DNA of 64,000 nt from Opitutus sp. GAS368 (GTDB lineage Bacteria > Verrucomicrobiota > Verrucomicrobiia > Opitutales > Opitutaceae). This document shows, in pieces, positions 1 through 64,000 of the stretch. The position numbers were made by a program, and so were the translations under genes. Location: positions 2,202,291 through 2,266,290 of the forward strand of contig NZ_LT629735.1 in NCBI RefSeq assembly GCF_900104925.1, written 5' to 3'. How positions within the stretch are numbered: position 1 is the stretch's first letter; each line of letters starts with the position of its first letter. The notes below the pieces were generated by a model, which did not search any database, was not told the origin of the DNA, and saw only the letters and a program-made list of their open reading frames with translations.

Positions 1-340
1 AGTCGCCGGGATTCGACTTGGGCGTGCCGAGCACGAACATCAGGCGGACGTTCTGGTTGCTGTTCTCAAAGTGGACGCCGGTGTCGCTGCGGCCGACGGC
101 GATGACGATCTTCTTCACGTGCTCCGTGCGCGCATGGGGCAGGGCGATCTCGTTGCCGAGGCAGGTGGTGTCGAGCTGTTCACGGGCCAGCAACTCGTTG
201 TAAAACCCCGGGAAATTGCCGACGTTCGGGTCGCTTTCCAAGAGCTTGGCGACCTCGTTGATCGCGGCGGTGCGCCTGGTGCTGGCGACCGAAAGATTGA
301 TGCTTTGCGGCGTGAGGAGACTGGAGAGACGGGCGGCCAT
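1..340 (-). CDS. PTS sugar transporter subunit IIA (PtsN/fructose type), partial at window edge
   Basis: The minus strand reads as the N-terminal 113 residues of a PTS EIIA type 2 domain, and the rest lies outside the window. The reading starts MAARLSSLLTPQSINL and contains LPHAR. His69 of this motif is the expected phospho-accepting histidine of the EIIA-fructose/EIIA-Ntr family. Such proteins accept phosphate from HPr or NPr, to drive sugar import or to act as regulators. With only one domain visible, transport and PtsN-like regulation cannot be told apart. It lies downstream of gyrA on the same strand, separated by a terminator and a repeat, so it probably has its own promoter. The ATG at 340 is the only methionine that keeps the full domain. 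Confidence 0.85.
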   Translation of the reverse strand, partial: MAARLSSLLTPQSINLSVASTRRTAAINEVAKLLESDPNVGNFPGFYNELLAREQLDTTCLGNEIALPHARTEHVKKIVIAVGRSDTGVHFENSNQNVRLMFVLGTPKSNPGD

Positions 341-443
341 GCAGGTGACGTATGATAGTAGGAGAATCACGCCCCGGGTGGTTGCAAGGCAGGAGTAGGC
401 GCGGCCGTCCGCCGCCGCCAATGCTGTGGCGAGACAAGCCGGG

Positions 444-476
444 CAAAACAAAGGCGCGCCGATTGGGGCGCGCCTT
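444..476 (-). terminator. Intrinsic terminator downstream of gyrA
   Basis: On the minus strand a GGCGCGCC hairpin with arms at 467-476 and 451-460 is followed by TTTGTTTT. It lies about 65 bp past the gyrA stop and would end the gyrase transcript before the PTS gene. Confidence 0.7.
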
Positions 477-485
477 GGAGCTGGT

Positions 486-539
486 GGTAGGGGCCGTTGC
501 CCTCAACGGCCCGGGCGCTTGAGGGCAAGCGCCCCTACC
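486..539. repeat. REP-like inverted repeat (GTAGGGGC family)
   Basis: This imperfect palindrome begins GGTAGGGGC and ends GCCCCTACC, with inner arms TTGCCCTCAA and TTGAGGGCAA. It sits 2 bp after the gyrA stop codon. A related palindrome with the same GTAGGGGCG ends occurs at 26781-26832, so it is probably a dispersed genomic repeat. Confidence 0.75.
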
Positions 540-541
540 GA

Positions 542-3028
<2,487 letters not shown>

Positions 3029-3033
3029 TCTGG

Positions 3034-3111
3034 AATCTTTCTCGTTCTCTTACTCTTTCTCGTTCCCGCCGGTTCCCGATCAAGAGAACGAGCAGGAGAA
3101 CGAGAAAGATT
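3034..3111. repeat. Inverted repeat between gyrB and gyrA (GAGAACGAGAAAG family)
   Basis: AATCTTTCTCGTTCTC at 3034-3049 is the exact reverse complement of 3096-3111. The inner part is degenerate purine/pyrimidine-biased copies of the same unit. A second member lies between sufS and sufU (37350-37431). It fills almost the whole gyrB-gyrA gap and could form a long hairpin in the mRNA. Confidence 0.8.
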
Positions 3112-3113
3112 GA

Positions 3114-5636
<2,523 letters not shown>

Positions 5637-5912
5637 TTAGGGCGAAAATGGGTTGAAAAAAGGTCATGCAAAACGTGCGGTCCGACAAGGGTTTTCTCGC
5701 TATTTTCCGAGTTATTTTTCGCGTAAAAAACAGGTGCTTAAATCATTCTTAACCAATGATTAAAAATCTTCCGTTTTCGTTCAAAAAATTACCCTCTGAG
5801 CCAGCCGATTTCCAGCCGTGTTTTTGGCGAAAAACGACCCGGAAAACGGACCGCAATCACCGGGGAAAGTTTCGTTTGACCGCAGGGTGACCCGCCCCGC
5901 AATGTCGCCGCC
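5637..5912. promoter_or_regulatory. AT-rich divergent intergenic region (gyrB / zinc-ribbon gene)
   Basis: This 276-bp gap between divergent genes is far more AT-rich than its surroundings, especially 5690-5790. It must hold the gyrB promoter and that of the 5913 gene, but I could not pick convincing -35/-10 pairs. Confidence 0.4.
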
Positions 5913-6620
5913 ATGGCTGCTCTCGATTTGTCCAAGCTGCTGGCGTTGCAGGAATCCGACTCGAAGCGCTTGGCGCTGGAGCACCAGCTGCAGGCGGCAC
6001 CCCGCGAAATCGCGGCGGTCGAGGCCCGGATCGCGGCGGAAAAGGCCGCCATCGAGGCCGCCAAGGCCGAGTGGCACGCCCTGGAATCGAAGAAGAAACT
6101 GCTCGAGGTGGAGATCAAGAGCGCCGAGGGCAAGGCCGGCAAATATCGCACGCAGCAGCTCGAGGTGCGCAAGAACGACGAATACAAGGCGCTCACGCAC
6201 GAGATCGAGACGACCGAGGCGACCATCAGCGGCTTTGAGGAGGAGGAGCTGAAGGTGATGTATTCGATCGACGAGGCGAAGAAACGCTTCGCCGCGGCCG
6301 AGGCCGAACTGAGGCAGAACATCGCCGGCCACGAGGGGAAGATCCGCACGCTCCGCGAGCGCGGGACGCAGCTGCAGGCCGAGCTGAAAGAGGCCCAGGC
6401 GGCGGTGGCGGCGGCCCGCCCGGCGGTGCCGGCCCCGCAACTGAAGATTTACGACCGGATCGCGCTCAAGCCCGGGCACCCCGTGTGCGTGACGGTAAAC
6501 GGCGGACGCTGCGGCGGTTGCCACCTGAAGGTACCCACCCACATCGAGGTGATGGCCCGGACCGGGTCGGAAATTGCCACTTGCGACCAGTGCGGCCGGG
6601 TGGTCTATTGGGCGTCCTAG
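5913..6620 (+). CDS. Coiled-coil C4 zinc-ribbon protein (CT398/COG1579 family)
   Basis: This 235-residue protein is unlikely to be an enzyme. Residues 1-175 are heptad-rich and Glu/Lys/Ala-rich, predicting a long antiparallel coiled coil. The C-terminus is a C4 zinc ribbon, CGGCHL followed by CDQCGRVVYW. This matches the widespread COG1579 family, best known from chlamydial CT398. CT398 is reported to bind sigma-54 and secretion components, but the cellular role is generally unsettled. The stop codon directly abuts the RNase P RNA, so the two may share a transcript. The ATG at 5913 gives the standard family N-terminus. Confidence 0.85.
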   Translation: MAALDLSKLLALQESDSKRLALEHQLQAAPREIAAVEARIAAEKAAIEAAKAEWHALESKKKLLEVEIKSAEGKAGKYRTQQLEVRKNDEYKALTHEIETTEATISGFEEEELKVMYSIDEAKKRFAAAEAELRQNIAGHEGKIRTLRERGTQLQAELKEAQAAVAAARPAVPAPQLKIYDRIALKPGHPVCVTVNGGRCGGCHLKVPTHIEVMARTGSEIATCDQCGRVVYWAS

Positions 6621-7025
6621 TTTCGGAGCCAGATCTTCGCTCCGCGTTCTTTGAACCAGGAGAGGAAAGTCCGGACACCACAGGGCGGGATTCCCCGTGA
6701 AAACGGGGGCAGGGCGCTTCAAGGCGACCTGACGGATAGTGTCACAGAGAATATACCGCCAACCGGGCAACCGGGAGGTAAGGGTGAAAAGGTGGGGTAA
6801 GAGCCCACCGCGCCGAAGGCAACGACGGCGGCATGAAAAACCCAATCCGGTGCAAGACTAAATAGGGGACTCGGCGGCCCGTCGGACAGTCCCGGGTTAG
6901 TCGCACTCCAGGCGCCGGCGCAAGCCGTCAGTCTGGGGAGGCGCGCTTTCGGGCGCGCCTAGAGAAATGAAGATCACGGCGCCGTTCGCGGCGCCCGACA
7001 GAATCCGGCTTACCGGCTGCGGAAC
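6621..7025 (+). ncRNA. rnpB: RNase P RNA component, bacterial type A
   Basis: This is the catalytic RNA that removes 5' leaders from tRNA precursors. It shows the conserved GAGGAAAGTCCGGAC block at about 6661, an ACAGAGAATATACCGCC block, the GGTAAGGGTGAAAAGG P8-P9 region, a GTAAGAGCCCACCG segment, and the 3' signature ACAGAATCCGGCTTACC at 6998-7014. A P1 helix can be drawn between the 5' end (GTTTCGGAGCC) and the 3' end (GGCTGCGGAAC). This sets the ends to within a few bases. The 5' strand of P1 begins at the last base of the upstream stop codon. The partner protein gene (rnpA) is not in the window. Confidence 0.94.
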
Positions 7026-7097
7026 TAGACCATACGCGGGGCGCGCTGTTAACCACGGCGCGCCCCGCTCCATTTTTACAAGGGAAGGGGCGTCCGT

Positions 7098-7160
7098 CCG
7101 GCTTGTCCGCCGTAGCCTTGGCGAAGGCGGAAGGCCGGGTTCCACCTTCGGCGGCCCGGG
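7098..7160. repeat. Fragment of a dispersed repeat (GCCTTGGCGAAGGCGGA type)
   Basis: The segment contains TCCGCC-GTAGCCTTGGCGAAGGCGGA, a short self-complementary unit of a kind widely scattered in GC-rich genomes, and then a GTTCCACC-type tail. It lies in the leader between rnpB and rpsT. Only one copy was seen here, so its repeat nature is inferred from familiarity. Confidence 0.4.
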
Positions 7161-7224
7161 AGGAAAGCGCTTGACTCACCGGGGGGATTTTGGGTCTTTC
7201 GCCCTTCCAAATTTTCCAACCACC

Positions 7225-7488
7225 ATGGCCAATACCAAGTCCGCTATCAAAGCCGCCCGCAAGTCGCTCCGCAACGCGTCCCGCAACCAGGCCGTCAAGA
7301 CCCGCCTGAAGTCCCTGGCCAAGGCCGTCGCCGCCGCCGCCAAGGGCACCGACGCCGAGAAGGCCCGCGCCGCCGCCATCGCCTACAGCTCCGCCCTCGA
7401 CCGCGCCGTGAAGAGCCACGTCATCCACCGCAACTCCGCCTCGAACCACAAGTCGCAGTGGGCGAAGCTGATCTTCGCCAAGAAATAA
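7225..7488 (+). CDS. rpsT: 30S ribosomal protein S20
   Basis: This 87-residue, very basic protein binds 16S rRNA early in 30S assembly. The N-terminus MANTKSAIKAARKS, the KTRLKSLAKAV helix and the C-terminal HRNSASNHKSQW segment are typical of bS20. Length and charge are normal. It stands alone, with the RNase P RNA upstream and a strong terminator 24 bp downstream. The ATG at 7225 is fixed by the conserved MANT start. Confidence 0.96.
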   Translation: MANTKSAIKAARKSLRNASRNQAVKTRLKSLAKAVAAAAKGTDAEKARAAAIAYSSALDRAVKSHVIHRNSASNHKSQWAKLIFAKK

Positions 7489-7511
7489 GCGGTTCGGCTT
7501 TTGATTTTCCC

Positions 7512-7543
7512 GCCCCGCGCGCCTCACCGCCGCGGGGCTTTTT
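7512..7543 (+). terminator. Intrinsic terminator after rpsT
   Basis: A GCCCCGC/GCGGGGC hairpin with a 13-nt loop is followed by TTTTT, 24 bp after the rpsT stop. Confidence 0.8.
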
Positions 7544-7633
7544 GTCGGCATAGCGGAGCGACCGCCGGGTGTGATTCGCAAAACGGTTCTGCGGGGTTGA
7601 ATTCGCGCGGCCAATCCGCGTTCATGGGCGGCC

Positions 7634-10426
7634 GTGCCTCCGCCCGCCAATGTCCGCCGCCATTTTCTCCCGTGGGACCGGCCGCTGCCCGCGCAGGCGG
7701 CGGCGTGGCTGGCTCGGGAATGGACCGGCGACGGCCCGCTCGATTTGGACGGAATACTGGTGATCGTGCCGACGCGGCAGTCGGGCCGGCGGCTGCGCGA
7801 GGTCCTGGCGGAGCATGCGGCCGCGCGCGGCTCGGCCGTGCTGGCGCCGCGCGTCGTGCTGCCGGAGGACCTGCTGGTCCCGCCCGAGGGTGCCGCCGTG
7901 GCGTCGCGCCTGGAGGCCCAGCTGGCATGGGCGGAGATCGTGCAGGCGGCCGAGCCGGAGGATTTCCGCGCGGTCTTCCCGGTGGATCCGCCGGCGCGCA
8001 ACTTTGCCTGGGCCGCCCGTCTCGCCGCGCAATTGCTGCGCCTGCAGTCGGCGCTGGGCGAAAACGGCCTGCGGCTGCGCGATGTCGTCCGCCGCGCGGG
8101 CGACAGCCTGCCCGAGACGGAGCGCTGGACGCAACTGGCCGAGTTGGAGCGACGCTGCGACGCGGCGCTCGCCGCCCGCGGCCGGCGCCCGCTGCAGGCC
8201 GCGAGCATCGAGCTGGCCCGGGCACCGGTGCGGCCGGCCGGCATCACCCGCATCGTCTTGCTCGCCACGCCCGATCCGCTGCCGCTGGCCGTCGGAATTT
8301 TGACGGAGTGGGCGGCGTCCGTGCCGGTGGACGTGGTGATCTTCGGCCCTGCTGACGGCGCGGAGCTCTTTGACGAATGGGGCCGCCCGCGCGAGGAGGC
8401 TTGGTCGCGCCGGCCGCTGACTTTGCAGGATTTTTCGGCGCAGGTGCACTTGTGCGCCGATGCGGGTGACCAGGCGGCACAAGTGGCGGAACTGGCGCGG
8501 AGCTATGGCGCCCCCGAGGGTGCGCTGGCGGTCGGCGTGGCCGATGCCGAGGTGGCGCCCGCGTTGGAAAACGGGCTGCGCGGCGCGGGGCTGACGGGAT
8601 TCAATCCGGGCGGACGGTCGCGCCGGGGCGACCACCTGCACGCCCTGCTCGCCGCGCTGGCGGCGTTGGTGCGGGAACCCGCGTTCGACACGGTGCAGGC
8701 GCTGGCGCGCGGTCCTGATTTCATGGCGTGGCTGGCGGTGCGCGGGGGCGGGAAGTTTTCGGTTGAGGCGATGCTCAAGGAGCTCGACGACCTGCACGCC
8801 CGGCACCTGCCGGCGACGATCCCGGCCGCGCTCGGCCACACCGCCCGGCGGCCCGCGGCCCGCGCCGCGCTGGAGGCGGCGCGGGAACTGCGCACCCAGC
8901 TCACGGGCGGCGGGTTTCCGGCCAATGCGGCCGCCGCGCTGGCGGCAATCTTTGGTTCGCGGCCGGTGGCCGGGGATTCGGCCCTGGCGGAATCGGCGGC
9001 GGCGTGGATGGACGTGCTGCGCGAAGCCGCGGCGGCGCAGCCGGATTTCCCGGGTCTCACCAACGGCGAGTGGTGGGAGCTGGCCCTGGCCCGGTTTGGC
9101 GAAAGCCTGCGCTTCGACGCGCGGCCCGCGGGGGCGGTGGACCTGCTCGGCTGGCTGGAACTCCTGTGGGAGGACGCGCCCCATCTTGTGGTCACCGGGT
9201 TGAACGACGGACGCGTGCCCGAGACGGTGGCGGGCGATCCCTTTTTGCCCGAGGCGCTGCGGGCACGGCTCGGCCTGAAGACCAACGAGGCGCGTTTTGC
9301 CCGCGACGCCTACCTGCTCGCCGCCCTGGCCGGGAGCCGCAAGGCGGCGGGCCGGCTGGACCTGCTCGTTGGCAAGGTGTCCGCGGCGGGCGATCCGTTG
9401 CGGCCGTCGCGGCTGCTGCTGGCGTGTGCGGACGAAGAACTGCCGGCGCGCGTGGCGGCGCTGTTCCGGCCGGTCGAGGCGGCGCGGCCCGGCTTGCCGT
9501 GGCGGCGCGCGTGGCGGCTCGTTCCGCCGGTTGTGCCGCCGCCGCCGCGCGTGTCGGTGACGGCGTTCCGCGATTACCTGCGCTGCCCGTTTCGTTTCTA
9601 TCTCAGGCATGCGCTGAAGATGGAGACCGTCGATCCGTTCAAGAGCGAGCTGGACGCGCTGGACTTCGGCACGCTCTGCCACGCGGCGTTGGAAGCGATG
9701 GGAAAGGAAATGGCGCTGCGCGACTGCACGGACGGCGCGGTGCTGCGGGAATTCCTGCTGGCGGAGGTGGACCGGCGGTCGCGTGACCGCTACGGCGCCG
9801 AGCTCACGCTGCCGTTGATCGTGCAGCTCGAGTCGGCGCGCCAGCGGCTGGCCCGCGCGGCGGAGGTGCAGGCCGCAGAGCGGGCGACGGGCTGGGTGAT
9901 GGAGCACGTCGAGCGCAAGTTCGAGCTGGCGCTCGGTGCGGTCACCGTGAGCGGCAAGGTTGACCGCCTGGAACGACATGAGGTCACCGGTGCGGTGCGG
10001 GTGATCGATTACAAGACGTCGGACAAGGGCGTGTCGCCGTTGGCGGCCCACGTGCGGAGCGCGCGGCGCAACGAGACCGCGCCGGCCTGGGCGCGGTTCA
10101 CGATCGGCGGCAAGGAACTCGTGTGGACCGACCTGCAGCTGCCGCTTTACCTCGAGGCCCTGGCGGGGGAGTTCGGCGTCGCCACCGGCGCGGGCTATTT
10201 CAACCTGCCCAAGGCCGTCGGCGAGACGGGGCTGGTGCCCTGGGAGGATTACGACGCGGCCTGGCGGGCGGCGGCCCGGCGCTGCGCAGAGGGCGTGGCC
10301 GCCGGCGTGGCGGCGGGGATTTTCTGGCCGCCGGCCGAGGTGCCGCCGCGGGAGGAGGACGACGCCTTTGCGGGGCTGTTTCACCACGGCACGGCGGCGA
10401 GCGTGGATTGGAGGGGCGCGTCATGA
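7634..10426 (+). CDS. addB: AddB/RexB-like PD-(D/E)XK exonuclease subunit
   Basis: This 930-residue protein is the probable nuclease partner of the AddA-like helicase next door. The pair would process double-strand breaks for recombination. The N-terminal two thirds is a diverged, inactivated helicase-like region (ILVIVPTRQSGRRL). The C-terminal third is a PDDEXK_1 nuclease, with SVTAFRDYLRCPFRFYL near residue 641 and the VIDYKTSDKG active-site strand near residue 790. One cysteine of the AddB iron-sulfur site is visible (LRCPF), but the usual C-terminal Cys cluster is not, so the Fe-S domain may be missing. The start is a GTG at 7634. The last four bases overlap addA (ATGA), indicating translational coupling. 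Confidence 0.85.
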   Translation: MPPPANVRRHFLPWDRPLPAQAAAWLAREWTGDGPLDLDGILVIVPTRQSGRRLREVLAEHAAARGSAVLAPRVVLPEDLLVPPEGAAVASRLEAQLAWAEIVQAAEPEDFRAVFPVDPPARNFAWAARLAAQLLRLQSALGENGLRLRDVVRRAGDSLPETERWTQLAELERRCDAALAARGRRPLQAASIELARAPVRPAGITRIVLLATPDPLPLAVGILTEWAASVPVDVVIFGPADGAELFDEWGRPREEAWSRRPLTLQDFSAQVHLCADAGDQAAQVAELARSYGAPEGALAVGVADAEVAPALENGLRGAGLTGFNPGGRSRRGDHLHALLAALAALVREPAFDTVQALARGPDFMAWLAVRGGGKFSVEAMLKELDDLHARHLPATIPAALGHTARRPAARAALEAARELRTQLTGGGFPANAAAALAAIFGSRPVAGDSALAESAAAWMDVLREAAAAQPDFPGLTNGEWWELALARFGESLRFDARPAGAVDLLGWLELLWEDAPHLVVTGLNDGRVPETVAGDPFLPEALRARLGLKTNEARFARDAYLLAALAGSRKAAGRLDLLVGKVSAAGDPLRPSRLLLACADEELPARVAALFRPVEAARPGLPWRRAWRLVPPVVPPPPRVSVTAFRDYLRCPFRFYLRHALKMETVDPFKSELDALDFGTLCHAALEAMGKEMALRDCTDGAVLREFLLAEVDRRSRDRYGAELTLPLIVQLESARQRLARAAEVQAAERATGWVMEHVERKFELALGAVTVSGKVDRLERHEVTGAVRVIDYKTSDKGVSPLAAHVRSARRNETAPAWARFTIGGKELVWTDLQLPLYLEALAGEFGVATGAGYFNLPKAVGETGLVPWEDYDAAWRAAARRCAEGVAAGVAAGIFWPPAEVPPREEDDAFAGLFHHGTAASVDWRGAS

Positions 10427-13400
10427 GTCCGACCGGCCATGTGATGATCCTCGCGTCGGCGGGCTCGGGCAAGACCTACGCCCTGACGAACCGCTACGTG
10501 CGGCTGCTGGCGCACGGCGCGCCGCCGGAACGGATTGCGGCGCTGACGTTCACCCGCAAGGCGGCCGGCGAGTTCTTTGACGAGATCCTGAAGAAGCTGG
10601 CCGGCGCGGCGAGCGACGAGGCCGCCGCGAAGAAACTGGCGGCCGAGATCGAGGTCCCCGGGCTGCGATCAGCCGATTTCCTGAAGCTGCTGCGTGGGGT
10701 GACCGAGGCGATGCACCGGCTCAACCTCGGGACGCTCGACAGTTTTTTTGCACGGGTGGTGCGGGCCTTTCCGCTCGAACTCGGGCTGGCCGGCGACTTC
10801 GAGGTGCTGCAGGAGCACGCGGCGCGGCTGGAGCGGCGGCGCGTGCTGCGGCGCATGTTCGCGCACACCGCGGGCGGCACCGCGCGGCAGGATTTCATCG
10901 AGGCCTTCAAGCGCGCGACCTTCGGCACCGAGGAAAAACGGCTGGGTGCGCGGCTGGACGCGTTCCTCGACGAACACGCCGAGGTGTATCTCGCCGCGCC
11001 GGACGGGGCCGTCTGGGGGCACGCCGGGCGGATCTGGCCGCAGGGCAACCCCTGGCTGGCGGCCGCGGACGCGAAGAAGCGCAGCGCGGCGGCCGCGGGG
11101 CTGAAGGCGGCGCTGCCGTGGGCGACGCTCAGCGACAAACAGCGGTCGCGATGGGAGGATTTTTTTGCCGCGCTGCCCGACTGGGCGCCGGGCGCCCCCC
11201 TGCCCAGGCCGATCGCCTACATCGTGGACAACGCATTCAAGGCCTGGCCCGGGCTGACCGAGGTCACCGTCGAGCGGAAGAAGATGCCGCTGGCGCCGGA
11301 CGCGAGCCTGACGCTGCGCGCGCTGGTCAGCGGCCTCGTCGGCGCCGAACTCTCGCGCCGGCTGGAGACGACGCAAGGCATGTTCGCCGTGCTGCGCGGC
11401 TACGAGGAGGTTTATGACGATGCGGTGCGGCGGGCGGGCCGGCTGACCTTCGCCGATGTGCAGCGCCTGCTGCGACCGGACACCCCCGACGGAGCGCGGC
11501 GGCTGACGCGCGAGGCGGCGGCGGAAGCGCGGCTGTTCATCGACTGGCGGCTCGACGCACAGATCGACCACTGGCTGCTGGACGAATTCCAGGACACGAG
11601 CTTCGGCCAGTGGAGCGTGCTGCGGAACCTGATCGACGAGGCGGTGCAGGACCCGACCGGCGCGCGGAGCTTCTTCTATGTCGGAGACGTGAAGCAGGCG
11701 ATCTACGCCTGGCGCGAGGGTGACTCGCGGCTCTTCCGCGAGATTTTCGACCACTACAATGCGGAAGCTCCCGGCACGATCCGCGAGGAGCGGCGCGACA
11801 AGTCATGGCGCTCCGGCCCGGCCGTGATCGCGACGGTCAACCGCGTGCTCGGCGACGGCGAGGCGCTGGCGCGGCTATTTCCGGCGGAGGCCGTGGCGCG
11901 ATGGACAAGGGAGTGGCGCGACCACGAGAGCGCGCAGCCGAAGCTGGGCGGCTATGCGGCGTTGCGGACCGCGGAGGACGAAGCTGGCCGCTTTGCGGCG
12001 ACGCTGCAGGTCCTCACGGAGACGCGGGCGTTGGAGCGCGGGCTGAGTGTGGCGGTGCTGGTGCAGAAGAACAGCACGGCGGCCGGACTGGCGGATTACC
12101 TCCGGCGCGAGGGCGGGCTGCCGGCGGTGGCGGAGTCGGATCTGCACGTCGGGACGGACAACCCGCTGGCGAGCGTGGTGCTGGCCTTGTTCCGGGCCGC
12201 CGCGCATCCGGGCGATCAGTCAGCGTGGGTGCAGTTGGCGATGACGCCACTGCGCGCGGTGCTGGAGGCGGAGAATTGCACGAGTGGTGATGCGCTGGCG
12301 CCGCACCTGCTGGGCGAGATCCACACGGCAGGTTTCGAGCGGACCGTGGAAGCGTGGGTGCGCAAGCTGGAGCCGGCGCTGGCGGCGGACGATGCGTTCA
12401 GCCGGGAACGTGGCCGCCAACTGGCCGATGCGGCGCGATTGTTCGATGAGACGGGCAGCCGCGACGTGGCGGAGTTCGTGCAATTCGTGGAGCGACACAC
12501 GGTGCGGGACACCGACACGGCGGCGGTGGTGCGCGTGATGACGGTGCACAAAGCGAAGGGGTTGGGCTTCGACCTCGTGGTGCTGCCGGACCTGGAGGGA
12601 ACGAGACTGGCGGCCCGGCGGCGCGGGCTGGCGGTGCAGCGGGCGCCCGACCGGACGGTGGACTGGGTCTTCGATCTGCCGCCGGAGATATTTTATGAGC
12701 GGGACGAGGTGTTGGCGGGGCACGTGGCCGCCGCGGAGGCCGATGCCTGCTACGAGGAGCTGGCCGTGCTTTACGTGGCGATGACGCGGGCGAAGCGGGC
12801 GATGTATATCATCACCGAGCCGGTCGGCACGTCGCAGTCGCACAATTTCCCGCGATTGCTGCAGGAAACGCTGGGCGAGGAATGGTCGTCGGGCGATGCG
12901 TGTTGGTTTGAAGCGGTCGGCGCCAGTGCGCCGGAGCCCAGGCCCCGGGCGGGTCTGCCCGTGGTGACAGCCTCGCCGGTGATCCGCCGTCCGGGCCGCA
13001 CGCCGTCGGAGGCCAGGGAGACCGCCGTGGCTGGCGAGCGGCTGTTCGCACTGGAAGGAGGGAGGGCGGCGGACTTTGGCCGAGCGGTGCATGATCTGCT
13101 GGCGCAAGTGGAGTGGGCTGGCGCTCCGGACACAGCCCGGTGGGCGGCCGCCTGGCGGAGCAGTGACACCGCCGGGGCGGAAGCGCTGGCCTGCCTGCAG
13201 GCGCCGGATCTGGCGGAAGTCTGGACAAAACCGGCGGCGCGGTCGGAAGTGTGGCGGGAGCGGGCGTTCGAAATCGTGCTGGATGAAGCGTGGGTGACGG
13301 GGGTGTTTGACCGCGTCGTGGTGGAGCTGGCTGAAACCGGCCGGCCGTGTCGCGCCACGGTGTATGATTTCAAGACCGACCGCCGGGCGGGACCTGGCTT

Positions 13401-13548
13401 GCCGCGGGTGGCGACGCGACACGTGGCCCAGATCACGCTTTACCGCCGGGTGGTGGCGGTGCTCACGGGTCTGCCGGTGAAATCAGTCGGGGCCAAGCTG
13501 GTGTTTACCGAGACGGCCGAGAAATTGGCGGTGCCACCCGGCGATTAA
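10423..13548 (+). CDS. addA: AddA-like UvrD/Rep-family helicase-nuclease
   Basis: This is a 1041-residue superfamily 1 helicase with a C-terminal nuclease. The Walker A motif is ASAGSGKT at residues 11-18 and the Walker B is LLDEFQDT near 385. [12 protein letters not shown] and [18 protein letters not shown] (near 705) are helicase motifs III-V, and LYVAMTRAK is motif VI. The PD-(D/E)XK nuclease motif is YDFKTDR near residue 982. It is shorter than Bacillus AddA (about 1230). The chosen ATG overlaps the addB stop by four bases; an upstream in-frame extension would run through addB and is rejected. AddAB replaces RecBCD in most bacteria and loads RecA on resected ends. Confidence 0.9.
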
Positions 13549-13609
13549 ATTGTGCTTTACAGCCCCGGGGGTGAATCGCAGGTTGGCCGATCTAAAACCA
13601 ACTTTTACC

Positions 13610-13711
13610 ATGGGAAATCTTAAGAAGAAACGACGTCTGAAGATGTCGAAACACAAACGCCGGAAGCGCCTCAAAGCGAACCGCCACAAGAAGCGCACTT
13701 GGCAGAAATAA
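13610..13711 (+). CDS. AURKAIP1/COX24-domain small ribosomal protein (mS38/bS22-like)
   Basis: This 33-residue, extremely basic protein, [18 protein letters not shown] and so on, ends in KKRTWQK. It matches the short COX24/AURKAIP1-domain proteins known from Bacteroidota and Verrucomicrobiota, which are related to mitochondrial mS38 and mycobacterial bS22 at the small-subunit decoding region. Half of its residues are Lys or Arg, with the conserved [16 protein letters not shown] core. A terminator follows 38 bp after the stop. It is too short for most gene callers. Identification rests on the strikingly conserved core; ribosome association is inferred from the family. Confidence 0.85.
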
Positions 13712-13748
13712 GCCCTTCCGCGGTTCGTAAAAGCTCGTTTTTTTTCGC

Positions 13749-13781
13749 AAACCCGCCGATTTGGCGGGTTTTTGCTTTTTT
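13749..13781 (+). terminator. Intrinsic terminator after the small ribosomal protein gene
   Basis: The hairpin AACCCGCC-GATTT-GGCGGGTT is followed by a T-rich tract (TTTGCTTTTTT). It isolates the gene from the pilus operon. The following gap to 13989 holds only a small ATGGGT/ACCCAT hairpin near 13861 and presumably the pilus operon promoter, which I could not place. Confidence 0.8.
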
Positions 13782-13989
13782 CAGGCCAAAATGCCTGAAA
13801 GTAAAACATTAGGGAAACTGCTTGGACCAGATGGCCCGGTAATGGTTTTCGTCTTGTCAGATGGGTAAGTGACCCATATCCAACGTGTCCTGCAAATGAG
13901 TTTTGCACGGGCTTCCTTGCGCTTCACCTAACCCGCAAAGGCCCGTAGAAACCGTAAGCACACCCTCCCACCTCCTCACTGGCACGAGC

Positions 13990-15030
13990 ATGTTTCTCGC
14001 GAAAAAATCGAAAGGCTTTTGCGTCGAAATTGGCGAATATTCGACCCTGCTGGCGCGTTTGTCGTCGCCGGATGCGCCGTATATTGTCGAGGAGCTCAAG
14101 GAGTTTCCTGCCGCCGACACGGCGTCGATCATGGATTGGGTCAAAACCACCGAAGGCAAGGGTTCGACCGGCTACGCCCACGCGACTTGCGGAGTTTATC
14201 CGTCCAAGCGGATCATCCGGCGGCACACCCTGGACCTCAAGAAGCTCAAGGAGCCCGCTTATTTCAGCGAGATCTACACGCAGCAATTTCGCGTCGAGCC
14301 CGAGAAATACACGATCAAGGCCCTGAACCCCGACAATGGCGGCGACTACGACCTGGTCAAAGCGTCGCACAAGGAAGTGCTGTTCTGCGGCCTGCCCTCG
14401 GAGGATATCATCACGTTCCAGGAGAAGCTGCTCGAGCAGGGCGTTTACCCGGAGCGGCTGGAGCTCGGCACCCTGGCCACGCTGGGCGGCGTGGTGAACT
14501 ACCTGAAGTTCAAGCAGAGCAAGGCCCCCGTCCTCCTGCTGGAGATCGGCGAGGAGTCGACCCAAAGCTTCATCGTCAGCGCCGACGGCGTGGATATTTC
14601 CCGCCCGATCTTCAGTGGCATCGCGGCCATGATCCCCGTGGTGCAGAAGGAACTCGGCCTGAAGGACGAGGAGTCGGCCAAAAAGCTCTTCTACTCAAAC
14701 ACCTTTGACTTCACCAGCATGGGCGGCGCGCTCGTCAAGAAGCTGCTGAAGGAACTGCAGTCCTCCATCGGCTTCTATGAGGTGCAGACCGGCCAGTCCA
14801 TCGGCAGCGTGCTCTGCACCCAGCTGCCGGCCAGCCTGAGCTGGCTCGGCACCACGATGGCCGGCTCCCTCGGCGTGCCGGTGATGAAACTGGACATGCT
14901 GCCGTGGCTGGAATCCCTCAACATCAAGCTCGCCGAGGGGGTGGCCCTGAGCCAACCCGAGGAACGCTGGGTGGGCCTTTTTTCCCTGATCGCTCCTTAC
15001 CAAAATGCTGTCCCTGACGAAAAAAAGTGA
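13990..15030 (+). CDS. PilM-like (FtsA/actin-fold) protein of a type IV pilus-like system
   Basis: This 346-residue protein begins the five-gene operon. The start MFLAKKSKGFCVEIGEYSTLLARL and the later VLLLEIGEESTQSFIVSADGV and LSWLGTTMAGSLGVPV segments fit the two phosphate-binding regions of the actin-like PilM fold. PilM sits on the cytoplasmic face and binds the PilN tail. Gene order (PilM, N, O, P-like, secretin) recalls the Akkermansia Amuc_1098-1102 locus, where the PilM-like member is Amuc_1101. The ATG at 13990 is chosen because upstream in-frame sequence is not conserved-looking. It overlaps the next gene by 26 bp. Confidence 0.8.
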   Translation: MFLAKKSKGFCVEIGEYSTLLARLSSPDAPYIVEELKEFPAADTASIMDWVKTTEGKGSTGYAHATCGVYPSKRIIRRHTLDLKKLKEPAYFSEIYTQQFRVEPEKYTIKALNPDNGGDYDLVKASHKEVLFCGLPSEDIITFQEKLLEQGVYPERLELGTLATLGGVVNYLKFKQSKAPVLLLEIGEESTQSFIVSADGVDISRPIFSGIAAMIPVVQKELGLKDEESAKKLFYSNTFDFTSMGGALVKKLLKELQSSIGFYEVQTGQSIGSVLCTQLPASLSWLGTTMAGSLGVPVMKLDMLPWLESLNIKLAEGVALSQPEERWVGLFSLIAPYQNAVPDEKK

Positions 15031-15637
15031 CGAACCGGTAGTCGTCCCTCTCTGGCACACGAATTTCCGCAACTTTGAACGGTTGCCGGACACCAAGGTC
15101 GTGCGCACGACCTTCTTCGTCAACACGGCGGCGGGAGCCGTGACCATCGCCTTGCTGATGTGGCTGGGCTACGGGGAATACCGCCTGCACAGCCTTGGGG
15201 AGCAGATCGCCGCGGCCCAGCGCGAGATCGACGCGAACGCCAAGCAAAATACCGAGGCGCTCCGCCAGACCCAGATCTTCGACGACGAGGAAAAGAAACT
15301 GACCGAGGTCGAGACTTTCATGAAGGTGCCCATCCCGGTTTCCGAATACATCGAGTTGATCGGGCGGACCCTGCCCAAGGAAATTTCCATTGATATGGCC
15401 GACATCCGGCTGACCGCCGACCCGAAGAACCAGGTCTACGTGCTGCGGGGCGTGGTCGCCGGCACCCGGGATCAGGCGGCGGGCACGGCCTCCAGTTATG
15501 TCGATGTCCTCCGGACCGACAAGCGGCTCGGCTCGGTCTTCGAGCCTATCACCTTGGAGAAGCTTACCCCCGACGGCGCCACGAGTTTCATGGCCTTCGA
15601 GATTTCGTTGAAAGTCAAAACGGAGGCCAAAAAATAA
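15005..15637 (+). CDS. PilN-like inner-membrane assembly protein
   Basis: This 210-residue bitopic membrane protein has a short cytoplasmic N-terminus containing NFRNFERLPDTK, one transmembrane helix at about residues 40-60, a coiled coil (IAAAQREIDANAKQNTEALR) and a periplasmic ferredoxin-like domain. This is the PilN plan, linking PilM to PilO. Sequence similarity to classical PilN is low, and assignment relies on topology and position. It overlaps PilM by 26 bp and the next gene by one base, so the three are tightly coupled. In Akkermansia the equivalent slot belongs to the Amuc_1099/1100 pair. Confidence 0.7.
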   Translation: MLSLTKKSDEPVVVPLWHTNFRNFERLPDTKVVRTTFFVNTAAGAVTIALLMWLGYGEYRLHSLGEQIAAAQREIDANAKQNTEALRQTQIFDDEEKKLTEVETFMKVPIPVSEYIELIGRTLPKEISIDMADIRLTADPKNQVYVLRGVVAGTRDQAAGTASSYVDVLRTDKRLGSVFEPITLEKLTPDGATSFMAFEISLKVKTEAKK

Positions 15638-16191
15638 TGACCTCGGCCGATATCATTGCGCGCATCAAAAAGCAGCCCATCGGCTTTGCCTGTCTGCTGA
15701 TCTGTCTGCTTTGCGGCGGCTGGCTCTACTATCGCAGCGGCGACATCGATCAGCAGCAGCAGACCTACGAGGCCAAGTCCGCCGAGGCGGCCAATTTCAG
15801 CTCCAACGTGGCCCTGGCCAAAAACCTGCCCGAACAGGTCGCCGAGTTGCAGGCGACCACCAAGGAACTCGACGGCCGGCTCGTCCGCGAGGGCCAGCTG
15901 GCGGTGAATCTGCAGTATTTCTACAAGCTGGAGGCGGAGAATGAGGTGAAGCTGCTGGATGTGCGGCAGAATCCGCGGCCGCGGAGCGCCAAGGCCTCCT
16001 ATGTGGGCATTCCCTACAACGTGAACGTCCAGGGGCCCTACAAAAACGTCATGGCGTTCCTGCAACGCCTGGAGAAAGGCCGGCATTTGTGCCGGATCAA
16101 TACCGCCAACTTCACGAAATCAGCCGGCGGCGATGCCGGGGCCACCGTCATCACCCTCTCGCTCAGCCTCGAGCTGCTCGGCCAGCCATGA
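15637..16191 (+). CDS. PilO-like protein (position of Amuc_1100-type proteins)
   Basis: This 184-residue protein has a transmembrane helix at residues 14-30 (FACLLICLLCGGWLYY), a periplasmic coiled coil (about 35-80) and an alpha/beta domain with VQGPYKNVMAFLQRLEKG, typical of PilO. PilO and PilN form a heterodimer spanning the periplasm in type IV pilus and type II secretion machines. It is only about 60% of the length of the Akkermansia Amuc_1100 protein. The start overlaps the preceding stop, and the stop overlaps the next start (ATGA). Confidence 0.7.
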   Translation: MTSADIIARIKKQPIGFACLLICLLCGGWLYYRSGDIDQQQQTYEAKSAEAANFSSNVALAKNLPEQVAELQATTKELDGRLVREGQLAVNLQYFYKLEAENEVKLLDVRQNPRPRSAKASYVGIPYNVNVQGPYKNVMAFLQRLEKGRHLCRINTANFTKSAGGDAGATVITLSLSLELLGQP

Positions 16192-16697
16192 AAATCAATC
16201 TCACGCGAATCATCCTCAGTGCCGGCCTGCTGCTCGCGGGTGGCTCGGTCTTTGCGACCGGTGAGACGGTCCTGAGTCCCGTCAAGCGCCAGCAGGCGCT
16301 GGACCGGGGCAAAGCGCTGGTGGCGGCCCGGGAAATAGTGCCGTCAGCCGCCAACCCGTTTTACCCGACGGCGTTCGCCGAGGCCGTTGCGGCCATGGGC
16401 CGGGCGTCCAATGCGACCGGCACGGAAGGCAGTGGTGAGACCAACCCGCGCACCGCGGCGGGTCCGCGCAACGACCACGAGCTGTTGCGGGCCATCGCCA
16501 CCAGCCTGAAGCCCAGCGGCTACATCGTGCTCGGTGGCCAGCCGTCGATTTCCTTCGGTCAAAAGCGGGTTAAAGCCGGCGGCGTTTTGACAATTACCTT
16601 TGAAGGCAACCAATACACTCTAGAAATCGTCAGCATCGACCGCACCAATTTTACCCTCCGCCTGAACCGCGAGGAATTTACCCGGACCCTCAAATAA
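16188..16697 (+). CDS. Periplasmic PilP-like pilus-system protein
   Basis: This 169-residue exported protein has an N-terminal signal peptide (MKINLTRIILSAGLLLAGGSVFA). It has a low-complexity middle and a small C-terminal beta domain (GYIVLGGQPSISFGQKRVKAG). In position and architecture it corresponds to PilP, the periplasmic lipoprotein that joins PilNO to the secretin, or to Akkermansia Amuc_1102. No lipobox cysteine is seen, so it is not an obvious lipoprotein. The ATG at 16188 overlaps the preceding TGA. The secretin gene follows after 12 bp. Confidence 0.6.
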   Translation: MKINLTRIILSAGLLLAGGSVFATGETVLSPVKRQQALDRGKALVAAREIVPSAANPFYPTAFAEAVAAMGRASNATGTEGSGETNPRTAAGPRNDHELLRAIATSLKPSGYIVLGGQPSISFGQKRVKAGGVLTITFEGNQYTLEIVSIDRTNFTLRLNREEFTRTLK

Positions 16698-16709
16698 GGA
16701 ACGAACTCT

Positions 16710-18662
16710 ATGAGCACACGCACTATCCTCACCGCGCTCTTCGCCACGGCACTGACCCTGCCGGTCTTCGCTCAATCTGAACCCGCGCCGGCCGCCCCCG
16801 CGGCACCGGCCGCAACCGTCGCCCCCGCCGAGGCCAAACCCGCCGAGGCCAAGCCGGCCGCCCCCGTGGTGACGGCCGGTGCCACCGTCGAGGGCTCCGT
16901 GCCCGTCGCGACCCCCGCCAGCCGCGACAAGGACACGCTCTCGGTCGATTTCCCCGACGAGGACATCAAGACCATCCTCCGCAACGTGGCCGACCTCTTC
17001 GAGCTCAACCTCGTCGTGCCCGACACGCTGACCGGCAAGACTTCCATCAAGCTGCGCGATGTCACCTGGGAGCAGATCTTCACCGTCGTGCTCTCCCCGG
17101 TCGGCTACACCTACGTCAAGGAAGGCAACATCATCAAGATCGTCAGCAACGAGCTCCTGCAGCAGGAGCCCGGCTCGACCGAGGTCTTCATCCTCAACAA
17201 CGCCAAGGCGGCGGACATCAAGCCCACCATCGACGGCCTCGTCGACGCGGCCGGCGGCGGCAAGATCGTGATCGATGCGCGCAGCAACGCGCTCGTCATC
17301 ACCGAAAAGCCGTCCCGCATGAGCCGCATCCGCATCGTCATCGACCAGCTCGACAAGGCCACCGACCAGGTGATGATCGAGTCGAAGTTTGTCGAGGTGA
17401 CGGACAGCGACATCCGCAACATCGGCGTGAACTGGGCCTCGCTCCAGGGCATGAAGTTCGGGGTGGGTAACATCGCCGAGTCGGTCGGCCGCAACCGCAA
17501 CCAGAACTACAGCGTCGGCTCAAACACCAATAATTCCACCACCGGAAACAACGGTACGACCGCCGCCACTTCGGCTGCCAATACCACCACCTTCGTGACC
17601 ACGCCGAACCTGCCGCTTAGGCCGGGTGCCACCAACCCCGGAGACGTAAGTCCGATATTCTCGACCTCCACCTTCAACCCGCAAACCGGCGCCGTCACCG
17701 GCCTCCCGTCGGCTCTTCCGGCCAACACCGGCGTGGCCAACTTCACGCCTTTTGTGGCCGGCACCCCGGGCACCCCGGCCATCCTTAACAACGCCGGCGT
17801 GGTCACCTCGCCCGCCGTTCCGGCGGTCCCCGATACCCAGGCCTCGTTCACCGCGCCCACCACGTTTAACGGCGGCAACAGCACCGGATCGAGCAGCACC
17901 AATACGATCAACAGCGCGATCAACGCGCTCGAGAACATCTCGCACGCTGGCAGCATGAGCCAGGTGACGACTGCGGTCTTCTCCGCGTCGGACTTCAACG
18001 TGATCGTCTCGGCGCTCAAGACGCAGTCCAACGTCAAGGTGATGTCGAATCCCACGGTCGTGACCCTCAACAACACCGAGGCCGTGCTGAACATCGGCCA
18101 GGAATTCCCGGTGCCGAGCTACAATTACAACAGCGAGCGCGGCACCTTCGAGGTGTCGGGCTTCGCCTACAAGCCGATCGGCATCATCCTCAAGGTCACC
18201 CCGCAGGTGAATGCCCGCGGCGTCATCAAGCTCAACCTCGAGCCCGAGGTCAGCCAGCAGAACGGTTCCACGACGTTCGGCGGCGCGGGCGGCGCCTCCA
18301 TCCCGATCATTGCGACCCGCAAGGTGAAGACCCAGGTTTCGCTCAAGGATGGTTTCACCATGGGCATCGGCGGCCTTATCACCGATTCCCGGGACCACGG
18401 CGGCACCAAGGTTCCGATCCTGGGCGACATCCCGCTCCTCGGCCGCCTCTTCTCGTCGAAGAACGTCAATGATGTCTCGACCAACCTGCTGATCTTCATC
18501 ACCGCCAAGACGGTCACGGCCGATGGCGGCGCCCCGGAGGATGTCTTCGATCCGCGCGCCATCTCCGCCACGGGCATGACCCGCGACGAGCTGCCCGGCT
18601 ACCGCGCCCCCAAGGGCACGGATGTCTACGCACCCGCCCCGGTGGCTCCGGGCAAGAAGTAA
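16710..18662 (+). CDS. Type IV pilus-like outer-membrane secretin (PilQ/GspD family)
   Basis: This 650-residue secretin forms the outer-membrane pore of the system. It has a signal peptide (about 1-22) and an Ala/Pro/Glu-rich linker to about residue 70. An STN/N0-type domain follows (LSVDFPDEDIKTILRNVADLF), then NolW-type repeats (EVFILNNAKAADIKPTI). The C-terminal secretin core contains VPILGDIPLLGRLFSS near residue 570. A Ser/Thr/Asn-rich insertion of roughly 150 residues (about 255-410) splits the secretin half and looks unstructured or surface-exposed. It is the last gene of the operon, followed by a strong terminator. No pilB/pilT/pilC homologue is in the window. Confidence 0.88.
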   Translation: MSTRTILTALFATALTLPVFAQSEPAPAAPAAPAATVAPAEAKPAEAKPAAPVVTAGATVEGSVPVATPASRDKDTLSVDFPDEDIKTILRNVADLFELNLVVPDTLTGKTSIKLRDVTWEQIFTVVLSPVGYTYVKEGNIIKIVSNELLQQEPGSTEVFILNNAKAADIKPTIDGLVDAAGGGKIVIDARSNALVITEKPSRMSRIRIVIDQLDKATDQVMIESKFVEVTDSDIRNIGVNWASLQGMKFGVGNIAESVGRNRNQNYSVGSNTNNSTTGNNGTTAATSAANTTTFVTTPNLPLRPGATNPGDVSPIFSTSTFNPQTGAVTGLPSALPANTGVANFTPFVAGTPGTPAILNNAGVVTSPAVPAVPDTQASFTAPTTFNGGNSTGSSSTNTINSAINALENISHAGSMSQVTTAVFSASDFNVIVSALKTQSNVKVMSNPTVVTLNNTEAVLNIGQEFPVPSYNYNSERGTFEVSGFAYKPIGIILKVTPQVNARGVIKLNLEPEVSQQNGSTTFGGAGGASIPIIATRKVKTQVSLKDGFTMGIGGLITDSRDHGGTKVPILGDIPLLGRLFSSKNVNDVSTNLLIFITAKTVTADGGAPEDVFDPRAISATGMTRDELPGYRAPKGTDVYAPAPVAPGKK

Positions 18663-18687
18663 GCGGTTAACGCTTCGTTCCTTCCTA

Positions 18688-18720
18688 GGCCGGCGGTTTT
18701 CCGCCGGCCTTTGCTTTTTG
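18688..18720 (+). terminator. Intrinsic terminator of the pilus-like operon
   Basis: AGGCCGGCGG-TTTT-CCGCCGGCCT followed by TTGCTTTTT, 26 bp after the secretin stop. Confidence 0.85.
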
Positions 18721-18727
18721 CCTGCGG

Positions 18728-19342
18728 CTACCACCAGGCGCTCACGAAACCCTGGGCGTATTTGATGGCGAAGACTCCCAGGTTTTTCACCACGTGCGCC
18801 GCCACGCACGGCAGCAGCGAGCGCGTCGGATTTCGGGGCCAAAAGCGCACGGCGTAGAACCACAGCGAGCCGGAGAAAATCGCGGCGGTGCTGAACCAGG
18901 CCTTGGCCCCGCCCTGCCACCGGAAGGTCCCGTCGCGCCATGCCCAGAAAAACGGATGCAGCAGCGCGAAAGCCAGGGAGGCGCCGACCGCGCCCGCGAT
19001 CAGGGGGCCGCGGCCGCGGTTCTCCAAGACGAAATAGCCGCGGAAAATCAGCTCTTCGAGAAAGGCCGCGACCACCGTATAAAGCCCGAACAGGACGGTC
19101 ATCCGGCTCTGTTGCGCCGTTAGTCCGAGCGCGTGCTCTCCCGCGGTTTCGGCCGCCAGCAGCACCAGGGCCCCGCCGGCCGCGAGGAGCAGCATGCGGC
19201 CGGTGGCCGGCGTCGCCCCCGGAAAGGCGCGGGGCTGGGCCGAGCCCGCCCGGGCGGAGCGGTAATCAACGATCCACCACTTGGCGACCACGCCCCCGGC
19301 GAGGATCATGCCGGCGAGCAGCCAGGGGTTGTCGGGTCCCAT
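18728..19342 (-). CDS. CPBP family intramembrane glutamic endopeptidase
   Basis: This 204-residue multi-pass membrane protein belongs to the CAAX-protease/bacteriocin-processing (Abi) family. The diagnostic EExxxR motif is present as EELIFRGYF. A later conserved histidine occurs in HPFFWAW and another in AAHVVKNLG. About six hydrophobic segments are visible. Bacterial members cleave membrane proteins or peptides; the substrate here is unknown. It is convergent with the pilus operon and divergent from the polyprenyl synthase. The ATG at 19342 is the first in frame. Confidence 0.8.
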   Translation of the reverse strand: MGPDNPWLLAGMILAGGVVAKWWIVDYRSARAGSAQPRAFPGATPATGRMLLLAAGGALVLLAAETAGEHALGLTAQQSRMTVLFGLYTVVAAFLEELIFRGYFVLENRGRGPLIAGAVGASLAFALLHPFFWAWRDGTFRWQGGAKAWFSTAAIFSGSLWFYAVRFWPRNPTRSLLPCVAAHVVKNLGVFAIKYAQGFVSAWW

Positions 19343-19434
19343 GAACTTAACGAAATGTTATCGCATCCATTCATGGCAAGACTGCCGTGCAGTATTTGTT
19401 AGCCATTTCGGACGACCCGCCTAGCTTCAGCCCG

Positions 19435-20478
19435 ATGGCCCGCGTTGTGACGCCCCCCAGCATGCCGCTCCTGCCGCCGCGGGATTTCTCCGAGCTCTTT
19501 GAGCGCGTGGGACCGCACATGGTGGCGCTCGACCGTTTCATGCGCCGGGAGGTGGATCATTTTGAACCCGAGATCCGCGACATGGCGGCCTATTGTCTCG
19601 ACATATCCGGCAAACGGTTGCGCCCGACGATGGTGTTCGTCAGCGGCTGGCAGGGCGAGGGCGTGGTGGTTGACGACTTGGTGCGGGCCGCCGGGGTGGT
19701 CGAGATGGTGCATCTCGCCACGCTGGTGCACGACGACATCATGGACCGCGCCGAGATCCGCCGCAGCCGCCGCACCGCGGCGCGGGAGTTCGGGCCCGAT
19801 GCGGCCGTGCTGCTGGGTGACGCGCTCTTCTCCCAGGCCCTGCACATCGCCTCGCAGTTCCCGACGACCGAGGTCTGCCGGCTCGTGTCGGAATCCACCC
19901 GCAAGGTCTGCTCGGGTGAGATCATGCAGACCCTGCGCCGGCGCGACATCAACATCTCGCTCGCGGAATACCGGCGCATGATCGACCTGAAGACGGCCGA
20001 GCTTTTCCGGGTGTCGTGTTTCCTGGGCGCCCGCCTGTCCGGGCATGACCCGGCCTTTGCCACGGCGGCCGACGGCTTCGGCCACCACCTGGGCATCGCC
20101 TATCAGATCTATGACGACCTGGTGGATTTCGTCGGCGAGGAGCAGCGCATCGGCAAGACGCTCGGCACCGACCTGGCCACCGGCAAGCTCACGCTGCCGC
20201 TCATGCTGCTGCTCGAGCGCGTGTCGGCCGACGAGCGCGCCGCCATGGTGGCGGCCCTGCGCGGCGGCCAGCCCCTGGGCCTGTCGGCCAGCAAGCAGCG
20301 CATGCGGGAACTGGGCATCGCCGCCGGCGTGGTGTCCGCGATTGACGCGGAACTGGCGGTGGCGAGCCAAGCCCTCGCGCCCTTTGCCGGGCTGGCTCCG
20401 GTGCCCCTGATGCTCCAGCTGGGGGAAATGCTCCGGAAACAGGTCGCGGCGCTGTCGGCCACGGCCGTTTCACCATAA
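19435..20478 (+). CDS. Polyprenyl (octaprenyl-type) diphosphate synthase
   Basis: This trans-prenyltransferase of 347 residues extends FPP with isopentenyl diphosphate to make the quinone side chain. Both aspartate-rich motifs are present, LVHDDIMD (first) and QIYDDLVDF (second), together with SGKRLRPTMVF for IPP binding. An upstream GTG (19387) is possible, but the ATG at 19435 gives a normal N-terminus. It is followed after 48 bp by the ECF sigma factor gene. Chain length (C40-C50) cannot be read from the sequence with confidence. Confidence 0.9.
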   Translation: MARVVTPPSMPLLPPRDFSELFERVGPHMVALDRFMRREVDHFEPEIRDMAAYCLDISGKRLRPTMVFVSGWQGEGVVVDDLVRAAGVVEMVHLATLVHDDIMDRAEIRRSRRTAAREFGPDAAVLLGDALFSQALHIASQFPTTEVCRLVSESTRKVCSGEIMQTLRRRDINISLAEYRRMIDLKTAELFRVSCFLGARLSGHDPAFATAADGFGHHLGIAYQIYDDLVDFVGEEQRIGKTLGTDLATGKLTLPLMLLLERVSADERAAMVAALRGGQPLGLSASKQRMRELGIAAGVVSAIDAELAVASQALAPFAGLAPVPLMLQLGEMLRKQVAALSATAVSP

Positions 20479-20526
20479 TTTGCGTTTGCCTGGCTCCAAC
20501 GTTGCTCTAGCCTGTCCATCCGCGCG

Positions 20527-21159
20527 ATGAATCTGTCCAAGGTTTTCACCAAGGCCATCATAAGCTCCCCTGAGCGCCAGCAGGAGGCCGATGCGGATTT
20601 CTCCGTGGTGAAACAGGTGCAGGCGGGTGATGTGGCGGCTTTTGACCGGCTGATCTTGAAATACCGCGAGCGGGTCTTCGGGGTCGTTTACAACCTTACC
20701 GCCAACCGGGAGGATGCCTCCGACTTGACCCAGGACGCCTTCATCAAGGCCTTTCAGTCGATCAACCGCTTTCAGGGCCATTGCGCCTTCTTCACCTGGC
20801 TATACAAGATCGCGGTCAATACCACCCTGAGCCACCTGCGGAAGAACCGTTTGCGCAGCTTTTTCAGCTTGGAGAAGCTTCACGAGGACGGCACAAACGC
20901 CCAAATCCTTGAACAGCTGACTGATAAGAGAGGAGCCGATAGGGACACCTACCTACAGGAGCTTAAGGAAAAATTGAACGAAGCGCTCCAAAAACTGTCT
21001 ATCCCACACCGAACTGTGATTACGCTTTTTGAGATCGACGGCCTCAGCCACTCCGAAATCGCCGAAGTAATGGGCTGCTCCGAAGGCACCGTCCGCTCAC
21101 GGCTTCACTACGCCAAGCAGTTCCTGCAAGGCGAACTCGGCAAATATCTCCGCTCCTGA
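20527..21159 (+). CDS. ECF-type RNA polymerase sigma factor (RpoE-like)
   Basis: This 210-residue sigma-70 family factor has only regions 2 and 4. Region 2 covers KYRERVFGVVYNLTANRE and the DLTQDAFIKAFQSI helix; region 4 is the helix-turn-helix around HSEIAEVMGCSEGTVRSRL. Such factors redirect RNA polymerase to extracytoplasmic-stress promoters. The gene 4 bp downstream encodes a single-span membrane protein with a cytoplasmic N-terminal part, the expected place for an anti-sigma factor. The linker is a little longer than usual (about residues 115-145). Confidence 0.9.
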   Translation: MNLSKVFTKAIISSPERQQEADADFSVVKQVQAGDVAAFDRLILKYRERVFGVVYNLTANREDASDLTQDAFIKAFQSINRFQGHCAFFTWLYKIAVNTTLSHLRKNRLRSFFSLEKLHEDGTNAQILEQLTDKRGADRDTYLQELKEKLNEALQKLSIPHRTVITLFEIDGLSHSEIAEVMGCSEGTVRSRLHYAKQFLQGELGKYLRS

Positions 21160-21163
21160 ACCC

Positions 21164-22003
21164 ATGCCCGAACTCGATCAACGCCCCCAAGTGACCATCG
21201 AGGACCTCTTGCGCCTCAAGCGCGCCGAGCGTCCCGCGGCGGAGTTCTGGACCAATTTCGAGCGTGAGCTGCGCCAGAAGCAGCTCACCGCCTTGCTGGA
21301 GAAGCGTCCGTGGTGGCAGGAACTGCCGCAGATCCTGGCCCGGCGAGCCTACCTGCCGGTGGGCGCCACCGCCATCCTCGCCTTCACTTTGGTTTCGGTG
21401 AAATTCTACGCGCCGGCCCAGCTGGCGCAGGTCCCGGTCCCGGCGGCCAATCCTTCCGTGGCCGTGGATCACGGGGTGGCGCTGCCGTCCAGTCCGGTCA
21501 GTTCCCCCTTGGTCAATCGCAGTGAATCGATCGTGTCGGTCCGGGATGAAAGCACCGGGGCGGCCTCGGTGACCGCTTCTGCGGCCACGCCAGTGGCGGG
21601 CTCCGCCGAGGTCGTCGAGCTGATGCCGCTCCTCGTGGCGCCGCAGGCCGAGAAGCCCTCCGCCCGGCTTCTCGCGAGCAACTCCGCCACGCTTGAGCAA
21701 TCCGAGGTCGATTTTGCCGGTGCCGCGCTCGGCAACCGCCTGAGCGCGCCGGCCCGGGTGCAGGCCACCGCGGCGGCCGAGGAGCTGGCCTCCGTGCCGA
21801 CCAACGCCGCGCGGCGCAACCATCTCCTCGCCCAGTATGGCGGCCGGCAGCTCAACCCGGAGCCGCTTCCACCCGCCGTCGTGCGCGAACGCCTGGCCCG
21901 CCGTTTGGGCGACACCGAGTCCACGGATCGGAGCAGCCGCTTCGCGCGGGACAGCGACGCCTTTGTCCGGCCCATGCCGCAGATCGTGGCCCTCCGGTTC
22001 TGA
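21164..22003 (+). CDS. Single-span membrane protein, probable anti-sigma partner
   Basis: This 279-residue protein of unknown family is coupled to the ECF sigma gene (4 bp gap). The N-terminal 60 residues are charged and cytoplasmic (IEDLLRLKRAERPAAEFW). They are followed by one transmembrane helix at about residues 65-83 and a long Ala/Ser-rich periplasmic tail. The layout suits an anti-sigma factor, but no HxxxCxxC zinc motif is present, so it is not a standard ZAS-type protein. Role inferred from position only. Confidence 0.55.
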   Translation: MPELDQRPQVTIEDLLRLKRAERPAAEFWTNFERELRQKQLTALLEKRPWWQELPQILARRAYLPVGATAILAFTLVSVKFYAPAQLAQVPVPAANPSVAVDHGVALPSSPVSSPLVNRSESIVSVRDESTGAASVTASAATPVAGSAEVVELMPLLVAPQAEKPSARLLASNSATLEQSEVDFAGAALGNRLSAPARVQATAAAEELASVPTNAARRNHLLAQYGGRQLNPEPLPPAVVRERLARRLGDTESTDRSSRFARDSDAFVRPMPQIVALRF

Positions 22004-22023
22004 CCGGAACCGCGCCCTCTTTC

Positions 22024-22049
22024 AGCCCGCCCCTTGGCGGGCTTTTTTC
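22024..22049. terminator. Bidirectional terminator between convergent genes
   Basis: AGCCCGCC-CCTT-GGCGGGCT with T6 on the plus strand. It ends the sigma operon and overlaps the fumC stop codon on the minus strand. Confidence 0.85.
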
Positions 22050-23448
22050 ATGCCTTCAGCGAACCGGTCATGTCCTCCGGCCGCACCCAGGTGTCGAACT
22101 GTCCGGCGGTGACATAGCCGAGCTTGATCGCGGCGGCCTTCAGCGTCGTGTTTTCCTTGTGCGCCTTCTTCGCGATCTCCGCGGCCTTGGCGTAGCCGAT
22201 GTGCGGATTGAGGGCCGTGACCAGCATGAGGGAGTTCTCCAGATGGCGCCGGATGATCGGTTCGTTGGCGGTGATGCCATCGGCGCATTTCTCGGCGAAG
22301 GACACGCAGGCGTCGCCGAGCAGCCGCGCACTCTGCAGCACGTTGGCGGCGATGACGGGCTTGAAGACGTTGAGCTCGAAGTGGCCGGTCGCGCCGCCAA
22401 TGCCCACGGCGACGTCGTTGCCCATCACCTGGGCGCAGACCATCGTCATGGCCTCCGGCTGGGTCGGGTTGACCTTGCCGGGCATGATGGAGGAGCCGGG
22501 CTCATTGTCGGGGATGACGATCTCGCCGAGGCCCGACCGCGGGCCCGAGCTGAGCATGCGGATGTCGTTGGCGATCTTCATCAGCGACACGGCCGCGCGC
22601 TTGAGCGCGCCGGAGAGCTCGACCATGGCGTCGTGCGCCGCCAGCGCCTCGAACTTGTTGGGCGCGGTGATGAAAGGCCGGCCGGTGAGGTCGGCGATTT
22701 TCCTGGCCACCAGCACGTCGTAGCCCGCGGGGGTGTTGAGCCCGGTGCCGACCGCCGTGCCGCCGAGGGCCAGCTCGCGGATCATCTCGAGGGCGTTGCG
22801 GATGGCCCGCATGCCGTTGTCGAGTTGCTGCACGTAGCCGCTGAACTCCTGGCCGAGTGTGAGCGGCGTGGCGTCCATGAAATGGGTGCGGCCGGTCTTG
22901 ACGATCTTGGCGAAGGCGGCGGACCGGGCGGCCAGGCTGTCGCGCAGGCGCTGGAGGCCGGGCAGGGTGACGGCGACGGTGACCTCGTAGGCCGCGATGT
23001 GCATCGCGGTGGGGAAGGTGTCGTTCGACGACTGGGACTTGTTCACGTCGTCGTTCGGGTTCAGCACCTTCTTCGCGTCGGTCAGCTTGCCGCCGGTCAG
23101 GACGTGGGCGCGATTGGCGATGACCTCGTTGGCGTTCATGTTGCTCTGCGTGCCGGAGCCGGTCTGCCAGATCACGAGCGGGAACTGGTCGTCGAGCTGG
23201 CCGGCCGAGATCTCGTCGCAGACGCGGGCGATGAGGTCGCGCTTCTCGGCGGGGAGCACGCCGAGCTCGTGGTTGGCCAGGGCGGCCGCCTTCTTGAGCA
23301 CCGCGAAGGCGTGGATGATCTCGCGGGGCATGCTGGCCTCCGGCCCGATGCGGAAATTGTTGCGGGAGCGCTCGGTTTGGGCGCCCCAATACTTGTCGGC
23401 GGGCACCTGCACCTCGCCCATCGTGTCCGTTTCGGTGCGGAAGTTCAT
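22048..23448 (-). CDS. fumC: Fumarate hydratase class II
   Basis: This 466-residue enzyme of the aspartase/fumarase superfamily interconverts fumarate and malate in the TCA cycle. The signature [13 protein letters not shown] with its catalytic loop serine is present. [19 protein letters not shown] and the [17 protein letters not shown] block favour fumarase over aspartase. It is a homotetramer with no iron-sulfur cluster. A longer reading (to 23490) exists, but the ATG at 23448 ([14 protein letters not shown]) is the family start. The shared terminator with the sigma operon overlaps its stop. Confidence 0.95.
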
Positions 23449-23545
23449 GGCACCGTTGAGAACAAGGCACTGGGGGAGCGGCTGCAACACGGAACGGGTG
23501 CGGGCCGGGAGGTATAATGGCCCGGCGGGGGCCTCATCATCCGGT

Positions 23546-24538
23546 CTACAGGATCTTCAGCTTCGGCAGGTCCTGCACGTCGATGTAGCCGGTCGGCCGG
23601 CCCTTGGCGTCGAGGGCGAACAGGTCGGAGATCTTGAACTGCTGGAAAAGCTTCAGCGCCTCCACGGCCAGCGCGTCGGCCGGCACGGTCTTGCCGCCCC
23701 GCGTCATGAAGCCGCCCACGGGTTTCCTGAGGAAATCGGCGCCGCCGTTCAACGCACTGCGGCGCAGGTCGCCGTCGGTGAAGATGCCGCTCAGCCGGCC
23801 CTTGGCGTCCACCAGCGCCACGGCGCCGGCCTTGGCCTTGGTCATGGCGAAGATGGCGGCCTGCACCGTGGTCTTGGCCTCCTTCAGCACCGGGCACGCC
23901 TCGCCGGTGCGCATGATGTCCTTCACGCGGAGCAACAGCGTCATGCCAAGCGTGCCGGCCGGGTGGTATCTGGCAAAGTCCTCGCGGGTCAGGCCGCGGC
24001 TTTCGAGCAGCACCATGGCGAGGGCGTCGCCGAGCGCGAGCGCGGCCGTGGTGCTGGCCGTCGGGGCGAGGGCGAGGGGACAGGCTTCGCGCGGCGCCGA
24101 GTAGAGCAGCCGGTAGTCCGCCCCGCGTGCCAGCTCGCTGCCGGGGGCGCCGGTCAGGGCGACGGTCTTCAGGCCGAATTTCTCGAACAGCGGCAGCAGC
24201 CGCAGCATTTCGCCGGTGGCGCCGCTGTTGCTGAGCAGGATGGCGAGGTCGCCCGCGGCGCAGAGCCCGAGATCGCCGTGCAGCGCCTGGGTCGGATCGA
24301 GGAAGCAGGAGGGGACGCCGATGCTGTTGAGCGTGCCGGTGAGTTTCTCCGCGATGTGGGCGTTCTTGCCGACGCCGGAGAAGATCACCTTGTGGCCCGC
24401 GGCGACGGCCGCCTCCACCGCCCGCACCGCGGCGACGAACTCCCGGTCGAGCACCCGGGCCGTGGCCTCCAGGGCTTCCCGCTCGATGGCGAGACATTGG
24501 CGGGCCTGGGCGAGGACGGTCTGGTCGGAGAGGGGCAT
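23546..24538 (-). CDS. kdsD: KpsF/GutQ-type arabinose-5-phosphate isomerase
   Basis: This 330-residue sugar-phosphate isomerase converts ribulose-5-phosphate to arabinose-5-phosphate, the first step to KDO for lipopolysaccharide. It has an N-terminal SIS domain ([18 protein letters not shown] and [12 protein letters not shown]) and two C-terminal CBS domains ([39 protein letters not shown]). The length equals E. coli KdsD (328). The ATG at 24538 is preferred over the adjacent TTG. It is divergent from the LysM lipoprotein gene, with only 72 bp between them. Confidence 0.9.
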
Positions 24539-24610
24539 CAAAAACTTGTGTTGGCGGAACGCTGGCGCAAACCTAGCGGTCGCGTATCCTCGTTCAATTC
24601 ATTTCCACCC

Positions 24611-25492
24611 GTGCGACTCCCTGCCCTCCGTCTTGCCCGCCTGCTGCGCCCGTTGCTGGGCTTGGCGGCGCTGTGGCTGGCCGGGTGTTCGGACAGTGAC
24701 CGGGTGAGAACCGCCACCGAGATCGACGAGCCCGGCTACCGCGAGGGGCAGGCGCTGCTCAAGAGCGGCCGCCGGCAGGAGGCGCTGTCGGCGTTCCTGA
24801 AGGTCGTCGATTTGCGCGGGGACGATGCCCCGGAGTCGCACCTCGAGATCGGCCTGCTCTACGCGCAGCACATCAACGACCCGCTCTCCGCCATCTACCA
24901 TTTCCGGAAATACCTCGCGCTCCGGCCCAACAGCCCGCAGGCCCCGCTGGTCCGGCAACGCATCGATGCGGCCACCCGCGAATTTGCCCGCACTTTGCCG
25001 GCCCAGCCGTTGGAAAACCAGCTGCAGCGCGTCGATCTCGTGGCCACGCTCGACAAGCTCAAGCAGGAGAACGAGGCCCTCAAGCAGGAGCTGGCCGACG
25101 TGAAGGCCGGCCGCAATGCCGTGGCCGCGTCCGACTTCGACGGCCCGGCTGCGCCGGCGAAGGCCGGTCCCGCGGCCCCGCCCAGTCTCAGCTTCAATGT
25201 GGAGACGATCCCCACGGTCCGCACGCGGCCGGTCGCACCGCCTGCGACGGTCCGTCCGCCGGCGCCCACACCCGCGCGCCCCACCGTCGCCGCGCAGACG
25301 CCGGTGCCCACGGCATCGAAACCCACGGCCGCCGGGCGCACGCACACCGTGCAGAAGGGGGACACGCTTTCGAAGATTTCGCAGCAATACTACGGCAATC
25401 GCACCCGGGTGAAAGACCTCTATGCGGCCAACCGCGGTGTGATGAAAAGCGAGACCGACTTGAAAATCGGGGTGGTGCTGAAGATTCCCTGA
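24611..25492 (+). CDS. Lipoprotein with tetratricopeptide-like region and C-terminal LysM domain
   Basis: This 293-residue cell-envelope protein starts at a GTG. The signal peptide ends in a lipobox (LAGC), so the mature protein is lipid-anchored at Cys27 or nearby. Residues 35-140 form helical repeats (GQALLKSGRRQEALSAFL). Next comes a coiled coil (KLKQENEALKQELADVK), a Pro/Ala/Thr-rich linker, and a LysM domain (HTVQKGDTLSKISQQYYG) at the end that should bind peptidoglycan. A role in tethering or sensing cell-wall state is inferred. A REP element follows immediately. Confidence 0.8.
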   Translation: MRLPALRLARLLRPLLGLAALWLAGCSDSDRVRTATEIDEPGYREGQALLKSGRRQEALSAFLKVVDLRGDDAPESHLEIGLLYAQHINDPLSAIYHFRKYLALRPNSPQAPLVRQRIDAATREFARTLPAQPLENQLQRVDLVATLDKLKQENEALKQELADVKAGRNAVAASDFDGPAAPAKAGPAAPPSLSFNVETIPTVRTRPVAPPATVRPPAPTPARPTVAAQTPVPTASKPTAAGRTHTVQKGDTLSKISQQYYGNRTRVKDLYAANRGVMKSETDLKIGVVLKIP

Positions 25493-25498
25493 TTGGGT

Positions 25499-25569
25499 GT
25501 AGGAGCGGGTTTACCCCGCGACACGAAGGCGGTGACGCTTGCGAATCGCGGCGTAAAGCCGCTCCTACA
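25499..25569. repeat. REP palindrome pair (TGTAGGAGCGG family)
   Basis: The two arms begin TGTAGGAGCGGGTTTAC at 25499 and end GTAAAGCCGCTCCTACA at 25569. Each contains its own small hairpin. The same family flanks the decayed transposase at 35571-36089. It ends 2 bp before the stop codon of the downstream minus-strand gene. Confidence 0.85.
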
Positions 25570-25571
25570 GT

Positions 25572-26720
25572 TCAAGAGCCGCCGGCCAGCGCCTGCTCGA
25601 GGTCGGCAATCAAGTCACCGGCATCCTCGAGGCCCACGGACAGGCGCAGCAAGTCCGCCGGCACGGGGCTGGTCGGGCCTTCGACACTGGCGCGGTGCTC
25701 GATGAGACTTTCGACACCGCCGAGGGAGGTGGCGCGTTTCCACAGGCGCACTTTCGCCGCGACCGCGATGGCCGCCGCCTCGCCGGCCTTCACCCGCAGG
25801 GAAAGCATGCCGCCGAAACCGCCGGACATTTCCCGCGCCGCCACGGCATGGCCTTGGGCCGCCGGCAGCCCGGGGTAGAGGACCGCCGTGATCTTCGGGT
25901 GCTTGGCGAAATGCTCCGCGATCTGCTGCGCGCCGCGGCTGGCGGCGGAGACGCGCACGAACAGGGTCCGCATGCCGCGCAGCAGCAGCCAGGCTTCGAA
26001 CGAACCCAGCACCGCCCCCATGTCGTGGCGGATGGCTTTGAGTCTTTTCCAACCATCGTCGTCCTTGGCCGTCACCAATGCGCCGGCGATGACGTCGGAG
26101 TGACCGTTCAGGTATTTGGTGGCGGCGTGCATCACGAGGTCCGCGCCGAGCGTGAGCGGCCGGGTGAGCACCGGGGTGGCGACGGTCGAGTCAACGGCGA
26201 GCCGGGCGCCGGCCTGATGGGCCAGCCTGGCCGTGGCCGCGATGTCGGTGATCACCCAGGTGGGATTGGCGGGCGTCTCGATCCAGACGAGCTTGGTCTT
26301 GCCCGGCCGCAGGGCTTTCGCGAGGGCGGCCTGGTCGGTGGTGTCGACCAGCTCGACGTCGAGGCCCCAGTCCTTGGCGAAACCCTGCAGCCAGCTGCGC
26401 AGGCCCCAATACATCACCTTCGGCGCGACCACATGGTCGCCAGGCTTGAGCGCCAGGAAAACCGCCGTGGCCGCCGCCATGCCCGAGCCGAACAGCATGG
26501 CGCCCGAGCCCTGTTCGAGATGATTCAACAACGCTTCCGCCTGGTCGAAGGACGGGTTGTCGGCGCGAATGTAGCCGCGGCCGGAGCGATACTGGTTGTC
26601 CTCGTCGCGGAGATAGGTCGTCGACGTGTGGATGGCGGGCGAGACGGCGCGCGTCTTCTCGTCCACCCAGCCGAGGGCCTGGGCGGCGGCACTGGCCGGC
26701 TTGATTTGCTTGGGGTCCAT
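25572..26720 (-). CDS. Trans-sulfuration PLP enzyme (cystathionine gamma-synthase/lyase family)
   Basis: This 382-residue Cys/Met-metabolism PLP enzyme has the Schiff-base lysine in MHAATKYLNGHSD. HTSTTYLRDEDNQYRSGRGY and the cofactor-binding LFGSGMAAATAVFLAL also fit the family. Members carry out gamma-synthase, gamma- or beta-lyase or O-acetylhomoserine sulfhydrylase reactions, and the sequence alone does not choose between them. The GRGYIRADNP version of the usual Y-RxxNPT loop suggests the synthase/lyase branch. ATG at 26720 selected; the longer reading adds an implausible N-terminus. Flanked by REP elements on both sides. Confidence 0.82.
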   Translation of the reverse strand: MDPKQIKPASAAAQALGWVDEKTRAVSPAIHTSTTYLRDEDNQYRSGRGYIRADNPSFDQAEALLNHLEQGSGAMLFGSGMAAATAVFLALKPGDHVVAPKVMYWGLRSWLQGFAKDWGLDVELVDTTDQAALAKALRPGKTKLVWIETPANPTWVITDIAATARLAHQAGARLAVDSTVATPVLTRPLTLGADLVMHAATKYLNGHSDVIAGALVTAKDDDGWKRLKAIRHDMGAVLGSFEAWLLLRGMRTLFVRVSAASRGAQQIAEHFAKHPKITAVLYPGLPAAQGHAVAAREMSGGFGGMLSLRVKAGEAAAIAVAAKVRLWKRATSLGGVESLIEHRASVEGPTSPVPADLLRLSVGLEDAGDLIADLEQALAGGS

Positions 26721-26780
26721 GCCACCAGCAAACCCCAAAGAGCTACGGCTGCAAAGCCGCAATTGCTTGTGCGGTTGTGC

Positions 26781-26832
26781 TGTAGGGGCGTGGCTTGACC
26801 ACGCCCGGGCGCCGACAAGCGGCGCCCCTACA
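26781..26832. repeat. REP-like inverted repeat (GTAGGGGC family)
   Basis: Outer arms TGTAGGGGCG and CGCCCCTACA, inner arms GCTTG and CAAGC around CGCCCGGGCG. Related to the repeat at 486-539. It lies 12 bp past the aminotransferase stop. Confidence 0.8.
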
Positions 26833-26844
26833 ACGATAAGGCCC

Positions 26845-28191
26845 TCAGGCCGGCACGGCGCCGATCGATTCGTCGAGGACGGCGAGCAGAAAGTCGGCGT
26901 CGGCCTTCATGATGTTCATCGGCGGGGCGAAACGGATGGTCTGGCCCCACAGGCCGCCCTTGCCGAGGAGAAGGCCGAGTTCGCGGGCGTTCTCGACCGC
27001 CTGGGCGCAACCTTCCTTGTTCGGTTCCTTGGTGGCGCGGTCCTTCACGAATTCGATGCCAAGCATCAGGCCGCGGCCGCGAACGTCGCCGATGATCTGG
27101 TATTTCGCCTTCAGCTTGTTCAGCCCGGCGAGGATGTAGTTGCCGAGCTCGAGGCAATTGGCCTGCGTCTTCTCCTGGTCGATGACCTCGAGGACGGCCT
27201 TACCGATGGCGGAGACGACAGGGTTGCCGCCGAAAGTGTTGAAATGGACCTTCTGCGCCATGACGGCGGCGATCTTCGGCGTGGTGACGACGGCCGCGAG
27301 CGGCGCACCGTTGCCGATGCCCTTGGCCATGGTGACGATGTCGGGGATGACACCCTGCGTCTCGAAGCCCCAGTAGTGCGAGCCAGTGCGGCCGAAGCCG
27401 GTCTGCACCTCGTCGGCGATGCACACGCCGCCGGCGGCGCGCACGTGCTCGTAGGTGTGCTTCAGGTAGCCTGGCGGAAACTCGACGAAGCCGCCGACGC
27501 CCTGGATGGACTCGGCGATGAACGCCGCGACCTTGCCCGGGGTGGTGTATTCGATGACCTGCTTGACGTCCTCGGCGTATTTGCGGCCGGCGTCCGGGTC
27601 GTCGTAGCCGAAGTGCCCGCGATACGGGTAGGGGGCGACGGCGTGGTGCACGCCGAAGCTGTGCGGCGTGTTGAATTTCCAGGAGCTGTGTGCGGTGACG
27701 CCCATGCCGGCCGCGTTGCCGCCGTGGTAGGCGTTGCGCAGGGCGATGACGTCGTAGTTGCCCGTGGACAGCCGCGCCATGAGCAGCGCAAGGTCGTTGG
27801 CCTCGGAGCCGGAGTTGACGAAGTAGCAGACCTTGAGGTCGCCCGGCATCTTCGACGCGAGCTTCTCCGCGAACGCGCCGATGTTCGGGTTGAGGTAGAT
27901 GGTGGTGGAATGCTGCAGCACCTTGTTCTGCGCGTTCATCGCTTGGAGCACATGCGGATGGCAGTGGCCGACGCTGACGGTCACGATGCCGCCGAGGCCG
28001 TCGAGGTAGCGCTTGCCGGTGGAGTCCCACACATACTGCATCTTGCCCTCGACGATCATGATGGGCTGCTTGTAGTAGAGGAAGAGGCCCGGGTTGAGGA
28101 ACTGCTTGCGCTGGGCGAGCACCGAGTCGAGCGCAGGACCGGCATAGGGCGCAGGCGTGTGGCTGGTGGGTGGAAGGGGAATGGTCTTCAT
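26845..28191 (-). CDS. Class III aminotransferase (AGXT2-like, beta-alanine/3-aminoisobutyrate:pyruvate type)
   Basis: This 448-residue fold-type I PLP enzyme has the cofactor motifs [37 protein letters not shown] and the Lys loop [15 protein letters not shown]. The overall sequence follows the alanine-glyoxylate aminotransferase 2 group, which also deaminates beta-alanine and 3-aminoisobutyrate. In this cluster it would turn the beta-amino acids released by carbamoyl hydrolysis into malonate semialdehyde or methylmalonate semialdehyde. The substrate is inferred from the neighbours. It is the most downstream minus-strand gene of the pyrimidine cluster. Confidence 0.88.
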
Positions 28192-28208
28192 AAAGTGAGG
28201 CAGGAAAT

Positions 28209-28274
28209 GAATGTGGAACTCAGGGATTCAGAAATAAACAGGAAAATCTTCCTGATTTCCAGCTTTCCACATTC
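28209..28274. repeat. Inverted repeat (GAATGTGGAA family)
   Basis: GAATGTGGAA at 28209 pairs with TTCCACATTC at 28274. The interior arms are imperfect (GATTTCCAG-like). It overlaps the permease stop codon by two bases and lies 17 bp upstream of the aminotransferase ATG. Confidence 0.75.
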
Positions 28275-29769
28275 AAGAGTTTGGGGCGATTTTTCTGAGC
28301 CCCAGGTAGACGGTGAAGGCGAGGCCGAAGCCCACGAACCAGGCGTAATTGTAGAGGCCGAGCAGGAAGGGCGACAGGCCCGTGCCGTCGATGGCGTGCA
28401 CCTGGGCGAGGAAGCCCGGCAGGGCCGGGAGCACGGCGACGATGAGCGCAATGAGGGCCACGGTGCTGAAACCATTGGTGTAACTGTGCCGGCCGTGCGG
28501 ATCGTAGAGCGCCGTGAGGTCGAGTTCCCGGCCGCGGATGACGAAGTAGTCGGCGATCATGATGCCCCCGATGGGCCCGAGCAGCGCGCTGTAGCCGATG
28601 AGCCAGGTGAAGATATAGCCGCTCGGATCGGCGACGAGTTTCCACGGCATCATCAGGATGCCGACGACGCCCGTGATGAAGCCGCCCACGCGGAAAGAAA
28701 TCCGGCGCGGCGCGAGGTGGGCAAAGTCGTTGGCCGGCGAGACGACGTTGGCGGCGATGTTGGTCGCCAGCGTGGCGAGGCAAAGCGCGACCATGGCCAG
28801 GAGGAGCACGGCGGGGTTCTTGAAGCGCGTGAGCACGTCCACCGGATCCCAGATGGTGGTGCCGTAGATGATCGTGGTGGCGGAGGTGACCGCTACGCCG
28901 ATGAAGGAATACAGCGCCATCGTCAGCGGCAGGCCCAGCGCTTGACCGACGATTTGGTCGCGCTGGGTGTGCGCGTAGCGGGAGAAGTCCGGGATGTTGA
29001 GCGAGAGTGTCGCCCAGAAACCGATCATGCCGGTGAGGGCGGGGAAGAAGAAGCCCCAGAACTGCCCCGCCTTGGCCTGGCCGGCGTCGAACGCGGACGG
29101 TTGCGAAAGGATCGGGCCGAAACCGCCGGCGTTCTGCCAGGCCCAGCCGAGCAGGAGCAGGCCGAGCGCGATCAGCAGCGGGGCCTTGATGTTCAGGAGC
29201 AGCCGGATCGAGTCGATGCCCCGGTAGACGACGGCCATGTTGATGGCCCAGAAAAACAGGAAGCTGCCGAACTGGACGGCGGTGATGCCGAGCAGGGGCA
29301 GCGGGGTGCCGCCGGCGAGCGACGGGATGAAGATGGCGAGGATCTTGTGGATGGCCTCGCCGCCGATCCACGTCTGGATGCCGAACCAGCCGCAGGCGAC
29401 GAGTGCGCGGAGCAGGGCGGGAATGTTGGCGCCGCGCGTGCCAAAAGAGGCGCGGCAGAGCACGGGGAAGGGGATGCCGTATTTGGTGCCGGCGTGGGCG
29501 TTGAGCACCATCGGCACCAGCACGATCAGGTTGCCGAGGAAGATCGTGAGCACGGCCTCCCACCAGTTCATGCCGCCGCCGATGAGCGATGAGGCGAGCA
29601 TGTAGGTCGGGATGCACGCCGACATCGAGATCCAGAGCGCCGCGAAGCTCAGCACGCCCCACTTGCGCCGCGACGGCGGCACCGGCGCGAGATCCTCGTT
29701 GTAGAGGTAGCTGACTTGGATATCGACCTGGACGTCCGGGGCGTTGGCGGTGAGCGAGGGCGTGGCCAT
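28273..29769 (-). CDS. NCS1-family nucleobase/hydantoin:cation symporter
   Basis: This 498-residue, roughly 12-helix permease has the NCS1 hallmarks LYNEDLAPVPPSRRKWG at the N-terminus, NWWEAVLTIFLGN, GTKYGIPFPVLCRASFGTRG and WFGIQTWIGGEA. This family imports uracil, thymine, allantoin or hydantoins with sodium or protons. Its place inside the pyrimidine degradation cluster argues for uracil/thymine uptake. A start at 29841 is possible but would use non-homologous sequence; the ATG at 29769 (MATPSLTANAPD) is preferred. Confidence 0.9.
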   Translation of the reverse strand: MATPSLTANAPDVQVDIQVSYLYNEDLAPVPPSRRKWGVLSFAALWISMSACIPTYMLASSLIGGGMNWWEAVLTIFLGNLIVLVPMVLNAHAGTKYGIPFPVLCRASFGTRGANIPALLRALVACGWFGIQTWIGGEAIHKILAIFIPSLAGGTPLPLLGITAVQFGSFLFFWAINMAVVYRGIDSIRLLLNIKAPLLIALGLLLLGWAWQNAGGFGPILSQPSAFDAGQAKAGQFWGFFFPALTGMIGFWATLSLNIPDFSRYAHTQRDQIVGQALGLPLTMALYSFIGVAVTSATTIIYGTTIWDPVDVLTRFKNPAVLLLAMVALCLATLATNIAANVVSPANDFAHLAPRRISFRVGGFITGVVGILMMPWKLVADPSGYIFTWLIGYSALLGPIGGIMIADYFVIRGRELDLTALYDPHGRHSYTNGFSTVALIALIVAVLPALPGFLAQVHAIDGTGLSPFLLGLYNYAWFVGFGLAFTVYLGLRKIAPNS

Positions 29770-29823
29770 CAGCGGAGTTAAGAGTTGCGAGGTGAGAGTG
29801 GAGAAAGGCGACAAGGCATGGAT

Positions 29824-29914
29824 GGCCACAAAGAGGCGCAAAAGGACACAAAAACGATCCGCCGCCTGGTATTATTTTTGTGCATTCTTGTGCCTTTTCG
29901 CGGCTAAAAGTGGC
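29824..29914. repeat. Inverted repeat (CACAAAGAGGCGCAAAAGGAC family)
   Basis: Left arm starts GCCACAAAGAGGCGCAAAAG; right arm ends CTTGTGCCTTTTCGCGGC. It is AT-richer than the coding background. The right arm contains the TAG stop codon of the dihydropyrimidinase gene (29904-29906), so the insertion defines or extended the C-terminus. Confidence 0.75.
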
Positions 29915-31286
29915 TTGGAGTTCTTTTCAGGAACTGGCCGCGGCCGAGCGTGCCGCAGAACCGGCCGTTCTGCGCGGCGATCTGGCCGCGGACGGTCACT
30001 ACGCTGGCCCGGCCTTCCAGCTTCCAGCCCTCGAAGGCACTGTAATCGACGTTCATCGTCTGAGTCTTTGCAGAAATCGTGCCGCGGTAGTCGGGGTCGA
30101 AGACCACGAGGTCGGCGTCGGCGCCGGGTTGGATGCAGCCCTTGCGCGGGAACAGGTCAAAAAGCTTGGCGACCTGCGTGCTGGCGACGTTGACGAAGGT
30201 GTGCAGGTCGATCTTCCCGGTCTTCACGCCGTGCGTGTAGAGCAGGTTGATGCGCTCCTCGAGCGAGGGGATGCCGTTGGGAATCTTCGTGAAATCGGCC
30301 TTGCCCATCGGTTTTTGCTTCTCGAAGTCGAAGGGCGCGTGGTCGGTGGCGACGGTCTGGATCAGGCCGTCCCGCAGGCCGTTCCAGAGCACGTTTTGGT
30401 TGCGGGCGTCGCGCAGCGGCGGGGACATGACGAACTTGGCTCCCTCGAAGTTGGGCTTCTCGGCGTAGGTCTTGTCGAGCGTGAGGTATTGGATGAGCGT
30501 CTCGACGCCGACGCGGACCCCGCGCTGGCGGGCGGCCACCGCCTGATCGAGCGCCTCCTTGCAGCTGAGGTGGACGATGTAGGTCGCGGCGCCGGTCAGC
30601 TCGGCGAAGGTCATCAGGTGGTGCACGCCCTCGGCCTCGACCGCCGGCGGGCGGCTCTCGTGGTGCTGGCCGGGGTCGGTCTTGCCGGCGGCGAGCAGTT
30701 CCTTGCAGCGCTCGGCGACGAGGGTCTCGTTCTCGCAGTGGGCGGTGACGATGACGCCGAGCTCCTTGGCGAGCTTGAGCGTCCGGTAGAGCTCCGTATC
30801 GTCGACGCCGAACGCGCCCTTGTAGGCGAGGAAGATTTTGAAGGACGCGATGCCGCGCCTCACGATCTCGCGCAGCTGGGCCGCGGTGCCGCCGTCGAAT
30901 TTGGTCACGCCCATGTGGAACGTGAAATCGCAGGCCGCCTTGCCGACGGCCTGGCTCATCCACAGCTCGAAGCTCTTGAGCGCGTCGTCGGCGCGGGCCG
31001 GGCAGCACATCTCGATCAGTGTCGTCGTGCCGCCGACGAGCGCGGCCTTCGAGCCGGTCTCGTAGGTGTCCTTGGAGAACGTGCCCATGAACGGCAGGTA
31101 GATGTGCACGTGCGGATCGATGAAGCCCGGGAAGACGTATTTGCCCTTGGCGTCGACGATCTCGGCGCCGGCGGGCGCGACAATGTTCTTGTCGATCCTG
31201 GTGATCGTCTCGCCTTCGCAGTAGATATCCGCGGTGTAGCGGCTATCCGCGGTTATTATCTCACCGTTTTTTATTAGGAGACTCAT
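29904..31286 (-). CDS. Dihydropyrimidinase (D-hydantoinase)
   Basis: This 460-residue cyclic amidohydrolase opens dihydrouracil or dihydrothymine to N-carbamoyl-beta-amino acids. The binuclear zinc site is complete: DPHVH, the carboxylated lysine in ASFKIFLAYKG, His in VTAHCEN, His in YIVHLSC and Asp in VATDHAPF. The substrate-gating MCCPARADD region is also typical. The last three or so residues fall in an inserted repeat. It is the second enzyme of the reductive pathway, between the PreA-like reductase and the M20 hydrolase in function. Confidence 0.95.
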   Translation of the reverse strand: MSLLIKNGEIITADSRYTADIYCEGETITRIDKNIVAPAGAEIVDAKGKYVFPGFIDPHVHIYLPFMGTFSKDTYETGSKAALVGGTTTLIEMCCPARADDALKSFELWMSQAVGKAACDFTFHMGVTKFDGGTAAQLREIVRRGIASFKIFLAYKGAFGVDDTELYRTLKLAKELGVIVTAHCENETLVAERCKELLAAGKTDPGQHHESRPPAVEAEGVHHLMTFAELTGAATYIVHLSCKEALDQAVAARQRGVRVGVETLIQYLTLDKTYAEKPNFEGAKFVMSPPLRDARNQNVLWNGLRDGLIQTVATDHAPFDFEKQKPMGKADFTKIPNGIPSLEERINLLYTHGVKTGKIDLHTFVNVASTQVAKLFDLFPRKGCIQPGADADLVVFDPDYRGTISAKTQTMNVDYSAFEGWKLEGRASVVTVRGQIAAQNGRFCGTLGRGQFLKRTPSHF

Positions 31287-31308
31287 GGGAGATTCAGATC
31301 AAGGCAGG

Positions 31309-31382
31309 TCACCACGAAATACACCAAATACACGAAAGTCGGGATTCATGAAATTTAGTGTGTTTCGTGTATTTCGTGGTGA
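31309..31382. repeat. Inverted repeat (TCACCACGAAATACAC family)
   Basis: Left arm TCACCACGAAATACACCAAA; right arm ends GTGTATTTCGTGGTGA. It occupies the gap between the semialdehyde dehydrogenase and the dihydropyrimidinase, 13 bp from the former stop codon. Confidence 0.8.
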
Positions 31383-31395
31383 GAATGTTTGGTTC

Positions 31396-32880
31396 TTACT
31401 TCTTCCAGACGTCGCCGACGTCGCCACCGAACCAGCGGGACGAGACGACCTTTTGCTGGGTGTAGAACTGGATGCTTTCCTTCCCCTGGATATGAAGGTC
31501 GCCGTAGAAGGAGTCGTCCCAGCCGGTGAAGGGGAACATCGCCATCGTCGCGGGGACGCCGACGTTGACGCCGACCATGCCGGCCTTGACGCGCATCGTG
31601 AACTCACGGGCCGCGCGGCCGTTGTTGGTGAAGATCGCGGCGCCGTTGCCGAAGGCGGACTGGTTCGCCTGTTCGATGGCGGCATCAAGGTCGTCCATGC
31701 GCATGACGTTCAGCACGGGGCCGAAGACCTCCTCCTTGGCGAGAGTCATGTTGTTCTGCACACCGTCGACGACGGTGGCGCCGACGTAGAAGCCCTTCGG
31801 GGCGGCGGCCACCTTCACGCCGCGGCCGTCGGCGATGATCTTGGCGCCCTCTTTCTCGCCGGTGGCGAGGAGGCTGAGCACGCGGTCGCGGTGCTGGCCG
31901 GTGATGACGGGGCCCATGTCCGGCTGCGCAGCGCGGTCGGTGGGGCCGACCTTGATGGCGTTGGCGGCCTTCACCAGCTCGGGCAGCACGCGATCGGCCG
32001 CGGCGCCGACGGCGAGAGCGGTCGAACCGGCCATGCAGCGTTCGCCCGCGCAACCGAAGGCGGCGGTGGCAAGGTTCTCGACCGTCTTGCCGACGTCGGC
32101 GTCCGGCATGACAACGATATAGTTCTTCGCCCCGCCGTTGGCCTGGACCCGTTTGCCGTGCTTGGTGCCGGTGTCGTAGATGTATTTGGCGATGGGCGTG
32201 GAGCCGACAAAGGAGATGGCCCGCACCTTCGGGTGGGTGAGCAGGGCGTCGACCGCGGCGCGGCCGCCGTGGACGATGTTGAACACACCCTTGGGCAGGC
32301 CGGCCTGCTCGAGCAGCTGGCCAAGCAGCACGGCGCTGAGCGGGACCTTCTCGCTCGGCTTGAGGACGAAGGTGTTGCCGCAGGCGATGGCCGTGGGATA
32401 CATCCACAGCGGCACCATCGCGGGGAAGTTGAACGGCGTGATGCCGACGCAGACGCCCAGCGGCAGGTTGATGGTGTCGCAGTCCACGCCGCGGGCGATG
32501 TTCCGCAGCGAGTCGCCGAAGAGCAGGGTGGGGATGCCGCAGGCGTATTCGATGTTCTCGAGGCCGCGGAAGATCGAGCCGCGCGCCTCGGCATTCGTCT
32601 TGCCGTGCTCGCGCGAAACGGTCTGGCAAAGCTGGTCGAAGTTGGCCTCGACCAGCTGGCGGTATTTGAAGAACACGCGGGCGCGCTCGACCGGCGGGGT
32701 GTCGCGCCAGGCCGGGAACGCCGCCTGTGCGGCCTCGACGGCGGCGTTGACCTCGGTCGTGCCGCCAGCCGGGCACTCGGCGATGACGTCGCCGGTGGAA
32801 GGATTAAAGACGGGCGTGCCGGGGATCTTCGGGGTGAGCCATTCGCCGGCGATGTAGAGGGGACAAGGAGAAAGAGGCAT
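31396..32880 (-). CDS. mmsA: CoA-acylating methylmalonate/malonate-semialdehyde dehydrogenase
   Basis: This 494-residue aldehyde dehydrogenase of the MmsA group oxidises (methyl)malonate semialdehyde with NAD and CoA to propionyl- or acetyl-CoA and CO2. The catalytic cysteine lies in GCAGERCMAGST. GITPFNFPAMVPLWMYP and VLKPSEKVPLSAV form the NAD-binding site, and SREHGKTNAEARGSIFRGLE is the MmsA-type segment. It completes uracil and thymine breakdown in this cluster. The start MPLSPCPLYIAGEWL at 32880 gives the normal length. PreA lies 14 bp upstream, so the two are co-transcribed. Confidence 0.92.
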   Translation of the reverse strand: MPLSPCPLYIAGEWLTPKIPGTPVFNPSTGDVIAECPAGGTTEVNAAVEAAQAAFPAWRDTPPVERARVFFKYRQLVEANFDQLCQTVSREHGKTNAEARGSIFRGLENIEYACGIPTLLFGDSLRNIARGVDCDTINLPLGVCVGITPFNFPAMVPLWMYPTAIACGNTFVLKPSEKVPLSAVLLGQLLEQAGLPKGVFNIVHGGRAAVDALLTHPKVRAISFVGSTPIAKYIYDTGTKHGKRVQANGGAKNYIVVMPDADVGKTVENLATAAFGCAGERCMAGSTALAVGAAADRVLPELVKAANAIKVGPTDRAAQPDMGPVITGQHRDRVLSLLATGEKEGAKIIADGRGVKVAAAPKGFYVGATVVDGVQNNMTLAKEEVFGPVLNVMRMDDLDAAIEQANQSAFGNGAAIFTNNGRAAREFTMRVKAGMVGVNVGVPATMAMFPFTGWDDSFYGDLHIQGKESIQFYTQQKVVSSRWFGGDVGDVWKK

Positions 32881-32894
32881 GGTCGGCGTTTGAT

Positions 32895-34019
32895 TCAGCC
32901 CTTGGACAGCGCGTCGGATTGCTTCACGAATTCGTCGCCACTCCATTCGCCGTCGGACTTGACGGTCTTGGAGGCCGCGGCGGCCTTCTGGGCGGCCTTG
33001 CGCTCGGTCTGGCGTTTCACGAGATCGGCGTGGGTCGTGAAATAGGGGAGGCTCTTGCCCCGGAAATCGGCGAGCGTCTCGAACCTGTGCTTGGCCATGA
33101 AGGCGAGGAGCTCTTCCTGCATCGGCTTCACGCACTCGTAGCCAAACTTCATGACGCCGGTGCAGACCTGCACCGTGTCGGCGCCGAGCAGGATGAACTG
33201 GGCGGCGTCGCTACCGCTCTCGACGCCACCGAGGCCGGAAAGGGAACGATCGGGGAACTCGGCCCGGATCATCGTGGCGAGTTCCATCACCATGCGGAGG
33301 GCGATCGGCTTGACGGCCTTCGAAGAGTAGCCGCCCGGGGTGGTGTAGCCCTCGACACACGGATCGGGGCGGAGGGTATCCAGGTTGACGCTGGTGACGC
33401 TGCGGATGGTGTTGATGGCGCTGAGGCCGGTGGCTCCGCCGCGCAGCGCGGCACGGCCGGGTTCCTCGATGTGCGTGATGTTGGGCGTCATCTTCGCCCA
33501 GACGGGTTTCTTGGTGGCGGCCGCGACCCAGCCGCAGACTTCCTCGAGGATTTCGGGGTCCTGGCCCATGGCGGCGCCCATCTTGCGCTCGGGCAGGCCG
33601 TGCGGGCACGAGAAGTTGAGTTCAAACGCGTCCACGCCGGATGCCTCGCAGCGCTGCACGAGTTCGACCCAGGCATCCTTGTTGTATTCCTCCATGATGG
33701 ACGCGATGAGGGCGCCGGGCGGGCGGGCGTCCTTGCATCTCTTGAACTCGTCCTCCCAAATCTTGAACGGGCGGTCGCTGATCAGCTCGATGTTTTCCCA
33801 GCCGATCACCTCGCCGCTGGTGGCGTGGAGCTTGGCGTAGCGGGGGGAGACGTTGATGACCTTCGAGGCATCGAGGCTGACGGTCTTGGCGATCACGGCG
33901 CCCCAGCCCTCCTTGAAGGCGCGGTTGATGACGCTGAGGTTGGTGCCGGGCGGTCCGGAACCGATGACGAAGGGGTTGGGCAGCTTGAGGCCGTCGACAG
34001 TGGTGGCGAGCGTGGGCAT
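32895..34019 (-). CDS. preA: PreA-like dihydropyrimidine dehydrogenase FMN subunit, without ferredoxin domain
   Basis: This 374-residue TIM-barrel flavoprotein corresponds to PreA, which reduces uracil/thymine to the dihydro form. Motifs include NPFVIGSGPPGTN, the catalytic-loop FELNFSCPHGLPERKMGAAMGQ, WAKMTPNITHIEEP and GLGGVESGSDAAQFILLGA. Bacterial PreA (about 411 residues) normally ends in a two-cluster 4Fe-4S ferredoxin domain. Here the C-terminus is Lys/Ala/Ser-rich (RKAAQKAAAASKTVKS) and has no cysteines. The partner PreT is not in the window. Electron delivery must therefore differ or come from elsewhere. ATG at 34019 is chosen over an upstream start. Confidence 0.85.
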   Translation of the reverse strand: MPTLATTVDGLKLPNPFVIGSGPPGTNLSVINRAFKEGWGAVIAKTVSLDASKVINVSPRYAKLHATSGEVIGWENIELISDRPFKIWEDEFKRCKDARPPGALIASIMEEYNKDAWVELVQRCEASGVDAFELNFSCPHGLPERKMGAAMGQDPEILEEVCGWVAAATKKPVWAKMTPNITHIEEPGRAALRGGATGLSAINTIRSVTSVNLDTLRPDPCVEGYTTPGGYSSKAVKPIALRMVMELATMIRAEFPDRSLSGLGGVESGSDAAQFILLGADTVQVCTGVMKFGYECVKPMQEELLAFMAKHRFETLADFRGKSLPYFTTHADLVKRQTERKAAQKAAAASKTVKSDGEWSGDEFVKQSDALSKG

Positions 34020-34216
34020 GGGCTTGGCGGGTTGAAGGGAGGAGACCGCGGGACGCAAAAGCCGTTCAGCACGAGGAAAGTCAGTCAACTTGGCCGGCTA
34101 TTCCCAGGGCCAACGCGGGCGCCTGCAGGAACGATGGTTGGGTTATTTGGTGGATTGAATACAGCGGAGAAGCCGGTAGTTTCCAAGCAGAAATCAGGCC
34201 GCGCAAAATCCGGAAT

Positions 34217-34311
34217 TTAACCACGAATGGACACTAAGAGACACGAATGAGGAAGCACCCCGGAGGCCAAGGATATTTCCTTCGTGTGAATTCGTGTCCA
34301 TTCGTGGTTAA
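34217..34311. repeat. Inverted repeat (TTAACCACGAATGGACAC family)
   Basis: Left arm TTAACCACGAATGGACAC, right arm GTGTCCATTCGTGGTTAA, separated by about 60 bp of related imperfect repeats. It sits between the divergent preA and the M20 hydrolase, 25 bp from the latter's ATG, and so occupies part of the expected promoter region. Confidence 0.85.
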
Positions 34312-34336
34312 CTTTTCTGAACACACCTAATCTCCC

Positions 34337-35575
34337 ATGCCGCTGAACCCGAAACGCACCGTTGCCGAACTCAAGGAGCTCCGGGCGTTGACCGGTGACG
34401 AGAACGGCGCCCAGCGGGTGGCCTTCATGCCGGTGTGGGTGAAGACCCGCGCGTGGCTGAAGGAGAAGCTCGCCGGCCTGCCGGTCGAGACGCACACGGA
34501 CGCCGCGGGAAATTTCTGGGCGACGCTGCGCGGCGAGAGCGATCGCGCGCTGCTCATGGGCGGGCACATGGACTCCGTGCCGAACGGCGGCTGGCTCGAC
34601 GGCTGCCTCAATGTCATGGCCGGCGTCGAGGTGCTGCGCCGCATCAACGAGCAGTATAAAGGCAAGCCGCCGGTGACCGTGCGCGTCGTCGACTGGGCGG
34701 ACGAGGAGGGCGCGCGGTTTGGCAAGAGCCTGTTCGGTTCGTCGGCGTGCTCGGGTGCACTCGACATGACCGAGGCCCGCGGCCTGAAGGACAAGCAGGG
34801 TGTCACGCTGCCCGACGCGCTGAAGGCAGTCGGCGTGGATTTCGAAAAGGTGAAGGACAGCGGCCGCGAGCTGAAGAATGCGGCGGCTTACCTCGAGCTG
34901 CACATCGAACAGGGACCGGTGCTGTTGGACATGGATCTGCCGCTCGGCGCCGTGCTCGGGACGTTCGGGGTGGAGCGCCATGCCCTCACCTTCCACGGCC
35001 AGGCCGCGCACTCCGGCAGCACGCCGATGAACCGGCGCAAGGACGCGTTTCTTGCGGCCGGAAAGATGAGCCAGGAAATTTACCGGATCACCGACCGTAA
35101 CGGCGGCGTGTGCACCATCGGCTCGTGCACGACCAAGCCCGGCATCGTGACCAGCGTGGTGGAGGAGTGCCGGATCACGCTCGACCAACGGCACCTCGAC
35201 GGCAAGGCGCTCGCGCAGATGCTCAAGGAGGCGAAGGACGCCAGCGAGCGCTTCGCCCAGGCGGGCAACGTGAAGGTTTCCTGGGAGCGGTTGTGGCAGA
35301 TCGAGCCGCGGCCCTTCCATCCCGAGTTGATCGAGCTGTGCGACACCGCGATCAAGGAGACGGTGCCGAAGTCGCACCGCCTGCCGTCGGGTCCGCTGCA
35401 CGACGCCGCCGAGACCTGTGGGGCGGGCGTGCCCACGGTGATGATGTTCGTCCAGAGCCTGCACGGCATCAGTCACAACAAGATCGAGGATACCAAGGAG
35501 GAGCACCTCGAGTTGTGCGTGACGGCGTTTGACAAGCTCGCGACCAAGGCGTTGGCGTGGGTGGAGAAACTGTAG
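34337..35575 (+). CDS. M20-family N-carbamoyl-amino-acid hydrolase (beta-ureidopropionase type)
   Basis: This 412-residue zinc hydrolase of the AllC/HyuC/beta-ureidopropionase group splits N-carbamoyl-beta-alanine or N-carbamoyl-3-aminoisobutyrate into the amino acid, CO2 and ammonia. Metal and catalytic residues are visible in GGHMDSVPNGGWLDG, WADEEGARFG, LHIEQGPVL and the C-terminal HGISHNKIEDT; HSGSTPMNRRKDA fits the lid domain. It is the third enzyme of the reductive pyrimidine pathway, but is transcribed divergently from the rest. Its stop codon lies inside the left REP arm of the decayed mobile element. Confidence 0.92.
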   Translation: MPLNPKRTVAELKELRALTGDENGAQRVAFMPVWVKTRAWLKEKLAGLPVETHTDAAGNFWATLRGESDRALLMGGHMDSVPNGGWLDGCLNVMAGVEVLRRINEQYKGKPPVTVRVVDWADEEGARFGKSLFGSSACSGALDMTEARGLKDKQGVTLPDALKAVGVDFEKVKDSGRELKNAAAYLELHIEQGPVLLDMDLPLGAVLGTFGVERHALTFHGQAAHSGSTPMNRRKDAFLAAGKMSQEIYRITDRNGGVCTIGSCTTKPGIVTSVVEECRITLDQRHLDGKALAQMLKEAKDASERFAQAGNVKVSWERLWQIEPRPFHPELIELCDTAIKETVPKSHRLPSGPLHDAAETCGAGVPTVMMFVQSLHGISHNKIEDTKEEHLELCVTAFDKLATKALAWVEKL

Positions 35576-35615
35576 GAGGGGCTTTACGCCCCGATTTCAT
35601 CACCGGAGTTTCAAC

Positions 35616-35839
35616 ATGGCGCACCCTCCCGGACGCGGCCACGAGGCGCTCAGGCGCGGGCGCCGGTCAGTATCTGGTGCGGAGTATTTCATTACGCTCT
35701 GCACACACACGACCGGAAGGTAGGGCTGACGGAATCTGCCACGCTGTCGGCTATGTTGGCTGAGATGCAGCGATCGGAGGCAGAAGGAGCGTGGCATCTA
35801 CATACAGCAGTCGTGATGCCCGATCATGTGCATCTGCTA
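35616..35839 (+). pseudogene. RAYT transposase remnant (N-terminal fragment, frameshifted)
   Basis: The reading starts at ATG 35616, MAHPPGRGHEALRRGRR, and continues to SGAEYFITLCTHTTGR, the usual RAYT beginning. It stops at 35720 through a one-base frameshift. In the other frame it continues (LTESATLSAMLAEMQ) and reaches AVVMPDHVHLLALL, which contains the HUH motif (HVH). The gene is then cut by the nested element. The catalytic tyrosine part and C-terminus are absent, so it cannot be active. Confidence 0.85.
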
Positions 35840-36025
35840 GCACTACTCCGTCAGGTTCCAACACACCCCGGCGCTCCGCGCCATCAGCCGTCGCCGGGCC
35901 TATGGCCGACAGGCCCCGCTCCAGAGGGGATTATCGCCGGCGTTGGTTTGGGTCCCCTCTGGAGAGGGGTGCCCGGCAGGGCGGGGTGTGTCGCCCGGGG
36001 CATTCCATATCTGACGGAATAGTGC
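35840..36025. mobile_element. 186-bp TA-flanked palindromic miniature element (MITE-like)
   Basis: The ends are inverted repeats: GCACTACTCCGTCAG at the left and CTGACGGAATAGTGC at the right, with one mismatch. Both ends are directly flanked by TA (35838-35839 and 36026-36027). Inside are further inverted segments (ACACACCCCG / CGGGGTGTGT and CCCCTCTCCAGAGGGG-like). TA flanks and short inverted ends suggest mobilisation by an IS630/Tc1-type transposase, which is not encoded here. It is inserted in the RAYT fragment. Confidence 0.7.
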
Positions 36026-36107
36026 TAATGAGAGCGTTCCGGTGCCGGAATGGCTGGCGTAGGAATCGGGGCGTAAAGCCCCTCCTACAGTTAGGGCAAC
36101 GAACGTC

Positions 36108-37346
36108 TCAGCCGGCAAAGAATTTTTGGATTCTTTGCAGTGACTTCACCAGGCGGTCGATTTCCTCCGGGGTGTTGTAGAGATAGAAGCTCGCGCGGGT
36201 CGTGCTGGTCAGCCCGAGCTTGCGCATCAGGGGCTGGTTGCAGTGGTGGCCGCCGCGGAGGGCGATGCCGTCCTCGTCGGCGAAGGTCACGACGTCGTGC
36301 GCGTGGACGCCCTCGAAGGCGAAGCTGACCATGCCGCTGCGCTCGGCGCCTTTCTTCGGGCCGATGATGCGGATGCCGGGCAACGCGGAAAGCTTCTCCA
36401 TCGCGATCGTGACCAGCGCGGTGTCGTGCGCGGCGATCTTGTCGCGACCGAGATTGTCCAGGTAGTCGCAGGCCGTGCCGAGCGCGATGGCGCCGGCGAC
36501 GTTGGGCGTGCCGGCCTCGAAGCGCTCGGGGGCGGGCTTCCACGTGGCGCCCTCGTAGGTGACCTGCACGACCATGCCGCCGCCGGTCTCGTCGGGCGCG
36601 AGCTGGTCGAGCAGGGCGCGGCGGCCGTAAAGGACGCCGATGCCGGTCGGGCCGCACATCTTGTGGCCGGAGAAGGCGAGGAAGTCGCAGCCGATCTGCT
36701 GCACGTCGAGCGGCCGGTGGCCGACGGACTGCGCGGCGTCGATCACGGTGACGGCGCCGACGGCGCGGGCGCGGCGGCAGAACTCGGCGACGGGATTGAT
36801 CGTGCCGAGGGTGTTCGAAATGTGCGTGAAGGCGAAGAGCTTCACCTGCGGCGTCAGCAGCTGGTCCAGCGCGGCCAGGTCGGGGCCGCCCTCGCCGTCG
36901 GCGCCGAGCAGCGGCACATACTTGAGCGTGGCGCCGGCGGCCTTGGCGGCCTGCTGCCACGGCACGAGGTTGGAGTGGTGCTCGAACTCGGTGGTGAGCA
37001 CGACGTCGCCCGGCTTCAGGTGGGCGTGACCCCAGCTGCGCGCTACAATATTGATGCTCTCGGTGGTGCCGCGCGTGAAAAGGACCTCGGCGGGATCGGC
37101 GGCGTTGATGAACTTGGCGATGCGGGCGCGGGCGCCCTCGTAGGCGTCGGTGGCGCGCGTCGAGAGCGCGTGCAGGCCGCGGTGGACGTTGCTGTTGTCG
37201 CGCTCGTAGTAGCGGACGAGGGCGTCAATCACGCTGCGCGGCTTCTGCGAGGTGGCCCCGTTGTCGAGGTAGACCAGGGGATGGCCGTTCACCTGCTGGT
37301 GCAGGATCGGGAAGTCGGCACGGACGTTATTCCAGGAAGGGCTCAT
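36108..37346 (-). CDS. sufS: Cysteine desulfurase, SufS type
   Basis: This 412-residue PLP enzyme takes sulfur from cysteine for iron-sulfur cluster assembly. The PLP lysine lies in FSGHKMCGPTGIGVLYG. The persulfide-forming cysteine is in LRGGHHCNQPLM, the group II (SufS) arrangement. LDNGATSQKP and TTEFEHHSNLVPWQ are also typical. It pairs with the SufU gene just upstream on the same strand, which is the Gram-positive-like SufS-SufU arrangement. The ATG at 37346 (MSPSWNNVRADFP) is taken instead of an upstream codon in the repeat. Confidence 0.94.
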   Translation of the reverse strand: MSPSWNNVRADFPILHQQVNGHPLVYLDNGATSQKPRSVIDALVRYYERDNSNVHRGLHALSTRATDAYEGARARIAKFINAADPAEVLFTRGTTESINIVARSWGHAHLKPGDVVLTTEFEHHSNLVPWQQAAKAAGATLKYVPLLGADGEGGPDLAALDQLLTPQVKLFAFTHISNTLGTINPVAEFCRRARAVGAVTVIDAAQSVGHRPLDVQQIGCDFLAFSGHKMCGPTGIGVLYGRRALLDQLAPDETGGGMVVQVTYEGATWKPAPERFEAGTPNVAGAIALGTACDYLDNLGRDKIAAHDTALVTIAMEKLSALPGIRIIGPKKGAERSGMVSFAFEGVHAHDVVTFADEDGIALRGGHHCNQPLMRKLGLTSTTRASFYLYNTPEEIDRLVKSLQRIQKFFAG

Positions 37347-37349
37347 CGT

Positions 37350-37431
37350 CGTTCTCGTAATCCTAATCGTTCCCGTTCTCTCGTTCCATTGCACGGGGAG
37401 AATGATTATGAGACCGAGAAAGAGAACGATT
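37350..37431. repeat. Inverted repeat between sufU and sufS (GAGAACGAGAAAG family)
   Basis: Degenerate copies of CGTTCTC/GAGAACG units form an imperfect hairpin. The right arm ends CCGAGAAAGAGAACGATT. It is the second copy of the repeat found between gyrB and gyrA and fills the sufU-sufS gap. Confidence 0.7.
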
Positions 37432-37433
37432 CA

Positions 37434-37889
37434 TCAGTCCTTGTGGGTCTCGGTCGTGGCCGTGATGGGATCGCCCTTGGCGGCGTTGAGGGCGGCGTGC
37501 CAGCCGAGTGTGGCGCACTTGATGCGGGCGGGGAACTGGTGGACGCCGGCGAGCGCGGCGAGGTCGGAGAGGTTGTCCTCGTCAACCTTGCCCGTGGTGA
37601 CGAGCTTGTGGACGTCGGCGTAGATGGCCTCGGCCTCGGGGACGGTCTTGCCCTTGAGGTTGAGGGTCATGAGCGAGGCGCTGGCCTGCGAGATCGCGCA
37701 GCCGGAGCCCTCGAAGGAAATGTCGCCGATGCGGTCGCCGTCGAGGCGGAGATAGACCGTGCACTGGTCGCCGCAACTGGGATTGTCCCCGTGGGCGACG
37801 CGGTTGGCCGTGGGCAGCTTGCCGCGGTTCCGCGGGCGGCGGTTGTGGTCCAGGATGACGGACTGGTAGAGGTCGGTGAGGTCTTGCAT
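37434..37889 (-). CDS. sufU: Iron-sulfur cluster assembly scaffold / sulfur acceptor SufU
   Basis: This 151-residue member of the NifU-N/IscU fold has the SufU-type insertion. Three ligand cysteines are present, NPSCGDQ, GSGCAIS and RIKCATLGWH. In SufU these bind zinc and accept sulfur from SufS. The start MQDLTDLYQSVILDHNRRPRN is the family start. It lies upstream of sufS in the same orientation, and the two very likely work as one sulfur-transfer pair. No sufBCD genes are seen in this window. Confidence 0.93.
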   Translation of the reverse strand: MQDLTDLYQSVILDHNRRPRNRGKLPTANRVAHGDNPSCGDQCTVYLRLDGDRIGDISFEGSGCAISQASASLMTLNLKGKTVPEAEAIYADVHKLVTTGKVDEDNLSDLAALAGVHQFPARIKCATLGWHAALNAAKGDPITATTETHKD

Positions 37890-37973
37890 CGGCCGGAAAG
37901 TGAAGGGCTGAAGCTACTTCAGGGCGGCCGTTTGGCAAACAGAGTTTCGGGACATAAGGGTAGGGCTCGAAGG

Positions 37974-38043
37974 GTGGAACCCGGCCTCCGGACGGGTTTT
38001 CAAGATGAGCGCCAAACAAACGCGTCCGGAGGCCGCGTTCCAC
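37974..38043. repeat. Inverted repeat (GTGGAACNCGGCCTCCGGACG family)
   Basis: Left arm begins GTGGAACCCGGCCTCCGG, right arm ends CCGGAGGCCGCGTTCCAC, with a loop of about 20 bp. It ends 1 bp before the stop codon of the NDH-2 fusion gene. Confidence 0.85.
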
Positions 38044-38044
38044 C

Positions 38045-40102
38045 TTAAGCCGGTGGCACGGGCGGGACGGTCAAGCCCGTGGGCGGCGGCACAACCTCGA
38101 GGACCTTGGCGATGAGCTTGCGGACGCGGACGACGCCGACGATGCGGCGGCCGGTCTTGTCCGCCACGACGGGGAGGGTCTTGAAGCCGTGCTCGCGGAA
38201 GGCCGAGGCCGCGATGAGCGCGGTGTCGGTGACGGCAAGCGAGGCGGGATCCTTCTTCATGAAGTCGGCGAGCGGGGTCTCGGGCTTCACGCCGTTGCTC
38301 TGGGCGCGGAGGAGGTCGGTCAGCGTGATCATGCCGTCGAGCCGGGCGCCGTCGGGGGAGACGAAGAAGAAGTCGGACGGATTCCGGGCGAATTGGTGGG
38401 TGACCTCGTAAAGCGAGTCGGTCGGCCTGAGCAGCGGGGCGGGAGCCGGTTCGATGAAGTCGGCCAGCTTGAACTCCCGCAGGGCGGCGAGCACGGCCGG
38501 CCGCTCCTGCCATGCGGCGGAGGAACGGCGGGTGATGGCGGCGGTGAGCGCGTTGCGCAGCGGCGCGAGGGACTTGGAGATGGTGGTGAAGACATTGCGG
38601 CCCATGACCACGACCTCGACCGGGGTGCGGGCGCGGACGGAGGCGCCGCGCGGGCGGTTGCTGAGCAGGGCCTGCTCGCCGAAGAAGTTGCCCGGGCCGA
38701 GCGCGGCGATGACCTCGCCGCCGGGTTTCTCGGGAGAGGAGCGGACGATCTCCACCTCGCCCTGTTCGATGACGTAGAAGCCCGACGGCGGCTCGCCCTG
38801 CTTGATGATGTAGTCGCCCGGCTCGTAGTGGGCGTGCGAGATGCGCTCGGTGACGTCGGTCTTGATGCAGCTGAGATCGCGCGGGAAGATCAGCAACCAC
38901 GCCCAGTCGAAGCCGACCTGCATGCGGCGGGAGAGCGACGGGAGCTTGAAGAGGTAGACGCCGCGCCAGACAAACCACGCGATGAAACCCGAGAGCTTGA
39001 AGCCGAACATCTCGGCCACGGCGCTGTGGCCGCCGATGGAGCAGAGCTGGCCGAGAACCTTGAAGGAGAACGGGCGGGTCGGCTCGCCGGCGAGGGTGCG
39101 GACGACGTTGTTGGCGACCTGCCGGCCCTGGCGTTCGGCGAACTGGCCGGTGGGCGGCGAAGGCTGCCCGTCGTGGGCGTTGCGAATGCTGGCACAGTCG
39201 CCGATGGCCCAGGCGTTGGCGCGGCCGCGCAGACGCATGTCGGGGTCGGTGAGGATGCGGCCCTTCTCCTTCGGCGTGTCGAGCCGGTCGACCACCGGGG
39301 AAGTGGTGCTGCCGATGGTGCAGACGATGGTCCCGCCGCGGACGAAGTCGTCCTTCAGGCCCACGCCCTCGCCGGTGGCGAGCATGACGCGGGCGTTGAG
39401 CTTCATGGTGACGCCGGCCATTTCCATCTTCTTCCGGGCGAACTCGCGCAGCTGCGGGCTGATTTCGGGCAGGAGCTGGTCGCGCGAATGGATGAGGGTC
39501 ACGCTGACATCCTCGTCGCGGATGTTGGAATAGAAGCGCAGGCTGGAGCGGACGAGGTCATTGATCTCGCCGGCGGTCTCGACACCACTGTAGCCGCCGC
39601 CCACAACGACGAAGGAGAGATACCAGCGGCGCTTCTCCGGGTCGTCGCAGACCTCGGCCTTTTCCATTGCGGAGAGGACGTGGGTGCGCAGGACGGCGGC
39701 GTCACCGACCGTCTTGAGCGGGAACGCGTGGTCGGCCATGCCCGGCACGACATTGAGGTTGGAGATGTTGCCGCAGGCCAGGATGACATGGTCGTAGTCG
39801 AGGTGGCGCGGCTGGCCGTCGTGGCTCTCGTATTCGATCCGGCTGCCGGCCAGGTCGACGCCCTTGACCTCCTCGGTGCGGCACTGGACGCCCGGCAGGA
39901 GCTGGCGGAGCGGCACGATGACATCGTCGAGGCTCAGCGACGAGCCGACGGCGTCGGCCAGCAGCGGGCTGAAGACCAGGTGGTTTTCCTTGTTGAAGAG
40001 GATGAGCTCGGCGTCGCCCGGGCGGAGCTGGCCGCGGAGGGTCTGGGCGCACTTCACCCCGCCGAAGCCTCCACCGATGATGACAATGCGTTTCGCGGGC
40101 AT
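38045..40102 (-). CDS. NDH-2-type NADH:quinone oxidoreductase fused to cNMP-binding and CBS domains
   Basis: This 685-residue fusion begins with residues 1 to about 420, a type II NADH dehydrogenase: FAD site IIGGGFGGVKCAQTL, NADH site VVVGGGYSGVE, and AWAIGDCASI. A hydrophobic segment (GFIAWFVWRGVYLFKLPSL) should hold it to the membrane. Residues about 425-540 form a cyclic-nucleotide-binding domain (YEPGDYIIKQGEPPSGFYVI and GNFFGEQALLSN). The rest holds two CBS domains (about 560-675). Ordinary NDH-2 is about 430 residues, so the regulatory half is extra. Control of respiration by nucleotides or energy charge is inferred, not shown. Confidence 0.88.
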   Translation of the reverse strand: MPAKRIVIIGGGFGGVKCAQTLRGQLRPGDAELILFNKENHLVFSPLLADAVGSSLSLDDVIVPLRQLLPGVQCRTEEVKGVDLAGSRIEYESHDGQPRHLDYDHVILACGNISNLNVVPGMADHAFPLKTVGDAAVLRTHVLSAMEKAEVCDDPEKRRWYLSFVVVGGGYSGVETAGEINDLVRSSLRFYSNIRDEDVSVTLIHSRDQLLPEISPQLREFARKKMEMAGVTMKLNARVMLATGEGVGLKDDFVRGGTIVCTIGSTTSPVVDRLDTPKEKGRILTDPDMRLRGRANAWAIGDCASIRNAHDGQPSPPTGQFAERQGRQVANNVVRTLAGEPTRPFSFKVLGQLCSIGGHSAVAEMFGFKLSGFIAWFVWRGVYLFKLPSLSRRMQVGFDWAWLLIFPRDLSCIKTDVTERISHAHYEPGDYIIKQGEPPSGFYVIEQGEVEIVRSSPEKPGGEVIAALGPGNFFGEQALLSNRPRGASVRARTPVEVVVMGRNVFTTISKSLAPLRNALTAAITRRSSAAWQERPAVLAALREFKLADFIEPAPAPLLRPTDSLYEVTHQFARNPSDFFFVSPDGARLDGMITLTDLLRAQSNGVKPETPLADFMKKDPASLAVTDTALIAASAFREHGFKTLPVVADKTGRRIVGVVRVRKLIAKVLEVVPPPTGLTVPPVPPA

Positions 40103-40238
40103 GGGATGCGTGCGAGGGGAGTCTGCGGGTGCTTATTCCCAAAGCAATACACGGTTGCGGGGAAGGGCAAGGTATCACGAGGGGCGGGAATTGGCTCGCG
40201 GTGCCGGGGCTGTGTTGTGCCAAGGCCATGTCGTCGGG

Positions 40239-40282
40239 CAGGGTTTAACCTTATCTCTATCCCGCGAAGACAAGCGCATACT
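40239..40282 (+). promoter_or_regulatory. Candidate activator-dependent promoter, site A
   Basis: CAGGGTTTAACCTTATCT (40239-40256), then 20 bp, then the -10-like CATACT (40277-40282). There is no -35 box. It is nearly identical to site H in front of the NarL-type kinase gene. The reading frame begins 87 bp downstream. Confidence 0.55.
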
Positions 40283-40369
40283 GGCCAGCAGACCTCCTCG
40301 CGCCAAAAGCTGCACAGTAATGCGCAAGACATGCGCAGCGATGATTGGGCCTGGTGTCTTAATCCATAA

Positions 40370-41779
40370 ATGACCGCACAAAATCCAAGCCACCGGTTTG
40401 CCGGAGTGAAAACACGTCTCCCTCGCCTGGCTCCCGTCGTTTTCGCTGCTGTGATGCTCATCCCGCTCACATGCCGGGCGGTGCCCAGCTTTGCCCGGCA
40501 ATTGAACATGCAGTGCATTGCCTGCCATACGGAGTATCCGCTCCTGAACGAGTTTGGCCGCCAGTTCAAACTCGGCGGCTATACCTTGGGCACGGGACAG
40601 GACGCCATCCCGCTCGCACTCATGTTGCAGCCGTCCTTCACGCACACGCAAGCGCCCCAAGCCGGAGGGGCGGCGCCGGGGTTCAATGACAACAACAATC
40701 CCGCGCTGACCCAGGCGAGCATCTTCTACGCCGGCCGGTTGTTCGGCCCGTATGCCGGGAAACTCTTTGGCGAAAGCGAGGCGGAACTCGCCAACAAGTT
40801 CGGGCTTTTCCTGCAGGTCACCTATGATGGCGTCGGCAAGGCCTGGACGTGGGACAACACGGAGTTCCGCTATGCCGACACCAAGACTATCGGCGGGAAA
40901 AACGTGACCTACGGCCTCTACCTCAACAACAACCCGACGTTGCAAGATCCGTGGAACAGCACGCCCGCCTGGGGCTACCCGTTCACCAGCTCGCACCTCG
41001 CCCCGACGCCGGCCGGGAGTCCCCTCATCGCCAACAGTGTTTCCCAACAGGTGGCCGGAGCGGGCGCATACGCGATGATCGCCAATTCGCTCTATGTCGA
41101 CCTCGCCGGTTACCGCACGCTCGATCAGCACACGCAAAGGGCCCTCGGGATCAATCCCGACGGTGAGACCCAAATCACCGGGTTGGCTCCGTATTGGCGG
41201 ATCGCCGTGGTCCGGCCGGTCGGACCCGGCATCTGGGAAGCGGGCGCTTTCGGCCTCGCGGCGGACACCTACCCCGGACGCGACCAGAGCGCCGGCAAGG
41301 ACCGGATCGTGGATATCGGCCTCGATTCGCAGTATCAGGAATCCTTCAAGCAATCCGACGTGACGGTCATGTTTTCCTGGATCAACGAGCACCAGGACTG
41401 GAAGGCGAGCCAGACACTCGGCAATACCAGCAACGCGACAGACCGGCTGTGGACGCTCAAGGCCACCGTCAGCTATCTCTTCGACAAGACCTATGGGTTG
41501 ACCGGCCAGTATTTCATGAAGGACGGCGATGCCGATCCCCTGCTTTATTCCGGCAGTGCGAACGGTTCCCCCCGGAGCGACGGCTTTGTGCTGCAGGCCA
41601 ATTACCTGCCGTTCAACAAGGACGGCGGACCGAAGTTCTGGTCCAGGAGCAATGTCAAGTTGTCCGTCCAATACACCTTCTACAATCGCTTTGACGGGGC
41701 GAAAGCCAATTACGACGGCGCGGGCGCGAACGCCCGGGACAACAACACGCTCTACCTCGAGGCGTGGATCGTGTTCTAG
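40370..41779 (+). CDS. Outer-membrane-like protein with one CxxCH haem motif
   Basis: This 469-residue exported protein has a signal peptide near residues 15-37 and one haem-attachment site, CIACHTEYPLLNEFG, with Cys49, Cys52 and His53. The remainder is rich in alternating aromatic and polar strands and ends in WIVF, a terminal aromatic as in beta-barrel outer-membrane proteins. It resembles the uncharacterised cytochrome-containing porins of metal-reducing and denitrifying bacteria. Electron transfer across the outer membrane is possible but unproven. It is followed by azurin after 42 bp and shares promoter site A. Confidence 0.75.
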   Translation: MTAQNPSHRFAGVKTRLPRLAPVVFAAVMLIPLTCRAVPSFARQLNMQCIACHTEYPLLNEFGRQFKLGGYTLGTGQDAIPLALMLQPSFTHTQAPQAGGAAPGFNDNNNPALTQASIFYAGRLFGPYAGKLFGESEAELANKFGLFLQVTYDGVGKAWTWDNTEFRYADTKTIGGKNVTYGLYLNNNPTLQDPWNSTPAWGYPFTSSHLAPTPAGSPLIANSVSQQVAGAGAYAMIANSLYVDLAGYRTLDQHTQRALGINPDGETQITGLAPYWRIAVVRPVGPGIWEAGAFGLAADTYPGRDQSAGKDRIVDIGLDSQYQESFKQSDVTVMFSWINEHQDWKASQTLGNTSNATDRLWTLKATVSYLFDKTYGLTGQYFMKDGDADPLLYSGSANGSPRSDGFVLQANYLPFNKDGGPKFWSRSNVKLSVQYTFYNRFDGAKANYDGAGANARDNNTLYLEAWIVF

Positions 41780-41821
41780 AGACCATCTCCCGGGACCAAC
41801 CCCGCCGATATCCTTATTTCC

Positions 41822-42271
41822 ATGAAAACAAAATTCCTCACCGCCCTTGCGATCGTCGCGGCCGTCCAACTATGCGCGGCGGGCACTCCCGGCAAAGACG
41901 TTGTCATTGTCGCCAATGACCAGATGAAATTCAGCGTGACGCACATCGAGGCCCGGCCGGGCCAGACGGTCCATGTCACGCTCAGCAACGAAGGCACGAT
42001 GCCCAAGGCGGTGATGGGCCACAACTGGGTCCTGCTGAAGGCCGGGGTGGATGCGAACGCCTATGCGAATGCCGCGATGGCGGCCGCCGCGGATGACTAT
42101 GAACCCAAAGCGCGGGCCGACCAGGTGCTCGCCTCCATTCCGCTGCTCGGCCCGAAGAAAGAGGGTGAGGTCACCTTCGATGCGCCGCAGGTTCCGGGCA
42201 CGTATTTCTTCCTGTGTTCCTTTCCGGCACATTGCCAGGCTGGAATGCGCGGGGAATTGGTCGTAAAATAG
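41822..42271 (+). CDS. Azurin-like type 1 copper protein
   Basis: This 149-residue periplasmic blue-copper protein has a signal peptide (about 1-20). Copper ligands are His in MGHNWVLL and the Cys132/His137/Met142 set in CSFPAHCQAGMRG. The His-to-Met spacing is four residues, whereas classical azurin (CTFPGHSALMKG) has three, so it may belong to the auracyanin-like branch. An extra Cys138 sits next to the ligand His. As a small electron carrier it could link to the haem protein encoded just upstream or to the di-haem enzyme at 48.9 kb. Confidence 0.88.
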   Translation: MKTKFLTALAIVAAVQLCAAGTPGKDVVIVANDQMKFSVTHIEARPGQTVHVTLSNEGTMPKAVMGHNWVLLKAGVDANAYANAAMAAAADDYEPKARADQVLASIPLLGPKKEGEVTFDAPQVPGTYFFLCSFPAHCQAGMRGELVVK

Positions 42272-42301
42272 GATTCATGCCGGAGGGCGGGCCCCGACTC
42301 C

Positions 42302-42550
42302 ATGAAAGAGGGCCTGACGGCGCGCCTTGACGTTCTCCGGCTCGCGATCAAAGCGCGCTGGACGGCGATGCCAGGCACCGAGGAGCCGGCCGCGGCCCCG
42401 GCCGCCACAGGGTTCATCACTCCGGATACCTTTGCCAGTTTGCTGGCCAATGCGGGCGTTTCCGAGCTGGCCCGTCCCACGACATGGCGGCAAACGGATC
42501 GCTATACCGATCGCAAGAGCGTTCCGCTATTCTTGGAAATCGAAAAACTG
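42302..42550 (+). pseudogene. Possible truncated hypothetical gene
   Basis: An ORF starts MKEGLTARLDVLRLAIKARW with strongly GC-rich third codon positions for about 60 codons. It then degrades into AT-richer sequence without coding bias. It looks like the first part of a helical cytosolic protein whose remainder was lost. The stretch 42551-42842 has no convincing gene; composition falls and no motif is recognised. Confidence 0.3.
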
Positions 42551-42842
42551 ACCTCGGCGCCAGCTTCCTCAATAGCTTCCAAAAAATCCGGGAAAAGTGG
42601 TCAAAACGAGTCCAAAGCTGTCCAAGTTGGCTCGCCGTTTCAAAACGTGAAAATTATTCATTCTCCCTCTGAGAATGTTACTTTGGGAACAGGCTCCGAA
42701 GTTCATCCACCGTGGAGGAAGGAATCTCTTTCTTTGTCGTTCGAGGGTGCAGGTGGTAGCCATGCCCAGTGTCGCCGTGAGCACCTGCAACCGCGCCCGG
42801 TCCCCCGCGATACCGACGACCACTGTGGTGAACAGCGGCCAG

Positions 42843-43001
42843 TCAGGCCCGCTTGTGCCGCAACAGGGCGACCACGAACAGCACCAGGAAGATGATGAAC
42901 AAAACCTTCGCGATCATAGTGGCGGTGCCGGCGATGCCACCGAAGCCGAGTGCGCCCGCGACCAGGGCGATCAGGAGAAAGATGACAGCGTAGTATAGCA
43001 T
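42843..43001 (-). CDS. DUF1328 family small membrane protein
   Basis: This 52-residue, very hydrophobic protein, [20 protein letters not shown] and so on, ends in RHKRA. It matches the DUF1328/YtjA family: two transmembrane helices separated by [12 protein letters not shown]. Members are common near stress and envelope genes, and their function is unknown. It lies on the minus strand, directly downstream of the DUF3185 gene (12 bp), with which it is probably co-transcribed. Confidence 0.85.
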
Positions 43002-43013
43002 GGGCGGATATGG

Positions 43014-43220
43014 CTACGTGGCCTTCGTATCGCGCAGCAGTCCGGCCGCGCCGACGATGGTAGCGACCACGCCGCCGATGAGCAGCCAGATGCTTTTGTC
43101 GGTCGGGTTGCCGGTGAAGAATCGGGAGAAGCTGGAGCCGATCGAGTCGGACTCGTTCAGGCCGCAGATGATGAGGATGACGCCGCCGACGAGCAGCGCG
43201 AGGGAGATGGCTTTGTTCAT
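43014..43220 (-). CDS. DUF3185 family membrane protein
   Basis: This 68-residue protein has two transmembrane segments (AISLALLVGGVILIICGLN and IWLLIGGVVATIVGAAGLL) joined by the conserved loop FSRFFTGNPTDKS. This is the DUF3185 pattern, of unknown function. It lies 34 bp downstream of the Dps gene and 12 bp before the DUF1328 gene, forming a small dps-DUF3185-DUF1328 stress cluster. Confidence 0.9.
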   Translation of the reverse strand: MNKAISLALLVGGVILIICGLNESDSIGSSFSRFFTGNPTDKSIWLLIGGVVATIVGAAGLLRDTKAT

Positions 43221-43254
43221 GTTATTGGAGGGTTAAACGGGTGCGCGGCGGGCC

Positions 43255-43749
43255 TCAGACGGCCTCCGCTTCTTCGGTTTCAAGCTGGGCCCGGAGCATC
43301 CAGGCGGTTTTTTCATGCTGCTGCATCAGGCCGGTGAGGAAGTCGGTCGTGCCGGTATCCTGGAAGCGCGCGGTGCAGGCGGCGCTGTCCGTGCGAAGCT
43401 GGGTGACCATCTCCTCGTGCAGGGTCAGCAGTTCGGCGAGCATGCGCCCGGCGGACAGGCCGATGCCCGGGTCGGCCGAGGAACGCGCCGCCTTGGCCAG
43501 GTCCGCCCAGTTGCCGCGGGCGCCCATGCCGATGGCGCGGGCGCGCTCGGCGACGTCATCGATCCATTGCGAGACCTGGCCGGATTGCGCCTCAAACTGC
43601 AGGTGCAGGCTGTGGAACTCCGGGCCGGTGACATTCCAATGATAGTCCCGGGTGGTGGTGTAGAGCATGTATTCATCGGCCAGGAGCAGGTTGAGCATCT
43701 GGCCGACTTCGAGACGGGCTGCGTCGTCCAATCCGTTGTTGATTTTCAT
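43255..43749 (-). CDS. dps: Dps/ferritin-like DNA-protection protein
   Basis: This 164-residue ferritin-fold protein should form 12-mers that oxidise and store iron and shield DNA. The ferroxidase residues are present: DYHWNVTGPEFHSLHLQFEA and WIDDVAERARAIG. The C-terminal helix is AELLTLHEEMVTQLRTD followed by MQQHEKTAWMLRAQL. The start at 43749 (MKINNGLDDAARLEVGQML) yields the usual length; longer in-frame sequence upstream is Pro/Arg-rich and rejected. A truncated relative lies at 53254-53535. Confidence 0.92.
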   Translation of the reverse strand: MKINNGLDDAARLEVGQMLNLLLADEYMLYTTTRDYHWNVTGPEFHSLHLQFEAQSGQVSQWIDDVAERARAIGMGARGNWADLAKAARSSADPGIGLSAGRMLAELLTLHEEMVTQLRTDSAACTARFQDTGTTDFLTGLMQQHEKTAWMLRAQLETEEAEAV

Positions 43750-43774
43750 GAGAGGGGAAAGGGGCCGGCCGGGG

Positions 43775-43960
43775 TCAGGATTGCGCGTGACGCGGCATGT
43801 GCTGGCGGGCGTGGGCGGTGGTGTCGGCGGCGTGCGTGGGGACCACGGGACGGCGGGCGACGGCGGTTTGTCCGGGGGACAGCGCGGGCCGCGGGAGTTG
43901 CTGCGCCGGGCGGACCAGGGCTTTCCGGCCGACGGGGCGGCTGATGTTTTTGGCGGACAT
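43775..43960 (-). CDS. Small basic Pro/Arg-rich hypothetical protein
   Basis: This 61-residue ORF on the dps strand ends 25 bp upstream of the dps start. It is rich in Arg, Pro, Ala and His (MSAKNISRPVGRKALVRPAQ) with no recognisable domain. It could be a short real gene or chance in GC-rich DNA. The only support is orientation and spacing. Confidence 0.3.
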   Translation of the reverse strand: MSAKNISRPVGRKALVRPAQQLPRPALSPGQTAVARRPVVPTHAADTTAHARQHMPRHAQS

Positions 43961-44001
43961 GGGTGGCGTGGGAGTTCGGACCGGAGCGGGAAGGCGGGGA
44001 G

Positions 44002-44037
44002 GAAAAAAGAAGCGCGGCCGCCCAAGGGCCGCCGCGC
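44002..44037 (-). terminator. Intrinsic terminator after the BON-domain gene
   Basis: Minus strand GCGCGGCGGCCC-TTGGG-CGGCCGCGC hairpin followed by TTCTTTTTT. Confidence 0.8.
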
Positions 44038-44062
44038 CGTGGAATCAGTTATGGATGATCGT

Positions 44063-44794
44063 TCAGCTTTTCACGGTCATCTTGTTCGTGACGGAATTCA
44101 CGCCGCGGACATCCTTGGCGAGCTTCGTGACGAGCGACCGCTCGGCGTCCGTGGCGGCTTCGCCGGTGACGAGTACCACGCCGTCGGAAGTGACGACCTT
44201 GGTCTTGACGGCGCTGGTGGCCTTGTGGGTGAGCAGGGCATACTTGACCTGGCTGGTGATGGAGGCGTCGTCGATCTTCTCGCCCAAGGTGGGCTTGTCG
44301 GTCACGACGAGGTCATTCTGCACGGTCTTCACGCCGTCGATCTCGGAGGCGTAGATGCCGGTCAGTTCCTTCTGGGCGACATTGTCGGCGGTGCCGGTCA
44401 GCATGACGTGGGCATCCTTGACCTCGACCTTGGTGCTGGTGGCGCTGACGTTGCCCTTGACGAGCAGGCGGCTGCGGATCTTGAAGGCCATCCAGGCGTC
44501 GGACTTCTCGGGATAGGCCGGCTCGACCTTGATGTCGTTCTTCACGCTGATCACGCCGGGGAGGTTTTCCACGGTGTCGGCGGCGAGATCGCGGTCGTCC
44601 TTGTCCTGAACGGTGCCGGTGAGGGTGACGATGCCGTCATCGGCCTTAACCTTCACATGATCCTCGAGGACGGTGCGGTAGTTGTAGGAGGCCTTGGCGG
44701 CCTCCTCAATCTTGCGATCGGTGGAGGAGGAAGCGAGCAGCGCGAGCGGGCTGGCGACGAGAACAAACAGGACGGACAGGTTTTTGGTTTTCAT
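44063..44794 (-). CDS. Periplasmic protein with three BON domains (OsmY-like)
   Basis: This 243-residue protein has a signal peptide (about 1-21) and three consecutive BON domains at about 25-92, 98-165 and 172-241. Each has the G-I/V-V-T/L-LTG strand (GIVTLTGTVQD, HVMLTGTADN, GVVLVTGEAAT). OsmY-type proteins are osmotically or stationary-phase induced and are thought to bind phospholipids or chaperone envelope proteins. It has its own promoter element (site B) and its own terminator, so it is a monocistronic unit. Confidence 0.88.
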   Translation of the reverse strand: MKTKNLSVLFVLVASPLALLASSSTDRKIEEAAKASYNYRTVLEDHVKVKADDGIVTLTGTVQDKDDRDLAADTVENLPGVISVKNDIKVEPAYPEKSDAWMAFKIRSRLLVKGNVSATSTKVEVKDAHVMLTGTADNVAQKELTGIYASEIDGVKTVQNDLVVTDKPTLGEKIDDASITSQVKYALLTHKATSAVKTKVVTSDGVVLVTGEAATDAERSLVTKLAKDVRGVNSVTNKMTVKS

Positions 44795-44807
44795 AAGCGA
44801 AGAGGAG

Positions 44808-44851
44808 ACAATACGCGCTCCCGGTCTCCGCGCCTATGGGGCGTTGCCCTA
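44808..44851 (-). promoter_or_regulatory. Candidate activator-dependent promoter, site B
   Basis: Minus strand TAGGGCAACGCCCCATAG (44851-44834), 20 bp, then TATTGT (44813-44808) as -10. The element holds a GGGC-AAC-GCCC dyad. The BON-gene ATG is 13 bp downstream of the -10. Confidence 0.6.
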
Positions 44852-44869
44852 CCGACGGGAGCACCAACG

Positions 44870-44898
44870 GAAAACCCCCGCCGGCAAGGGCGGGGGGT
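44870..44898 (-). terminator. Intrinsic terminator after the autotransporter gene
   Basis: Minus strand ACCCCCCGCCC-TTGCC-GGCGGGGGT followed by TTTTCC, 27 bp after the stop. Confidence 0.75.
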
Positions 44899-44924
44899 GA
44901 ATCCGGTCCGGCCGAAGGCCGGGA

Positions 44925-47882
44925 CTAGAAGGTGATGGCGACGCCGAGGCGCCACTCATCGAGCACGCGGGTGGTGCCGCCGCTCTGGGTGTCAACGTCG
45001 GCGTAGAGGAGGGCGTTGGGCCCGAGCACCACATCAAGGCCGGCGGTGTAGAGCGCCGTGTCGCGCTGGTTGCGGCGGGTCTTGACCGAGTAGTTGATGT
45101 TGCCGAACGAGGCGCCGATGCGGCGGGAGTCGTCGTAGAACTCGTGGAGCCAGGCGGCCCGGACGTGCGGCTGGAACAGGCCAAGGGTCATGCGAGCCTC
45201 GGCTCCGAGCTGGGAGCGCAGGGAGAAGGCGGCCTGGTGGCCGACCGTGGCATCGAATTCCCCGGCGCCTTGCTCGGTGAAGCGATTGGCGGACCATCGG
45301 GTCATGAGCAGGCCGCCGAACGGCGACACGGTCACCGCGCCGGCCTTCAGGTGCTCCCCGGCGGTGATGCCGGTGGTCCATTGGTGGCCGCTGGTCGAAG
45401 CGGTGGCGAGAGCGGCGGTGCCCGGGAAAACGATCGGACGGGTGGCGCTGTAGTCATTGAAGCTGTAGGCCAGCATCGCGTCCACGAACATCGGGCCGTC
45501 AACCCAGCCGGCGCGCACGCCGAGGGTCTTTTCGTTCACGGTGGTCTCGCTGCCAACCGAGCCGAGGCCGGAAGTGGTCTTGCCGAAGGCAAAGTAAGCG
45601 CCGACCGTGGTGCCGGGACGGACGAGGTGATTGCCCCCGATCAGGCCGGAGTCGCTGGTGTAGAGGCTCGAACCGACATCGAGATCGGCCCGGGAACGAC
45701 CATGGGCCCGGTTGGCTTCGAAGTAGTATTCATCATGCCCGGCTACCGCCCGGTCCTCGCGCAGGAGGCGATCGGCGAGGGAAGTGGCCCGGGCGAAGGC
45801 GAAGTCGGACCAGACCTGGTAGCCTTGGGGCGACATGGCGTTGAGCGAGCCCGGGAAAAAGATGGCGAACGGCAGCGCATCGAGCGCCGCGGTCTGCGTC
45901 GGGTTGCCCTGCGCGGCGGCGCCGACGGCCGCCTGGTTGGGCGTCTGCGCAAAACCCGCGAAGGGCAGCTGGGTGAACGTGATCGTCGCGCTGGTCGGGG
46001 CGTAGCTGACGGTGACGCCGGTGGCGGCGCTGGAGGCGATGAAGCCGGCGAGGGAACCGAAGGTGCCGCTCACGCCGCCCGCGGCGGTGAGGAACGTGAA
46101 GGACTGGCCGAGCGGGTTGTAGCCGCCGAGGATGTCGACCTGCAACGTGCCGGCGAGCGCGGCGGTGCCCGTGATGATGAGATGGTCAAACGACGAGACC
46201 GAGGCGATCTCGACGAGCAGCTTGCCGGTGGAGCCCTGCACATAGTTGCCGGTCACGTTGATCGTGCCGGGTGAGTTGCCGGGGCTGACCGTGCCGTTGT
46301 TGGTGAGCAGGCCGATGACGTTGCCGTTGCCGCCGAGGAGTGCGCCGGCGGACACGGTGGTCGCGCCGAGGCCGTTGTTGAAGAAGAACGAGCCGGCCTG
46401 GACATCAACCGGGGAAGTGGTCGCGGTGGTCAGGGTGAACGCGGCCGTGCCGGTTTTCTGGACCTTGCCGCCGCCGGAGATCAAACCGCCGAAAGTGCCG
46501 TCGGCCGCCTGGTTGAAGACCAGCGTGCCCACGGGGAGGATGGCGACGCCGCCGTTCACGGGCAGGGTCGAGGTGCTGGCGATCAGGGTGCCGGCGCTCA
46601 CGTTGGTGCCGCCCGTGTAGGTGTTGGCGCCGGTGAAGGTGGTCGTGCCGGCGCCCTGCTTGTTGACGGTGCCGTTGCCGGAGATCACGCCGCCGAACGT
46701 GCCGCTCGCCGGCTGGTTGAAGGTCAGGATGCTGGTGTTGAGCGCGATGGATCCGTTCACCGGCAGGGTCTGGCTGGTGGCGATCAGCACACCGCTGTTC
46801 ACAATGGTGCCGCCCGTGTAGGTGTTGCCCGTGCCGGTCATGGTCACGGTGGCCGTGTTGATCGTGAGGGAGGCCGGGGCCGACCCGTTCGAGGAATTGC
46901 CGTCAAGGGTCAGCGTCGAGGTGGGGTACTGGGTGCCCGGCACCAGGATCACACCGGAGGAACCCGGGACGTAGAGGCCGGTCGAGCTGAGAATGACATT
47001 GCCGGTGAAAACGGGGGGGGGCGGAATGACCGGGGGAACGATCGGCGGAACCGGGGGCGGGATCGGCACCAGCACGCCGCCGACATACATCAGGCCGCCA
47101 TTAAAATCGCCGCCACCGGGACCGCCCGTGGTGTTGAATCCGCCGGGGACTTTGCCGGCGAAGGTGACGGCGGCTCCGGCCAGGGCGCGAACGCCGCCCG
47201 AGGCGAGGGTGTTGGTGATGCCGGTGAAGGAGATGCTGGTGCCGGCCATGTAATTGCCGAGGACCGTATTGTTGTCGCCGATGGTGATGGCGGTCGCGGC
47301 GTTCCAGAAGAGGCCGTCGTCCTTGCCGCCATTCGTGCCCGCATTGATGATAGTGACCGTCGAATTCGCCGCGGTGGTGAGACTGAGGGAAAAATCAAAA
47401 ACCCACGCCACGCCGTTCTGAAAGTTGGCGTCGAGGACGATCGCCCCGGTCTGGTTCGTGGCCGAGGTGGAAAAATAAACACCCGGCCGGAGCGCGGCGA
47501 GGGTTCCGATATCCAGATTGCTCAGGTCGTTGGCCGGGATGTGCGGCATGGCGAACAGGGCGTTCCGGGCCGTGATGAGATCCGCCCCCGCCTGACCGGT
47601 GGCGCCGCCCGTGGGGATGATCCCGGCGGGAGAGCCACTGACGGTGAAGCCTGAAACCACCGCCGGCGGAAAGCCGGTGATGTTGGTGGTGGCGGACGAG
47701 GAAAGACCGACGTTGCCGTTGACAATCGGATTGGGGCCGGGACCACCGACGGTGATGGCCGTGCCACCGAGCAGCGCATAGTTGGCGGCGGTAAGCAAAA
47801 CTTGGGCTGACCCCGGGGCCGGGGCGAACAACATCGCAGCGAGCGCCACAACGGACAAAGAAATCAGGTTTTTGATTTTCAT
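44925..47882 (-). CDS. Ice-binding (DUF3494) domain fused to PATR repeats and autotransporter barrel
   Basis: This 985-residue surface protein has a signal peptide (about 1-26). Residues 28-270 form a DUF3494 ice-binding/adhesin domain (YALLGGTAITVGGPGPNPIV, NGNVGLSSSA, GVYFSTSATNQTGAIVLD). A Pro-rich hinge (VPIPPPVPPIVPP) follows. Autotransporter-associated repeats come next (NTYTGGTNVSAGTLI, NNGTVSPGNSPGTINVTGNY). The final 250 residues are an autotransporter beta-domain ending in WRLGVAITF, a terminal Phe. An ice-binding passenger carried by a type V secretion barrel is unusual. Promoter site C lies just upstream and a terminator just downstream. Confidence 0.88.
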   Translation of the reverse strand: MKIKNLISLSVVALAAMLFAPAPGSAQVLLTAANYALLGGTAITVGGPGPNPIVNGNVGLSSSATTNITGFPPAVVSGFTVSGSPAGIIPTGGATGQAGADLITARNALFAMPHIPANDLSNLDIGTLAALRPGVYFSTSATNQTGAIVLDANFQNGVAWVFDFSLSLTTAANSTVTIINAGTNGGKDDGLFWNAATAITIGDNNTVLGNYMAGTSISFTGITNTLASGGVRALAGAAVTFAGKVPGGFNTTGGPGGGDFNGGLMYVGGVLVPIPPPVPPIVPPVIPPPPVFTGNVILSSTGLYVPGSSGVILVPGTQYPTSTLTLDGNSSNGSAPASLTINTATVTMTGTGNTYTGGTIVNSGVLIATSQTLPVNGSIALNTSILTFNQPASGTFGGVISGNGTVNKQGAGTTTFTGANTYTGGTNVSAGTLIASTSTLPVNGGVAILPVGTLVFNQAADGTFGGLISGGGKVQKTGTAAFTLTTATTSPVDVQAGSFFFNNGLGATTVSAGALLGGNGNVIGLLTNNGTVSPGNSPGTINVTGNYVQGSTGKLLVEIASVSSFDHLIITGTAALAGTLQVDILGGYNPLGQSFTFLTAAGGVSGTFGSLAGFIASSAATGVTVSYAPTSATITFTQLPFAGFAQTPNQAAVGAAAQGNPTQTAALDALPFAIFFPGSLNAMSPQGYQVWSDFAFARATSLADRLLREDRAVAGHDEYYFEANRAHGRSRADLDVGSSLYTSDSGLIGGNHLVRPGTTVGAYFAFGKTTSGLGSVGSETTVNEKTLGVRAGWVDGPMFVDAMLAYSFNDYSATRPIVFPGTAALATASTSGHQWTTGITAGEHLKAGAVTVSPFGGLLMTRWSANRFTEQGAGEFDATVGHQAAFSLRSQLGAEARMTLGLFQPHVRAAWLHEFYDDSRRIGASFGNINYSVKTRRNQRDTALYTAGLDVVLGPNALLYADVDTQSGGTTRVLDEWRLGVAITF

Positions 47883-47890
47883 ACGTGTGC

Positions 47891-47934
47891 AGGATACTCC
47901 GTCGGTGTCGCGGCAGATATGCCTACTAACCCTA
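47891..47934 (-). promoter_or_regulatory. Candidate activator-dependent promoter, site C
   Basis: Minus strand TAGGGTTAGTAGGCATAT (47934-47917), 20 bp, then TATCCT (47896-47891). Only 8 bp separate the -10 from the ATG, so the mRNA would be almost leaderless. The rest of the gap to 48140 is GC-rich with no gene. Confidence 0.55.
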
Positions 47935-48140
47935 CCCGGGATAGGCGGGACACGCGTCGCGCTGTCCGGGAAAAGTGCAGGCCATGCGGCCAGGCCCGGG
48001 TCCGTGGTGCGCGCCCCGCGCCTTCAGCTTGGGACACCCAGGGCATGGCGGGCGCGAGCCTTCCGGGCTCCTGGCTTGGATCAGCGGCGGTCATGTCATC
48101 GCACCGGGAATTCCCGCCGCGGGAGCGGCCCGGCCATTTG

Positions 48141-48848
48141 CTATCTGGTGGGACGGGCGGCCGCCGGCTCCGGCCGGGGGTCGGGAATTTGGAAAGCGGG
48201 TTTCTGCCGCCAGGCATCCGCGCCTGCTGCGACCGGCCGCGCGGGCAGGTCCGCGCGCCGGGCCCTGGTGCCCGCCGTATCAATATGAAGGTCGTGATCG
48301 CGCGCCGCCACCATGACGGGATCGGCCTGCCCGTCGGCGGTGAAGCCCATCATGAGTTGGGGCAGGCCGAGGGGGAGTTCATCGCCGCGGTCCACCTGCC
48401 ACAGCTGCCAGGTTTTGCCGTAGGTGTTCACGAGTTCCTTCATCAATTCGTGCTCCGCCGGGCCGGAGGCACCGGGGGCGACGAGCTGGCCGGACATGAC
48501 TTCGTAGCGATGGCTGTGCCACAGTTTTTTCTCCTCCGCCGGCAGCTGGTTGAACCGGGCCTCACTGATGATGTATTCGACTCCGACCAGGCGGGCGTCC
48601 GGCCGGTCCGAGTCGTAGATGATGCACTGAAAAACGTCCGCGCGGAGATGCGAGCAGTAATGGTGGACGCTGACCGCCCGCGACAGATCGCCGCTGTAGA
48701 AATGAAAACCGCACAAGTGCGCGTGCACCGAGGCGAGGGGGCCGGTGCCGGGGGCGGGGTGATCGTGGGGAGATGGTTGCGCCTCCAGGGACAGCGCGAG
48801 CAGGATCGCGCCGGTCGAGGCCAGCAGTTTCTTAAGGGCAGGATTCAT
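48141..48848 (-). CDS. DUF1264 (oil-body-associated-protein-like) exported protein
   Basis: This 235-residue protein has a signal peptide (about 1-23). Its core follows the DUF1264/OBAP family: LCGFHFYSGDLSRAVSVHHYC, QCIIYDSDRPDARLVGVEYI, EEKKLWHSHRYEVMSGQLV. Plant members associate with oil bodies; bacterial members have no known function. The last 30 residues are Pro/Ala/Arg-rich and not part of the family core. It is divergent from the di-haem protein gene. No copy of the promoter element points towards it. Confidence 0.85.
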   Translation of the reverse strand: MNPALKKLLASTGAILLALSLEAQPSPHDHPAPGTGPLASVHAHLCGFHFYSGDLSRAVSVHHYCSHLRADVFQCIIYDSDRPDARLVGVEYIISEARFNQLPAEEKKLWHSHRYEVMSGQLVAPGASGPAEHELMKELVNTYGKTWQLWQVDRGDELPLGLPQLMMGFTADGQADPVMVAARDHDLHIDTAGTRARRADLPARPVAAGADAWRQKPAFQIPDPRPEPAAARPTR

Positions 48849-48943
48849 GGTGGTTCTCCGGGGCGGTCGTTGCATCGCATCGCGGCAAATCCTCATGACC
48901 GCAGGGGGAGCCGGGAGTGCGGCGCCAATCCGGCGGTGCGCCT

Positions 48944-48986
48944 CCCTTGAACACCCCATAGCCCGCGTCGATTGCCGCCCTACAAT
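48944..48986 (+). promoter_or_regulatory. Candidate activator-dependent promoter, site D
   Basis: CCCTTGAACACCCCATAG (48944-48961), 19 bp, then TACAAT (48981-48986). The ATG follows after 5 bp, again nearly leaderless. Confidence 0.5.
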
Positions 48987-48991
48987 GCGGC

Positions 48992-50389
48992 ATGGATCGC
49001 ATTTCCTGTTCCGCCCTCCTGGTCTGGTTGCTTGGTGCCGGCGGGATCACCAACGCCCAACCCTTGCCAGGTCCGGCCGCACCGGCCTCGAGTTATGCCC
49101 CGGTCAGGATCGAGGAACCGTTTGACCAGACGCAGCGGCGTCTGACGCAGGCGAAACCGGCGGTCATGCAGGCGCACCGGGAATATCTGGCGGAACGCTA
49201 CGATCTCACCGACCGGCCGGCCGCGGATGTCACGATGAGCGGGGGCAAGCCGGTGCAGCAGGGCGTGCGCGTGCGGCTCAGGCCGGGCGTGACCTGGGAA
49301 AGCCTGGCGGCGTTGTCGCCCGGCGAGATCCGCGCGCAGGATCTCTGGCCCGCCGGTTTCCGGCCGCTGCCGCACCCCAACCACCCGGAGGGCGGCATGC
49401 TGTTTCCCCCCGCCGTCATCGCCGAGCTGCAGCGGCAGGAGCAGCGCGACCTGGCGCGGTTCGATCTCGATTTCGACCTGCCGGATCATTTTCTGCCCGA
49501 GTTCCCGGCGCCGATCTTCCTGACCACCCGCGCCGATCTCGGCGATGTCTCGCGGGGCCAGGTGGTGACGCTCGAGAATTATTTCGGCCTGTTCAACGGC
49601 CTCCTCAACCCCAAGCAGCTCGAGGGGCTGCGGCTCCTGCTCACCCCGTTTCCGCAGCAGCAGTTCAATGCCACGGACGACCGCCGCTCCGTCCGGCCGA
49701 GCCGCGGGGTCGCCTGCTTCGACTGCCACACCAACGGCCACACCAACGCCGCCACCCATCTCGCCGGCGACGCGCGCCCGCAGGCGTTCCGCCACCGCGT
49801 GGACACGCCCAGTCTGCGCGGGGTGAACATCCAGCAAATCTTCGGTTCGCAGCGCGCGCTGAAGAGCGTCGAGGACTTCACGGAGTTCGAGCAGCGCGGC
49901 GCCTACTTCGACGGCGACCCGGTGATCGCCACGAAGAAGGGCGTCAACGTCCTCGACCGCGGCAGCCAGGTGCAGGCGATGGCGGAGATGCAGGCCCTGT
50001 TCGATTTTCCGCCGGCCCCCAAGCTGGATGTCCTCGGCAGGCTCGACCCGCAAAAAGCCGCGCCGGCCGAACTGCGCGGGCAGGAGCTGTTTTTCGGCAA
50101 GGCGCAGTGCGTGGCGTGCCATGCGCCGCCGTATTACACCGATAACACGATGCACGATCTGCGGACCGGACGGTTCTTCGCGCCGGTCATGGTCCGCGGC
50201 GCCATGCTGACGACGGACGGGCCGATCAAGACCTTCCCGCTCCGTGGCATCAAGGACTCGCCGCCCTACCTGCACGACGGGCGGTTGCTCACGCTCGCCG
50301 ACACGGTTGAGTTCTTCAACCTGATCCTCGGGACGCGGCTCACGGCGGACGAGAAGACGGACCTTGAGGCGTTCCTCCGGACCCTCTGA
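48992..50389 (+). CDS. Di-haem cytochrome c peroxidase / MauG-like protein
   Basis: This 465-residue periplasmic protein has a signal peptide (about 1-22). Two haem c motifs are present: CFDCH at residues 242-246 and CVACH at 373-377. The C-terminal half contains TFPLRGIKDSPPYLHDGRLLTLADTVEFFN, typical of the CcpA/MauG family. The first 200 residues are an additional N-terminal region. Members reduce hydrogen peroxide or oxidise proteins. It is likely co-transcribed with the receiver gene 22 bp downstream. Confidence 0.85.
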   Translation: MDRISCSALLVWLLGAGGITNAQPLPGPAAPASSYAPVRIEEPFDQTQRRLTQAKPAVMQAHREYLAERYDLTDRPAADVTMSGGKPVQQGVRVRLRPGVTWESLAALSPGEIRAQDLWPAGFRPLPHPNHPEGGMLFPPAVIAELQRQEQRDLARFDLDFDLPDHFLPEFPAPIFLTTRADLGDVSRGQVVTLENYFGLFNGLLNPKQLEGLRLLLTPFPQQQFNATDDRRSVRPSRGVACFDCHTNGHTNAATHLAGDARPQAFRHRVDTPSLRGVNIQQIFGSQRALKSVEDFTEFEQRGAYFDGDPVIATKKGVNVLDRGSQVQAMAEMQALFDFPPAPKLDVLGRLDPQKAAPAELRGQELFFGKAQCVACHAPPYYTDNTMHDLRTGRFFAPVMVRGAMLTTDGPIKTFPLRGIKDSPPYLHDGRLLTLADTVEFFNLILGTRLTADEKTDLEAFLRTL

Positions 50390-50411
50390 CCCCGGCCACC
50401 ACCGCAAGCCC

Positions 50412-50780
50412 ATGGCGCGAATCCTGCTGATCGATGATGATGATGTCGTGCGCACGGTCCTGTGCGCGCTGTTGGTCCGATCGGGCCACACGGTGATCGA
50501 GGCCCGCGACGGAGAGGAAGGACTGGATCTGTTTCCCCGCATCGTTCCGGACCTGGTGATCACGGACATCGTGATGCCAAAGAAGAGTGGTCTCGAAGTC
50601 ATGCAGGCGCTGCGGGAAAAGAAGCCTTGCGTGAAGATCATCGTCATGTCGGGCGGGGATCGCAACGGGCCCGGCGACAATCTCCAAGCGGCCACGCTGA
50701 TCGGCGCGACCAGCGTGCTCGCCAAGCCGTTTGCCGTGGCGGAGCTGCTGGCCGAGGTCAACGAGGTGCTGGCCAGCTGA
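50412..50780 (+). CDS. Stand-alone response-regulator receiver domain
   Basis: This 122-residue CheY-like protein has no output domain. The acidic pocket is in LLIDDDDVV, the phospho-accepting aspartate in LVITDIVMPKKSG, the switch Ser in IVMSGGD and the lysine in VLAKPFA. A CheY-like protein without a neighbouring kinase may connect to either histidine kinase in this region (54.3-55.5 or 56.9-58.1 kb), which is a guess. It lies 22 bp after the di-haem gene. Confidence 0.9.
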   Translation: MARILLIDDDDVVRTVLCALLVRSGHTVIEARDGEEGLDLFPRIVPDLVITDIVMPKKSGLEVMQALREKKPCVKIIVMSGGDRNGPGDNLQAATLIGATSVLAKPFAVAELLAEVNEVLAS

Positions 50781-50830
50781 ACAGCTGGATTGCTCCCGCC
50801 CCGGGATTCAGGCCGGCCGGTATGAGGCGC

Positions 50831-50874
50831 GCGGGTTAAACCCCATTCCGCCGCCCGGGACCGTCGTCTATGCT
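50831..50874 (+). promoter_or_regulatory. Candidate activator-dependent promoter, site E
   Basis: GCGGGTTAAACCCCATTC (50831-50848), 20 bp, then TATGCT (50869-50874). The PRC-barrel gene starts 80 bp downstream. Confidence 0.5.
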
Positions 50875-50954
50875 CGCGCAAAGACCACAACGTTCCGGCC
50901 GGCATTCGCGGCGGGCAAATCCGCCCAAACCCAATCGCTCCCCAGTCCATTTCC

Positions 50955-52013
50955 ATGAAAACTCATATCAAACTTTTCGCCGGCACGATCATCACGGCCA
51001 GCCTTGCCCTTTCGTCCGCGGCCGAGGCCGTGCACACGCCCACGCCCCTTGGCGCGGAGAAGACGCCCACCAACTTCGTCCACGTCGAGATCAAGAATCT
51101 CCAGGGCGAGACCTTGGGCCGCATCAAGGATCTCGGCATCGATCTGATCAACGGCCGCATTGTCGAGGTGCTGGTCGAGTCGGACAGCTCACTCGAGGTC
51201 GGCGGCAAGGTCGTCGCGGTGCCGCCGCTCGCCCTGATGCGTGATCCCTCAAACAAGATTTACCGGCTCAACGCCAGCCGCGAGGTGTTCAAGACCGCCG
51301 CCGCCATCGATCTTGCGTCGTGGACCGACGCCGGCCGGAGCGACCGGGTCGCCGCGGCCTATTATCTTTTCGGCCAGGAGCCGTATTTTCTCGAGGAAGG
51401 GGCCACGGCCAGCAGGAAGGACGTCCGGCCCAAGGTATCGCTGGGTTATGTGGAGCGCTGCAACAAGCTGGTCGGCATGCCGGTGGGCAACTACCCGGGC
51501 GAGCAATTTGGGAAAGTGTGGTCGATGACCCTGGATATTCCCAAGGGCCGGATCCTCAGTGTCATCGTGCTGGCGCCGGGCAATTTCGAGACCAAGAGTG
51601 TGATTCCCGCCATGGCCCTCGGCTTCAACACCGCGCGGAACGCGCTCCTGCTCGACGACACCAAGCAGGAGTATGCGGACGAGCCGCGCTATATCTACAC
51701 CAAGGCCGCCTTCGGCAACGTGGCCACCTCGCAGGAGGAAGCCTTCAAGGGTCCGCACACCTTGGTGGCGCTCGAGCAGGGGGACAGCTACCCCGACGTG
51801 GACCGCACGCTCCTCATCCAGCAGAACATCCGCGTGGCCAGGATTTACGGCCGCAATGTGCAGGTGGGCACGATCAACGGCCGCGTCACGCTCCGGGGCT
51901 GGGTGCGCACCGCCGCCGACCAGCAGCGCATCGGCGAGATCGCCATCGCCGCCTCCCGCTTGGAACTGGTGGACAACCAGATCACCGTGGGCCGGCCCGT
52001 CGCCGGCCTTTAA
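50955..52013 (+). CDS. Exported PRC-barrel and BON-domain protein
   Basis: This 352-residue protein has a signal peptide (about 1-25). There are two PRC-barrel-like domains at about 40-110 (VEIKNLQGETLGRIKDLGID) and 165-235 (KLVGMPVGNYPGEQFGKVWS). A C-terminal BON domain spans about 285-345 (NGRVTLRGWVRTAADQQR). PRC barrels bind RNA or proteins in the cytoplasm, but exported versions with BON domains are found in envelope-stress loci. Function here unknown. Confidence 0.82.
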   Translation: MKTHIKLFAGTIITASLALSSAAEAVHTPTPLGAEKTPTNFVHVEIKNLQGETLGRIKDLGIDLINGRIVEVLVESDSSLEVGGKVVAVPPLALMRDPSNKIYRLNASREVFKTAAAIDLASWTDAGRSDRVAAAYYLFGQEPYFLEEGATASRKDVRPKVSLGYVERCNKLVGMPVGNYPGEQFGKVWSMTLDIPKGRILSVIVLAPGNFETKSVIPAMALGFNTARNALLLDDTKQEYADEPRYIYTKAAFGNVATSQEEAFKGPHTLVALEQGDSYPDVDRTLLIQQNIRVARIYGRNVQVGTINGRVTLRGWVRTAADQQRIGEIAIAASRLELVDNQITVGRPVAGL

Positions 52014-52045
52014 GCGACCGGCATTCTGCCACCGAGCCGGAGCTT

Positions 52046-52372
52046 ATGCCAACCTTTGCCGAGCGGTATTGTGCGCAAAATCTTTGCGGGCCCAGCGAGT
52101 TTCCCCGGAAGATTTTCTGGCAGGTCCTGCACCGGCATGCGGTGCCGCTCGCGCCGCTGCTGGGCCGCAATTATTTCGAGTCCGACCGCAGCCTGATCCA
52201 GGCCTGCGCCTGCGCCACCAGCCTGCAACAGATCCAGGTGGAGATCCAGATCCACCCGGTCCATGCGCATCACGGCAACTGGCTGCACCGGCACGCCAAG
52301 CTCCGGATTTCGACGCAGCGCCTGCGCCAGCTCGCCGCGCGCTGCTTCGCCGAGCCTGCTCCCGCCCTCTGA
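52046..52372 (+). CDS. Hypothetical protein, 108 residues, unrecognised family
   Basis: Starts MPTFAERYCAQNLCGPSEFP. It is moderately basic and His-rich (IHPVHAHHGNWLHRHAKLR) with several cysteines (YCAQNLCG, ACACATS). The reading frame has good codon bias, ends in a helical Arg/Ala stretch and lies 32 bp after the PRC/BON gene. No signal peptide. It may belong to a conserved but unnamed Verrucomicrobial family; I cannot assign a function. Confidence 0.6.
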   Translation: MPTFAERYCAQNLCGPSEFPRKIFWQVLHRHAVPLAPLLGRNYFESDRSLIQACACATSLQQIQVEIQIHPVHAHHGNWLHRHAKLRISTQRLRQLAARCFAEPAPAL

Positions 52373-52389
52373 GCGGAAGGCGATCCGAG

Positions 52390-52433
52390 GAGGTCATCAC
52401 CCCATAGGGTCCGGCGGCCTGATCGGTTAGTAT
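52390..52433 (+). promoter_or_regulatory. Candidate activator-dependent promoter, site F
   Basis: GAGGTCATCACCCCATAG (52390-52407), 20 bp, then TAGTAT (52428-52433). An overlapping TATAAG at 52431-52436 is an alternative -10. Confidence 0.5.
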
Positions 52434-52496
52434 AAGATCAATTCAGGCTCGCCTGTCCGGCAACGATCGTTCCGGGCCAGCCTTGATTCCTTCACC

Positions 52497-53288
52497 ATGA
52501 AACCGCTTCGTTTGATTTTACCGGCCGTCATGGCCCTCGGTGTCTGGCTGACCCAGGCCGGCGCCCAGGTGGCCATAAGTCTCGGCTCCGCGTCGACCTT
52601 CGGCGTGCTGGGCGCCTCCACCGTCACCAACACCGGCGCCACCACCGTCAATGGCGATTTTGGCGTGAGCCCGGGCATCGCGTATACGGGATTCCCGCCC
52701 GGCGTGGTGGTGCACGGAGCGATCCATGCCGCCGACGCGACGGCCACCCAGGCCCACGCGGATGCGATCTCGGCCTTCAACGTGCTCGGCGGCGAAACCT
52801 TCACCCAGGATCTGACGGGATTGGATTTGGGGTCCCGCACCCTCACGACCGGCGTTTATTTCTATACCGCCGCCGCTCAACTCACGGGCATCCTTACCCT
52901 CGACGCCCTGAATGATCCCAATGCACGCTTCGATTTCCGGATTGGTAGTACGCTGGATACCGCCAGCAGCAGCCAGATCCTGCTGATCAACGGGGCCAGC
53001 GCGAGTAACGTTTACTGGCAGATCGGCACCTCGGCCACTTTCCTGACTTCGTCGGACCTGGTGGGGAGCTTCCTGGCGGGGGCCTCGATCACCGCCGGCA
53101 CGGGGACCATGGTGAATGGGCGGCTGCTGGCCTTGGGCGCGGCCGTGACCCTGGACACCAACTCGATCACGGTCCCGACCGCGATTCCGGAACCGGCCGC
53201 CACGGCGGCACTGGCGGCGGGCCTGATGGGCCTGGTCGTCGGGGTCCGCCGGATCAGGCGGATGCGGGACTCGCGAGCTGCGTCCTGA
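52497..53288 (+). CDS. Ice-binding (DUF3494) family protein with PEP-CTERM signal
   Basis: This 263-residue secreted protein has a signal peptide (about 1-24) and a DUF3494 beta-solenoid (FGVLGASTVTNTGATTVNGD, TGVYFYTAAAQLTGILTLDA, GSFLAGASITAGTGTMVNGR). The C-terminus is a PEP-CTERM sorting signal: IPEP, a hydrophobic helix, and the basic RRIRRMR. Exosortase would process it for surface display; no exosortase is in this window. It is the second DUF3494 gene here, and both carry the same promoter element. The 3' end overlaps the convergent Dps-like gene by 35 bp. Confidence 0.9.
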   Translation: MKPLRLILPAVMALGVWLTQAGAQVAISLGSASTFGVLGASTVTNTGATTVNGDFGVSPGIAYTGFPPGVVVHGAIHAADATATQAHADAISAFNVLGGETFTQDLTGLDLGSRTLTTGVYFYTAAAQLTGILTLDALNDPNARFDFRIGSTLDTASSSQILLINGASASNVYWQIGTSATFLTSSDLVGSFLAGASITAGTGTMVNGRLLALGAAVTLDTNSITVPTAIPEPAATAALAAGLMGLVVGVRRIRRMRDSRAAS

Positions 53289-53535
53289 GCAGCACGGCGG
53301 CCTTCTCATGCTGCTCGATCATTTTCGTCAGAAAACCGGCGGTGCCGGTTTCGCTCAGGCGCTCGAGGTGCAGTTGCTCGATCATCTCCTCGTTCATGGC
53401 CAGCAGTTCCGCGAGCAGGCGGCTGGAGCACCGGCGGGCCGGTCTGGCCGGGAGGGCGTGGGGGAAATTGGGAAGTTCCGCCGCCGCGGTGGCGCTGATC
53501 GTGCCGTTGCCGGAGGCGGGCAGGGGTAGGTCCAT
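53254..53535 (-). CDS. Truncated Dps-like protein (C-terminal helices only)
   Basis: A 93-residue ORF whose last 55 residues (RLLAELLAMNEEMIEQL, TAGFLTKMIEQHEKAAVLLR) closely match the C-terminal helices of the Dps at 43255-43749. The N-terminal ferroxidase half is missing and replaced by about 38 Pro/Ala/Ser-rich residues (MDLPLPASGNGTISATAAAE). Codon bias is intact. The ATG at 53535 fits promoter site G, whose -10 lies 12 bp upstream. It may be a degenerate paralogue or a shortened functional partner. Its end overlaps the ice-binding gene. Confidence 0.6.
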   Translation of the reverse strand: MDLPLPASGNGTISATAAAELPNFPHALPARPARRCSSRLLAELLAMNEEMIEQLHLERLSETGTAGFLTKMIEQHEKAAVLLRTQLASPASA

Positions 53536-53547
53536 GAGCTGCACCCG

Positions 53548-53591
53548 AGGGTAGCGGGCACGGGCCATATCCGCTATGGGGTGTTGCCCTC
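53548..53591 (-). promoter_or_regulatory. Candidate activator-dependent promoter, site G
   Basis: Minus strand GAGGGCAACACCCCATAG (53591-53574), 20 bp, then TACCCT (53553-53548). The element is almost identical to site B. It lies 17 bp after the stop of the NarL-type regulator gene. Confidence 0.5.
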
Positions 53592-53608
53592 CCGCGGCGC
53601 CGCCCGCC

Positions 53609-54295
53609 TTAGACAATCGTCAGCTGCACACTGCTCTCGATGATGCCCTGGGCGATGGCGTAGCGGGTCAGGCCGGCGGTCTCGTGGATGTTGAGCTTGT
53701 CCATGAGGTGCTGCCGGTGCTTCTCGACCGTCTTGATGCTGATGCCCAGTTCCGCCGCGACCTGCTTGTTGGCCGAGCCCTCGGCGACGAGCTGCAGCAC
53801 CTCGGACTCGCGGGAGGTCAGGCGGCTGGCGTTGGCCTTGAGCAGGCCCTCCCGGTCCCGCGGTTTGCTGGCGGTGGCGCCCAGGCGCCGGGCGATGGCC
53901 GGACTGAAATAGGTGCGGCCCTTGGCGACCTCGTGGATTGCCTTGGTCAGGATTTCCGCGGACGACTGCTTCTCCAGGAAGCCCGCGACCCCGGCCTCGT
54001 TCATCCGCTCCACATAGACGTCGTCGCTGTGGGCGGAAAGGATGACCACCTTGGCGGCGGGATTGGCCGCCAGGATCTGGCGCGTCGCCTCCAGGCCGTT
54101 GAGCACCGGCATGGCGATGTCCATCAGGATGACATCGGGCCGCAGGGTCCGCGCCAGCTCCACGGCCTCGCGGCCGGTGCGGGCCTCCCCGACGAGCTTG
54201 AAGCTGCCGTCGGCGTTGAGCAGCGCACACAGGCCCTGGCGCACGACGGCGTGATCCTCGGCGAGCAGGACGGTGATGGGTCGGGGGGTGGTCAT
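53609..54295 (-). CDS. NarL/FixJ-family response regulator (receiver + LuxR HTH)
   Basis: This 228-residue DNA-binding regulator has a receiver with acidic pocket (VLLAEDHAVVRQGL), phospho-accepting Asp in VILMDIAMPVLNG, switch Ser in VILSAHSD and Lys in FLEKQSS. The LuxR-type HTH is LTSRESEVLQLVAEGSANKQ plus ISIKTVEKHRQHLMDKL. Its ATG overlaps the kinase stop by four bases, so the pair is translationally coupled. The site G and H elements flank this operon. It is the prime candidate to bind the recurring 18-bp promoter element, although that is an inference. Confidence 0.93.
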   Translation of the reverse strand: MTTPRPITVLLAEDHAVVRQGLCALLNADGSFKLVGEARTGREAVELARTLRPDVILMDIAMPVLNGLEATRQILAANPAAKVVILSAHSDDVYVERMNEAGVAGFLEKQSSAEILTKAIHEVAKGRTYFSPAIARRLGATASKPRDREGLLKANASRLTSRESEVLQLVAEGSANKQVAAELGISIKTVEKHRQHLMDKLNIHETAGLTRYAIAQGIIESSVQLTIV

Positions 54296-55527
54296 TTTTT
54301 TGTTTTCTCCGGGGTGAAGGGGATTTCGGCACACACGGTGGTGCCGTGGCCGGGCGCGGACTTGATGGTCAGGCGGCCGCCGACCATCTCGATCCGCTCC
54401 CGCATGCCGACCAGGCCCAGCCTCTTGTTGTTCTTGGGCAAAAGAGTCTGCCCGACCATAAAGGATTTCCCATTGTCGGCGATCTCCATCCGGACCGCCG
54501 CGGGCATCCGGCTGATGCTGATCGTCACGGTGCTGGCGCGCGCATGGCGGGCGACATTGTTGAGCGCCTCCTGGGCCACGCGGAAAAACACGGTGCGCTC
54601 GGCGCCGCCCAGGGCCTCGACTCCGCGGAAGGCCGTCAGCTGGATCTTCAGTTTTTTCCGCGCCGCCAGGCCCTTGCAGAAGACGTGGAGGGCGGGGATC
54701 AGGCCGAGGTCGTCGAGGACGGCCGGCCGCAGCTCGCGGGCGAAGCGGTGCACGGCGTTCACGGAGTTCGCCACCAGCCGCTGGGTGCGGGCGATTTTTG
54801 CCCTCAGCTTGTGCAGGCCGGCGGAAGTCCCCTTGGTCAGCGCGGCCAGCTCGACATTGATGCCGACCAAGGTCTGGACCACCTCGTCGTGCAGCTCCCG
54901 GCTGATTTCCTTCCGCTCCTCCTCCTGGGCCGAGATGATCTGCCGCGTCAGCAGGCGGAGTTTCTTCTGCATGATCTGGGATTCCCGGAACAGCGCCTGG
55001 TAGTGCTCCCGGCCCTGAAGGATGGTCACCTCGCCGGCCTTGCGCCGGGCGATCTCGCGTTCCAGCCGGCGGTTGCCGCTGGCCAGGGCGGCGGTGTGCC
55101 GGCGCAGTGTCTCGTTGTGCTGCTGCAACTGCCGGTTGGTCTCGCGCGTGGCCTGCTGCGCCTCTTCGAGCGGCAGGAGCGCCTGGGTGAAAAACACGCC
55201 GGCCCGCTTGAGCACGCCGTTGCGCGCGTGCGCAAAGTCGTAGGACGAGGCGAGGGCGACGACCGCCTGCTCGTGCATGATGGCCAGGTCCAGGGTCACC
55301 AGTCCGCCGGCCAGGGCGGAGCGGCCCAGGCTTTGGGCGCGGTTGGCGTGGTTCGCCGCCTTCCCGCCGAGGTGGGTGCGGAGCGCAGTGAGATAGCGGG
55401 CCGACAGTCGCGTGCGGGCCGTTTTCACCGAGGGGGCGTTTCCTTCCGTCGTCCGAAGTGGATTCGTCAAACAATTCCCTTTCTCCAAGGGTGGCACGGG
55501 CAGTGAATCGTCGAAGCGGCGAAGCAT
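54292..55527 (-). CDS. NarL-system histidine kinase with RsbU-like N-terminal bundle
   Basis: This 411-residue cytosolic kinase has no transmembrane segment. Residues about 40-130 resemble the helical RsbU/RsbRD N-terminal domain (YLTALRTHLGGKAANHANRA). A coiled coil (about 130-205) follows. The HisKA_3 phosphorylation site is ERKEISRELHDEVVQTLVGI, and the HATPase has NNVARHARASTV, IADNGKSF and LGLVGMRERIEM. The absence of a periplasmic sensor suggests a cytoplasmic input, possibly via the RsbU-like part. Promoter site H is only 14 bp upstream, implying autoregulation. Confidence 0.9.
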   Translation of the reverse strand: MLRRFDDSLPVPPLEKGNCLTNPLRTTEGNAPSVKTARTRLSARYLTALRTHLGGKAANHANRAQSLGRSALAGGLVTLDLAIMHEQAVVALASSYDFAHARNGVLKRAGVFFTQALLPLEEAQQATRETNRQLQQHNETLRRHTAALASGNRRLEREIARRKAGEVTILQGREHYQALFRESQIMQKKLRLLTRQIISAQEEERKEISRELHDEVVQTLVGINVELAALTKGTSAGLHKLRAKIARTQRLVANSVNAVHRFARELRPAVLDDLGLIPALHVFCKGLAARKKLKIQLTAFRGVEALGGAERTVFFRVAQEALNNVARHARASTVTISISRMPAAVRMEIADNGKSFMVGQTLLPKNNKRLGLVGMRERIEMVGGRLTIKSAPGHGTTVCAEIPFTPEKTKK

Positions 55528-55540
55528 CCGTCTGGGTCGA

Positions 55541-55584
55541 ATTAAACCCTTATTCCGTCGGAATAGCGATAAGGTAAAACCCTA
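55541..55584 (-). promoter_or_regulatory. Candidate activator-dependent promoter, site H
   Basis: Minus strand TAGGGTTTTACCTTATCG (55584-55567), 20 bp, then TTTAAT (55546-55541). It drives the kinase/regulator operon and closely matches site A. Confidence 0.6.
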
Positions 55585-55668
55585 CCATCGCCCGGGAGCC
55601 GCGAGGATTTCGCGGAAAAGCCCGGTGCCGCAGTTACCCGCGCCCGCCCGCGGGGTCATGTTCGCAGC

Positions 55669-56211
55669 ATGAAAACCAAAATCATCCTTTTGACGCTCGC
55701 CCTGGTCGCGGGCACCGCGCCCGTGATCCGGGCGGACCTGCTGGACAACCTCACCGTCGACATCCGGCTCGGCCGCCGGGCCCCGCCGCCACCGCCGGCC
55801 GTCGTGGTCGTGGTGTCCGATGACGATCACCGCGGCCCCGACCAGTGGGAGCACCGCAGCCGTTGGGATCAGCGCAGTCAGGCCTACTATTATTATCCCG
55901 GCGGCGACGTCTACTACCGCTCGTCCGACCATGTGTGGTTCTACCTCGAGCGCGGCCAATGGCGCTCGGGCCGCAATCTGCCCGATTCGATCCGCATCGA
56001 TTTCAACCGCAGTGTCACACTGACCATGTTCACCGACCAGCCCTATGCTTTCCACCAGCAGGTCGTGGCCCGCTACCCGTCCGACTACTTTGTCACCCGG
56101 GTGAGAATCCGGGATGATGAGCACCACGATGACCGGCATGAGGATAACCGCGGCAAGGGCCGCGACAAGGACCGCCACGGCGAAGAGAAGGATCGGGAAA
56201 ACAAGAGATGA
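55669..56211 (+). CDS. Exported protein rich in Asp/His/Arg, unknown family
   Basis: This 180-residue protein has a signal peptide (about 1-22). A Pro/Val stretch (APPPPPAVVVVVSDDD) is followed by a Tyr-rich globular part (QAYYYYPGGDVYYRSSDHVW, then WRSGRNLPDSIRIDF). It ends in a strongly charged tail (RDDEHHDDRHEDNRGKGRDK). The tail could bind metal or polyphosphate, but that is speculation. The last four bases overlap the PAP2 gene (ATGA), so the two are coupled. Confidence 0.65.
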   Translation: MKTKIILLTLALVAGTAPVIRADLLDNLTVDIRLGRRAPPPPPAVVVVVSDDDHRGPDQWEHRSRWDQRSQAYYYYPGGDVYYRSSDHVWFYLERGQWRSGRNLPDSIRIDFNRSVTLTMFTDQPYAFHQQVVARYPSDYFVTRVRIRDDEHHDDRHEDNRGKGRDKDRHGEEKDRENKR

Positions 56212-56894
56212 ACATGGCCCGCGCACGCCCGGCCCGCCTCCGGGGCGCGGAGATCGCCTGGTGGTCCGGGAGCGGTTCCCGTCTGCTGGCCTGGTGGCCG
56301 GCCAAGCTGGCCGGCACCATGCTCGGCCTGACCGCGTTCTTTGCCGCCTACTTCTGGGTGCTCAGGCACCCGCAGTTTCCGGTCACGCTGATGCCGCTCA
56401 CTACGGTGGACCGGTGGATCGGTTTCCAGCCGGCGGCCCTGCCGCTGTATCTTTCCCTGTGGTTCTATGTGTCGCTGGCGCCCGCCCTGCTGGTCGACCG
56501 GCGTGAGCTCGCGTCCTACGGCCTGGCGTGTGTCGCACTCAGTGTGGCCGGTCTGGGGATTTTCCTGCTCTGGCCGACGGCCGTGCCGCCGCCGGACGTG
56601 GACTGGCTGCAGCATCCGTCGTTCGCCTTCCTCAAGGCGGCCGATGCCACGGGCAACGCCTGTCCGTCGTTGCATGTGGCCTTTGCCGTGTTCAGCGCCG
56701 TCTGGTTCGAGCGTCTGCTCGGGCGGCTCGGCGCCGGGCTGGCGGTTCATCTGCTCAACTGGGCGTGGTGCCTTGGCATCCTGTATTCCACGATCGCCAT
56801 CCGCCAGCATGTGTTCCTCGACGTCTTCGCCGGCGCGGGGCTGGGCGCCTTGGCGGCGGGTGCGCACCTGCGCTGGCTGCGCCCGTCGGGCTGA
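56208..56894 (+). CDS. PAP2-superfamily membrane phosphatase-like protein
   Basis: This 228-residue protein has about six transmembrane helices. The PAP2 motifs are ACPSLHVAFAVFSA (PSxH) and STIAIRQHVFLDVFAGA (the S-x-H-x3-D part). It lacks the first KXXXXXXRP motif in clear form. It probably hydrolyses a lipid phosphate or transfers a head group, as in the inositolphosphotransferase-like subgroup. Its stop directly abuts the stop of the convergent histidine kinase gene. Confidence 0.8.
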   Translation: MNMARARPARLRGAEIAWWSGSGSRLLAWWPAKLAGTMLGLTAFFAAYFWVLRHPQFPVTLMPLTTVDRWIGFQPAALPLYLSLWFYVSLAPALLVDRRELASYGLACVALSVAGLGIFLLWPTAVPPPDVDWLQHPSFAFLKAADATGNACPSLHVAFAVFSAVWFERLLGRLGAGLAVHLLNWAWCLGILYSTIAIRQHVFLDVFAGAGLGALAAGAHLRWLRPSG

Positions 56895-58106
56895 TCAAGC
56901 CGCCAAAGGAGCGTCCGGCGGCAGGGGAATGCGCGCCTTGATTTCCGTGCCGGCGTGGCGACCGGATTTCACCGTGAGGACGCCGCCCTCATAGGCCGCC
57001 CGTTCGCCCATCCCGAGCAGGCCCAGGACGCCTTTTCCCTTCCGCCGGGCCGCATGATGCTTCGTGTCGAAGCCGACACCGTCGTCCTTGACCGTCAGCT
57101 GCACAAAGGCGCCCCGCTGCCGCAGGCTTGCGGTGACGCGCCGGGCGCCGGCGTGCTTCTCCACGTTTTTCAAGGCTTCCTGGAAGATGCGGTAGAGGGC
57201 CAGTTCGGTGCCGGCCGGCGGCCGGACGGCCAGTTCGTCACAGTCCAGCTTGACCAGGACGCCCGTCCGGGTCGCGAACTCCCGGCCGGCGTCGCGCAGG
57301 ACGGCGGCCAGGCCGACATGGTCCAGCACGCTGGGCCGCAGGTTCCGCGAGATGCGCTCCACTTCCTCGGCCGTCCGGCCGAGCATGGCGCGGAGCTTCA
57401 CCGCCTCGCCCTTCGCGGCTCCGTCGTGATTTGAAAGCTTGTCCGCCAGCGCCTGGCTGCTGAAGAGGACGGCGATCAGCAGCTGGGTGATGTTGTCATG
57501 CAGTTCGAGGGCCACGCTCCCGCGTTCGGCTTCCTGCACCTGCACTACCCGCTGGGTCAGGGCCCGCAGCAGTTCCTCGGTCCGCCGGGCTTCCGTCATG
57601 TCCGTCACCACCAAGCCGATGGGGGCGCGGCTGAAGCCGTTCTTCTCCAGGCGGCGGATGGAGATCTGCACCGGCAGGCGCGAGCCGTCGCTGACGCGGA
57701 GCAACACCTGGAGCTTGGAACCGGTCCGGGCTGCCCGTTTCAGGAGCGGCCGGAGCACGGCCCGGTCCTCGGGGGAGAGAAAGCGGCGGAAGGAACCGCC
57801 CATCACCTGCTCCAGCGGGCATTTGACCATGCGGGCGAAGCACTGGTTGGCGTAGAGGATCATCTTGTCCACCGTCAGGGTCACCGCCCCCTCGTTCATG
57901 GACTCGATGAGGACGCGGTAGGCGTGCTCGGCGCCCTGCAGGGTGAACACCTGCGGGCCCTGCTTGCCCGTGACCACCACCGAATCCACCTCGCCGCGGC
58001 GGATGGCGCGGAGCGCTCCCTCCGCTTCCGCCAGACGCAGGCGGAGTCCGGCAAGTTCGCCGGCGCGCGAGGACGGGACGGGACGGGACGGGCGGACGGG
58101 TTTCAC
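56895..58106 (-). CDS. PAS-domain histidine kinase of the kai operon
   Basis: This 403-residue soluble kinase has no transmembrane segment. An N-terminal helix (LRLRLAEAEGALRAIRRGEV) precedes a PAS domain at about 60-170 (AYRVLIESMNEGAVTLTVDK). HisKA_3 is QEAERGSVALELHDNITQLL and HATPase is KNVEKHAGARRV plus DDGVGFDTK and GVLGLLGMGERAA. It starts at GTG with a GAGGAG ribosome site and lies 10 bp after kaiB1. The N-terminus carries a GGGAC tandem repeat in the DNA (58076-58096). Kinases of this layout often follow kaiBC in non-cyanobacteria. Confidence 0.9.
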   Translation of the reverse strand: MKPVRPSRPVPSSRAGELAGLRLRLAEAEGALRAIRRGEVDSVVVTGKQGPQVFTLQGAEHAYRVLIESMNEGAVTLTVDKMILYANQCFARMVKCPLEQVMGGSFRRFLSPEDRAVLRPLLKRAARTGSKLQVLLRVSDGSRLPVQISIRRLEKNGFSRAPIGLVVTDMTEARRTEELLRALTQRVVQVQEAERGSVALELHDNITQLLIAVLFSSQALADKLSNHDGAAKGEAVKLRAMLGRTAEEVERISRNLRPSVLDHVGLAAVLRDAGREFATRTGVLVKLDCDELAVRPPAGTELALYRIFQEALKNVEKHAGARRVTASLRQRGAFVQLTVKDDGVGFDTKHHAARRKGKGVLGLLGMGERAAYEGGVLTVKSGRHAGTEIKARIPLPPDAPLAA

Positions 58107-58116
58107 GGTGCGCTCC

Positions 58117-58452
58117 TCAGATGGCCAGGCTTAACTCGAAGGCCAGGGTGGTGGTGTTGGCCAGATTGCCGATGAACCGGCGCACCGGCAGGGGGAGCTC
58201 CTTGATGAGGGTTGGCGTGGCGACGATCTGGTGGGCGCGGGCCAGGGCGGGTTGCTGGTAGATGTCGATCACCTCCAGGTCGCAAGCGCCGGCCAGCTTC
58301 GATTCGCAGAGCTGGCGGACCCGCAGGACGGCCTGGCGCGACCGGGCCGTGGCCCCGGCCACAAACAGGCGCAGGATGTATTTGCCTTTCGGCGGACGGG
58401 CTAGGGACTTCTCGAGGGTCGGTTTCGCACGGCGGATTTTCTTGTTTTTCAG
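58117..58452 (-). CDS. kaiB: KaiB-like protein 1 (probable CTG start)
   Basis: A KaiB-family thioredoxin-like protein. It shows KYILRLFVAGATARSRQAVL, ACDLEVIDIYQQPALARAHQ, and the conserved IVATPTLIKELPLPVRRFIG. No ATG, GTG or TTG occurs upstream of the GTG at 58362, and starting there would delete the first beta strand. I therefore place the start at CTG 58452 (LKNKKIRRAKPTLEK), 14 bp after the kaiB2 stop with a GGAA-type ribosome site. This gives 111 residues. A sequencing frameshift is an alternative explanation. Confidence 0.75.
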   Translation of the reverse strand: MKNKKIRRAKPTLEKSLARPPKGKYILRLFVAGATARSRQAVLRVRQLCESKLAGACDLEVIDIYQQPALARAHQIVATPTLIKELPLPVRRFIGNLANTTTLAFELSLAI

Positions 58453-58466
58453 GGTAGTCGTTCCGG

Positions 58467-58790
58467 TTAGCCCGTCGCGCGCAGGTCCAGGCCGACGAGC
58501 ACGCGGGCGGTATCGGAAAGGTTGCCGATGATGGTGCGCACCGGGTTCGGCAGCCGGCGCACCACGGTCGGGATGGCGAGGATCTGGTCACCCCTGGCGA
58601 GCTGCGGATGCTTCAGCAGGTCGATCACGGTGATGCGGTAACGGCCCTTGAGATGGGCGTCGCAGATCTTCCGAAGGTTATCGAGCGCCGACATCGACTT
58701 GGGCGTCTCGTCCATCACGTAAAGGCGCAGTTGCCAGTGCCGGGCGGACCGGCGGGGGGAGGCCTTGCGTTTGGCCGGTTTGGTTTTCAA
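58467..58790 (-). CDS. kaiB: KaiB-like protein 2
   Basis: This 107-residue protein has a basic N-terminus, then WQLRLYVMDETPKSMSALDN, YRITVIDLLKHPQLARGDQI and LAIPTVVRRLPNPVRTIIGN, the full KaiB pattern. KaiB switches fold and binds KaiC in cyanobacterial clocks; outside cyanobacteria it mostly acts in stress tolerance. It overlaps the kaiC stop by four bases (ATGA). With the following gene it forms a tandem KaiB pair, and the two differ considerably in sequence. Confidence 0.93.
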   Translation of the reverse strand: MKTKPAKRKASPRRSARHWQLRLYVMDETPKSMSALDNLRKICDAHLKGRYRITVIDLLKHPQLARGDQILAIPTVVRRLPNPVRTIIGNLSDTARVLVGLDLRATG

Positions 58791-60547
58791 AGGTATTTCC
58801 TCCCGTTCCTGCCGTTGCCGCGCGGGCGGGTCGACGCTTTGGCATCCGCCTGGCGGAGGCGGCCTGATTCCGCCCGCTCCGTGGTCAGCATGAGCGTGCT
58901 TGTGCCGACTTGTTCATCAATGCGACGTAATTCGACGGCTTCGGATTCATAGTCGTAGCGCAGCCCGCTGATCTGCCGCTCGATTGCCGCGCGTTTGCGC
59001 TCGATCTCGCGCTTGCGGCGGGCCGCTTCCTGCTGAGCGGTCAGAACGGCGGCCTTTTCCAGGGCGCCCTGCGCCGCCCGGGCCGAGCCGGTCAGCACGC
59101 CGTTGGCGCCGATGTAGGCGTCCACGAGGTCGATGCCCCGGTTGGAAATCAGGAACTCGCGGATCTGGTTCGAGTGCGCCATGCCGCGGGCCTTGAGGAC
59201 ATAGAGCACGCGGTTGCGCTCGCCGTTGCCTTCGGTGTCCTGCAACAGCAGCCAGGAGTCCATGAGCGAGGACATGGCCGCCTCGCTCTGCTGCAGCGCG
59301 TGGCCGCCCTGCGTCAGGCTGGTGAAGAGCGTGGTGACCTGCCCGGCCTTCAGGTAGTCGACCAGCCGCGTCACCATCCCCCGGCATTCAGAATCGGTGC
59401 CCGCGTCCATCAGGCTGGTGATCGGGTCGATGATGACGACCTGGGGTTGAAACGTGGCGATCTCGTTGAACATCGTGGCCAGGTGCATTTCCAGGCCGTA
59501 GAGCGAGGGCCGCGCCGCGTGGAACCGCAGCAGGCCGCGCTTGACCAGCGGATCCAGGCGCAGGCCGATCGAATGCATGTTGCGGATGATCTGGTTGGGC
59601 GACTCCTCGAACGAGAAGAAGAGGGTGCGTTCTCCGCGCCGGCAGGCGGCTTGCGCAAAGTTGGCGGCGACGATGGTCTTGCCCGTGCCGGGCGTGCCCG
59701 TGAGCAGGATGCTGCTGCCGCGGAAAAATCCCCGCCCGCCCAGCATCGCGTCGAGCCGGGGGATGCCGGTGGCGATCCGTTCGCTCGAGATCTTGTGGTT
59801 CAGCCCCACCGATGTGATGGGCAGCACGCTGATGCCCTCGTTGCCGATGAGAAACGGGAATTCGTTGGTGCCGTGCAGCGCACCGCGGTATTTCACGACA
59901 CGCAGGTTCCGCGTGGCGATCTGGTCGGTGACCCTGTGGTCGAGCAGGATGACGCAGTCGGACACGTATTCCTCCAGCCCGTGGCGCGTCAGCGATTCGC
60001 GTCCCCGCTCGGCCGTGATGACGGCGGTCACGCCCTTGTCCTTGAGCCAGCGGAAGAGCCGGCGCAGCTCGGCGCGCAGGATGCCCTCGTTGCGCAGGCC
60101 GGCGAACAGCGCCTCCAGCGTGTCCAGCACGACGCGCTTGGCGCCGATGGAGTCGATCGCGTGATTGAGCCGGACGAACAGGCCCTCCAGGTCGTATTCC
60201 CCGCTTTCATGGACCTCGCCGGGCTCGATGTGGACGTAATCGATCAGGATTTTTTTGCGCCGGACCAGGCCGGCCAGGTCAAACCCGAGCGAGGTGACGT
60301 TGGCCTTCAGCTCGGTCTCCGTCTCCTCGAAAGATATCAGCACGCCCGGCTCGTCGAACTGCACCGCGCCGCGCACCAGGAATTCCGCGGCCAGCAGCGT
60401 CTTGCCGCAGCCCGCTCCGCCGCAGACGAGCGTGGGCCGACCCAGCGGCAATCCGCCGCCGGTGATCTCGTCGAGGCCCTGGATGCCGGTGGGGCACTTG
60501 GGTAAAAGCGCCGCGGAGGCACGGGATTTAGAACCTTTATTTTTCAT
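58787..60547 (-). CDS. kaiC: KaiC-like double RecA ATPase
   Basis: This 586-residue clock-type ATPase has two RecA domains. CI has Walker A GGAGCGKT and catalytic glutamates in ISFEETETE. CII has GTPGTGKT and FSFEESPNQ. The positions that correspond to the cyanobacterial Ser431/Thr432 phosphosites appear as Ser426-Ser427 (EAAMSSLMDSW), so one threonine has become serine. The C-terminal 90 residues form an Arg/Glu-rich coiled coil (AARRKREIERKRAAIERQ), longer than in Synechococcus. No kaiA is present, as is usual outside cyanobacteria. First gene of the kaiC-kaiB-kaiB-kinase operon. Confidence 0.94.
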   Translation of the reverse strand: MKNKGSKSRASAALLPKCPTGIQGLDEITGGGLPLGRPTLVCGGAGCGKTLLAAEFLVRGAVQFDEPGVLISFEETETELKANVTSLGFDLAGLVRRKKILIDYVHIEPGEVHESGEYDLEGLFVRLNHAIDSIGAKRVVLDTLEALFAGLRNEGILRAELRRLFRWLKDKGVTAVITAERGRESLTRHGLEEYVSDCVILLDHRVTDQIATRNLRVVKYRGALHGTNEFPFLIGNEGISVLPITSVGLNHKISSERIATGIPRLDAMLGGRGFFRGSSILLTGTPGTGKTIVAANFAQAACRRGERTLFFSFEESPNQIIRNMHSIGLRLDPLVKRGLLRFHAARPSLYGLEMHLATMFNEIATFQPQVVIIDPITSLMDAGTDSECRGMVTRLVDYLKAGQVTTLFTSLTQGGHALQQSEAAMSSLMDSWLLLQDTEGNGERNRVLYVLKARGMAHSNQIREFLISNRGIDLVDAYIGANGVLTGSARAAQGALEKAAVLTAQQEAARRKREIERKRAAIERQISGLRYDYESEAVELRRIDEQVGTSTLMLTTERAESGRLRQADAKASTRPRGNGRNGRKYL

Positions 60548-60601
60548 TCGCTGACATCCTTGCACGAAGGCCGGTGAAACAAATCACCATCGGGCGGAAA
60601 G

Positions 60602-60619
60602 GGGTGGGGTGTTCACCTA
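60602..60619 (-). promoter_or_regulatory. Weak copy of the 18-bp element upstream of kaiC, site J
   Basis: Minus strand TAGGTGAACACCCCACCC, 54 bp upstream of the kaiC ATG. The hexamer 20 bp downstream (TGTTTC) is a poor -10, so assignment is tentative. Confidence 0.3.
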
Positions 60620-60641
60620 CCTTCCCGTTGGCACGGGATTT

Positions 60642-61400
60642 CTAGCCGGCCAGTTGCTCCGGTCCGGGCACGACGCAGCGGTAGCCCCGCAGATGCAGCC
60701 GGTCGACCACGCGCCGGATGGCGCCGACCCGGATGGGCGCCGGCACCCCGCAGCCCTCATGCAGCAGCAGGATCGCCCCGGGGGCGAGGCCGCGCAGCGC
60801 GCGATCGGCGACGCTTTCGGCGTCCCCCGGCCAGTGCTCGAGGCCGCGGGCGCTCCAAGCCACGCCGGTGAGATGGCGGGTGCGCAAGGCCGCCGCCAGC
60901 CAGGGATTCTTGATCCCGACCGGCGGACGGAACCGGGTCGGGGTCACCCCGGCCGCGCGCAACGCCGCCAGCCCGGCGTCGAGTTCCCGGGCGACCCGGC
61001 CCGGCGAGGCACACCAGAAGGTCCCGAGCGGATGGGTGTGGGTGTGATGGGCCACCTCGTGTCCCGCCGCCGTGATCGCGTTGATCAGGTGGGGGTGCGC
61101 GGCGGCCTTTTCCCCGATCACAAAAAACGTCGCGTGCGCGCCGTGAGTGGCGAGCAGCGCGAGGATCTGCGGCGTGTCCTCCGGATCGGGGCCATCGTCA
61201 ATGGTCAGCCACACCTCGCGTCGCGCTGTGGCGAAGCGCCGGTGCATGCGCACCAGGCCCTGGGCGTTCGGGGCGAACAGGTGATACGCGAGCAGCAGGT
61301 CGGGACCGAACCACAACGCGAGCGCGGCGCCCGGCGTGCTCCAGCCCACGACCAAGGCGGCCGCCTTGCCGGCCAGATTGACAATGAGCAGAAGCCACAT
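60642..61400 (-). CDS. Polysaccharide deacetylase (NodB domain) with N-terminal membrane segments
   Basis: This 252-residue protein has one or two N-terminal hydrophobic helices (LLLIVNLAGKAAALVVGW), then a NodB domain. The catalytic base and metal site are TIDDGPDPEDT and HEVAHHTHTHPLG; RPPVGIKNPWL and LLLHEGCG complete the motif set. It should deacetylate an N-acetylated glycan, such as peptidoglycan or an exopolysaccharide. It follows the PagL-like gene by 13 bp on the same strand, hinting at joint modification of the envelope. Confidence 0.88.
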   Translation of the reverse strand: MWLLLIVNLAGKAAALVVGWSTPGAALALWFGPDLLLAYHLFAPNAQGLVRMHRRFATARREVWLTIDDGPDPEDTPQILALLATHGAHATFFVIGEKAAAHPHLINAITAAGHEVAHHTHTHPLGTFWCASPGRVARELDAGLAALRAAGVTPTRFRPPVGIKNPWLAAALRTRHLTGVAWSARGLEHWPGDAESVADRALRGLAPGAILLLHEGCGVPAPIRVGAIRRVVDRLHLRGYRCVVPGPEQLAG

Positions 61401-61413
61401 GCGACAGGCTCCG

Positions 61414-62004
61414 TCAGTGGCTCCAGCCGTAGCCGAGGGTGAAGCCCAGCGCGTCGATCCCGGGATTCGGGGTGGTCATGCCGCCGTTGGACAGGTGTTG
61501 ATACATGATGCCCGCGCTCACGCTGCGATGCGGGGCGATGACATGCTCGAAGCCGCCCCGGATGAACCAGTTCAGCGTGAAGTCCTGGCCCAGACCGCCC
61601 TTGATGCCGCGCGCATCGGTGAGCCCGAAGCCGCCGCCGGCGCCGGTGAACAGCGCCGTGGTGCCGGATCGGTTCCACAGTTCGAGCGACGGCGAGCCGG
61701 AGAACCCGAGGTAGCGGGACTCCGGTCCATTTTGAACCAGGTCGGCCAGCAGCGCGAGCCGGTGGCGGAGGACGATCCGGGATCCGTTTGAAAATTCGTG
61801 GTGCCAGAATTCCCCCGAGCGCCACGCGAGCTGCGCGGGCACCAGGCGGTAGGCGAAGGGCGTGCCCGTGCCGATTTCCCAGAGCACGCCGGTCTCGAAA
61901 GTCAGCGCGCTTGCGGCCCAGGGCGGGGCGGGTGGCGCTTCGGTGGCAAACATGGCGACGCACAGCGCGGAGCCCAGCAGGGCGGACTTGATAAAGTGGT
62001 GCAT
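61414..62004 (-). CDS. PagL-like lipid A 3-O-deacylase (acyloxyacyl hydrolase family)
   Basis: This 196-residue outer-membrane protein has a signal peptide (about 1-22) and a small beta-barrel pattern. The C-terminal YQHLSNGGM holds the PagL-type His170, Ser172 and Asn173, which form the active site of the deacylase. Removing the 3-O acyl chain of lipid A changes membrane permeability and stress tolerance. A longer reading frame (to 62793) exists but is spurious; the ATG at 62004 (MHHFIKSALLGSALC) gives a proper signal peptide. Promoter element site I lies 60 bp upstream. Confidence 0.8.
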   Translation of the reverse strand: MHHFIKSALLGSALCVAMFATEAPPAPPWAASALTFETGVLWEIGTGTPFAYRLVPAQLAWRSGEFWHHEFSNGSRIVLRHRLALLADLVQNGPESRYLGFSGSPSLELWNRSGTTALFTGAGGGFGLTDARGIKGGLGQDFTLNWFIRGGFEHVIAPHRSVSAGIMYQHLSNGGMTTPNPGIDALGFTLGYGWSH

Positions 62005-62063
62005 GAAGAAGAAACCGCGCGGGCGCGGGCGACGCCCACCTTGGACGACGGATGACAAACCGG

Positions 62064-62081
62064 CTATGGGGTGGTCACTCC
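62064..62081 (-). promoter_or_regulatory. Copy of the 18-bp element upstream of the PagL-like gene, site I
   Basis: Minus strand GGAGTGACCACCCCATAG. The core CACCCCATAG equals that of sites F and D, but the hexamer at the expected -10 position (CAAGGT) is poor. Confidence 0.4.
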
Positions 62082-62133
62082 ACATCAAACCATGTGACTT
62101 GGCGCGGAGGCGTCCGCACACTGGGTGCGACTC

Positions 62134-62841
62134 ATGAAACACCTTGCTTCGGCGCCGCGCCGCTTTGGGAATAAAAAGCATCTCCTGCTGGTCGCGGGAT
62201 GCGCGGTGTTCGGCGTCGCGTTGGTGCTGGTGGCGATGCCAACGGGAGTGGGGGCGGTGGTGAATGACGTGGTGCTGGGTTTGCGCGAAGCGGGCCCGGT
62301 GGTCTTCTTCGTCGCGATGGCGCTGTTGCCGGCCGCGGGATTTCCGTTGCTCGCGTTCACGCTGACCGCCGGGCCGGTGTTTACGCCGGTGCTCGGTGCC
62401 GGCTGGGTGATGGTGTGGTCGGTGGCCGCCGTGGTCGTCAATTTGCTGCTGACCTACTGGCTCGCGCGCCGCGCGCTGCGGCCGCTCGTGATCCGGCTGC
62501 TGGCCTGGTGTGGATTCCACTTGCCGGAGGAAGCGCCGACCGGAGCGTGGCAGCTGACGCTGATGGTCCGCCTGACCCCCGGCCCCCCCTTCTGGGCGCA
62601 GAGTTACGTGCTCGGCCTGCTGCGCGTGCCCTTGGGGCCGTATCTGGTCGTCTCCACGTTGGTCATGACGGGCTACATCGCGGCGCTCGTTTACGGCGGG
62701 GCTGCGATCATGCAAGGCAACGGCCGGCTGGGCTTCGCGGCGGTTGTCGGCCTGGCGGTCCTCGTCGCCGCGCGACAGCTCTGGCGCAAGCACGCGGCGC
62801 GGCGTGTCCCGGCCGCGCCCGTCGCCGTTCCCGTCGAGTAA
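62134..62841 (+). CDS. TVP38/TMEM64 (VTT domain) membrane protein
   Basis: This 235-residue protein has about six transmembrane helices. The VTT/DedA-like core is visible in ALLPAAGFPLLAFTLTAGPVF and the MVRLTPGPPFWAQSYVLGLL segment with a conserved Arg-x-x-Pro. DedA-related proteins include lipid scramblases and flippases; this member's cargo is unknown. The ATG at 62134 is preferred to an upstream GTG. The chorismatase-like gene follows after 6 bp, so they form an operon. Confidence 0.82.
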   Translation: MKHLASAPRRFGNKKHLLLVAGCAVFGVALVLVAMPTGVGAVVNDVVLGLREAGPVVFFVAMALLPAAGFPLLAFTLTAGPVFTPVLGAGWVMVWSVAAVVVNLLLTYWLARRALRPLVIRLLAWCGFHLPEEAPTGAWQLTLMVRLTPGPPFWAQSYVLGLLRVPLGPYLVVSTLVMTGYIAALVYGGAAIMQGNGRLGFAAVVGLAVLVAARQLWRKHAARRVPAAPVAVPVE

Positions 62842-62847
62842 GCTGTC

Positions 62848-63765
62848 ATGACAAACCTCACCACCGGGTTCCCGTCATTGCAGATCGCCTTCGGCCCGCC
62901 CGAGGAGGTCATTGCCGCCGGCGTGCCCGTTCTGGCCGGCGAAGCGGTGGAGAATCTCTTTGGGCCCGCCCAGTCCGCCGGGCGGCACGGGGCCTTTGGA
63001 CTTTTCCAAGCCGACGGCTGGCTCCTGGGGATCGCCTCGGTTCCTTTCACCTCCGGACTGGAGGCGGCCTCGCACCGGCTATATACCGATCTCTTCGGGG
63101 CGACGCAGGGCCGGCACCTGGCGCGCATCTGGAATTACGTCCCGGCCATCAACGAGGCCGGGCCCGGTGGGCTGGAGAACTACCGGCACTTTTGCCGGGG
63201 CCGCTCGCTGGCTTTCGAAGCGCACTTCGGCCGCGGTTTCAACGCGCGGTTGCCGTCCGCCTCCGCGGTCGGTTGCCACCCGGAGACCCTGACCGTGGCC
63301 TTCGCCGCGTGTCCCGACCAGCCGCGCCACGTGGAGAATCCGCTCCAGGTGGCGGCCTACGACTATCCCGGCGCCTACGGCCCGCGCGCGCCCAGTTTCG
63401 CCCGGGCGACCGTGGCGACGGGGCCGGCCGGCACCACGGTCTTCATTTCCGGCACCGCCGCGATCCGCGGCCATGCCACGATCGCCCCGGACAGCACGTT
63501 GCTCCAGCTCGAATGCACGCTGGAAAACCTGCAGGGCATCGCCACCGCCTGCGGACTCGGGCCCGGCCTGGCCGCCGGCCCCGCGGCCACCCGCCATTTC
63601 AAGGTTTATGTCCGCCACGCCGCGGACCAGCCGATGGTCGCGGCCATCCTGGCGGAGCGGCTTCTGGTCGACGGCGACCGCGTGTCCTACCTGCAGGCCG
63701 ACATCTGCCGCTCCGCGCTCCGCGTCGAGATCGAGGCCTCGCTCTTCGGGGTGCGGTCGCCTTGA
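62848..63765 (+). CDS. FkbO/Hyg5-family chorismatase-like enzyme
   Basis: This 305-residue member of the chorismatase family is related to FkbO, Hyg5 and XanB2. Typical blocks are RIWNYVPAINEAGPGGLENY, SASAVGCHPETLTVAF, PLQVAAYDYPGAYGPRAPSF and FISGTAAIRGHATIAPDSTL, in a duplicated YjgF-like fold. Members convert chorismate to a dihydroxy-cyclohexadiene acid or to 3- or 4-hydroxybenzoate. XanB2-type activity would supply 3-hydroxybenzoate for aryl-polyene pigments or 4-hydroxybenzoate for quinones. Which product is formed here cannot be decided by eye. Confidence 0.85.
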   Translation: MTNLTTGFPSLQIAFGPPEEVIAAGVPVLAGEAVENLFGPAQSAGRHGAFGLFQADGWLLGIASVPFTSGLEAASHRLYTDLFGATQGRHLARIWNYVPAINEAGPGGLENYRHFCRGRSLAFEAHFGRGFNARLPSASAVGCHPETLTVAFAACPDQPRHVENPLQVAAYDYPGAYGPRAPSFARATVATGPAGTTVFISGTAAIRGHATIAPDSTLLQLECTLENLQGIATACGLGPGLAAGPAATRHFKVYVRHAADQPMVAAILAERLLVDGDRVSYLQADICRSALRVEIEASLFGVRSP

Positions 63766-63798
63766 TCCCATCCGCACGACTTCCCCATCCCTCCGCCC

Positions 63799-64000
63799 AT
63801 GAGTTCCAACAAGCCCCGTCCCTCCCGCGTCATGCGCCGCCTGTTGCGGCATTTCTGGCAGGGGGTCTTCGTCCTGGCGCCGATCGGCCTCACCCTCGCA
63901 ACCCTGGCCTGGCTGTTCGAAAAGGTGGACGGCATTCTTCGCGACTACGTGAGGTATCCCGGGGTCGGCTTCGTGCTGGTGCTGGGCACCGTGGTGCTGG
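63799..64000 (+). CDS. DUF502 family membrane protein, partial at window edge
   Basis: First 67 residues of a DUF502 protein: MSSNKPRPSRVMRRLLRHFW followed by a transmembrane segment (GVFVLAPIGLTLATLAWLF) and DGILRDYVRYPGVGFVLVLG. The family is widespread, has two transmembrane segments, and has no firm function. The rest lies beyond the window. It starts 33 bp after the chorismatase gene, probably in the same operon. Confidence 0.88.
   Translation, partial: MSSNKPRPSRVMRRLLRHFWQGVFVLAPIGLTLATLAWLFEKVDGILRDYVRYPGVGFVLVLGTVVL

Follow-up and report, generated by a model that had tools for sequence, protein, structure and literature searches.

The HK1-RR1 operon of Opitutus sp. GAS368 and a composite dyad promoter element recurring across Verrucomicrobiota

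The HK1-RR1 operon and the input domain of HK1

The window, a stretch of 64,000 nucleotides from Opitutus sp. GAS368 (whose genome is a single contig of 4,150,783 bases), carries on its minus strand a histidine kinase gene, HK1 (54292-55527), and the gene of a NarL/FixJ-type response regulator, RR1 (53609-54295), which overlap through ATGA. HK1 has HisKA_3 and HATPase_c domains (46.1 and 45.5 bits) and RR1 has a receiver (PF00072, 90.5 bits) and a GerE/LuxR helix-turn-helix domain (PF00196, 68.7 bits), all over the curated Pfam cut-offs. The closest solved structures to RR1 are VraR and NarL, and its closest relatives among named records belong to Lacunisphaera and other Opitutaceae or Verrucomicrobia. 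Upstream of HK1, with two opposite-strand genes in between, lies a kai cluster (56895-60565). The original prediction described a two-component operon with copies of a promoter element on either side; the operon, a site before the kinase (site H) and a site after the regulator (site G) were all found.

HK1 consists of an N-terminal helical bundle, a coiled coil, HisKA_3 and HATPase_c. Its best 19-residue hydropathy is only 1.4, which bears out the claimed absence of a membrane segment; HK1-RR1 is a cytoplasmic two-component system. The N terminus had also been called RsbU-like. One relative (L207) is just over the Pfam cut-off for RsbU_N (25.6 bits versus 25.5; its neighbour reaches 23.9 and two others are unlisted) and the predicted fold is compatible, but the match in the window protein is weak (E=0.09, precisely 0.091). 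When a model of the bundle (pLDDT 89.6) was ranked against known structures, KaiA C-terminal domains took ranks 1-8 (Z 9.0-10.3) and RsbU scored Z 7.2-7.6, all below about 13, the level under which matches of helical bundles call for caution and can be unrelated. Foldseek with the same model gave no match at E<=0.001, and the bundle profile found one match among PDB sequences, at chance level (E=0.96). As modelled, the HK1 bundle appears to resemble those of KaiA and RsbU, with RsbU_N weakly favoured by sequence. A second HK1-like match ahead of HK1 is seen in L207 (4237-4941), L210, L031, L039, L043 and L052; the one in L207 comprises RsbU_N and HisKA_3 with no HATPase_c match, like a kinase partner devoid of the catalytic domain.

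The -10 of site H was reported to lie 14 bp from the HK1 ATG. There are indeed 13 nt between its TTTAAT and the ATG at 55527, but this ATG is probably not the start, because the first in-frame ATG of seven relatives with the same H site lies 29-107 nt after the -10 (51, 29, 88, 107, 82, 74 and 92 nt), and we rejected it. A TTG at 55470, 70 nt past the -10 and preceded by a purine-rich stretch, is the likelier HK1 start.

A composite promoter element before stress-type and signalling genes

The element is a composite promoter in which a dyad, TAGGGTnnnACCCCA, is followed after 23 nt by a -10 of the form TANNNT. The consensus of 155 unique sites, picked for having a -10 at 23 nt, is RGTAGGGTTACACCCCATAGC, with G preferred just upstream of the -10. 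Between the centre of the dyad and the -10 are 31 nt, so that the centre falls at about -43 and the dyad overlaps the place of a -35 box; the usual spacing of -35 and -10 boxes is 16-19 nt. The earlier description of a dyad-type element at promoters lacking a -35 box agrees with this arrangement, as an activator-type dyad occupies the -35 place. The TRGGGT half-site resembles GerE and NreC half-sites, and the centre near -43 resembles the -42.5 of LuxR. A literature search returned no description of the element, its target set or this regulon, and a search with strings of the motif found a single paper, on HetR.

Six window sites score from 34.7 to 15.2 with a matrix from which the sites of the window had been kept out, and the same matrix finds nothing above 6 in 20 Markov-generated windows. 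Because the next scores in the window fall to 11.8 and 9.0, we retain six sites rather than the eight (A-H) that had been claimed. All six are intergenic, combine a dyad with a -10 and are aimed at the next gene; in four, TANNNT lies exactly 23 nt past the dyad, while site H and the site at 40240 have TTTAAT and CATACT, respectively, at the same distance. Site H (55541-55583, minus strand; dyad AGGGTTTTACCTTA at 55583-55570, -10 at 55546-55541) is the predicted HK1-RR1 promoter, and site G (53548-53590, minus strand; dyad AGGGCAACACCCCA at 53590-53577, -10 TACCCT at 53553-53548) is the predicted promoter of a gene for a 93-aa protein (53254-53535, minus strand). On the plus strand, AGGGTTTAACCTTA with CATACT (40240-40282) precedes a gene for a 469-aa protein with a CxxCH motif (CIACH) and no Pfam or NCBIfam match (40370-41779), CGGGTTAAACCCCA with TATGCT (50832-50874), the weakest of the six and recovered only through a looser scan of the window, precedes a PRC-barrel and BON protein gene (50955-52013), and AGGTCATCACCCCA with TAGTAT (52391-52433) precedes the gene of an ice-binding-like protein (PF11999; 52497-53288). 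The top score belongs to AGGGCAACGCCCCA with TATTGT (44808-44850, minus strand), the target of which encodes a triple BON-domain protein (44063-44794, minus strand).

Site G was thought to drive a Dps-like gene. The site does precede a gene, but the 93-aa product has no ferritin-like domain match (none in Pfam to E=1 or in NCBIfam to E=0.01), and the Dps identity was rejected; a weak 33-residue match in the PDB, falling in the last helix of a Dps-type protein (E=0.27), suggests at most a Dps-like C-terminal helix. The clear Dps/ferritin-like gene of the window, although scoring below the NCBIfam Dps cut-off, is found directly behind the BON gene (43255-44025, minus strand). The BON and Dps-like genes are adjoined by the gene of a 985-aa autotransporter (44925-47882) that has an ice-binding-like N-terminal part and an autotransporter beta-domain. 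Elsewhere in the window, 62848-63765 matches the N-terminal domain of FkbO/Hyg5-like chorismatases.

Since the consensus sites were chosen by their -10, the composite form was tested by counting offsets in stretches for which only the dyad had been the criterion. In the phylum stretches TANNNT lies at 23 nt in 60 of 81 dyads, other offsets averaging 0.65 and the runner-up (offset 24) reaching 8; in the family stretches the figures are 28 of 51 and 0.42, and the runner-up is offset 0 (count 10), the element's own TAG. With CANNNT admitted beside TANNNT, 68 of the 81 phylum dyads and 39 of the 51 family dyads have a hexamer at 23 nt. The strict motif yields 56 sites in 17 of 194 phylum genomes, and the reversed-pattern control yields none in the 194. 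Looser scans are what could make the sites appear as chance or low-complexity artefacts of GC-rich DNA: in the host genome a one-mismatch scan gave 47 matches (the first 30 of which were checked for a -10) versus 50 with the reversed control, which is background, and a looser family pattern has reversed-control matches in 24 of 100 genomes. Weak single matches therefore mean little. Chance as the origin of the composite form is nevertheless refuted by the fixed 23-nt offset together with the empty strict and Markov controls, and the recurrence before like genes also speaks against it, so that we give this reading practically no weight. The composite element is far from chance and recurs across Verrucomicrobiota before stress-type and signalling genes, including HK1.

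In relatives, the targets judged by eye from translations include BON, PRC-barrel, CsbD-like, ice-binding-like, small membrane, Dps-like and Hsp70-like proteins; the signalling genes among them code for stand-alone receivers, ECF-type sigma factors and PAS kinases, and in L144 Pfam identified a PAS hybrid kinase. A sub-type of the element, AGGGTTTTACCYTATCGCTA, usually with TTTAAT or a close variant of it 23 nt on, stands before HK1, CheB/CheR-type and KaiC genes and a PAS protein gene. When at most one mismatch is allowed, 10 of 100 family genomes contain this sub-type, six of them with RR1; the reversed control is found in one. An HK1-type dyad is also found in L352 (G066), before a shortened RR1-like gene that keeps the receiver and seemingly lacks the DNA-binding domain, with no TTTAAT at 23 nt. 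In L315 (G040) and L320 (G074), two genomes in which RR1 was not found, a dyad with TANNNT at 24 nt precedes the same hydrolase-like gene (by eye).

ECF-type sigma genes (by eye) lie behind copies of the element in L029, L160 and L170, where they may form a second regulatory tier. Their presence among the apparent targets would also suit a promoter of an alternative sigma factor, with the dyad acting as an extended -35 box. Against this stand the nearly palindromic form of the dyad, the inner end of which lies 23 nt from a housekeeping-type TANNNT, and the symmetric conservation of GGGT and ACCC, which points to a dimeric activator; we consider a dedicated sigma factor very improbable.

RR1 and the reading of the element

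The co-occurrence of regulator and motif, put forward earlier as a check, is strong across the phylum but weak within the family. Among the 194 phylum genomes the strict motif occurs in 17, RR1 (called at E<=1e-60) in 30 and both in 14 (Fisher p=1e-10); RR1 is thus present in 14 of the 17 motif-bearing genomes versus 16 of the 177 others, the 14 spanning 11 families in counts that are uncorrected for kinship. Eight of these 14 genomes have sites no more than 20 kb from RR1, 15 of 51 sites in all. In 100 family genomes, scanned with the looser family pattern, motif, RR1 and both number 42, 30 and 18 (p=0.026), with RR1 in 18 of the 42 motif-bearing genomes and in 12 of the other 58. These co-occurrence tables, like that of proximity in the host genome, were compiled by hand from search results.

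A composite site lies within 1.5 kb of RR1 at 25 of 51 orthologue loci (each genome giving one, the window's locus among them), versus none of 45 NarL paralogue loci, a control unmatched by genome because its loci come from genomes where RR1 was not found; reversed sequences gave none. The paralogue loci exclude L181 (G094), a partial orthologue with a nearby site, and loci from named records overlap with the genome set (L005 with G023, L032 with G026). Orthologues whose neighbours lack the motif, which would speak against the original prediction, are found as well: 26 of the 51 loci have no site within 1.5 kb, against the 25 that have one.

In the host genome, sites cluster round the NarL regulator: five of nine listed composite sites lie within 10 kb of RR1, and none of the nine comes that close to any of the 25 further GerE genes. 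The list of nine omits L081, a strict dyad with TAGGGT at 22 nt, and L104, which has one mismatch and CATCAT at 23 nt. Also omitted are L101 and L098, each with one mismatch and, by eye, located within coding frames; L098 sits 3.7 kb from the GerE gene at 2053662. A second regulator of the host (3228314), the DNA-binding domain of which is 75% identical, was considered as another site-flanked regulator and rejected, its locus (L291) being without a site.

The proposed site before the kinase gains support from relatives, as 11 of 26 kinase genes, that of the window among them, have kept a dyad no more than 300 nt before the conserved start (dyads were counted irrespective of a -10). The kinase set held 27 rows (26 and the window), with L011 left out since its N terminus is not alignable. 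Among kinases at least 63% identical, the dyad is present in 8 of 11 (L003, L004, L034, L015, L009, L033, L026 and the window), L176, L057 and L056 having none within 300 nt of the conserved start; in the more distant kinases with a dyad (L028, L170 and L175) the -10 is weak or absent.

Motif-bearing genomes without the regulator, the other observation that would count against the original prediction, exist as well. Set against the 14 of 17 motif-bearing phylum genomes that have RR1, six Opitutaceae genomes of 96-100% completeness have sites and no detected RR1 orthologue, their best RR1 match being 38-42% identical: G001, G050, G059 and G085 hold sites with a 23-nt -10 and regulon-type targets, and G030 and G074 one such site each. 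Base preferences in RR1-free genomes are similar (24 sites, chosen for a -10 at 22-24 nt, 23 of which have a spacer of 23). The phylum exceptions (G178, G204 and G212) are 92-96% complete, and missing contigs may explain some of them. That sites persist in species lacking RR1 implies that a second regulator reads the element, or that RR1 is not its reader.

Instead of activating the element, RR1 may itself be one of its targets. According to this alternative, the true reader would be another regulator, such as the Opitutaceae paralogue RR2 (about 38-42% identical to RR1, and 55-59% in the DNA-binding domain) or a further factor, and HK1-RR1 would only be among the targets. Besides the sites and regulon-type targets of the near-complete RR1-free genomes, this is favoured by G001, where RR2 is the sole NarL-type domain found at E<=1e-8, and by the placing of the element before several kinds of signalling genes, which makes being a target common. 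However, none of the 45 paralogue loci, those of RR2 included, has a site within 1.5 kb, and RR2 also occurs in G040 and G098, where the examined candidates have no -10 at 23 nt (L315 of G040 has TAGCAT at 24 nt; one strict G040 match is outside the set). In addition, no NarL-type domain similar to that of RR1 was found at E<=1e-8 in G178 and G204, and the phylum-wide co-occurrence figure covers RR1 alone, not RR2. That another regulator is the true reader seems unlikely to us.

On these sequence comparisons, RR1 is the likely activator of the element promoters, and probably not the only one. We infer direct binding of the dyad by RR1, and with it the 'master switch' role that was originally assigned to it. 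Taken as a whole, the explanation that we favour, and hold to be reasonably probable, is that HK1-RR1 activates the composite-element regulon and its own operon, with another reader in RR1-free species. The helical bundle of HK1 would act as the sensory input, HK1 would pass a phosphoryl group to RR1, as family knowledge suggests, and a dimer of phosphorylated RR1 would bind the dyad, covering the -35 region with its centre near -43. From there it would recruit the RNA polymerase that reads the -10, in a class II-like activation, and site H would let RR1 amplify its own operon by positive feedback. At least one other regulator would read the same element in RR1-free species.

The kai genes and comparison with known systems

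The kai cluster near the operon is encoded on the minus strand and comprises KaiC (58787-60565), KaiB (58467-58790), a second KaiB (58117-58362) and a PAS and HisKA_3 histidine kinase (56895-58106). KaiC has two ATPase domains, two Walker A motifs and a C-terminal extension; it passes the NCBIfam cut-off for PRK09302 (728.7 bits, cut-off 408) and misses that for TIGR02655 (356.2 bits, cut-off 546). The two KaiB match PF07689 with 83.1 and 71.6 bits (cut-off 27). By eye, a Ser-Ser pair of KaiC lies at about the place of the known phosphosites, and a scripted pattern for these phosphosites gave no match in the window KaiC. A weak dyad before kaiC (60618) departs at position 5 and has no -10 at 23 nt, and it was discarded as a site.

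Elsewhere, kaiC lies downstream of RR1 on the same strand in L004, L013, L019, L026 and L032, with about 50-200 nt between the matches, in L392, from another family, the order is HK1-kaiC-kaiB-PAS kinase-RR1, and in G023 kaiC is preceded by a separate site of the HK1 sub-type. Only a minority of RR1 loci have kai genes close by (10 of 80 loci; 3 of 40 stretches, each at most 20 kb long); within 1.5 kb they occur at 3 of 51 RR1 orthologues versus 0 of 67 paralogue loci, a small difference, and none was found in 72 motif stretches. In species with an adjacent kai cluster, KaiC may, speculatively, contact the HK1 bundle. HK1 would then be a KaiA-type kinase that docks on KaiC by its bundle and relays the state of KaiBC to RR1 and so to the stress regulon, a proposal that we consider doubtful. 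Were it true, Verrucomicrobiota would have a clock or hourglass output pathway that works through a KaiA-type rather than a KaiB-type kinase, and in species without kai genes the same HK1 bundle would work with a different partner. SasA docks on KaiC with a KaiB-like domain.

HK1-RR1 is like NarX-NarL and VraSR in pairing a HisKA_3 kinase with a receiver-GerE regulator and in having a dyad in the -35 place, and differs from them in that HK1 is soluble, with a putatively KaiA/RsbU-like input bundle. With the general stress response of Bacillus (RsbU/sigmaB) it shares stress-type targets and perhaps an RsbU-like input domain. The Bacillus sigmaB response works by partner switching and a sigma factor, whereas the window uses a two-component regulator and a dyad promoter. 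According to PMC4794148, Rhodopseudomonas palustris has kaiC followed by kaiB and a PAS histidine kinase, and a KaiC with a long C-terminal region; the window shares this gene order and the C-terminal extension, but has two kaiB, and close to its cluster lie a further kinase, the bundle of which may be of KaiA/RsbU type, and a NarL regulator that has a promoter element of its own. The KaiA-type bundle fold is known in KaiA, KaiA3 and RsbU, and KaiA3 of Synechocystis, a NarL-type receiver fused to a KaiA-like domain, ties such a bundle to NarL-type signalling parts (both according to PMC11372060), as the window would if the HK1 bundle is of this type; the HK1 bundle, in contrast, is fused to a histidine kinase and not to a receiver.

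Little regulatory work was found for the phylum, in which the element makes promoters of a stress-type regulon recognisable, outlines a few of its targets and singles out a candidate activator. It also suggests a connection, open to testing, that would join Kai proteins outside cyanobacteria to stress genes and to a sensor kinase of KaiA/RsbU-like make.
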